Source: Wohlfahrtiimonas populi (GTDB taxonomy: Bacteria; Pseudomonadota; Gammaproteobacteria; Cardiobacteriales; Wohlfahrtiimonadaceae). From it: a DNA stretch of 35,706 nucleotides. A model generated the notes under the pieces. It saw only the letters and a list, made by a program, of their open reading frames with translations. It did not search any database and was not told where the DNA came from. Location: the NCBI RefSeq assembly GCF_002006795.1, contig NZ_MVDN01000009.1:62953-98658 (forward strand). The letters run 5' to 3'. Each line of letters starts with the position of its first letter. Within the stretch, counting starts at the first letter, position 1. The translations under genes and the position numbers were made by a program. Positions 1 through 35,706 of this stretch are shown in pieces.

Positions 1-1
1 G

Positions 2-61
2 ACTGACTTTGTCCAAACTGATGTTGCAGCTTGGAGCATCACAATATTAAAAGAGAAGTAA
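2..61 (+). CDS. C-terminal end of an unidentified protein (partial)
   Basis: A frame is open from the window edge to a TAA at 59-61 and would encode the last 19 residues of a protein (TDFVQTDVAAWSITILKEK). It is followed five bases later by a rho-independent terminator, which is what one expects of a gene end. Another frame is also open and stops at 50, so the frame choice rests mainly on its position next to the terminator. Nothing can be said about function. Confidence 0.35.
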   Translation, partial: TDFVQTDVAAWSITILKEK

Positions 62-65
62 AAGA

Positions 66-96
66 AAAAGCTGTACTTGATAATAGTGCAGCTTTT
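66..96. terminator. Bidirectional rho-independent terminator
   Basis: An 11-bp stem (AAAAGCTGTAC with GTGCAGCTTTT, one G-U) closes a 9-base loop and has U-rich flanks in both directions. It separates the convergent upstream + strand gene and the minus-strand flavin reductase and can serve both. Confidence 0.8.
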
Positions 97-119
97 TATT
101 ATGTATCTATAAACTTTGA

Positions 120-665
120 TTAAGCTGTTTTCTTAATCCACTCTACGTAATGTTTTACCCAACCTTGTAGATAAGTTTTTGTACTGTCATTGGTGATATT
201 ACCATCTGTATCGAATGAGCTTTCATTGAACTGCAAATAAACATCTGGCTGGCTTAATACAGCCATATCTAAAAATGTTAATACATTGCGTAAATGTTGT
301 TGCGCTAATGCTGTACCTAATGCGCCTGGGCTTGTACCCAAAATACCCGCTGGCTTACCTTGCCATACGTTATTGCCATATGGACGAGAACCTTGATCAA
401 TAGCATTTTTCAAAACGCCTGGAATTGAGCGGTTATACTCTGGTGTAACAAAAATTACAGCATCTGCTGATGCGATCACTTGTTTAAAATCTAAGACTTC
501 TTTTGGCGTATTCGCATCGCTATCTTGATTATATAAAGGAAGCTTGCTGATATCTGCAAATACTGCTGTGTAATCCGCTGGCAATAATTTACTGATTGCC
601 TTAGCGAGTTGCTGATTGTATGAACCTTGACGTAAACTTCCGACAACAAATGCGATTGTTTTCAC
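120..665 (-). CDS. NAD(P)H-dependent FMN reductase (ChrR/YieF-type flavoprotein)
   Basis: This 181-residue protein is a cytoplasmic flavodoxin-like quinone/flavin reductase that uses NAD(P)H to reduce quinones, azo dyes or metal oxyanions. The N-terminal GSLRQGSYN phosphate-binding loop for FMN (residues 9-17) and the TPEYNRSIPGVLKNAID segment (about 73-89) are hallmarks of the family, and the length matches the E. coli ChrR/YieF type. The start is GTG, supported by an AAGGAG Shine-Dalgarno sequence about seven bases upstream; no in-frame ATG lies near. It is a single-gene unit lying between two terminators. The physiological substrate cannot be told from sequence. Confidence 0.85.
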   Translation of the reverse strand: MKTIAFVVGSLRQGSYNQQLAKAISKLLPADYTAVFADISKLPLYNQDSDANTPKEVLDFKQVIASADAVIFVTPEYNRSIPGVLKNAIDQGSRPYGNNVWQGKPAGILGTSPGALGTALAQQHLRNVLTFLDMAVLSQPDVYLQFNESSFDTDGNITNDSTKTYLQGWVKHYVEWIKKTA

Positions 666-761
666 GTTGCTACTCCTTTATCAATAAGTACTGACTGATT
701 ATAGATCACGCTTGCCTGCATTGATAATCTTTTTTGTATTACTAGCTTATTGGGTCAAAAA

Positions 762-790
762 AGCCTTTCTTAATTCACATAAGAAAGGCT
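762..790 (-). terminator. Terminator of metY
   Basis: A perfect 11-bp stem (AGCCTTTCTTA / TAAGAAAGGCT) with a 7-base loop is followed on the minus strand by TTTTTT. It lies about 30 bases past the metY stop codon. Confidence 0.85.
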
Positions 791-818
791 GAATTTCAGT
801 CAAATGCTAATATTTAGC

Positions 819-2093
819 TTATTTTCTTAATGCTTGGTCTAAATCTGCTTTAATGTCTTCAATGTTTTCTAAGCCTACAGAAATACGGATGAAGCCTTCT
901 GAAATACCAATCGCTTTTAGCTCTTCAGCTGGCGTTTGGCGATGCGTTGTACTTGCAGGATGCGTCACAATTGTTCTCACATCGCCCACATTTACAGCAT
1001 GAATGCCTAATTCCAAACCGTTGATAAATGCTTTACTTTTTTCTCTATCACCTTTAATGCCGAAAGCTAAAACGCCACCTGCGCCTTTTGGAAAATATTT
1101 TGTTGCACGATCATAATCAGGGCTACTTTTTAATAATGGATAGCTCACCCATTCAACTTCAGGATGAGTTTCCAACCATTCAGCCAATGCCAATGCATTT
1201 TTAGAAACATAATCCAAACGAATGTGTAATGTTTGAATACCTTGTAGAATTAAGAATGCATTGAATGGGCTCAATGTTGTACCGATATCACGCAATACAT
1301 GTGCACGCGCTTTCACTAAGAATGCCAAGTTACCAAATGCTTCTGTGTAAACTAAACCATGATAAGCATCTTGTGGCTGAGTAAAGCTTGGGAATTTTCC
1401 ATTTGCCCAGTTAAATGTTCCTGCATCCACGATAATGCCACCCAATGCATTACCATGACCACCTAAATATTTCGTTGCTGAATGGATTAAAATATCCACG
1501 CCATGTTTAAATGCTTTGAAAATCGCTGGCGGTGTAAATGTACCATCCACTACAAATGGAATATTATTCGCTTTCGCAATTGCTGCAAATTTTTCCACAT
1601 CCAACACTTCAACTTTAGGATTACCAATGACTTCAGCAAATAGTAATTTAGTATTTGGTAATACTGCTTTTTCAATCTCTTCTTTGGATGCAGATTGATC
1701 TACATATGTCACATTAATACCAAATGGCTTCAATGTATTAGATAGCAATGAATAACTGCCGCCATAAATAGATTTAGATGACACAATGTGATCACCTGCT
1801 TCACAGATTGTTAAAATCGTTGTCAACAAAGCAGCAGCGCCAGATGCTACTGATAAACCACCGATTCCACCTTCTAATTCAGCCACAACATTGCCCAATG
1901 CATCGTTTGTTGGATTCGTTAAGCGAGAATAGATATTCCCTGCTGCTGCTAAGTTAAATAAATCCGCGCCATGATCAGCATCATTGAAATGATAGGCTGT
2001 TGATGTGTGAATTGGACGAACGATTGAATTTGTTTCGTCGCCTCTGAATCCTTGGTGAACGGCTAATGTTTCTAAATGTAATGGGCGTGTCAT
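819..2093 (-). CDS. metY: O-acetylhomoserine sulfhydrylase / aminocarboxypropyltransferase
   Basis: This 424-residue PLP enzyme of the Cys/Met metabolism family condenses O-acetylhomoserine with sulfide (or methanethiol) to give homocysteine or methionine in the cytoplasm. The N-terminus (LETLAVHQGF, then YSRLTNPT at about 55-62) and the length of about 425 residues are typical of MetY and longer than the MetB/MetC group (about 380-400). The PLP lysine sits in HSATKYLGGHG near residue 207. ATG is preceded by GAGGAG. It has its own promoter and a long leader with a Met-rich mini-ORF and terminator (described separately), implying control by methionine supply, and its own terminator downstream. 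No other met genes lie beside it. MetZ-like activity on O-succinylhomoserine is less likely on length. Confidence 0.92.
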   Translation of the reverse strand: MTRPLHLETLAVHQGFRGDETNSIVRPIHTSTAYHFNDADHGADLFNLAAAGNIYSRLTNPTNDALGNVVAELEGGIGGLSVASGAAALLTTILTICEAGDHIVSSKSIYGGSYSLLSNTLKPFGINVTYVDQSASKEEIEKAVLPNTKLLFAEVIGNPKVEVLDVEKFAAIAKANNIPFVVDGTFTPPAIFKAFKHGVDILIHSATKYLGGHGNALGGIIVDAGTFNWANGKFPSFTQPQDAYHGLVYTEAFGNLAFLVKARAHVLRDIGTTLSPFNAFLILQGIQTLHIRLDYVSKNALALAEWLETHPEVEWVSYPLLKSSPDYDRATKYFPKGAGGVLAFGIKGDREKSKAFINGLELGIHAVNVGDVRTIVTHPASTTHRQTPAEELKAIGISEGFIRISVGLENIEDIKADLDQALRK

Positions 2094-2138
2094 AATTATT
2101 TTCTCCTCAATAAACTCATTAATATAAAATTACAGCAT

Positions 2139-2171
2139 AAAAAAACCGAAGGGACTTTCGTCACTCCGGTT
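2139..2171 (-). terminator. Intrinsic terminator (attenuator) inside the metY leader
   Basis: On the minus-strand RNA, AACCGGAG (2171-2164) pairs with CTTCGGTT (2151-2144). It encloses an inner 3-bp GAC-GAAA-GTC tetraloop hairpin and is followed at once by seven U's (2145-2139). The hairpin ends about 46 bases before the metY ATG and after the leader peptide stop codon, so it terminates transcription within the leader unless disrupted. Confidence 0.85.
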
Positions 2172-2265
2172 GTATTCTGCATGTTGAAATTTGCGCTTTA
2201 GAGTGACTCAATCGAAAAGGAGAGTCACTCTTGCAAGTAACTCTCTAAAGCATCATCATTTCAAC
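2160..2265 (-). promoter_or_regulatory. Putative methionine attenuator: mutually exclusive helices in the metY leader
   Basis: Seen on the minus-strand RNA: helix 1:2 (2244-2236 with 2229-2221, 9 bp, one G-U); helix 2:3 (2231-2222 with 2209-2200, 10 bp perfect); helix 3:4 (2207-2200 with 2167-2160, 8 bp, one G-U), whose 3' arm is the 5' arm of the terminator; and an outer helix joining the leader-peptide codons to the distal region (2265-2258 with 2190-2183, and 2251-2243 with 2203-2195). Forming 3:4 excludes the terminator, and forming 2:3 frees it. Inference: a ribosome stalled at the first Met codon should cover RNA to about 2246, leaving segment 1 free (1:2 plus 3:4, read-through). A ribosome at the stop codon covers segment 1 (2:3 plus terminator). 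Energies were not computed. Confidence 0.65.
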
Positions 2266-2283
2266 TACAAATAAAAATTTCAT
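2245..2283 (-). CDS. metY leader peptide, MKFLFVVEMMML
   Basis: A 12-codon open frame with ATG at 2283 and TAG at 2247-2245. Residues 9-11 are three consecutive Met codons, so Met makes up 4 of 12 codons. The frame starts roughly 24 bases from the predicted transcription start, with GGGA seven bases and AGGA directly upstream of the ATG as possible Shine-Dalgarno contacts. It ends just before the set of alternative helices and the terminator ahead of metY. A run of the regulatory amino acid immediately upstream of alternative hairpins is the signature of ribosome-mediated attenuation (as in trp, his, leu, phe leaders). The peptide itself probably has no function beyond being translated. Confidence 0.7.
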   Translation of the reverse strand: MKFLFVVEMMML

Positions 2284-2313
2284 TTCCTGTTCCCAGATAG
2301 GTTTTACAGCATT

Positions 2314-2343
2314 TATATAAGCATATTAAAAATATGCCGTCAA
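2314..2343 (-). promoter_or_regulatory. metY: metY leader promoter with palindromic spacer
   Basis: TTGACG (2343-2338) and TATATA (2319-2314) are separated by 18 bases. The spacer is almost entirely filled by a perfect dyad GCATATT-TTT-AATATGC (2337-2321), which could be an operator. The promoter lies directly behind the hemW stop codon. Confidence 0.65.
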
Positions 2344-2359
2344 CTATTTAAATTAAATA

Positions 2360-3493
2360 TTAATCTATGAATTCTGACAGCACATTATTTAAAAATAGAA
2401 AGCCTTGATCTGTCGTACTCAATTGACCATTTTCTCTGACAATCAATCCGCGTTTTTGCAATAAATTTAGTTTATCTTCAATCACAGATATTGGTAAAAA
2501 TGTTCTTTCAGAAAAAATAGCTTCTTCAATCCCATGTTTTAAACGCAATACATTTAGCATGAATTCAAAAGGTAATTCTTCGTTGATCACTTCTTCAATC
2601 ACAAGACGCTCACTCGCACTTTTCTTCAAATACTGCGTGGGATGCTTTTCAATAGAAGTGCGTAAAATACGGGATTCACCTTGCATTGTGACCTTGCCAT
2701 GCGCGCCTGCGCCAATGCCAATATAATCACCAAATTCCCAATAATTGCGATTATGCTTCGATTGATGCCCTGCTTTTGCAAATGCTGAAACTTCATAATG
2801 CTGATAGCCATTAGCTTTCAATAAAGCATAGCTTTGCAATTGCATCTCTTCAATCAATTCACTTTCAGGCAATTTTGGCGGAAATTTATAGAAATAAGTA
2901 TTTGGTTCCATCGTCAATTGATAATGGGAAATATGATCAGGTTTCAGATCAATCACACCCTGCAAATCACTTAATGCTTGCTCCACTGTTTGATCTGGCA
3001 ATGCAAACATCAAATCACAATTGATATTATCAAAGCCTGCATCACGCGCGATTTGTACTGCTCTTTTGGCTTCATCACTTTGATGAATTCTGCCCAATTT
3101 TTTCAAATGAGCATCATTTAAGCTCTGAATACCAATCGAAATTCGATTGATACCAATTTCATGATAAGCCTTAAAATAGTTAGCATCCACAGTGCCTGGA
3201 TTTGCTTCCATCGTGATTTCAGCATGTGGATCTAAAATGAGATAGCTACGCAATCCACTCATTAAGCGCGCCATATCATCTGGCTTCATCAAACTTGGCG
3301 TGCCACCGCCAATAAAAATTGTGCGAATGGTTCTACCCCAAATTTTAGGCACAATTTTGACAATATCTGCCAATAATGCATCCACATAATCTACTTCGTA
3401 GGAATCATTTTTTAACTGATGTGAATTAAAATCACAATATGGGCACTTCTGAATACACCAAGGAAAGTGTATGTATAAACTTAATGGAATCAT
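2360..3493 (-). CDS. hemW: Radical SAM heme chaperone HemW (formerly oxygen-independent coproporphyrinogen oxidase-like)
   Basis: This 377-residue cytoplasmic radical SAM protein has the cluster motif C13-x3-C17-x2-C20 in HFPWCIQKCPYCDFN, followed by the GGGTPSLM glycine-rich SAM-binding stretch (about residues 63-70). Cysteine in CPYCDF, the shortened N-terminus and length below 400 match HemW, which binds heme and delivers it to respiratory enzymes, rather than HemN (about 455 residues). ATG start with only a weak GAGA upstream, so it may depend on translational coupling: it begins 12 bases after nadE. It is the last gene of a pncB-nadE-hemW cluster. No clear terminator follows; the metY promoter begins 17 bases later. 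Confidence 0.9.
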   Translation of the reverse strand: MIPLSLYIHFPWCIQKCPYCDFNSHQLKNDSYEVDYVDALLADIVKIVPKIWGRTIRTIFIGGGTPSLMKPDDMARLMSGLRSYLILDPHAEITMEANPGTVDANYFKAYHEIGINRISIGIQSLNDAHLKKLGRIHQSDEAKRAVQIARDAGFDNINCDLMFALPDQTVEQALSDLQGVIDLKPDHISHYQLTMEPNTYFYKFPPKLPESELIEEMQLQSYALLKANGYQHYEVSAFAKAGHQSKHNRNYWEFGDYIGIGAGAHGKVTMQGESRILRTSIEKHPTQYLKKSASERLVIEEVINEELPFEFMLNVLRLKHGIEEAIFSERTFLPISVIEDKLNLLQKRGLIVRENGQLSTTDQGFLFLNNVLSEFID

Positions 3494-3505
3494 ATATCTC
3501 GTGGT

Positions 3506-4264
3506 TTAAAAATCTGCAAAGGCTTTCGGTACTTTTGGCATTTCGCGTTTATGTTGTGAACGATCATGCCAATGTTTAATGATAGCACTAGTTTCTTCAG
3601 AAACGCTTTCACCACGTAAAGCACGATTCATTTCAGCATAACTTAAGCCAATTTCGCCTTCATCTGTCTGTGATTCCCATAAACCACCTGATGGTTTTTT
3701 ATCAATCACTGAATTTGGCACGCCCAAATAACATGCTAGATCATAAACATCATCTTTCATAAGATGAAACAGTGGAATCACATCCACACCACCATCACCA
3801 TATTTAGTGAAATAACCTAGTTGCCATTCAACTTGGTTATCTGTACCTACAACCAATGCATTGCGTGCTTGTGCGATGGCATATAATGTCACCATTCTTA
3901 AACGAGCACGAACATTACCATCAATCACACGAGCATCATTGGCTATTTTGCCTTGTAGATTTGCTGCACCAACTGTTTGGTAAAATGTAGAATGCGTTGC
4001 TGATAAATCCACAGTTGTATGATCTAATTTACACACATCTAAAACACGTTTGGCATCTACTAAATCCTCAGCATTGCTGTGGCAAGGCATCATCACAGCA
4101 AAACTATTTTTTAAATCTGCTTTGGCAAGTAAACAACTCACAACTGCTGAGTCAACACCGCCACTTAATCCCACAACAAAACCATCTAAATTACGTAGTT
4201 TTCTCTCTTCATGTAACCATTCAATCAAATGATCCACGTAATTTGCGATTTTTTTATCCTTCAT
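3506..4264 (-). CDS. nadE: NH3-dependent NAD+ synthetase
   Basis: This 252-residue enzyme adenylates nicotinic acid adenine dinucleotide and amidates it to NAD+ in the cytoplasm. The PP-loop SGGVDSA (residues 34-40) binds ATP; GNVRARLRM and the GYFTKYGDGGVD segment form the NaAD and ammonia site. There is no N-terminal nitrilase domain, so ammonia rather than glutamine is the nitrogen source. The start ATG overlaps the end of pncB by 11 bases, giving tight translational coupling. Together the two genes carry out the first and last steps of the Preiss-Handler salvage route from nicotinate; nadD is not in the window. Confidence 0.92.
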   Translation of the reverse strand: MKDKKIANYVDHLIEWLHEERKLRNLDGFVVGLSGGVDSAVVSCLLAKADLKNSFAVMMPCHSNAEDLVDAKRVLDVCKLDHTTVDLSATHSTFYQTVGAANLQGKIANDARVIDGNVRARLRMVTLYAIAQARNALVVGTDNQVEWQLGYFTKYGDGGVDVIPLFHLMKDDVYDLACYLGVPNSVIDKKPSGGLWESQTDEGEIGLSYAEMNRALRGESVSEETSAIIKHWHDRSQHKREMPKVPKAFADF

Positions 4265-5351
4265 AAATAACCTTTTCTAGTTTTGGATTTGGCCAATAAG
4301 CTCGACCCGCTTTGGCTTGTGGCTTGCCATCTAATAGAACATTATCACCTGTGAATCCCACATTAATTTCTAACAAACTAGCACCTACGCCATAAACATT
4401 GATAGGCACATTATGCTTTTCAAATTCACTGATTTTTTCAGGCGTTAAACCACCACTGACAATGATATTCACATGTTGATAGCCTTCATCATCTAAAGCT
4501 TTACGTAATGCAAATACTAACTCTTTATTACAGCCACGAGGATCAAATTGCCCCAACAACTGAGGATTACGCATAAAGTATTGATCCACCATATTGCCTG
4601 ATGTATCAATACGAACGCCTGCCAATTTATCACCTAATGCACGTGCAACTTTTAAGGAGTCTGTGATCACATCATTATGATAATCCACAAGAACTACTAA
4701 ACGATCTTCTGGGAATGTTTCACGATAAGCTAAAGATGCCGCAACGATGTCACCATCAAATAATTGAATCAATGCGTGTGGCATTGTGCCGATGCCTTCT
4801 TTGCCCCACCATTCATTCATTGCATGCGTTGCTTGTGCTGAGCTTCCGCCGATAAATGCTGCATAACCATCGCCAGCTTGTTGGCTGAAATGATCATTAC
4901 GATCTGCCATAAATAAGATAGATTTATTACCTGCTGCCTTAACTACTCTATGAACATTAGTAGCAACTGAACTGCGTCTTGCTAAGATGCCATCAATCAA
5001 GCCTTCTAAATAACCAAAATCTTCATATTTACCAGTGATTGTTAAAACCGCTTCAAAAGGATTGATCATATCGCCATCGTGCAATGCCGTGATTTCAAGT
5101 TGCTCTGGATTTCTAGCAAATGTATGCAAAAGTGCTATAGATTCATCAACACCGCAAACAATGACATGATCTTTACGCTGGAAAAATTGCATCGTAACAA
5201 CACGATTTTTACAATATTTTTCTGCCAGCTCCGTTGTTTTTAAGAAATATACAGCTGAAAACCAGCCATCCTTAACACGTTCATCAAATTTAAATGTTTG
5301 ATTTGTTAAACGTTTAATCTTTCCCTGTTGCTTCAACTCTAATTCTTTCAT
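4254..5351 (-). CDS. pncB: Nicotinate phosphoribosyltransferase
   Basis: This enzyme of about 365 residues converts nicotinate and PRPP to nicotinate mononucleotide, the entry step of NAD salvage. Family segments include the N-terminal region with GWFSAVYFLKT, the ADRNDHFSQQAGDGYAAFIGG stretch, the VDYHNDV strand and the C-terminal phosphate-binding VSGGLTPEKI and NVYGVGASL loops. I chose ATG at 5351; the frame extends four codons to a TTG at 5363, which is less likely. No strong Shine-Dalgarno precedes either. It is the first gene of the pncB-nadE-hemW cluster, with a promoter 30 bases upstream. It is shorter than E. coli PncB (400 residues) and resembles the shorter bacterial form. Confidence 0.9.
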   Translation of the reverse strand: MKELELKQQGKIKRLTNQTFKFDERVKDGWFSAVYFLKTTELAEKYCKNRVVTMQFFQRKDHVIVCGVDESIALLHTFARNPEQLEITALHDGDMINPFEAVLTITGKYEDFGYLEGLIDGILARRSSVATNVHRVVKAAGNKSILFMADRNDHFSQQAGDGYAAFIGGSSAQATHAMNEWWGKEGIGTMPHALIQLFDGDIVAASLAYRETFPEDRLVVLVDYHNDVITDSLKVARALGDKLAGVRIDTSGNMVDQYFMRNPQLLGQFDPRGCNKELVFALRKALDDEGYQHVNIIVSGGLTPEKISEFEKHNVPINVYGVGASLLEINVGFTGDNVLLDGKPQAKAGRAYWPNPKLEKVIYEG

Positions 5352-5380
5352 GGTCAGTGTCAATTTGATTAAGGTGAGCT

Positions 5381-5408
5381 ATTATCGCATGTTTGTAAAA
5401 AATATCAA
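5381..5408 (-). promoter_or_regulatory. Promoter of the pncB-nadE-hemW cluster
   Basis: TTGATA (5408-5403) and GATAAT (5386-5381) are spaced by 16 bases on the minus strand. The predicted transcript starts near 5375, about 24 bases before the pncB ATG. Confidence 0.55.
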
Positions 5409-5754
5409 ACTCATTGATCATTCAAACATTAGCGCCAAAAAGACTGTCATATTCTTCAATAGATTCACAGCTATCTGTTTGTTTTACAATAAAATTCTTA
5501 ATATATCTTTGGCTGATATAGACTGCCATTATCAAATCTTCTATGAATGAGAATTTATACTACATTGCAGCTTTATGATGGGTCAAACAACTTGGTTTAA
5601 CTATGATCCAAGGTAATTTTTGATTGCGCAAAAATTCATCAGGTTTTGTTTTTCAATCATCGCTTCGCCTAATGCTTTTTAAACACTTTAGTTTAATAAA
5701 TTAAACTTAATATCATATAACTTAGAATTATGATAATGACAAACACAACAAAGA
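5409..5754. other. Non-coding stretch with two inverted repeats
   Basis: No convincing gene is seen between the divergent pncB and DUF218 genes. Two perfect inverted repeats stand out: AATTTTTG / CAAAAATT with a 6-base spacer (5615-5636), and the near-continuous AGTTTAAT-AA-ATTAAACT (5690-5707). Both are AT-rich and could be operators. Neither has a U-tract making it a terminator. Confidence 0.4.
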
Positions 5755-5783
5755 TTGGCTGATAATACTATAAACCGTATAAA
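5755..5783 (+). promoter_or_regulatory. Promoter of the DUF218 gene
   Basis: TTGGCT (5755-5760) and TATAAA (5778-5783) with a 17-base spacer. The predicted start near 5790 leaves a leader of about 70 bases before the ATG at 5859. Confidence 0.55.
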
Positions 5784-5858
5784 TACACACAAAACACACA
5801 TTATCTTCATTTAAAATTGCTAAACTTACCGCTTATATCATCATTTTAATAAACCATT

Positions 5859-6638
5859 ATGAAAAAACTATTTCGCATTACACTACTGGTAACTGGCTCA
5901 ATTTTCCTCATAGACGCAATTATATTGATTGCGTTAAAAAAAATTAATTTAGGCTCCATCTTACCTTTCTTGATTGGCTTGATATTTTGCTATCATGCAA
6001 TTTATTATAAAAAAATCATCCAATATCTTGCCACAAACCCCAAACTTAAAAAATACTGGAAGCTTGGTTGGATTGGATTGACTTGCTGGTTTATTAGCCT
6101 ATTCTTTTTCTTCATCTATATACACCAACAAAATCAACTCAAGGATGAAATCAAACATACAGATGCAATTATTGTATTAGGTGCAGGTATAGTGAATGAT
6201 CAACCTTCATGGGCACTCGCTGAGCGTTTAGATAAAGCCTCACACATTTTTCATAGTACTGAAAATGCACTTATTATAGTGACTGGTGGATTAGGCATGA
6301 AACAGACACTAACTGAAGCAGAAGTTATGTCTTCATATCTTCAAAAATCACATAATATTCCAAGTGAAAAAATTGCTTTAGAGGATAAAAGCACAAGCAC
6401 AGAATTAAACCTTAAAAATAGCCAACCCATTTTGAAAGAATATGGCTTAGATAATAATTCTGCTGTTGTGATTGTTACGAACGATTTTCATACAATCAGA
6501 GCGTCTGCAATTGCTAAAAAACTCGGTTTCACAAATGTATCAACAGCAGGTGCAATGACGCCGCTCCCCATTCGATATAATGCTTGGCTACGAGAATATT
6601 TTGCATTCATTAGTGGTTGGTTGTTAAATGAGTATTAA
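5859..6638 (+). CDS. DUF218 / YdcF-ElyC family membrane protein
   Basis: A 259-residue protein with three predicted membrane spans (about residues 5-27, 31-50 and 66-90) followed by a DUF218 domain (about 100-250). The domain shows the family's DAIIVLGAG first strand, ALIIVTGG second strand, a SEKIALEDKSTST-type motif with acidic and Ser/Thr residues, and VVIVTNDFHTIRA. Relatives (SanA, ElyC, YdcF) act at the cell envelope, with links to peptidoglycan synthesis and vancomycin sensitivity; the chemical activity is unsettled. ATG start with no strong Shine-Dalgarno. It is a single-gene unit convergent with yqaA, with only a weak hairpin (6664-6678) between them. Confidence 0.82.
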   Translation: MKKLFRITLLVTGSIFLIDAIILIALKKINLGSILPFLIGLIFCYHAIYYKKIIQYLATNPKLKKYWKLGWIGLTCWFISLFFFFIYIHQQNQLKDEIKHTDAIIVLGAGIVNDQPSWALAERLDKASHIFHSTENALIIVTGGLGMKQTLTEAEVMSSYLQKSHNIPSEKIALEDKSTSTELNLKNSQPILKEYGLDNNSAVVIVTNDFHTIRASAIAKKLGFTNVSTAGAMTPLPIRYNAWLREYFAFISGWLLNEY

Positions 6639-6690
6639 ATAAAATACGTATTATAATTAATCCGAAAATAGAATTTTCAAATAAAGAAAA

Positions 6691-7128
6691 TTAAATCAAA
6701 CGATTGAATAACTCAGAACCGCCATAAGTCCATAGTAAAATCATCACTGCATAGCGAAATGTTTTACCAATGAATAAATAGATCATACACGGCACAATCG
6801 ATAAACGTAACCAACCTGCTGCAATGGGCAAAGCATCACCAATGAACGGAATCCAAGAGAATAATAAAATAGAACTGCCATATTTTGTTAAATAGCGCTG
6901 GACTCGTGGCGATGGGAGTTTTTTAGGTGGAATCAATCGCCCTAAAAAATAAGAAAGGATTGCGCCTGCACTATTACCAATGCTTGCAACGATCCAAGCG
7001 ATCAATGTATAGCCAGGATATTTTTCTAGAAATGCCATCAAAGTAACCTCAGAACTCCCTGGCAAGATAGTTGCCGAAGTGAAGCCCGATGCAAACAACA
7101 ATGCTAAAGCAGTATAGATAGATCCCAT
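6691..7128 (-). CDS. yqaA: YqaA family inner-membrane protein (SNARE-associated/DedA-like)
   Basis: A 145-residue polytopic inner-membrane protein. Its N-terminal FASGFTSATILPGSSEV segment and the central SWIPFIGDALPIAAGWLR loop match the E. coli YqaA pattern closely, and the length is the same (about 142). YqaA belongs to the VTT/DedA-like superfamily, members of which include lipid carriers or flippases; the role of YqaA itself is not established. The first ATG is preceded by TAGGAT. It appears to be a single gene with no functional partner beside it. Confidence 0.85.
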   Translation of the reverse strand: MGSIYTALALLFASGFTSATILPGSSEVTLMAFLEKYPGYTLIAWIVASIGNSAGAILSYFLGRLIPPKKLPSPRVQRYLTKYGSSILLFSWIPFIGDALPIAAGWLRLSIVPCMIYLFIGKTFRYAVMILLWTYGGSELFNRLI

Positions 7129-7209
7129 ATCCTAATGAATTTATAGTAAATTAATTTATTAGTATGAGTTGTCATTGAGATTATGACAAGCATTATCACA
7201 AGATAAAAA

Positions 7210-7243
7210 AGAGTGATGAACTTAAAATCAGCTGCATCACTCT
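7210..7243 (-). terminator. Terminator of pobA
   Basis: A 9-bp perfect stem (AGAGTGATG / CATCACTCT) with a 16-base loop is followed on the minus strand by TTTTTT. It lies 28 bases past the pobA stop. Confidence 0.8.
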
Positions 7244-7270
7244 CGGTTGGGACATTTAAATTAATTATGA

Positions 7271-8455
<1,185 letters not shown>

Positions 8456-8513
8456 TTAATCCATTGTGGTTTTGTAGGCACAATGTAATTATGCAACCTT
8501 TTTCAAAATAAAC

Positions 8514-8531
8514 TATTACTAATTAGTAATA
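8514..8531. promoter_or_regulatory. Perfect 18-bp palindrome, candidate operator
   Basis: TATTACTAATTAGTAATA reads identically on both strands. It is placed between divergent pobA and the NimT-like exporter gene, 24 bases upstream of the exporter's -35. It has the size and symmetry of a dimeric repressor or activator site (MarR/TetR/LysR-type proteins). The cognate regulator is not evident. Confidence 0.5.
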
Positions 8532-8554
8532 ACTGATATCCCGTATATTGCTGA

Positions 8555-8584
8555 TTGACATAACCTGTAGAAATATCTGATAGT
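8555..8584 (+). promoter_or_regulatory. Promoter of the NimT-like exporter
   Basis: A consensus -35 TTGACA (8555-8560) is followed after 18 bases by GATAGT (8579-8584). The start would be near 8591, 40 bases before the ATG. Confidence 0.5.
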
Positions 8585-8630
8585 TACTGTATAAAATTAA
8601 TTTTTAAAAACTTCTGAAATTGCCATTTAC

Positions 8631-9809
8631 ATGATAAAAGAAAGAAATACACCATTGCCCAGTACGTTATATATGATTGGCTTCTTCTTAGTTGCTGCCA
8701 ATTTGCGCGCGCCCATTACTGGGGTTGGCCCATTAGCAGATACTATTCAACAATATTTTCAAATATCTCCATCACTCATTGGCTTATTGAATACCACCCC
8801 TTTATTAATTTTTGGCTTATTATCGCCATTAGCTATCTTTGGGCAACGCATTGGCATTGAGCGCATGATACTCATTGCACTGATGATATTAATGATAGGA
8901 ATATTACTGCGCTCACAAGGTAGTTTATCCATGCTGTTTATTGGCTCAATTGTATTATCGACAGGCATTGCAATTGGCAATGTTTTACTACCTGCTTTAA
9001 TTAAGCGTGATTTTTCTAGTTACATCAGCCAAATGAGCACAGCCTACTCTATTACATTTGGACTGACAGCAGCCATTGCTTCAGGCATTACAGTACCTTT
9101 ATCCATCATTTTGACAGGACAATGGCGAAGTGCATTAGCCATTTGGGCAATTTTGGCATTCATTGCCATTATATTTTGGTTACCTAATCTTAAACGCCAT
9201 AATATTACGCCTAAAACTTCCATCAATACTCAACCTAAAAGCATAGCCATTTGGCGCTCGCCCATTGCTTGGCAAGTGACAGGATTCATGGGGTTACAAT
9301 CACTGACTTTTTATGTCACGATTGGCTGGTTTCCCACGTATTTAAAATCTCATGATATATCATTAAGTGCTTCTGGCTGGCTACTTACACTGTTTCAAGT
9401 CATTTCATTATTTGCAGGGGCAGCGATCCCATTCATGATGCGCATTACTAAAGATCAGCGCATGATTGCTATCTTTGCATCATTATCATCTTTGACTGGT
9501 ATTCTTGGGATTTTCTTCTTACCAAAGCTTGCCATCATCTGGTTTGCAATTGGCGGGATTGGTAGCGGTATCAGTATTATCTTAGCATTAATGTTTATCA
9601 GTTTACGCTCTAGCAATCATCAGCAAACAACACAATTATCTATCATGGCACAATCCATTGGTTATTTAATTGCTGCAACTGGGCCATTCTTATTTGGTCT
9701 ATTATTTGAGATTTTCAATGCTTGGTCTGCATCTTTCACTGTATTCATTATTTTAGTGATATTACAAACAGTTTTAGGTTGCTTAGCGGGTCGAAATCAA
9801 ACTATTTAA
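8631..9809 (+). CDS. MFS transporter of the CynX/NimT (YeaN) family
   Basis: A 392-residue, 12-span inner-membrane transporter. Family signatures are NLRAPITGVGPLADTI near the N-terminus, GNVLLPALIKRDF around residue 120, IWRSPIAWQVTGFMGLQSL at the start of the second half, and a C-terminus ending in AGRN. These resemble E. coli YeaN/NimT (2-nitroimidazole export) more than the cyanate carrier CynX; the actual substrate is unknown. ATG at 8631 with a poor Shine-Dalgarno. It is divergent from pobA and terminated by a strong hairpin, so it is a single-gene unit. A role in moving an aromatic compound related to pobA is possible but only suggested by position. Confidence 0.82.
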   Translation: MIKERNTPLPSTLYMIGFFLVAANLRAPITGVGPLADTIQQYFQISPSLIGLLNTTPLLIFGLLSPLAIFGQRIGIERMILIALMILMIGILLRSQGSLSMLFIGSIVLSTGIAIGNVLLPALIKRDFSSYISQMSTAYSITFGLTAAIASGITVPLSIILTGQWRSALAIWAILAFIAIIFWLPNLKRHNITPKTSINTQPKSIAIWRSPIAWQVTGFMGLQSLTFYVTIGWFPTYLKSHDISLSASGWLLTLFQVISLFAGAAIPFMMRITKDQRMIAIFASLSSLTGILGIFFLPKLAIIWFAIGGIGSGISIILALMFISLRSSNHQQTTQLSIMAQSIGYLIAATGPFLFGLLFEIFNAWSASFTVFIILVILQTVLGCLAGRNQTI

Positions 9810-9822
9810 GCATAAATACGAC

Positions 9823-9850
9823 AAAGCCAGTTCATAGAACTGGCTTTTTT
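9823..9850 (+). terminator. Rho-independent terminator
   Basis: An 11-bp stem (AAAGCCAGTTC / GAACTGGCTTT) with a 3-base loop runs into TTTTTT on the + strand, 14 bases after the exporter stop. It also lies at the end of the facing minus-strand gene but has little U-tract in that direction. Confidence 0.88.
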
Positions 9851-9852
9851 GA

Positions 9853-10101
9853 TTACTCTTCAGCTTTCCACTGATTATCCAATAATTGCTCTTGGATATT
9901 TTTCACAAACTCTTCTAAGTCTGCGCGAGTCATTTCCATACGAGAGCCATAACGCTCATTTTCGATGGAAGTTGCATGTTCAATCACGAACTTATCTTCG
10001 TCTTCTTTGATTAAACTGAATTCTTCAGCATTCTTGTCCATACATCTAAAACCCACCATTTGGATATTATTATAGACAACATTTTTATTCAGTTCTGACA
10101 T
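9853..10101 (-). CDS. Small acidic protein of unknown function
   Basis: An 82-residue protein without signal peptide or membrane span; it is rich in Glu and Asp and predicted cytoplasmic. The order is an N-terminal strand-like part (NVVYNNIQMVGFRCMD), a charged middle and a C-terminal amphipathic helix (TRADLEEFVKNIQEQLLDN). I do not recognise the family. The ATG is backed by AGAGG eight bases upstream, and codon use looks like a real gene. It lies downstream of another small gene on the same strand but 118 bases apart, so it probably has its own promoter. Confidence 0.65.
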   Translation of the reverse strand: MSELNKNVVYNNIQMVGFRCMDKNAEEFSLIKEDEDKFVIEHATSIENERYGSRMEMTRADLEEFVKNIQEQLLDNQWKAEE

Positions 10102-10219
10102 AGTAAACCTCTTTCATCCGTTTAAAAACAGGCGACATTATAACTTCTTCGATTAAAAAAATCTGATTTTAATTTACAATGGCTAACATTGGGAGTTTCG
10201 TACAACTATTTTAATTAAA

Positions 10220-10486
10220 CTAATGGATACTATTTTGCGCACCACCCACTGCGAATGCTAATAATATAAATACAATACCACCATATATAATTAAAATAAT
10301 TCCTTTAGCAAGCACATGCATTTTACTCTCAATTATAGGCATTAGTGAAATAGGCGTTAGCAGTAATCCTATATAGATAATAAGCATTGTTTGAAACAAT
10401 ATACCCAAGTAGAAAAAGATTATATTTCCCCATATAGGAAAACTCAGCAATAAAAGAGCACGAAGTAACTTCTTAAAATCTTCCAT
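10220..10486 (-). CDS. Small membrane protein of unknown function
   Basis: An 88-residue protein with about three hydrophobic segments (roughly residues 8-25, 27-51 and 58-82) and a short charged N-terminus (MEDFKKLLR). The ATG is preceded by AAGGAATT at good spacing. No family is recognised. It lies after the terminator of the dctPQM operon on the same strand. The sequence is more AT-rich than its neighbours. Confidence 0.6.
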   Translation of the reverse strand: MEDFKKLLRALLLLSFPIWGNIIFFYLGILFQTMLIIYIGLLLTPISLMPIIESKMHVLAKGIILIIYGGIVFILLAFAVGGAQNSIH

Positions 10487-10544
10487 TTATAATTCCTTTT
10501 TTATCATCAATTTATTGTTATTATTCTACTTCTACTCATACAAT

Positions 10545-10573
10545 AAAAGCCCAATATATTCTATTGGGCTTTT
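10545..10573 (-). terminator. Terminator of the dctPQM operon
   Basis: A perfect 12-bp stem (AAAAGCCCAATA / TATTGGGCTTTT) with a 5-base loop, 44 bases past the dctM stop codon, continues with U-rich sequence on the minus strand. Confidence 0.85.
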
Positions 10574-10616
10574 AAATATAATCTACTTAATTATTAAATA
10601 ATCATTTGATTAATTA

Positions 10617-11900
10617 CTATTTCGCATTCAATAAATTTGGTAAACCTAAAGAAATGGATGGAATATAAGTAATCAATATTAAGAAGAATAATAAGATTAA
10701 TAACCAAGGCATTGCTGCTTTGATTGTGCGTGTGATTGGCATGCCTGTCACAGCAGACGTTACGAACAAGTTCAATCCAACTGGCGGTGTGATTAAACCA
10801 ATCTCCATATTCACAACCATAATGATGCCTAAATGAATAGGATCAATGCCTAATTCTGTCGAAATAGGGAAGAAAATTGGTGCCAAAATCATGATAACTG
10901 CTGAAGGCTCCATGAAGCTACCTGCAATCAATAACACAATATTTACAATCACTAAGAACATCCAAGGTGATAAGCCTTGTGCTGTTACCCAAGCTGCAAT
11001 GGATTGAGGAATTTGCTCTGTTGTTAAAACATGTGCGAACAACATCGCATTGGCAATGATGAACATTAGCATCACTGTCATCTTGCCTGATTCCAACATC
11101 ACTTTAGGGAAATCGCGAATACCCATATCTTTATAGATAAAGAGCGCAACCAATGCAGAGTAAACTGCCGCAACTGCTGCTGCTTCTGTTGGCGTATACA
11201 TGCCTGAGTAAATACCACCCAAGATGATCACCATCAACAATAAGCCCCACAATGCGCGTCTAAAAGATGTAATCCACTCTTTAAACGTTGCTCGAGGTTG
11301 TGCTGGGAATTTCTTAATGCGCGCTACGATATAGATCGCAACCATCAAAGCAACACCCAATAACAGACCTGGCACAATACCTGCGATGAACATTTTACCT
11401 ACGGATTGCTCAGTTGCCGCTGCATATACAACCATTACAATAGATGGTGGAATCAAAATCCCCAATGTACCTGCATTACAAACAATCCCTGCACCAAACT
11501 CTTTTGGGTAACCTGATTTAACCATGCCAGCAATTGCAATTGAACCAACTGCTGCAACTGTTGCTGGACTTGAGCCTGACAATGCTGCAAACAACATACA
11601 TGCCAAAACTGCACCAATCGCTAAACCACCACGAACATGGCCAACACACGTATTTGCAAAGTCGATCAAACGGCGAGCAACGCCACCTGTTGTCATGAAT
11701 GCACCTGCAATCAAGAAGAATGGAATTGCTAATAATGTTGTGTGCTCTGATGTTTCAAACATCTTAATTACCAAGCTGCGTGGTGAATCAGGGCTAAAGA
11801 ACATAATCGTTAATGCACTGGATAAACCCAATGAAATTGCAACTGGCACACCAATTAACATTAAAACAAACAATAGAATGAATAAAAAGGCAATAGTCAT
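10617..11900 (-). CDS. dctM: C4-dicarboxylate TRAP transporter large permease subunit
   Basis: A 427-residue, roughly 12-span inner-membrane protein that forms the sodium-driven translocation channel of a TRAP transporter. It has the DctM-type pattern: N-terminal LFVLMLIGVPVAISLGLS, then the ALSGSSPATVAAVGSIAI loop, GTLGILIPPSIVMVVYA and, in the second half, GLITPPVGLNLFV, the two re-entrant loop regions. The length is standard. The ATG overlaps the TAA of dctQ by one base (TAATG) with an AAGGAG ribosome site, so translation is coupled. Last gene of dctPQM. Confidence 0.93.
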   Translation of the reverse strand: MTIAFLFILLFVLMLIGVPVAISLGLSSALTIMFFSPDSPRSLVIKMFETSEHTTLLAIPFFLIAGAFMTTGGVARRLIDFANTCVGHVRGGLAIGAVLACMLFAALSGSSPATVAAVGSIAIAGMVKSGYPKEFGAGIVCNAGTLGILIPPSIVMVVYAAATEQSVGKMFIAGIVPGLLLGVALMVAIYIVARIKKFPAQPRATFKEWITSFRRALWGLLLMVIILGGIYSGMYTPTEAAAVAAVYSALVALFIYKDMGIRDFPKVMLESGKMTVMLMFIIANAMLFAHVLTTEQIPQSIAAWVTAQGLSPWMFLVIVNIVLLIAGSFMEPSAVIMILAPIFFPISTELGIDPIHLGIIMVVNMEIGLITPPVGLNLFVTSAVTGMPITRTIKAAMPWLLILLFFLILITYIPSISLGLPNLLNAK

Positions 11901-12574
11901 TAGATCACTCCTTTCTCTTCATTGTGTTTAACATCTTCTAGCGCCAAAGCATCCGCTGCTTCATCCGCTAAACCTAAAGAATTTTGTTGATGAGTCACAA
12001 TACGATAGCCAATTTCTAAATAACGCCACATTAATAAGAAGAAGCCGATCGGAACGATAATCGTCAACTGCCAACGCATAATGCCAAAACGATCCAAGCC
12101 TTCAGCCATCGTGCTTAAATTGTAGAAGTTCATCACCCAATCAATACTTGCATAAAGCATGATTGCACCGTATGCCAAACAAGCGCCTAATCCTAAATAT
12201 GCCAAAATGCGTTGTGTCGTTGTATTAAAAACTTTAACCAATGCATCCACACCAATATGCCCGCCAACACGAACACCGTATGACATACAAAAGAAAATTA
12301 GCCACGCAAAACATGCTTTTGTGAATTCATTGGACCAGCTGAATGAGCTTGCCAAATCCATCATGTAATCACCAGCATCCAACAAGAAATTTTCTAGCTT
12401 TGATTCTTCTTCCCCTGCTACCCAATCTGCCAATTTATAAAATGGCATATAGAGATTGTTCAACATCGTATAAATAAATGTAACAAGCGTCATGGCTGTG
12501 AGGATAAAGACCATCATAAAGATTTCTGTCTTTTGCCACAATTTGTCCATGAAGCGATAAGCTTTAATAAACAT
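11900..12574 (-). CDS. dctQ: C4-dicarboxylate TRAP transporter small permease subunit
   Basis: A 224-residue inner-membrane protein with four predicted spans (about 18-38, 88-106, 122-145, 168-188) that partners DctM. It contains the family's FFCMSYGVRVGGHIGVDALV segment, where a conserved R-x-G-x-H-I-x-V-D pattern marks the DctQ fold. A somewhat long cytoplasmic or periplasmic loop lies between spans one and two, as in C4-dicarboxylate DctQ proteins. ATG is preceded by AAGGA. The gene is 107 bases downstream of dctP, with a stem-loop between. Confidence 0.9.
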   Translation of the reverse strand: MFIKAYRFMDKLWQKTEIFMMVFILTAMTLVTFIYTMLNNLYMPFYKLADWVAGEEESKLENFLLDAGDYMMDLASSFSWSNEFTKACFAWLIFFCMSYGVRVGGHIGVDALVKVFNTTTQRILAYLGLGACLAYGAIMLYASIDWVMNFYNLSTMAEGLDRFGIMRWQLTIIVPIGFFLLMWRYLEIGYRIVTHQQNSLGLADEAADALALEDVKHNEEKGVI

Positions 12575-12603
12575 TAGATTTCCTTCTTGATCTAGAACGC
12601 AAT

Positions 12604-12634
12604 AAACCCCTGATATTTTTAATATTAGGGGTTT
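12604..12634 (-). promoter_or_regulatory. Intercistronic stem-loop between dctP and dctQ
   Basis: AAACCCCT and AGGGGTTT form an 8-bp core that extends with ATATT/AATAT across a single-base bulge on each side. The U-tract on the minus strand is short (TTTATT). Such elements between a binding-protein gene and its permease genes usually lower distal expression or protect the proximal mRNA, giving excess binding protein. Confidence 0.6.
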
Positions 12635-12681
12635 TCCCTGCCAAAGCAGCTAATAACTATTGCGAAAGATCATTCTCTTAA

Positions 12682-13728
<1,047 letters not shown>

Positions 13729-13778
13729 TTAATCCCCGACAATTCAGATAATCGACCTTGTTATATTATTTTTTGAGT

Positions 13779-13800
13779 CAATATCGAAAACGACAATATC
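13779..13800. promoter_or_regulatory. Direct repeat in the dctP upstream region
   Basis: CAATATC occurs twice, 15 bases apart (13779-13785 and 13794-13800), about 87-108 bases upstream of dctP, with a TTGAC-like sequence next to it. It could be an activator site. The remaining sequence from 13693 to 13929 is AT-rich and holds no gene. Confidence 0.25.
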
Positions 13801-13929
13801 ATACAAAAAAGCAAATAAAAACATATTGGATTTTATTTTTTGAAAATTTCAATTGATAACATTATTTTTCATTGAGTTATACAAACAAATTACTACATGA
13901 TTATTACAATATAGATAATAAAAATAATA

Positions 13930-13964
13930 AAAAAACCTCAAAGATTTTATCTTTGAGGTTTTTT
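13930..13964. terminator. Strong terminator after the siderophore-import operon
   Basis: A perfect 16-bp stem (AAAAAACCTCAAAGAT / ATCTTTGAGGTTTTTT) with a 3-base loop and U-tracts on both strands. It lies 36 bases past the MFS gene stop and insulates dctP from the upstream operon. Confidence 0.9.
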
Positions 13965-13999
13965 CAATCAAATTATGTAATTTTTATGTTTACTGAACT

Positions 14000-15229
14000 T
14001 TACTCATTCACAATGAATATACGCTTGCAGAATAAGAGAATGAAAATCACCATCACTAAAGAAACAGCTGCTGATAATCCATAAACCCAGCCAAACCCAA
14101 AATGACTTGCTAATCGTAGCGATAAAAAGCTTGCGATGGATGCGCCTGTCATCATCACTGTATATTGTAAGGATGAATCGAGCGTTGCCATTTCCTTCCC
14201 TGCTTTATCCATAAATACTGCCATCACAGCAGGTAAAAGCAATGTATAACCGATGCTTAACACCATAATCTGCACAATGAATGCATTGTGATAAAACTTC
14301 GTTAACTCTTCCACAAAGATAAAAGAAGCCAACACAAATACTTGGGAGAACAAAATGCTGAAAATCATTGTGTAACGGCTTAAATGATGCATCATCCACC
14401 CTGAAATTGGGCTAGCAATCATACATAGAATTGGCAAATATACCGCTAAAATTGTTCCCACTTGTGCAGCATCAAAACCTTGGTCACTCAATACAGGAAT
14501 GAATGTTGTAGCTGTAAATGCATAAGGCATACACGATAAAATTAGCAAAATAAACCAGCGCCAACCAGTTGTAGGTTGCAACCAATAAGTCCAAATGCGC
14601 TTCAATAAATCACGCCAAGGCACTACTTTTTTCTGAGTACTTTGCTGTAATGATGGCTCACGATAGAAATAGAGCTGAATAAGCATAATGCATGATAAAA
14701 ATAACATTAATCCAACTGCAATATGCCAACCAAAATGCTGATAGAGATATAAAACTAAACCACCACCAATCATTCTGCCTGAACGTGCAGAAAGCACTTG
14801 CACAACACCACCAAAACCACGCTCACGATAACTCAAAATTGTGCTGTTTAAACCTAATGTTGCACTTGCAAGAAATATTCCCATAATACTGAGCACAAAA
14901 CAGATCACCAAGAGCCAATTAAATTGTTCTTTAATATCAATCCAAAACAGTGCAAACAGAGCCAAGAAAATAATACTATTACTCAATAACAGCCAAAACC
15001 TAAAATGCCCTGATTTATTATTCACTTGGTAGCACTCAATAATGAGTGATACCAATACTTGCACCAATTCTATGGAAGCCAACAAATACAATAAACTCAG
15101 CTGATTTAAAGAAAATCCACTCTGTTTTAAGATCGTCACAATACTGATCATGTAAAAACCAACCAATGTGATCTTAAAATTGCCCAAGCTTAATAGCAGG
15201 AACCAATCTCTACGTTTGATAGAACTCAT
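14000..15229 (-). CDS. MFS permease, probable siderophore transport protein (YbtX/RhtX-like)
   Basis: A 409-residue, 12-span inner-membrane MFS protein. The N-terminal LGNFKITLVGFYMISIVTILK and the loop SYRERGFGGVVQVLSARSGRMIGGG resemble siderophore-associated MFS proteins such as YbtX, RhtX and FptX, although I cannot exclude efflux. Position decides: it is the last gene of a same-strand run TonB receptor - ABC - ABC - MFS with spacers of 10, 21 and 13 bases, the set found in yersiniabactin-type uptake loci. AAGGAA precedes the ATG. It may move ferri-siderophore inward or recycle the apo-siderophore. Confidence 0.75.
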   Translation of the reverse strand: MSSIKRRDWFLLLSLGNFKITLVGFYMISIVTILKQSGFSLNQLSLLYLLASIELVQVLVSLIIECYQVNNKSGHFRFWLLLSNSIIFLALFALFWIDIKEQFNWLLVICFVLSIMGIFLASATLGLNSTILSYRERGFGGVVQVLSARSGRMIGGGLVLYLYQHFGWHIAVGLMLFLSCIMLIQLYFYREPSLQQSTQKKVVPWRDLLKRIWTYWLQPTTGWRWFILLILSCMPYAFTATTFIPVLSDQGFDAAQVGTILAVYLPILCMIASPISGWMMHHLSRYTMIFSILFSQVFVLASFIFVEELTKFYHNAFIVQIMVLSIGYTLLLPAVMAVFMDKAGKEMATLDSSLQYTVMMTGASIASFLSLRLASHFGFGWVYGLSAAVSLVMVIFILLFCKRIFIVNE

Positions 15230-15242
15230 GAATTATTTCCTT

Positions 15243-16994
15243 TTAAACCACATGTTGAGTTTGCCAAAATTCATAGTAGCGACCTTTTTGGTTGATTAAC
15301 TCATCATGCTTGCCTCGTTCAATGATTGCACCATCTTCCATTACTAAAATTTGGCTTGCACCCACAATTGTTGATAAGCGATGTGCGATCACTAAAATAG
15401 TTTTATTCACTAATAAAGCATCTAGCGCTCTTTGCACTAATAATTCATTTTTAGTATCCAAAGCCGCCGTTGGCTCATCCAGAATCAAAATCGGCGCATC
15501 TTTCAAAATGGCACGTGCAATCGCAATGCGTTGCTTTTCACCACCTGACAAGCTACTACCTAAATCAGATAAAACTGTTTGATAACCCAGTTTTGTGCGC
15601 ATAATGAAATCATGGCATTGTGCTTTTTCAGCCGCTGAGATTACTTCTTCATCCGTTGCTGTTGGCCTTGCCATGCGGATATTATTCAAAATTGTATCTT
15701 GGAATAGATAAACATCCTGAAACACTACAGAAACCATGCTCATCAACTGGTTTTGTGTCATATCACGAATGTCTATGCCACCAATTTTTACAGCCCCTTT
15801 AGTGACATCATCATGGCGCAAAATCATACGTGTTAATGTTGTTTTGCCTGAGCCTGAATACCCAACTAAAGCTGTGAAAGATTTTTCAGGAATCGTGACA
15901 TCAATATTTTGTAATGCAATCTTATCTTCGTTGTAAGCAAAATCCACATGATCAAATGTGATGTCATATTGTGTTGGCATATTTTTACACTCTTTTTCTG
16001 GTAAATCTTTTTGTGCCAACATGTGTTGTAGTTTTTCGCAACCAATCACAAAAATTTCCAAAAGCGATGACATTTGTACAAAGAAGTTCAATAAATCTGT
16101 CACACGCACAATGATCACCATTGCCGTTGCCAATAAAAAGAATGATGCACTATTACTTTGTACTAAAAAAATGCCTAATAACACAATGAGTATTAATCCC
16201 AACTGCACTGTGGATGTGATCATTAAGTTAGGGATTTCGCCTTTTTTCGTGCCATAAGCTTGAATTTTCGCAACATCGTGAGCAACTTCTGCAAATGTGC
16301 CTTGCTTATTTTGCACTTCACCTGTGGATTTTAATACATCTAAACCTTGAATGAATTCAATCGCCTCGCCTTTCAATTGTCCATTCGCTTCAGCTAAGAT
16401 ACTGAAACCACGGCGAAATGCTTTTCTACGCCAAAAGTACAAAGGAATTGCCATTGGGAAAACCAACAACATCACAACGGCAAATCGCCAATCGTAAATC
16501 ACCACTGCAATGGCTGCTGAAATTGGCACAATCATCGCGTAAATGATCGTTGTCATTAACATAAATCCATAACCAGCGGCTTCATTCACACTTTGCACTA
16601 ACACAGCGTTGATTTCGCCTGAACGCTGATTGCTCAAGCTTAATAATGGAATGCTGCGTAATTTTTCGCCCAATCGATGGCGCAATTCATGAATAGCTAA
16701 ATTTGCATAACCTTTTGTATCATAGCTTTCTGAAAACAGACGGCAGATTAAACTTAATACTAATAAGACGATCACAACGGTTAAAGACTTGCCCCATTCG
16801 CCACCATTCACTAAAGCTTCAAAGAATGGATATAGCATCGTCAAAGATATGCCAAAAAAGATGGCAGAAAATACACCAAAAATGAGACAACGGACTAAAA
16901 TCGGACGCTGTTTCCCTGCTGCCATCAGCAACTGATTCACAGTTCCCCAAACGCTATCCACACTTCTGGTTTCTTGATTAATATAATTTTTCAT
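15243..16994 (-). CDS. Half-size ABC transporter, siderophore import (YbtQ-like)
   Basis: A 583-residue fused membrane (six spans, residues about 35-320) and ATPase half-transporter. The nucleotide domain has Walker A GYSGSGKTT (about 376-384), signature LSGGEKQR (near 481), Walker B ILILDEPTAALD (near 500) and the H-loop AHRLST. This exporter-like architecture is used for import in YbtPQ and IrtAB, and the neighbouring TonB receptor and MFS genes favour that. It would form a heterodimer with the preceding half-transporter, 21 bases upstream. ATG start with AGGAAG at a rather long spacing of about 13 bases. Confidence 0.85.
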   Translation of the reverse strand: MKNYINQETRSVDSVWGTVNQLLMAAGKQRPILVRCLIFGVFSAIFFGISLTMLYPFFEALVNGGEWGKSLTVVIVLLVLSLICRLFSESYDTKGYANLAIHELRHRLGEKLRSIPLLSLSNQRSGEINAVLVQSVNEAAGYGFMLMTTIIYAMIVPISAAIAVVIYDWRFAVVMLLVFPMAIPLYFWRRKAFRRGFSILAEANGQLKGEAIEFIQGLDVLKSTGEVQNKQGTFAEVAHDVAKIQAYGTKKGEIPNLMITSTVQLGLILIVLLGIFLVQSNSASFFLLATAMVIIVRVTDLLNFFVQMSSLLEIFVIGCEKLQHMLAQKDLPEKECKNMPTQYDITFDHVDFAYNEDKIALQNIDVTIPEKSFTALVGYSGSGKTTLTRMILRHDDVTKGAVKIGGIDIRDMTQNQLMSMVSVVFQDVYLFQDTILNNIRMARPTATDEEVISAAEKAQCHDFIMRTKLGYQTVLSDLGSSLSGGEKQRIAIARAILKDAPILILDEPTAALDTKNELLVQRALDALLVNKTILVIAHRLSTIVGASQILVMEDGAIIERGKHDELINQKGRYYEFWQTQHVV

Positions 16995-17015
16995 AATAAT
17001 AAAATCACTTCCTAA

Positions 17016-18758
17016 TTAATGGTTTTGCGTCATTGTCCAGTTTTGCGTTTGTTGGTAATCATTCCACAATTGCTGATAAGCTTTGTTATCCTGCAATAAT
17101 GCTTGATGACTACCTTTTGCGATCACTTGGCCTTGATCCAAATAAACGATTTGATCTGCATCCACGATCGTGGATAAACGATGAGCGATCATAATCACAG
17201 TTTTATTCACCATTAGCTTTTGGAATGCTTGCATTAACAGTGCTTCATTTTTAGCATCCGAAAATGCCGTTGGCTCATCCAGCACCAAAATTGGACGATT
17301 CTGCAAAAATGCACGAGCGATGGTTAAGCGTTGCTTTTGCCCGCCTGATAATAACTGACCGCGCTCGCCCACTTTTGTTGCATATTGTTCTGGCAATGTC
17401 ATGATGAAATCGTGAATGTTGGCAAGTTTTGCAGCTTCAATCACTTGCTCATTTGTTGCCTTTAAGCCATAACGAATGTTATCGGCAATAGAGCATGAAA
17501 ATAAGAAACTATCTTGAAACACGAATGAACAGCGACTCATGAGATCATCTTGTTTCATATCACGAATATCCACATCGCCAATTTGAATGCTACCGCCTGT
17601 CACATCCCAAAATCTTGGCAAGAGATTAATCAATGTTGTTTTACCAGACCCTGAACTACCCACAATTGCTGTAAAGCTATGCTCAGGCACTTCAAAGCTC
17701 ACTTGAGTTAATACTGCATTACCATCTTCTTCATAAGCAAAAAAAATATTGTCATAGCGAATATTATGTTTCGTTGGCGATTTTGCATCCGCATCTGTAG
17801 GTTCAGCTAAACCTGCCATTGCTTCAATTTCCCAAATACGCTCAATGGATGCACGGGATTTTTCCAATAAACTGTGTAAACCCATATAAGGATGCAAGCT
17901 TTCTACAATGCCAGCAGCCAACATGAAATACAGCACCAAATCAATGAAATTCACATAGCCTTTCACATAGAAAATTGTGCCGATCACTAATAAAAATATC
18001 TGCATCGGCATGGGTGAAAATAGTGTACGCGCTAAGCGATTACCTAAACCGATTTTGCCAAGCCATGCTTGCATCACATTGTTGTAATTTTCTAAGGATT
18101 GCTGATAACGGCCAAATGAGCTATCACCTGCATCAAATGCACGAACAGTGCTCATACCTTGCACATATTCAATGATTGCAGAGTTCACTTGCGCCAATGA
18201 TTCCATGTATTGACGGCGGAATTGTCGACCACGACGCATTAAAATCTGTAATGCCACAAAAATTACCGCACAAAATGCAAAGACTGCCAAGGCAAACGGC
18301 CAATTGAAAATTAGTAATACAATGAAGATTAAAATTGGCGTCGCATAAGCTTCAGCTTTCAGTGGCGGTGCATCTGCAACATAAGAATGTAGCGCATGCA
18401 CATCATCCAATAATACTTTTGCTAAACCGCCCGTGCCCACATTACGCACATAACCAATCGGCAATTGGCTAATTTTCGTAGCTAATCGTGCGCGCAATAC
18501 TTCTTCTAATTCAAAAGCACCATAATGAGCCTGATCATGTGCTTTGATTTTCAATGTGTAATAAATGATTGAAAACAAAAATAATGCCGCTGTTAAACCA
18601 TAAGCATAGCCAAACTTCTGCTCTGATAATGCCCATATGATTGCCAGCATCATCAACCATAATCCCATTTTCATCGCTTGTGCAACAGATGCCATAACAA
18701 TGGATTTTCTCAACCAGCCCTGAATGGGCTGATAAATATCTTGATGTCGTAAACTCAT
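17016..18758 (-). CDS. Half-size ABC transporter, siderophore import (YbtP-like)
   Basis: A 580-residue half-transporter with six membrane spans (residues about 20-310) and a C-terminal ATPase: Walker A GSSGSGKTT (about 367-375), signature LSGGQKQR (near 468), Walker B ILVLDEPTAFSD (near 490), H-loop AHRLST. The D-loop reads FSD instead of the ALD seen in the partner, so the two ATP sites of the heterodimer are not equivalent. It sits 10 bases after the TonB receptor, in one operon. The likely job is to bring ferri-siderophore, received from the receptor, across the inner membrane. Confidence 0.85.
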   Translation of the reverse strand: MSLRHQDIYQPIQGWLRKSIVMASVAQAMKMGLWLMMLAIIWALSEQKFGYAYGLTAALFLFSIIYYTLKIKAHDQAHYGAFELEEVLRARLATKISQLPIGYVRNVGTGGLAKVLLDDVHALHSYVADAPPLKAEAYATPILIFIVLLIFNWPFALAVFAFCAVIFVALQILMRRGRQFRRQYMESLAQVNSAIIEYVQGMSTVRAFDAGDSSFGRYQQSLENYNNVMQAWLGKIGLGNRLARTLFSPMPMQIFLLVIGTIFYVKGYVNFIDLVLYFMLAAGIVESLHPYMGLHSLLEKSRASIERIWEIEAMAGLAEPTDADAKSPTKHNIRYDNIFFAYEEDGNAVLTQVSFEVPEHSFTAIVGSSGSGKTTLINLLPRFWDVTGGSIQIGDVDIRDMKQDDLMSRCSFVFQDSFLFSCSIADNIRYGLKATNEQVIEAAKLANIHDFIMTLPEQYATKVGERGQLLSGGQKQRLTIARAFLQNRPILVLDEPTAFSDAKNEALLMQAFQKLMVNKTVIMIAHRLSTIVDADQIVYLDQGQVIAKGSHQALLQDNKAYQQLWNDYQQTQNWTMTQNH

Positions 18759-18768
18759 ATCTCTACTC

Positions 18769-20823
18769 TTAGAACTTAATTTCTGCTGTTAAACCGATAG
18801 AACGCTGGCGCTGTTTGATTGCTTCTCTTCTTTCATTTGCAGGGATGAATGTTGGGCGCTCTGAATTGAATACGTTATCTGCATAGAATGAAACACGCGC
18901 AGATTCAATGCCCGCCATTTCGAATGTATAGCCTGCATATAAATTCACTTGTGTGTAAGAAGAGATTTTGCCGTTATTATCGTTTGTGTAGTTGGAATAG
19001 TATTTATCTGTCCAATGCACATTACCGCCCATATCCCAATTATTGTGCTTGTAATGTGTGCCTAAGTTAGCAGTAAATTTAGGTGCTCGGCTTAATTCAC
19101 GACCTTCAACACCACTGTTTGGATATTTTTTAATATCAGTTTTGAGGTAACTTAAGCCGCCATTAATCGTCCAATCTTGTGTTGCTTGGTAATTGGCAGA
19201 GATTTCAGCACCGTATGTATCCACTTTATCCGCATTACGAATCACAACTGAATTGGCACTTAAATAATATGGCAACTGCATATCTGTATATTGGTTATAG
19301 AATAAGTTTGTGAAGATTTCTAACTTATTATCCAACGTGCGAATGCGGTTATATAACTCATAGTTCCAAACTTGTTCAGATTCATATTCATATGCCACAA
19401 ATGGCACATCAAATGTAATGCCCGCACCGCCAGGATTATAACCTTTACTTACTTTAAAACCTGTTGTGAAGTTTTCTGTGGGCTTCCAAGCAATATCTAC
19501 TTTTGGTAAGAATACAGTTTCTGACTTATCAACACCCACAGTAATTAATGAACTTCCGCCATGGCGTTTATGATTTTCCTTTTCAACTCGGCCTGCAATG
19601 GTAATATCCCAAGTTTTAACAGGTGAATAAGTGACTTCTGCATAAGCTGCTTGCGTTCTTGTTTTATCTTTAAAATCATTGGATTTGCCAAATAACTTCA
19701 CAGATTCATCCTGTTCACCTGAAAAGAAGAATAATCCCACTAAACCACGAATGGATTGATCACCATTATTGAAACGCATGATTGGTTCAATTTGCCACTC
19801 TTTACCATCCACAGTTGCAGGAATACCTTGAACATGGGCGGCACCAATTCTGTTATTTTTATATTTGGTATAAATCACTTTGTTGGAAAAGCCGATATAA
19901 TCATTAGCTTGCCAATCCATATCCCAAATACCTGCAGAAGATGTTGTTTTAAACATCGGGCGCTCAGGTGTATAACGCGGTGCACCAGGATTTGTGGATG
20001 CTTCATTTTGTGGTGTACGAGATTTAATATTATTGAATGTTAAACGTGTGAAAAACTCTGGGAAATTAGATGGCGTATACAATAATTTTGCGCGTGTTGT
20101 CGTAGTTTGAATATCACGTGGGCTACCAACAGGCTCATAATCAATCAACTTCACATAGCTTTGGCGCATTTGGCGATCATAACTCACACGGAATGCCAAT
20201 TCATCAGAAATGATTGGCCCAGAGATCACAGCTGAACCTTGGCGACTTTTTTGGTTACCTGCCAATAATTTTGCACCACCTTCCCAATCAAAGCTTGGGT
20301 CTTTGGATGTCATCACAATTGCACCCGCAATTGCATTACGGCCTTGTGAAAAACTTTGCGGGCCTTTAAATACTTCTATTTGCTCCATATCCCATAAGGA
20401 TTGAGTAGCAAAAGCAAATTCATTATAAGTAGCTGATCTACCATCAGTCACCATATTTAAACGTGGGCGAGAACCTGCTAAAAATGCAACTGCGCCTTGT
20501 GCTGGACCTGAGCCATCCACACCACGAATAGCTGGCAAATCATTACCAACGCTACCAACATCCACCACGTTCAAAGTTTGTTTCAATAAATCTTTCACAG
20601 ATTGAATATTGCCATCTGCTTGCATTTGGCTCACACCAAAAACTTCAGCACTTGCTGACGTTTCAAAATGAGATCGCCCTGCCTTCTCACCCACAACAAT
20701 CACAGCGCCTAAATCTGTGATTTTATCTTTTGGGGTAATTTCTTCTGATGATTCATCTGCAAATGCTTGACCTGAAACTAAGACAGCCATCATTGCGATG
20801 ACTATTTTTTGATGTTTGAACAT
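18769..20823 (-). CDS. TonB-dependent siderophore receptor
   Basis: A 684-residue outer-membrane gated channel. The signal peptide is cleaved after SGQAFA (residue 22), followed by a TonB-box-like stretch (DLGAVIVVGE), a plug domain with VFKGPQSFSQGRNAIAGAI, and a 22-strand barrel ending in the terminal Phe of GLTAEIKF. ATG at 20823 has AAAAGGAAT nine bases upstream, whereas the frame could extend to a TTG at 20847; I prefer ATG. It heads the operon. The promoter carries a Fur-box match and a dyad, and a TetR-type gene is divergent. The exact siderophore is unknown; the ABC/MFS partners suggest a FyuA-like ligand class, which is inference. Confidence 0.9.
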   Translation of the reverse strand: MFKHQKIVIAMMAVLVSGQAFADESSEEITPKDKITDLGAVIVVGEKAGRSHFETSASAEVFGVSQMQADGNIQSVKDLLKQTLNVVDVGSVGNDLPAIRGVDGSGPAQGAVAFLAGSRPRLNMVTDGRSATYNEFAFATQSLWDMEQIEVFKGPQSFSQGRNAIAGAIVMTSKDPSFDWEGGAKLLAGNQKSRQGSAVISGPIISDELAFRVSYDRQMRQSYVKLIDYEPVGSPRDIQTTTTRAKLLYTPSNFPEFFTRLTFNNIKSRTPQNEASTNPGAPRYTPERPMFKTTSSAGIWDMDWQANDYIGFSNKVIYTKYKNNRIGAAHVQGIPATVDGKEWQIEPIMRFNNGDQSIRGLVGLFFFSGEQDESVKLFGKSNDFKDKTRTQAAYAEVTYSPVKTWDITIAGRVEKENHKRHGGSSLITVGVDKSETVFLPKVDIAWKPTENFTTGFKVSKGYNPGGAGITFDVPFVAYEYESEQVWNYELYNRIRTLDNKLEIFTNLFYNQYTDMQLPYYLSANSVVIRNADKVDTYGAEISANYQATQDWTINGGLSYLKTDIKKYPNSGVEGRELSRAPKFTANLGTHYKHNNWDMGGNVHWTDKYYSNYTNDNNGKISSYTQVNLYAGYTFEMAGIESARVSFYADNVFNSERPTFIPANERREAIKQRQRSIGLTAEIKF

Positions 20824-20858
20824 GGAAAGATTCCTTTTAGTTAACAAATATTGCCTGA

Positions 20859-20877
20859 TATTACAATTTTTGTAATA
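20859..20877. promoter_or_regulatory. Perfect dyad over the receptor promoter, candidate TetR operator
   Basis: TATTACAA-TTT-TTGTAATA is a perfect 8-bp inverted repeat. It starts at the predicted -10 of the TonB receptor promoter and extends over the transcription start, an ideal repression site for the divergently encoded TetR-family protein. Confidence 0.6.
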
Positions 20878-20902
20878 CTATCACCATTTAATAACAATGC
20901 AA
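20875..20902 (-). promoter_or_regulatory. Promoter of the siderophore-import operon
   Basis: TTGCAT (20902-20897) and TAGTAT (20880-20875) are spaced by 16 bases on the minus strand. The -35 touches the Fur-box match and the -10 touches the dyad. Confidence 0.5.
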
Positions 20903-20917
20903 ATGATTATTAATATC
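20899..20917. promoter_or_regulatory. Fur box
   Basis: GCAAATGATTATTAATATC matches 14 of 19 positions of the Fur consensus GATAATGATAATCATTATC and overlaps the -35 of the receptor promoter. This predicts iron repression of the operon and possibly of the divergent regulator. Confidence 0.6.
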
Positions 20918-20993
20918 AAATAGAAATTATTTGAATTTAGGTTATATGGTTAATTTCGGTTAACATATGCCGATCAATGCAGATGGAAAGGTT

Positions 20994-21593
20994 ATGAATC
21001 TAGACAATCAAACACGACAAACGATCATTCAAGCAAGTGAAAATCTGTTCAGCCAACATGGTTGGCAGCGTATTTCTATTGGGGATATTTGCGCTGAAGC
21101 TAAAATCAGCCGTGTCAGTTTCTATCGTTATTTTAAAAATAAGATTGAACTATTAAAAGAGATCATTACTCTACAACAAGTTAAAGTCAAAACTCGCTAT
21201 ACAGAAATTTTACGTGATGCTACAAATATTGAAGAGCTCATTAATGCAATTTTTAGTTACCAAGAAGAAGCTTTGAACCAATTTTTTACAGCACCTGTTT
21301 TAAAAGATTTTGACAACAATAAGAATCAAGAACTCCATGATTTCTTTACTAAAGAGCGCCAAAATAAATACATCTTCATGAACCATTTTTTTGAAGAATT
21401 ACAGCGTAAAAAGATCATTGATGCTAATTATCCTGTGCCTTTAATTCATAATTATTTACGCATCATGGATGAGTTAATGTTCAGTGAACATGTACAAGCC
21501 ATGTATTGTGGGGAGAAAAAAGAACTCCGCAAAGATATTCTCAAGCTGATTATGTTTGGTTTATCGGGCCCAAGCTTACATCAAGCTGAATAG
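20994..21593 (+). CDS. TetR/AcrR family transcriptional regulator
   Basis: A protein of about 199 residues. The N-terminal helix-turn-helix domain (RQTIIQASENLFSQHGWQ then ISIGDICAEAKISRVSFYRYF, residues about 8-52) is typical TetR; the C-terminal ligand domain is not recognised. I chose ATG at 20994 because GGAAAGG lies just upstream and TetR proteins usually begin close to the first helix; an earlier ATG at 20967 would add nine residues. It is divergent from the siderophore-import operon with about 170 bases between the starts, so the likely target is that operon via the dyad there. It ends in a strong terminator. Confidence 0.85.
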   Translation: MNLDNQTRQTIIQASENLFSQHGWQRISIGDICAEAKISRVSFYRYFKNKIELLKEIITLQQVKVKTRYTEILRDATNIEELINAIFSYQEEALNQFFTAPVLKDFDNNKNQELHDFFTKERQNKYIFMNHFFEELQRKKIIDANYPVPLIHNYLRIMDELMFSEHVQAMYCGEKKELRKDILKLIMFGLSGPSLHQAE

Positions 21594-21599
21594 ACAATA

Positions 21600-21629
21600 A
21601 AAAAAGCTGAGCAAATGCTCAGCTTTTTT
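21600..21629. terminator. Bidirectional terminator
   Basis: A 13-bp perfect stem (AAAAAAGCTGAGC / GCTCAGCTTTTTT) with an AAAT loop lies between the convergent TetR and PilY1-type genes and has U-tracts in both directions. Confidence 0.9.
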
Positions 21630-21648
21630 ATTTACCTATACCTTATTA

Positions 21649-24600
21649 TTAAAACAAAGTTTGAATACTAATGCGGCCTTTTTCAAGTGGCTTTAAAGGT
21701 GGGCGTTCTTCTTCTTCACAAATGACTTCTCCTGTAATACTTGTGGTACAAACGGCACCAGTCGAACCATCAACAGTTGTATGTGTACTATTATCTTTGC
21801 CCGTTAACTCTTCTAAAGTATCTTGAATAATTTTTTCTAACTGACTAACATCCGTCGTTGTATTACTGGTTGGTGACTCAGTAATTGAATCTCCCGTTGG
21901 TACACCTAAAGCATCATTAGTCTTTCCCTTATTACCGCTCAGTGTTCCTCCTCTAGCACCAGTAGCAACATCAAAGGCTAAAGTCTTACCAAATGCTAAA
22001 TCAGCTAGGCACGGGTCATACAAACCATTATCGTCATAAGGCAAGTTTCGTTCAGAAACCCCCCATGTTGCAAATACTGCTGCTTGATTTCTACTATCAT
22101 ACTTTGGTGCTTGTACTAATCGCTCACCCGATTTAGTGCCATCTGCTATCAATCTCATGTACCAACCATCCAATCTTTTAGCACCGTCTTGATTCACTTT
22201 ATCTACAGGTGTTGTGATATCTAAGTCATGCGTTGCAGTTGTACTATAATCAATATTAGCACCTTGTTTATAGTTCACTTTTCCTTCTTTTAAGTTATTT
22301 ACTGATAGCAAAGGCAAAATGCCATAACCTTCCTTCAAATTAGCCACTGTTGCTGTTGATTGTGAATTGGTTAAATTTCTATCAGTAATACCATAAACAG
22401 AATGCTCAACTGCTGCATTATCACCGCGATCACGTTCACGATTATTCGCAACACCTGTGCCAAAATAAATGCCAAATAATCCTGTCTTATCATTTTTAAT
22501 TACTAAAGGTTTAGCAGTAATTGCTGATTGATACTGTTTCGATGCATGTTGAGGTGCTTGGAAAAGATGTGTAACTTGAGTTTTATCATCATCCATAAAA
22601 TCACCTTTAAAATCAATACGGTATAATGATCCTAAGTAATCTCCCACATAGATACGCTCTAACACTTGCCCTTTATCATCTGGGGAATTACGTACAGAAG
22701 CCGCGATTGCCATTGCAGAGATACCAGGAAGATCAATGGAATGTAATTTTTCACCCGTATAAGCATCTATAAAATAGAGCTTGGACTGATCTGCCATACC
22801 ATTGCCAAATACAGCAACAATCTGCCCTTGATCTTCACCATTTTTATTAATAATACGATTAAAAAATTCAAAATCAGAAAATGTATAGCCTAAATTATAT
22901 CCAGATGCAGGGTCTGCACCATCTATTTCAAACAATGGTGTCACTTGACTCATAATAGCCTGATTAGTATTGGTCGTTCCTTTTTTTGATACAGACCAAT
23001 CTTTTACACTTTGTTCAGATGCTCCAAAAAGTCTGTAACCCACGATGCCTTGACCGCCAGTTCCCATACTCGTTAAGCCGACTGTTGCATAAATATTACC
23101 AATACCGGGCTGATATACCTTACCATCAGCAATACGTGTTTTTCCTTCTAATACCAATGATGCATTAGTATCTGGCTTTGTGATTTCCGGTAAATTTTTT
23201 ACTAATAGCTGTGGAAAATATGCGGTATCTCTTTCTCCACCTTTATGAGTACCTGTCAAACCACGTTCTGCATTAATAAAGTTAATGAAACCATCATTAT
23301 CAGCAATGACTACATAGTTTTTAGGCTGAAATTTTGCTTTATACAATAAATAATTAACCAGCTCTCCCATCAATTTTTTTGACATCATTTTTGGTAGCAC
23401 ATTAATATGCAAAACATCTTTATTTACCAACTGAATATCTGAATTTGTGATACTTCCCATGGGGTTCAATCTACCACGTAAACCGCCATTTGCAGCATTT
23501 TTATAGTCAGTTAACCAACGAATATAGTCGTTATCATACGTAACATTTGGGTTTTGTTTTTTCAATATCTTAGTAAATTGTGTTTTTGTAGCATTACTAT
23601 TCAGCTCATTAATTTCTAAACCATTTTTTGTTGTGTTTAAAAATGTGACATATTTACCTTGATTAGGTTTAATGGTCTGATTCGTATCCCAAATAATAAC
23701 TGTGCTCGTTTTTTTCTTACCATCTGGTAATACTTCATCAGTTTTATAAGGCACTACAGCACGTAAGCTACCAAATTTTTGTCTAAAATTATAAATAGTA
23801 TCGTAACGAATCGCCCCCACTTTAGATAAGTCTACTTTGCCATTTTTAATAGGCGGCACGCCATCTAACACATCAGCATAGGTTTTATCATTTTTTGCAA
23901 ATGAACTACTTGTACTACGAATAATGGATGCAAAGATAGTATCAAAAGCTGTAAGCAAATCTTCTGCTGAACCATTAGATCCTTGTGCAACCCCCAAATT
24001 CATCCCTTTACTAGGTACCGTTAATTGGAGATAAATAGGATCCTTGATTGGCTGATATAAACTCACACTATGTACTATTAAGTTCATTGGAATGGATAAT
24101 AAATCTTTCCAATTTCTCCCTGCATCGTCTAATAACTTATCCTGCCACTGCCCGTTTTTAAAAATCAATTTTTGTGCGTCACGTAAATCAACTGCGGCCA
24201 TCCTTTCGCCTAACTTAATTTTTTGTGCTGTACTATTAAAATTTATAGATAATCGCTGATTAACCCCATTATATTCACGTGTTCCATTACCACTGATATG
24301 AGTGGTTATAAAATCTTTTTCATCATCTTTTGCGATACCCCTTGCAACATATTCATTTGCTGCCCCATCTGTCATTAATATGATATGGCTTTGCTGGCAA
24401 CGATAACGCAATGGAGTTGACAATTGTTCAGATGGATAATATGTAACTCTATTTTCACTAGCCGTACTGCTATTAGAGCCAAATTTATTAACTGGCAATC
24501 CTCTAAATAATTTAAAAGCTTCATACATACCAGAATAAACAGGTGTCATTCCTGGTGACTTGAGTATTTGCTTGGAAATAGGTGAAATTATACTATTTGT

Positions 24601-24972
24601 AAAAGTAGCATCATCCATGCCAACAAATTCTGAAGGAGGCAACGCAATTAAGCCTTGTCCATCTGTTCTTTGATCTAAAAAACTGACACCTAAATAAGCT
24701 CTATCTCTATATTTATAAAACAGGTTTTCAAAAGTATATTTCAATGCTTCAGATCTCTTAATCTTATTTCGTCTGTCTGCAGACCAAATATCTCTGGTAC
24801 CCATTGATCCTGAATCATCTAAAACCATATGAATATTTGGCTTTGCTTGTGGTGTATTAAAAATAGGCTCATTGGTTGGTTTAAGGTTTTGACCATAAGC
24901 TTGAGATAGCAAGATATAGCTAACCACAGCTGCAATGCTGCCAATTTTATAAAAAGCTTCGTTATTCTTCAT
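21649..24972 (-). CDS. PilY1-type type IV pilus tip adhesin with vWA domain
   Basis: An exported protein of 1107 residues. A signal peptide ends near SQAYG (about residue 27). A von Willebrand A domain follows with the metal-binding motif D-x-S-x-S in LDDSGSMG (52-56) and LMTDGAANEY later. The C-terminal half has the PilY1 propeller features: IADNDGFINFINAERG, VFGNGMADQSKLYFIDAYTGEKL, IYVGDYLGSLYRIDFKGD, IYFGTGV. PilY1/PilC proteins cap type IV pili and act in adhesion and surface sensing. ATG is preceded by AGAGG. It stands alone, without the minor pilin genes (fimU, pilV, pilW, pilX, pilE) that normally accompany it. No clear calcium-loop DxDxDG was found. Confidence 0.85.
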   Translation of the reverse strand: MKNNEAFYKIGSIAAVVSYILLSQAYGQNLKPTNEPIFNTPQAKPNIHMVLDDSGSMGTRDIWSADRRNKIKRSEALKYTFENLFYKYRDRAYLGVSFLDQRTDGQGLIALPPSEFVGMDDATFTNSIISPISKQILKSPGMTPVYSGMYEAFKLFRGLPVNKFGSNSSTASENRVTYYPSEQLSTPLRYRCQQSHIILMTDGAANEYVARGIAKDDEKDFITTHISGNGTREYNGVNQRLSINFNSTAQKIKLGERMAAVDLRDAQKLIFKNGQWQDKLLDDAGRNWKDLLSIPMNLIVHSVSLYQPIKDPIYLQLTVPSKGMNLGVAQGSNGSAEDLLTAFDTIFASIIRSTSSSFAKNDKTYADVLDGVPPIKNGKVDLSKVGAIRYDTIYNFRQKFGSLRAVVPYKTDEVLPDGKKKTSTVIIWDTNQTIKPNQGKYVTFLNTTKNGLEINELNSNATKTQFTKILKKQNPNVTYDNDYIRWLTDYKNAANGGLRGRLNPMGSITNSDIQLVNKDVLHINVLPKMMSKKLMGELVNYLLYKAKFQPKNYVVIADNDGFINFINAERGLTGTHKGGERDTAYFPQLLVKNLPEITKPDTNASLVLEGKTRIADGKVYQPGIGNIYATVGLTSMGTGGQGIVGYRLFGASEQSVKDWSVSKKGTTNTNQAIMSQVTPLFEIDGADPASGYNLGYTFSDFEFFNRIINKNGEDQGQIVAVFGNGMADQSKLYFIDAYTGEKLHSIDLPGISAMAIAASVRNSPDDKGQVLERIYVGDYLGSLYRIDFKGDFMDDDKTQVTHLFQAPQHASKQYQSAITAKPLVIKNDKTGLFGIYFGTGVANNRERDRGDNAAVEHSVYGITDRNLTNSQSTATVANLKEGYGILPLLSVNNLKEGKVNYKQGANIDYSTTATHDLDITTPVDKVNQDGAKRLDGWYMRLIADGTKSGERLVQAPKYDSRNQAAVFATWGVSERNLPYDDNGLYDPCLADLAFGKTLAFDVATGARGGTLSGNKGKTNDALGVPTGDSITESPTSNTTTDVSQLEKIIQDTLEELTGKDNSTHTTVDGSTGAVCTTSITGEVICEEEERPPLKPLEKGRISIQTLF

Positions 24973-25302
24973 TATTTGCCTCTTATTTTAAGTTCAAATC
25001 GATAAATTAAATACTTAAACTTACATAAATTATCTTTTTATTACAAAATATCAATAAAATCATATACATATATGCACATATAATATATTTTTATTATTCT
25101 TTCTATGATTTAATATTTAAAAAATACAGCCCTGATCAAGATAAGCATAGGCATGCTTATCTTATTTTTAAAAAACATTCTTACTATAAGACATTGATTT
25201 AATGATCTTTATAATTTTATTCTTCTATCTTAACTTAACAATCAATAACAAATGTAATAATTGCTATTTATTGATCAATAGCAATTATGATAAAAATTCT
25301 AA
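24973..25302. other. AT-rich intergenic region with two stem-loops
   Basis: No gene is seen. A perfect 11-bp stem AAGATAAGCAT / ATGCTTATCTT (25138-25163, loop AGGC) is followed by ATTTTT on the + strand, the orientation of a terminator although no + strand gene precedes it. A second perfect 12-bp stem ATAATTGCTATT / AATAGCAATTAT (25257-25288) lies 15 bases past the stop of the minus-strand dehydrogenase and may protect or terminate its mRNA, though its U-tract is poor. The pilY1 promoter must lie in 24973-25137 but cannot be singled out. Confidence 0.5.
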
Positions 25303-28128
25303 CTATTGCGAACAATGATTCAATAAAGCCTCAATGCTCTGATATTCAATGCCTGAATGCTCAGTTAAACCAATCTGACATGTACGGCTCATAGAAACAC
25401 CATGATCACATGAATTTGGAATATTCTTCTTCAATAAACGTAAACCATTAGTATTCAATTCAGGTAATAACATCCCTTTATTCCCTGCATAACCACAGCA
25501 TGCAATATTCGTAAAGCTCAAATCATCCGTACAAGCCTCTGCCAATTTTGTTAAAGCAGGCGCTGCTTTCATTTTGGTTGCAGAGCATGGAATATGCAAA
25601 GATAAATGTTCACGCTTATTCACGATGGTTAATTCTGGCAAAACTTTTTCAGCCAAGAAAGTCGCCGCATCATAAAGCTTAATTCGGCTATCCAATAAAC
25701 CCTGATCCTGTGCTTCAAAGAGCTTTAAAGCACATGGTGCATTATCAATATAAACGGGGTATTCGCCATTTTGGCTTGCTTGCAATAAAGCATCATTCAC
25801 GCGATTCACAGACTTTACATTCGCCAACAATTCCTTTGTGGATTCAAAAGGCTGACCGCAACATAAGCTTGTATAATTTTCAGGGAAAATGGCCTTAAAA
25901 CCTGATTTCTTGAATAACGATAAAGTATGGTCAGCAACTGATACATGATCTGTCGTACCTTCTGCAAATGTACGATTCACACAAGAAACAAAATAAACCA
26001 CGGATTGCTTTGCATCATCATTCATCAATTGAGTGATGGGCTTCACAGATTTCGGCAAAGATGCAGGTAAAATCGGAATGCCTTTGAATATTGAATGCAT
26101 TTTTTGAGAAATTTTTGCACTGTTTTGACTACCAATTGCATGAGAAACATTGATCATGCCTCTTGCCACTTTGCTCAAACCACTAATGTGGGATTGTGCA
26201 AAGTTAGCGATATCCGGCTGGCGATTGGCAACTTTCAATGCTTTCATCATTTCGCCTGTATTAATTCCAATTGGGCAACGGGTTGCGCACATACCTGTTG
26301 TTGCACAAGTTTCAATGCCCATATAAGGATAAACTCGCTGAATGGATGCCAGTAACTCAGGGTTTTCACCTGTACGTACTAATTCTTGATGCTGGCGCCA
26401 CAATACAATGCGCTGGCGCGGTGTTAAGGATAATCCATCCGATGGGCACGCAGGTTCACATAAACCACATTCAATACATTGATCAATGATTGCGTCAGCT
26501 TCTGGCATTGCTTTAAGGTTTTTCAAATGCAACGTTGGATCATCTGTGATGATCACATCAGGGTTAAAAATCCCTTTCGGATCAAAAATAGATTTAATGG
26601 CACGCATGATACCATAAGCATCTTCACCCCATTCTACTTTCACAAAAGGTGCAATATTTCTACCTGTACCATGTTCCGCTTTCAATGAACCATTAAATTC
26701 GACAGCAACAATTTGTGCCAATTCATCCATAAAGCAATCATATTTTTTAACCTCTTCTTCATTGTCCAATTTTGGCGTGAGAATAAAGTGCAGATTCCCT
26801 TCCAAAGCATGCCCCATGATCATACCTTCTTCATAGTTATGCTTTTTCAGTAAGTCTGTTAAAACTCGTACACCTTCTGCTAAGCGCTCAATCGGCACTG
26901 CTACATCTTCCGTGATCACATTACTGCCTTGCGGGCGACTGCCACCAATGATGGGCAATAAACCTTTACGCACACTCCAATAGAAATCCGTCACCACTGT
27001 ATCTTTCGAGAATGAACTGTGCTCTGTTGCATGGTGCTCTTTCACCAAATTATTGATGAACTCAATTTGCTGATCGAGTAATAGATCATTTTCTGCTTTG
27101 GTTTCTATCAATAAGCAACCTGAATCATCAGGAATATCTGCATAGAAGAAATTAGGCAGATTCTTAGTAATGTGAGCACCCACACAACGAATGCTAAGTG
27201 CATCCAACAGTTCCACAGAATCTACTGTTGCGCGTTGGCGAAGTGATGTCACAGCATTACAGCAATTATCCAAATCATCAAAATAGATCAAAGCTGATGC
27301 TTTATGCTGATGATCCACCACTGTTTTATACGTAATTTCGCTGATGAATGCCAATGTACCTTCTGCACCAATGATTAAATGCGTAAGCATATCAATGGGA
27401 TCAGTGAAATTCACCAAAGCATTGATGCCATAACCCGTTGTATTTTTCAGGCGATATTTATAGCGAATTTTCGTTTCTAATTCAGGATTATCACGAATCA
27501 TTTGTGCTAAATTTTGGATAGATTCCAAGAAGCTCGCATGAGATTGCCTAAAGTTAGCAATGCTTTGATCATCGCTGGTATCCAAAATTGTGCCATCTGC
27601 AAGGATCAAGCGCATCGTATCCATTGTGTGATAGCTATTATCTTTTGTACCACAGCACATGCCACTCGAGTTGTTCGATGCTATCCCGCCAATTCTTGCA
27701 GTGTTAATTGTGGCAGGATCTGGCCCAATTTTTCTGCCAAATGGTTTCAAAGCTAAGTTTGCATTAGAACCAATCACCATCGGGCGCAATTTAACTTTTG
27801 CACCATTCTCCAAAATTTTTGTATCAACAAAATCATCACCCAGTAAAATTAACACGGAATCGGAGGATGTTTGCCCTGATAATGATGTGCCGGATGCACG
27901 AAATGTCACAGGAATTCGATGATCATAAGCAGTTTTAATGATGCTTAAAACTTCAGATTCATTTTGAGCACGGACAACAATCTCAGGAATATAACGATAA
28001 CAGCTGGCATCTGTTCCATATGCAAAGCGCACTGCCAGTTCTGTATATATCTGTTTTTCAGGCAATACTTGCTTTAAAGCATTCTCAAACAAACCATAAT
28101 CGCCCCGATTAATTTTTACATCTCCCAT
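25303..28128 (-). CDS. dld: FAD/Fe-S D-2-hydroxyacid dehydrogenase, probable quinone-linked D-lactate dehydrogenase
   Basis: A 941-residue two-part enzyme. The N-terminal FAD domain (about 1-500) has FRASGTSLSGQ, IGPDPATINTARIGGIASNNSSGMCCG and AEHGTGRNIAP. The C-terminal iron-sulfur part has CIECGLCEPACPS (near 552), CATTGMCATRCPIG (near 606) and two CCG domains (CCGQPFE near 754, CCGYAGNKG near 876). Length and domain order fit the Dld-II type that oxidises D-lactate to pyruvate and feeds the quinone pool; glycolate or D-2-hydroxyglutarate oxidation is an alternative. I chose ATG at 28128 over the TTG at 28155. It is divergent from lldD, which supports a lactate role. Confidence 0.85.
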   Translation of the reverse strand: MGDVKINRGDYGLFENALKQVLPEKQIYTELAVRFAYGTDASCYRYIPEIVVRAQNESEVLSIIKTAYDHRIPVTFRASGTSLSGQTSSDSVLILLGDDFVDTKILENGAKVKLRPMVIGSNANLALKPFGRKIGPDPATINTARIGGIASNNSSGMCCGTKDNSYHTMDTMRLILADGTILDTSDDQSIANFRQSHASFLESIQNLAQMIRDNPELETKIRYKYRLKNTTGYGINALVNFTDPIDMLTHLIIGAEGTLAFISEITYKTVVDHQHKASALIYFDDLDNCCNAVTSLRQRATVDSVELLDALSIRCVGAHITKNLPNFFYADIPDDSGCLLIETKAENDLLLDQQIEFINNLVKEHHATEHSSFSKDTVVTDFYWSVRKGLLPIIGGSRPQGSNVITEDVAVPIERLAEGVRVLTDLLKKHNYEEGMIMGHALEGNLHFILTPKLDNEEEVKKYDCFMDELAQIVAVEFNGSLKAEHGTGRNIAPFVKVEWGEDAYGIMRAIKSIFDPKGIFNPDVIITDDPTLHLKNLKAMPEADAIIDQCIECGLCEPACPSDGLSLTPRQRIVLWRQHQELVRTGENPELLASIQRVYPYMGIETCATTGMCATRCPIGINTGEMMKALKVANRQPDIANFAQSHISGLSKVARGMINVSHAIGSQNSAKISQKMHSIFKGIPILPASLPKSVKPITQLMNDDAKQSVVYFVSCVNRTFAEGTTDHVSVADHTLSLFKKSGFKAIFPENYTSLCCGQPFESTKELLANVKSVNRVNDALLQASQNGEYPVYIDNAPCALKLFEAQDQGLLDSRIKLYDAATFLAEKVLPELTIVNKREHLSLHIPCSATKMKAAPALTKLAEACTDDLSFTNIACCGYAGNKGMLLPELNTNGLRLLKKNIPNSCDHGVSMSRTCQIGLTEHSGIEYQSIEALLNHCSQ

Positions 28129-28202
28129 GATTGTTTTAGCCCCCCAGCCATACAATTTGATTTTTCCTGATTATTTGCGCTACATTTACATCAATGAATT
28201 AA

Positions 28203-28220
28203 ATTATCAACACTGATAAT
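28203..28220. promoter_or_regulatory. Dyad between the divergent lactate dehydrogenase genes
   Basis: ATTATCA-ACAC-TGATAAT, a perfect 7-bp inverted repeat, lies in the 139-base space between dld and lldD, 48 bases upstream of the lldD ATG. It could bind a regulator controlling both genes. It does not look like the known E. coli LldR site. Confidence 0.5.
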
Positions 28221-28267
28221 GTAAAGCAAACACTTTTATCGAATAGGATTCCAACTGGAGAAATCAC

Positions 28268-29398
28268 ATGATCATTTCAGCATCAACCGACTATAGAAAA
28301 GCCGCAGAAAAAACCTTACCGCCTTTTCTATTCCATTACATCGATGGCGGTGCGTATGCAGAACACACATTAAAGCGCAATGTCTCTGATTTATCAGAAA
28401 TAGAGTTAAAGCAATTAGTCTTGCGTGATATGTCCAACATCAGCACCGAAACTCAATTATGGGACGATACATTATCCATGCCTGTTATATTAGCGCCAGT
28501 TGGTTTAACAGGCATGTACGCAAAGCGTGGTGAAGTACAAGCAGCCAAAGCAGCTGCTAAACGTGGCATTCCTTTTACAATGTCATCTGTTTCTATTTGC
28601 CCGATTGAAGAAGTCACACCACAAATTGATCGCCCTATGTGGTTTCAACTCTATGTATTAAAAGATCGTGGCTTTATGAAAAACGTTTTAGAGCGCGCAA
28701 AAGCCAATGGCGTGACAACATTAGTATTCACAGTAGATTTACCAACACCTGGCGCACGTTATCGTGATGCACATTCAGGTATGAGCGGACCTAATGCCAA
28801 TCTTCGCCGTATGATCCAAGCATTCACACATCCAACTTGGGCTTGGAATGTTGGTGTGCAAGGTAAACCCCATGACTTAGGCAATATTTCTAAATATTTT
28901 GGCTCTCCCATTGGCTTAGAAGATTACATTGGCTGGTTAACGAAAAACTTTGATCAATCCATTAGCTGGAAAGACTTAGAATGGATTCGTGAATTTTGGG
29001 ATGGACCTTTAATCATTAAAGGCATTTTAGATCCAGATGATGCACGTGATGCAGTAAAATTTGGTGCAGATGGCATTGTAGTTTCCAACCATGGCGGTAG
29101 ACAATTAGATGGCGTATTATCTTCAGCGCGTGCATTGCCACCGATTGCGGATGCTGTGAAAGGCGATCTTAAAATCCTTGTGGATTCAGGCATTCGCACA
29201 GGCTTAGATGTTGTGCGTATGATTGCATTGGGTGCAGATAGCGTAATGATTGGCCGTGCTTACGCTTATGCATTGGCAGCAGGCGGACAAGATGCTGTAG
29301 AAAACCTATTAACACTCTTTGAAAAAGAGATGCGCGTTGCCATGACATTAACAGGTGCAAATTCTATCAAAGATATTACAAGTAAGATTTTAGTTTAA
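28268..29398 (+). CDS. lldD: FMN-dependent L-lactate dehydrogenase
   Basis: A 376-residue membrane-associated flavoenzyme oxidising L-lactate to pyruvate with quinone as acceptor. It starts with the family's [17 protein letters not shown], contains [10 protein letters not shown], the [15 protein letters not shown] strand and the catalytic-base motif [12 protein letters not shown] (His near residue 275), then [19 protein letters not shown] and [14 protein letters not shown] around the FMN phosphate. Length is slightly below E. coli LldD (396). ATG with TGGAGA seven bases upstream. No lactate permease (lldP) or lldR lies beside it. The shared upstream region with dld suggests joint control, so both lactate isomers can be respired. 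Confidence 0.93.
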
Positions 29399-29423
29399 TT
29401 CTGATACAGCCCACCATCAAAAA

Positions 29424-29448
29424 AGCCAACTCAGCAATTGAGTTGGCT
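29424..29448 (-). terminator. Terminator between convergent lldD and a small membrane protein gene
   Basis: A 10-bp perfect stem (AGCCAACTCA / TGAGTTGGCT) is followed on the minus strand by TTTTTT, so it mainly terminates the minus-strand gene. On the + strand it lies 26 bases past lldD but lacks a U-tract. Confidence 0.8.
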
Positions 29449-29475
29449 CATATTTCTAAAAGAAGCTAGACATAT

Positions 29476-29796
29476 CTATTTTTTAGTTTCTTTCTCTAAA
29501 ACAACCTCTTTACCACGTAAAACATTCCAAAATACAGATCTAAACATCCATAAGTTGATCAAAGCTAAAGCTGGCAAAAGCGTGATCAAGAAATATACGA
29601 TATAAAGCTCCGACATCTCTTTTGCATTAGCAAGTAAGCTATCTTTATCAAACTGCATGAATATAACGCTACATGCTGTTGCGATGATGAGTAAGAAAAA
29701 TGCAATGAACCATAATCTTCTCACCTGTTCTTTTTTCATAAATACTGCAGTTAAGATGTACACAACAACTGCGATTGCTACGACTATTAATACCAT
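29476..29796 (-). CDS. Small inner-membrane protein of unknown function
   Basis: A 106-residue protein with three predicted membrane spans (about 1-19, 27-48 and 65-88) and a basic C-terminal tail ending in ETKK. The ATG has AGGAG eight bases upstream and a terminator follows, so it is a real single-gene unit. I do not recognise the family. The neighbours are lldD (convergent) and a TctC-type binding protein gene upstream on the same strand, 155 bases away, which gives no clear functional hint. Confidence 0.65.
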   Translation of the reverse strand: MVLIVVAIAVVVYILTAVFMKKEQVRRLWFIAFFLLIIATACSVIFMQFDKDSLLANAKEMSELYIVYFLITLLPALALINLWMFRSVFWNVLRGKEVVLEKETKK

Positions 29797-29951
29797 CTTT
29801 CAACTCCTAGTGAATTCTTTAATATGAATTCTAGCAAGATAAATCCATTAACGGTATAGATTATGAAGATTTTCTATTCTTCGTTCTTACTTGAACAAGC
29901 ATATAATTCTAAGTGCTTAATACCATAATGAAATGCAACTAATCATGAGTA

Positions 29952-30935
29952 TCATTTAAGCAGCCCAAATTTTTCTGAAACTATACGCAAATCTTGTATT
30001 TGTTTTTCAATCAGCACTTTCAACTCTTCACCTGTCACTGAAAATGGCAAAAAATCATATTCTGTTAGTAAAACCTGAAATTCTTGAGAGATCAATAACT
30101 CATTAAACTTCTCTTTCCACCAATTGTACTCATCTTCGGTAACATTTGGCCCCATATAAAAACCATGGATGATTGGCCAAACTACATCATAGCCTTGTTC
30201 TTTGGCAGTAGGAATATTACTGAGCCGTCCTTCCACTCTTTTATCTGCCAAAACAGCTAAAATACGAATATCTCCACTATCTAAATATGGTGTTGTTTCC
30301 GTAACACCTGAACTCATCACATCAATATCACCTTTATACAAGCTGGCAATGATTTCACCACCACCATCCAAAGGAACATAAGATATGTCTTGCATATTTA
30401 ATCCAGCAGCTTTACTCAATAAGGCAATTTTTAACCAATCTTGACTACCAATCCCACCATTGCCACCCAAAACTACAGACTTAGGATCTTCTTGAAGCAT
30501 AGCCACCAAATCATCTAAATCTCTAATATTAGAATCCGTTTTGACAGAGATAACACCATATCCTAGAGCAACTGCTGACAACCATTTAACACTGTTCTCA
30601 TTATACGTACCAAATTTTCCTTCAGCGATATTCAGCAAAGAGCCTGAGGAAAAGGCGATAATAGTATTTACATCACTATTTCTCTCCGTAATGATATGTT
30701 GATAGGCATCTGCACCAATAGAACCAGGCATATAAACGATACGAATTGGGCGCATCACGACCACAGAATCCTTAAAGCCTTGTTGAATTAATTTGCATGT
30801 TAGATCAAACGCTCCTCCCATCTTGGATGGAACAATACATTCTGGCTGTCTTGCTTCCCCAAAACTTGCTGTTAATAATGATGAGACAACAACTAAAATC
30901 GCCCCAATAATCTTGTAAAGAATATTTTTCTCCAT
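29952..30935 (-). CDS. Tripartite tricarboxylate transporter (TctC/Bug family) binding protein, orphan
   Basis: A 327-residue periplasmic solute-binding protein. An N-terminal signal peptide (hydrophobic core about 9-25) precedes the mature Bug fold: ECIVPSKMGGAFDLTCKLIQ at the ligand-binding first loop, VYMPGSIGADAYQHI, VVLGGNGGIGSQDWLK, YVPLDGGGEIIASLYKGDIDVMSSG and the C-terminal FLPFSVTGEELKVLIEKQ. These follow the TctC order. The ATG has a strong GAGGAGGG. No TctA/TctB membrane genes are adjacent, as is common for Bug proteins that serve a distant transporter or a sensor. The ligand is unknown; carboxylates are usual. Downstream I see only a weak hairpin. Confidence 0.82.
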   Translation of the reverse strand: MEKNILYKIIGAILVVVSSLLTASFGEARQPECIVPSKMGGAFDLTCKLIQQGFKDSVVVMRPIRIVYMPGSIGADAYQHIITERNSDVNTIIAFSSGSLLNIAEGKFGTYNENSVKWLSAVALGYGVISVKTDSNIRDLDDLVAMLQEDPKSVVLGGNGGIGSQDWLKIALLSKAAGLNMQDISYVPLDGGGEIIASLYKGDIDVMSSGVTETTPYLDSGDIRILAVLADKRVEGRLSNIPTAKEQGYDVVWPIIHGFYMGPNVTEDEYNWWKEKFNELLISQEFQVLLTEYDFLPFSVTGEELKVLIEKQIQDLRIVSEKFGLLK

Positions 30936-31069
30936 AAACCCTCCTCAAGGTTTGTCTTACCCTTATACGCCTATACAAGAATCTCCTCTAATCATCATTT
31001 TTTATAACAAAATCCTTAGCAACCCAATGAAAATAAATAATAACTCATTGTTATTATAACATAAAACAA

Positions 31070-31091
31070 AAACCCTGCTTTCGCAGGGTTT
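31070..31091 (-). terminator. Terminator of the TAXI-TRAP operon
   Basis: AAACCCTGC / GCAGGGTTT, 9 bp with a 4-base loop, is followed on the minus strand by a U-rich tract (TTTTGTTTT). It lies 20 bases past the permease stop. Confidence 0.88.
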
Positions 31092-31110
31092 CCAATAGAT
31101 CTCAAAAAAA

Positions 31111-33093
31111 TTATATCGCGCTTAATCGTTTAGATTTTTGTAAGTTAAAGATTGCCATACCAGCCACCACAATCATCCCTGCAATATCTGTATATAATTC
31201 TGGAATGATTAACATCAAAGCGCCTGCTGCTAGAATTAAACGCTCAATCACATTCATGCGTGATTTAAAGTAACCTTCCACAGCCGCACCCAAGCTAATT
31301 ACACCCACAATCGATGTCACAGCGATCATAATCATAGATAGAATTGGTGGTGCTGGGAATTCAGTGACATTCATGCTTGTTAAACCTGTTGTGTCGATGT
31401 AGAGCATCGCAGGATTATAAACAAACATAAATGGCACGATGAATCCTGCTAAAGCGAGCTTCAGTGATTGCCAACCCGTTTTCATCGGGTCACCACCCGC
31501 AATACCTGCACCTGCAAAAGATGCCAATGCAACTGGTGGTGTGATATTAGCGAACAACCCAAAATAAAATACGAATAAATGCGCAACCAATACTGGTACA
31601 CCTAAACCAGCAATTGCTGGCGCTGCCATTGTTGCTGTGATGATATATGCAGGAATGGATGGTAAGCCCATGCCCAACACCATAGAAGCTAACATCGTTA
31701 AGAACAATGTTAAAAACAATGAATCTTTACCGATGCTAGTGATCATGGAGATCATGACGCTCGCAAAGCCAGTTAAGCTCACCGTACCAATAATAATACC
31801 CACAACCGCACATGCTGCCATCACTGGTAATGATTGCTTCGCACCAGAAATCAACGCATCCACAATGTCTTTAAAGCTCATTCGTGTTTCTTTTTTGAAT
31901 TGGCTCACGATCACACTGATGATGATTGTATAAAATGCTGCAAAGTTAATGGGCACAGATTCGGATAAGAAATAGACTAAAGCAAAAATTGGAATCAATA
32001 AATGCCCACGTGCTAACAATACTTCTTTCACTTTCGGCAAATCAGCTTTTGGAATACCTTTTAAGTCATCCTTCCCTGCTCTGAAGTGAACTTGTGCAAT
32101 TACACCCAAATAATAAAGCAATGCTGGGAAAAATGCAGCTAATGCGATCGTACTATATTTAACGCCCGTTGTTTCCGCCATGATGAATGCACTTGCACCC
32201 ATGATTGGCGGTAAAATTTGCCCACCAACTGAAGCACTTGCTTCAACTGCACCTGCAAAGTTGGCATTGTAACCCACGCGTTTCATCATCGGGATTGTGA
32301 ATACACCTGTGCCCACAACGTTACCTACAGCTGAGCCATTGATACTGCCCATAAAGCCACTAGAAATTACCGCAACTTTTGCTGGCCCACCTTGTTTATG
32401 GCCTGCCAATGCTAATGCTAAATCATTGAACAATTGCCCCATGCCTGATTTAGCTAAAAATGCGCCAAATAGAATGAATAAGAAAATGAATGATACAGAA
32501 GCACCAATTGCCGTTGAATAGATCCCTTCCATTTTGAGATACATCTGCCCAAAAATATCACCCAAATCATAAGGGCGCGTTAATAAGCGATCCGGCATGA
32601 AGTCATAATGACTGATGAATGGATAGATCAAAAATGTCAGCGCCAAAATTGGTAGAATCCAGCCCATCACACGGCGCGCGCCATCGATGACCAAAATCAC
32701 CGTCATAATACCGAATGCAATATCTAATTTATTAGGAATACCACCACGAGTATTCATAATCCCATCGTATTCAATCCAAAGATAACCAAAGGATGCAAAG
32801 GCACAGCACATTAAAAACCAATCATAAAATGGCACTTTTGTGCGATTTTGTGAAGGATAAGCTGGGTAAATTAAGAAGATCAATGCCAAACCAATTGCCA
32901 CGTGTGCAGCACGATACAACAATTGTGGAATGGGATAATAAGTGGTGACTAAATGATACAGCGAATAAAACAGTGCTAATCCCGCAATGAATAATTGAAT
33001 ATTGCGATTGGAAGGATTACGAACCAGAGATTCTCGATCAAATTTCTCGAGGATTTTCTGCCCTTCATTAATTTGAGGCTGTGAACTTGTCAT
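31111..33093 (-). CDS. TRAP transporter fused permease (4TM/12TM, TAXI type)
   Basis: A 660-residue inner-membrane protein combining the small (DctQ-like, about residues 30-160) and large (DctM-like, about 190-620) TRAP permease domains. Motifs in the large domain include GSINGSAVGNVVGTGVFTIP and GLFANITPPVALASFAGAGI, which are the re-entrant loops of the fused family. This form pairs with TAXI binding proteins, and here the TAXI gene is two genes upstream. Its ATG overlaps the DUF1850 gene by 26 bases, so translation is coupled. The substrate is not known; characterised members move glutamate or other carboxylates. Confidence 0.92.
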   Translation of the reverse strand: MTSSQPQINEGQKILEKFDRESLVRNPSNRNIQLFIAGLALFYSLYHLVTTYYPIPQLLYRAAHVAIGLALIFLIYPAYPSQNRTKVPFYDWFLMCCAFASFGYLWIEYDGIMNTRGGIPNKLDIAFGIMTVILVIDGARRVMGWILPILALTFLIYPFISHYDFMPDRLLTRPYDLGDIFGQMYLKMEGIYSTAIGASVSFIFLFILFGAFLAKSGMGQLFNDLALALAGHKQGGPAKVAVISSGFMGSINGSAVGNVVGTGVFTIPMMKRVGYNANFAGAVEASASVGGQILPPIMGASAFIMAETTGVKYSTIALAAFFPALLYYLGVIAQVHFRAGKDDLKGIPKADLPKVKEVLLARGHLLIPIFALVYFLSESVPINFAAFYTIIISVIVSQFKKETRMSFKDIVDALISGAKQSLPVMAACAVVGIIIGTVSLTGFASVMISMITSIGKDSLFLTLFLTMLASMVLGMGLPSIPAYIITATMAAPAIAGLGVPVLVAHLFVFYFGLFANITPPVALASFAGAGIAGGDPMKTGWQSLKLALAGFIVPFMFVYNPAMLYIDTTGLTSMNVTEFPAPPILSMIMIAVTSIVGVISLGAAVEGYFKSRMNVIERLILAAGALMLIIPELYTDIAGMIVVAGMAIFNLQKSKRLSAI

Positions 33094-33562
33094 AACAAGT
33101 GTCCTTTAAAAATATCCAAATAGAATGCTTGTGTGTAGATATCGTGATTTCAGAATAATCATCAAGGTATTGATGAATGGGAATGTCTCCATTAATAGTA
33201 TTGAATGAGGATTCCACATTGCGCGAGATGATCCAATTAATTTGTGGCATGTTTAAATTAGGATTTGACTCAACAAAACCGTCTTGAGTTTTCAAGGGTT
33301 CGTTATAAGGTGTGCCTGCACCAAATGTTTTGAATTGTGATCGAAATAATCGAAGATGATCATCTTCTGCCTGATAAGTTTCCCGCCACATTTCTCGCTC
33401 AACAGAATGAATCCACTGCAATGTCAAAACATCTTCTCTGAAATCACATGAAAACCGTTCAGTTTTCAAATTTATAATTGTGAACCATGGATACAATGAA
33501 GCACCTAGTAACAGCATCATCACTGTTACTAGGATCATAAACTTACTGTTGATTTTGCTCAT
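33068..33562 (-). CDS. DUF1850 family protein of a TAXI-TRAP operon
   Basis: A protein of about 164 residues with one N-terminal hydrophobic segment (about 10-28, anchor or signal) and a DUF1850 domain marked by LTLQWIHSVEREMWRETYQ and FRSQFKTFGAGTPYNE. DUF1850 proteins occur almost only between TAXI binding proteins and fused TRAP permeases; their role is unproven, perhaps an accessory subunit. I chose ATG at 33562, which lies inside the end of the TAXI gene (20-base overlap); the frame is open to a TTG at 33598. It also overlaps the permease start, so all three genes are interlocked. Confidence 0.82.
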   Translation of the reverse strand: MSKINSKFMILVTVMMLLLGASLYPWFTIINLKTERFSCDFREDVLTLQWIHSVEREMWRETYQAEDDHLRLFRSQFKTFGAGTPYNEPLKTQDGFVESNPNLNMPQINWIISRNVESSFNTINGDIPIHQYLDDYSEITISTHKHSIWIFLKDTCYDKFTASN

Positions 33563-34580
33563 CGTAATACTTCTGAGCACCTGGATGAACTGGCGCAACC
33601 ATACCTTTTTGAGCTTGTTCTAAAGAAACATCTTTCACAGCTTGGTGAGAATTTTGTAAACGATCCAAGTTTTCGAAGAATGTTTTTGTTAATTTATAAA
33701 CATCATCATCACTCAATTTACTATTCACAACTAAAGCATTCATGATTACCGCTGTTGGGATTGCTTCTGCATTACCATAAGTATTGGTAGGAATTTCCAT
33801 CGCCATAAAATATGGCTTATCTTGTGCGATTGTTGCGATATTTTCTGGGCTGATTGTTACTAATTGAAGGTCAAAACCTTGTGCCAATTCCATCAATGAT
33901 GCATTTGGCAAACCACTTGTTAAGAATGCCGCATCAATACGGCCAGCACGAAGTGCATCCGCGGCTTCTGCATAACCTAAATAATCCACTTTCAAATCAT
34001 CATAAGTAATACCATGACCATTCAATAACGAACGCGCATTCACTTCTACGCCTGAGTTTTGATCACCTACAGCAACACGCTTACCTTTCAAATCTTCGAT
34101 TGTTTTAATGCCAGATTTTTGTGATGTTACGATCTGCACAAAGTTTGGATACAACACTGCAATTTGCTTCACAGAATCAATTTTCTTTTGGAATGGCGCT
34201 TCGCCATTGATCGCTTGGTTTAAAGCATCACTCATGACAAATGCCATTTCTGCTTTACCTTGGTCAATCAAGTTAATGTTTTCAACGGATGCACCTGTTG
34301 TTTGTGTTTTAGAGTTGGCTTTATATTTCTCTGAGTAGATCTCGCCCATTGTAGTCGCAATGATGTTATATGGGCCAGATGCACCACCAGTTGCGATTGT
34401 TACAAAGCGTGAATCTAGTTTATCTTCTGCTGTTGCTTTAGGTGCTTCTTTTGGCGCTTCAGTTGTTGCCTTTGGTGCATCATTAGATGCTGTTGCTGCT
34501 GGTTTTTCAGCTTCTTGTGAGCAAGCTGCCAATAATAATGTTAATAATGTACCTGCGATAATTTTCTTACGGCTATTCAT
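33543..34580 (-). CDS. TAXI family TRAP transporter solute-binding lipoprotein
   Basis: A 345-residue binding protein made as a lipoprotein: lipobox LLAAC with Cys20, then a low-complexity Ala/Lys/Pro/Glu linker to about residue 55, then the TAXI domain starting FVTIATGGASGPYNIIATTMGEI and including TGASVENINLIDQGKAEMAF and KGKRVAVGDQNSGVEV. A membrane-anchored binding protein is unusual for TRAP systems, which mostly use free periplasmic ones. ATG at 34580 is preceded by GGGAGG; a TTG two codons earlier is less likely. First gene of a TAXI - DUF1850 - fused permease operon, with a good promoter upstream. Confidence 0.92.
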   Translation of the reverse strand: MNSRKKIIAGTLLTLLLAACSQEAEKPAATASNDAPKATTEAPKEAPKATAEDKLDSRFVTIATGGASGPYNIIATTMGEIYSEKYKANSKTQTTGASVENINLIDQGKAEMAFVMSDALNQAINGEAPFQKKIDSVKQIAVLYPNFVQIVTSQKSGIKTIEDLKGKRVAVGDQNSGVEVNARSLLNGHGITYDDLKVDYLGYAEAADALRAGRIDAAFLTSGLPNASLMELAQGFDLQLVTISPENIATIAQDKPYFMAMEIPTNTYGNAEAIPTAVIMNALVVNSKLSDDDVYKLTKTFFENLDRLQNSHQAVKDVSLEQAQKGMVAPVHPGAQKYYDEQNQQ

Positions 34581-34617
34581 ACTCAAAATCCTCCCAAAAA
34601 TATTGTAGTAATGCTAT

Positions 34618-34646
34618 TTGATAGCTTTTTTTGAGAGCATCGTCAA
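34618..34646 (-). promoter_or_regulatory. Promoter of the TAXI-TRAP operon
   Basis: TTGACG (34646-34641) and TATCAA (34623-34618) are spaced by 17 bases on the minus strand. A short dyad GCTAT-TTG-ATAGC (34613-34625) overlaps the -10 and might be an operator half. Confidence 0.5.
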
Positions 34647-34747
34647 TGAAAATAAGATGAAAAATATTAATAATGATATATATTTTATGCAATATGTTGT
34701 TATTAAAGAGATTGTAAACTACATAATATTTTCATAGTAGACACAAA

Positions 34748-34772
34748 AATGCCCAATCTTTCATTGGGCATT
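34748..34772 (-). terminator. Terminator of the GntR-type regulator gene
   Basis: A 10-bp perfect stem (AATGCCCAAT / ATTGGGCATT) with a 5-base loop continues as TTTTTGTG on the minus strand, 26 bases past the stop codon. It separates the regulator from the TAXI operon. Confidence 0.85.
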
Positions 34773-34798
34773 ATGTTGATCAGAAATCTCAACTGAAA

Positions 34799-35497
34799 TT
34801 ATAAATCGTGATACAACGCGATAGTTTTTTCGATATGATTTTTCATCAAAGTCACACCAAGATCAGCATCTTTAGCCACCAATGCATTATAAATTTCTCT
34901 ATGCACATCAATAAAATGATCCACATTATCTAATTTACGAATGTTCGTACGTGTTTCATTCAAAGTTTCAAAGAAACGTTCAAAAATAATCATGACCATT
35001 TCCACCATCATATTATTATGGCTCGCCTTAACCAAAGCTAAGTGGAAACGTAAATCTTCTTTCGCTGCCGTTTTGCCTAATTTCACGCGTGCTTCTAATG
35101 CTAATAATGCCTCTTCAATATCTTGTAGGTCTTGTTTAGTCGCACGCTTTGTTGCCAATACAAATGCACGAGTTTCTAATCCTTCACGGATTTCCAAAAG
35201 ATCAATAATGTCCTCAGGATGAATATTGAGAATTCGACTACGCAAGCGGCCTAAGATCAAATCTTTATCACTTCGTGTTAAAGTCAGTGCGCCGCCCATG
35301 CCATCTAAGAAAATATTTTCAGCTTTCAGAATATCAACTGCATGCAAAACTTCAGCTTCTGTGTAGTTTAATCGTCGTGCGATATCAGGGATAGAAGGCA
35401 GTGTTTCTCCTGGTAAAAAGCCACCAGACTCAATAGATTCCATGAAATATACAATCACTTCTTCATGTGGAATGCGTTTAATGGGTGATAGTTTCAT
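34799..35497 (-). CDS. GntR family transcriptional regulator, FCD (FadR/LldR-type) subfamily
   Basis: A 232-residue DNA-binding protein. A winged helix-turn-helix (about 8-72, with GGFLPGETLPSIPDIARRLNYTEAEVLHAVDIL) precedes an all-helical FCD ligand domain (about 80-220) with the usual metal-ligand positions in DLRFHLALVKAS and later His residues in DVHREIYNAL and MKNHIEKT. FCD regulators sense carboxylates such as lactate, pyruvate or sugar acids. The ATG has AGGAGG. It is monocistronic, upstream of the TAXI-TRAP operon on the same strand; that operon or the lactate genes 6 kb away are the plausible targets, which cannot be decided here. Confidence 0.88.
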   Translation of the reverse strand: MKLSPIKRIPHEEVIVYFMESIESGGFLPGETLPSIPDIARRLNYTEAEVLHAVDILKAENIFLDGMGGALTLTRSDKDLILGRLRSRILNIHPEDIIDLLEIREGLETRAFVLATKRATKQDLQDIEEALLALEARVKLGKTAAKEDLRFHLALVKASHNNMMVEMVMIIFERFFETLNETRTNIRKLDNVDHFIDVHREIYNALVAKDADLGVTLMKNHIEKTIALYHDL

Positions 35498-35706
35498 AAT
35501 ACTCCTCCTACTGCGTTGATATTATTTTGTATTCTGTATCAAACTTTTTGTAGCCGTAAATTCATACTATCACTAATTTTGAGAATATCTCAATAGCTAC
35601 GTCAAATGAATTTTATTAGTCATTATCTGAGCGATTGACTCCTATTCTGGATTATCAGACAATAACCGTCCACCAAGACTGTTTCACTTTAAAGAATATA
35701 ATTATG

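Follow-up and report, generated by a model that had tools for sequence, protein, structure and literature searches.

A putative methionine-codon transcription attenuator upstream of metY and metA in Wohlfahrtiimonas

The leader of metY in Wohlfahrtiimonas populi very probably (we estimate about 85%) acts as a ribosome-mediated transcription attenuator, responding to charged Met-tRNA and controlling metA as well as metY. It was identified in a 35,706-nucleotide stretch of genomic DNA, hereafter the window. This reading is based on the elements of the leader, on their conservation and covariation, on the distribution of the leader over two genes, and on the logic of its folding.

All elements lie on the minus strand, between hemW (2360–3493; above the TIGR00539 cut-off) and metY (819–2093). 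The latter encodes an O-acetylhomoserine aminocarboxypropyltransferase (O-acetylhomoserine sulfhydrylase), with a TIGR01326 score of 577.4 bits for a cut-off of 495.1, and its ATG at 2093 is preceded by the Shine-Dalgarno sequence GAGGAG (2108–2103). The leader peptide, MKFLFVVEMMML, is encoded by a 12-codon ORF (2245–2283) that runs from the ATG at 2283 to the stop codon TAG at 2247–2245. Three consecutive ATG codons (2251–2259) are the control codons, as judged from the sequence and from ribosome-masked folding. Segment 1 (2235–2245) pairs with segment 2 (2220–2230) in the predicted hairpin 1:2 (2245–2220), and segment 2 may instead pair with segment 3 (2200–2209), as indicated by the 2:3 pair counts. 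Segment 3 can also pair with segment 4 (2160–2167), forming the antiterminator 3:4, or be taken up partly by an outer helix (2176–2271). The outer helix, identified by folding and by compensatory differences between the leaders of metY and metA, joins 2271–2246 with 2200–2176, such that its 5′ strand starts within the ORF at the fifth codon and takes in the Met codons and the stop. Segment 4 lies within the 5′ arm of a predicted intrinsic terminator (2139–2171), which consists of a hairpin at 2171–2144, with one mismatch in its stem, and a T tract at 2145–2139. As both the antiterminator and the terminator (4:5) use segment 4, they are mutually exclusive. The terminator-like call returned by our scan corresponds to hairpin 1:2 (2245–2220), not to the hairpin at 2171–2144.

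The initial annotation of this DNA had described the leader ORF, its Met run, the terminator and the metY Shine-Dalgarno sequence, together with the competing helices 1:2, 2:3 and 3:4, the outer helix and the dual use of segment 4, and all of these were recovered where it had placed them. The promoter that it also proposed is less certain. Candidate boxes can be read by eye at 2343–2315 (−35 TTGACG at 2343–2338, a 17-base spacer, and −10 TTATAT at 2320–2315), but a consensus scan of 2000–2500 reports no promoter, where shuffled sequences are expected to give 2.6.

When Met-tRNA is ample, the ribosome would pass the three Met codons, reach the stop codon and cover segment 1. Segments 2 and 3 would then pair, segment 4 would form the terminator, and metY would be off. 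If Met-tRNA runs short, the ribosome would stall on the first Met codon (or on the second), allowing hairpin 1:2 to form; this would free segment 3 to capture segment 4 as it emerges, so that the terminator would be delayed and metY transcribed. With no ribosome on the leader, the outer helix of the metY leader would hide part of segment 3, which would again favor the terminator and keep the gene off; most metA leaders would have this default in a weaker form or lack it. The scheme takes the leader ORF to be translated, stalling to depend on Met-tRNA, and readthrough to follow from the stall, each of which we consider probable. Pairing of the leader-ORF start region with the anti-Shine-Dalgarno sequence ranges from −3.3 to −4.4 kcal/mol for the metY leaders and is weak, from −0.4 (two leaders) to −4.0 kcal/mol, for the metA leaders, compared to a mean of −1.5 kcal/mol for random 20-mers and to −2.4, −2.9, −4.5 and −6.9 kcal/mol for thrL, hisL, trpL and leuL of E. 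coli, respectively.

A covariance model (R1), built from five metY leaders including that of the window's genome, identified the leader twice in each of the six Wohlfahrtiimonas genomes, once after hemW and once before metA. The metA leaders were detected in all six with E-values from 4.7e-14 to 1.3e-7, and the gene that follows them starts as a MetA-type homoserine acyltransferase in every case. In the window's genome, this protein scores below the cut-offs of both NCBIfam models, with 424.6 bits for MetA_acetyl (cut-off 460.5) and 398.3 bits for MetA_succinyl (cut-off 495). The two committed steps that convert homoserine to homocysteine are those of metA and metY, so that codon, gene pair and proposed sensor agree with each other. 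Thus, the metY leader proposed initially is real, but it is not solitary, since the metA leader is its pair.

The presence of this pair also bears on a simpler account, in which the hairpins serve to end hemW transcription, the short ORF arose by chance, and metY is expressed constitutively or from some other site. The terminator is indeed strong and hemW ends just upstream, at 2360; however, the leader with its Met run and competing helices also precedes metA in 6/6 genomes, and we consider a chance ORF beside a hemW terminator extremely unlikely.

The hemW-side leader is joined to metY in five of the six genomes; in G002, the sixth, a contig break intervenes. The leader of G002 was found by R1 on a contig other than that of metY, near the contig end and following the same HemW terminus as in the window (GFLFLNNVLSEFID), and the metY contig begins 92 bases upstream of metY. 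This leader therefore probably belongs to metY. The two contig ends that lie between the leader (L119, after 1651) and metY (L007, 1–92) have similar inverted sequences, GGGGCTGTTGAACATT and, reversed, GGGCGTGTTGAACATT, and perhaps an insertion element splits metY from its leader in this genome.

The peptides encoded by the metY leaders are MKFLFVVEMMML (two genomes), MNLFVIEMMML (two) and MNLLFVIEMMML (two, one of them without a stop codon), and those of the metA leaders are MNTNQFQPMMML, MNTLTFQPMMML, MNTTNLQLMMML, MNTTNLQPMMML and MTHPSALMMML (two). Only MMML is common to both sets. The ATG, the frame and ATGATGATGCTT are retained in 12/12 leaders of the six genomes, and the TAG in 11/12. 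Conservation of the Met-rich ORF among relatives had been named as a point on which the attenuator proposal could fail, and it is found in all 12 leaders of the six genus genomes. Within the six genomes, the 15-mer ATGATGATGCTTTAG is confined to 11 of the 12 leaders. In the metY leader of G001 (L117), TGG replaces TAG and extends the frame to 51 codons, ending with a TAA just past the U tract; the TGG version of the 15-mer ATGATGATGCTTTAG occurs in this leader and at two more places elsewhere in the six genomes. According to the attenuator model, a leader lacking its stop would leave metY expression high and poorly regulated. The TGG represents either a natural stop-loss allele, expected to deregulate metY, or a sequencing error.

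Retention of MMML followed by a stop in 11/12 leaders could also be explained by an arrest peptide, in which the nascent MMML together with a small molecule (methionine or SAM), rather than a shortage of Met-tRNA, blocks the ribosome, possibly by stalling at the stop codon. Arrest peptides usually require specific residues in the exit tunnel. The residues before MMML, however, are wholly different in the metY leaders (KFLFVVE, NLFVIE and NLLFVIE) and in the metA leaders (NTNQFQP, NTLTFQP, NTTNLQL, NTTNLQP and THPSAL). Moreover, the CTT and TAG codons fall within the outer helix, so that their conservation can be explained without a role for the peptide. We therefore regard arrest by the nascent peptide as very unlikely.

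Base pairs were counted in an alignment of the 12 leaders to the covariance model (A3), because the 3′ arm of the outer helix is positioned wrongly in a MAFFT alignment (A1). Standard pairs occupy 92.5% of cells in A3, an alignment fitted to the structure and thus biased toward it, compared to 35.6–44.9% for slid partners and 84.8% with letters exchanged at random between sequences. Changes on both sides of a pair are seen at 13 of 42 pairs, for a mean of 9.1 after shuffling (5 of 500 shuffles as high). In the outer helix, two-sided changes affect 9/13 pairs of the two outer stretches and 0/3 of the inner stretch. Since A3 is fitted to the structure, the flanks of the outer helix were also tested without any alignment. 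Flanks from the same gene pair with −12.6 kcal/mol (metY) and −6.8 kcal/mol (metA), compared to −4.9 and −4.3 kcal/mol for cross-gene combinations; a permutation test that ignores kinship reached the real pairing in 24 of 20,000 trials with 12 leaders and in 20 of 720 with six representatives. These comparisons suggest that the outer helix is maintained by paired changes. Hairpin 1:2 is paired in 100% of cells over the 12 leaders, helix 2:3 in 104/108 and helix 3:4 in 94/96. The 5′ arm of the terminator conforms to CC[GA]GAGTGA[CT] in 12/12 leaders and the 3′ arm is more variable; this extra conservation of the 5′ arm is expected from its second partner, segment 3.

The 145-base leader folds with −48.9 kcal/mol (z = −6.17), which none of 200 shuffled sequences equals. 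Such a strong structure, with a covarying outer helix, would be compatible with a riboswitch or with a leader RNA bound by a protein, the short ORF playing no part in either. Rfam yielded no family at gathering score in the window, or at the four of the twelve leader loci that were scanned (metY L115 and L116; metA L125 and L129), and no tRNA was found in the window. An incidental ORF is also difficult to reconcile with an ATG, frame and Met run that are kept in 12/12 leaders, in particular since three bases of the Met codons (2257, 2256 and 2253 in the window) do not vary in any of the 12, although the outer helix leaves them unpaired. In addition, the spacing of the segments is compatible with the footprint of a ribosome. 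Thus, we consider a riboswitch or protein-binding leader very unlikely, and favor the ribosome-mediated attenuator.

Equilibrium folding of full-length leaders with ribosome masks results in the terminator in every state, in 12/12 leaders, and the terminator alone is more stable than helix 3:4 in all of them. Antitermination must therefore be kinetic, and switching was scored on nascent RNA that ends in the terminator loop, shortly after segment 4 (+8). With the ribosome at the first Met codon (in the A site), 5.5–8.6 pairs of helix 3:4 are expected in 12/12 leaders, compared to 0–1.7 with the ribosome at the stop codon. At a later cut (+11), the weakest leader, that of metA in G005, falls to 3.0 pairs of 3:4 at the first codon. 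A stall at the second Met codon gives 0.04–8.4 pairs, and a stall at the third gives 3.6 in one leader and less than 0.8 in eleven. As the second codon works in some leaders and the third hardly at all, the first codons are likely to be the sensing codons. In the absence of a ribosome, helix 3:4 is close to zero in 6/6 metY leaders, and the metA leaders give 0.0, 1.8, 1.8, 5.8, 7.8 and 7.9 pairs. The interpretation of the initial annotation is supported, with corrections: its order of events agrees with the comparative analysis and with folding of the cut RNA, but at full length the terminator always wins, and the off state predicted for untranslated leaders applies to all six metY leaders but only to some metA leaders.

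Freeing the terminator arm costs more with the ribosome at the first Met codon than at the stop in 12/12 leaders, the difference being 0.59–5.51 kcal/mol (mean 3.38 kcal/mol). Shuffled sequences reach the real value in 0–7 of 100 cases per leader, and the means of the 100 shuffle sets go no higher than 0.69 kcal/mol, in a test that is not blind, since this measure was picked after the result of a looser one was known. That shuffled leaders seldom switch as much is further evidence against a terminator accompanied by a chance ORF. The smallest switches are those of two metA leaders (0.59 and 1.13 kcal/mol), for which 7 and 4 of 100 shuffles, respectively, do as well. The sign of the difference holds with the 3′ edge of the ribosome placed at P+13, P+15 or P+17, except for the metA leader of G005, which is level at P+13. 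By the looser measure, which scores pairing of segment 4 with any upstream RNA, the metY leader of G005 is negative and reached by 194 of 200 shuffles, and the other eleven are reached by 0–4 of 200. The same freeing cost, calculated for the best control codon and for the stop, separates thrL (11.4 and 0.0), leuL (5.0 and 1.0) and trpL (2.4 and 0.1) of E. coli; hisL is not separated, so that one of four known attenuators fails.

No convincing leader was found outside the genus, either with R1 in 57 relatives and in 369 genomes of the class, or in 32 genomes of the order with a second model (R2) built from all 12 leaders; both R1 searches used stricter filters, by which weak matches are lost. 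R1 matches in four of the 57 relatives (G010, G014, G022 and G030; best E-value 0.0026) and in three other genomes of the class search (best E-value 0.0035) were rejected. The places inspected are plain terminators without a three-Met ORF, some of them behind tRNA-like sequence. R2 matches in nine other genomes (E-values of 0.0011 or worse) were likewise rejected; the three inspected (L172–L174) are terminators, and L172 contains one ATGATG and no run of three Met codons. The inspection of weak places omitted those in G013, G017 and G021, the second in G010, and two within the genus (G002:C25 and G005:C18). Weak covariance matches (E-values of 0.03–0.94) also appear on the opposite (plus) strand of the metY leaders of G000 (the window's genome), G001 and G003, because the leader is nearly self-complementary.

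In the sister genera g3 and g4, metY adjoins metA in 11/11 genomes. An ORF scan confined to g4 among the sister genera (g2, g3 and g4), and covering nine metY loci, identified no three-Met leader. The metY of the window is an outlier, with 42–46% identity to the best sister-genus metY, and is 62% identical to the metY of a metagenome-assembled genome of Bacilli (L036). It is possible that metY was replaced horizontally, metA being no longer adjacent to it.

RNA-level control of methionine genes is usually exerted by SAM riboswitches. SAM-I riboswitches are present in three of the six genus genomes (G000, G002 and G004), and none was found in G001, G003 and G005. In the window's genome they end ~97 bases before metH (G000:C2:10034-10135, L211) and 60 bases before metF (G000:C67:44914-45009, L212). 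An S box (RF00162) was rejected as regulator of metY, since none was found in the window or at the leader loci scanned (L115 and L116 of metY, L125 and L129 of metA). A T-box is also without an Rfam match at gathering score in the window. MetJ was rejected as well, as PF01340 was found in none of the 57 genomes searched, including that of the window, with a positive E. coli control. With SAM-I riboswitches before metH and metF and the Met leaders before metA and metY, the window's genome would place the homocysteine branch under the Met leader and methyl transfer under the SAM switch.

A possible parallel is found in Flavobacteriia, for which we analyzed 38 metY loci, comprising the 30 best-scoring of a family search (not a random draw) and eight more. 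A Met-rich short ORF lies upstream of metY in 12/38 loci, for an expectation of 0.0 from composition shuffles; an S-box string, identified by string match only, is present in 16/38, and no locus has both. The Met-rich or Met/Cys-rich leader ORFs, each followed by a terminator, are those of L058, L082, L088, L110, L179–L181, L183, L185, L188, L192 and L196, with two leaders in tandem in both L179 and L183. In folding calculations, which lack a shuffle control at either cut, six of 14 leaders separate clearly at the first cut (8.6–13.1 kcal/mol at Met, 0.4–1.6 kcal/mol at the stop) and eight do not, L181 being reversed (1.0 at Met, 3.8 at the stop). Of these eight, at a later cut, five separate (10.8–15.4 against 1.9–9.8) and two do so weakly (3.2 and 4.2 against 1.0); for L181, the wrong terminator had been taken. 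Over both cuts, Met and stop are told apart in 11/14 leaders by one sum or the other. These leaders resemble those of Wohlfahrtiimonas in having a Met run, a terminator and metY downstream. They differ in that there is no evident sequence likeness, some of the peptides are Cys-rich and, in the cases read, the antiterminator strand is in the 3′ part of the ORF. As they appear unrelated, this device seems to have had more than one origin.

We lean toward the view that Met-codon attenuators are an overlooked class that evolved at least twice, for metA and metY in Wohlfahrtiimonas and for metY in Flavobacteriia, and that they split sensing in the window's genome between Met-tRNA for metA and metY and SAM for metH and metF. 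Methionine starvation would limit initiation too, which is awkward for a Met sensor and raises doubt over any Met attenuator. A conserved two-gene Met-leader regulon, in genomes where MetJ was not found and with SAM riboswitches on the next steps in the window's genome, makes this doubt directly testable. It also raises the question of how elongator Met-tRNA could be sensed by a leader whose own start needs initiator Met-tRNA. Furthermore, the Met-run leader provides a search rule, which has already yielded unrelated Met-rich leaders in another phylum.

PMC1262725 detected no RNA structure conserved upstream of the methionine operons of Actinobacteria and, in other species, assigns the S box to methionine and attenuators to histidine, threonine and phenylalanine. 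Searches of open-licence papers, judged by titles and abstract openings, yielded no account of a Met-codon attenuator. The SAM-I riboswitch (S box, RF00162), which co-occurs with the Met leaders in the window's genome, likewise serves methionine genes. It often acts via transcription termination, and SAM is bound without translation. The attenuators described in textbooks respond to Trp, His, Thr, Leu, Ile/Val and Phe. The Wohlfahrtiimonas leader is predicted to work like the Trp, Thr and Leu attenuators. As in thrL, leuL, trpL and hisL of E. coli, a short ORF with a run of codons for the amino acid that the pathway makes is followed by an antiterminator that competes with a terminator, a U tract and the regulated gene. 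In contrast to these E. coli attenuators, the amino acid sensed here would be methionine, and the leader has five pairing segments together with an outer helix that absorbs the Met codons.
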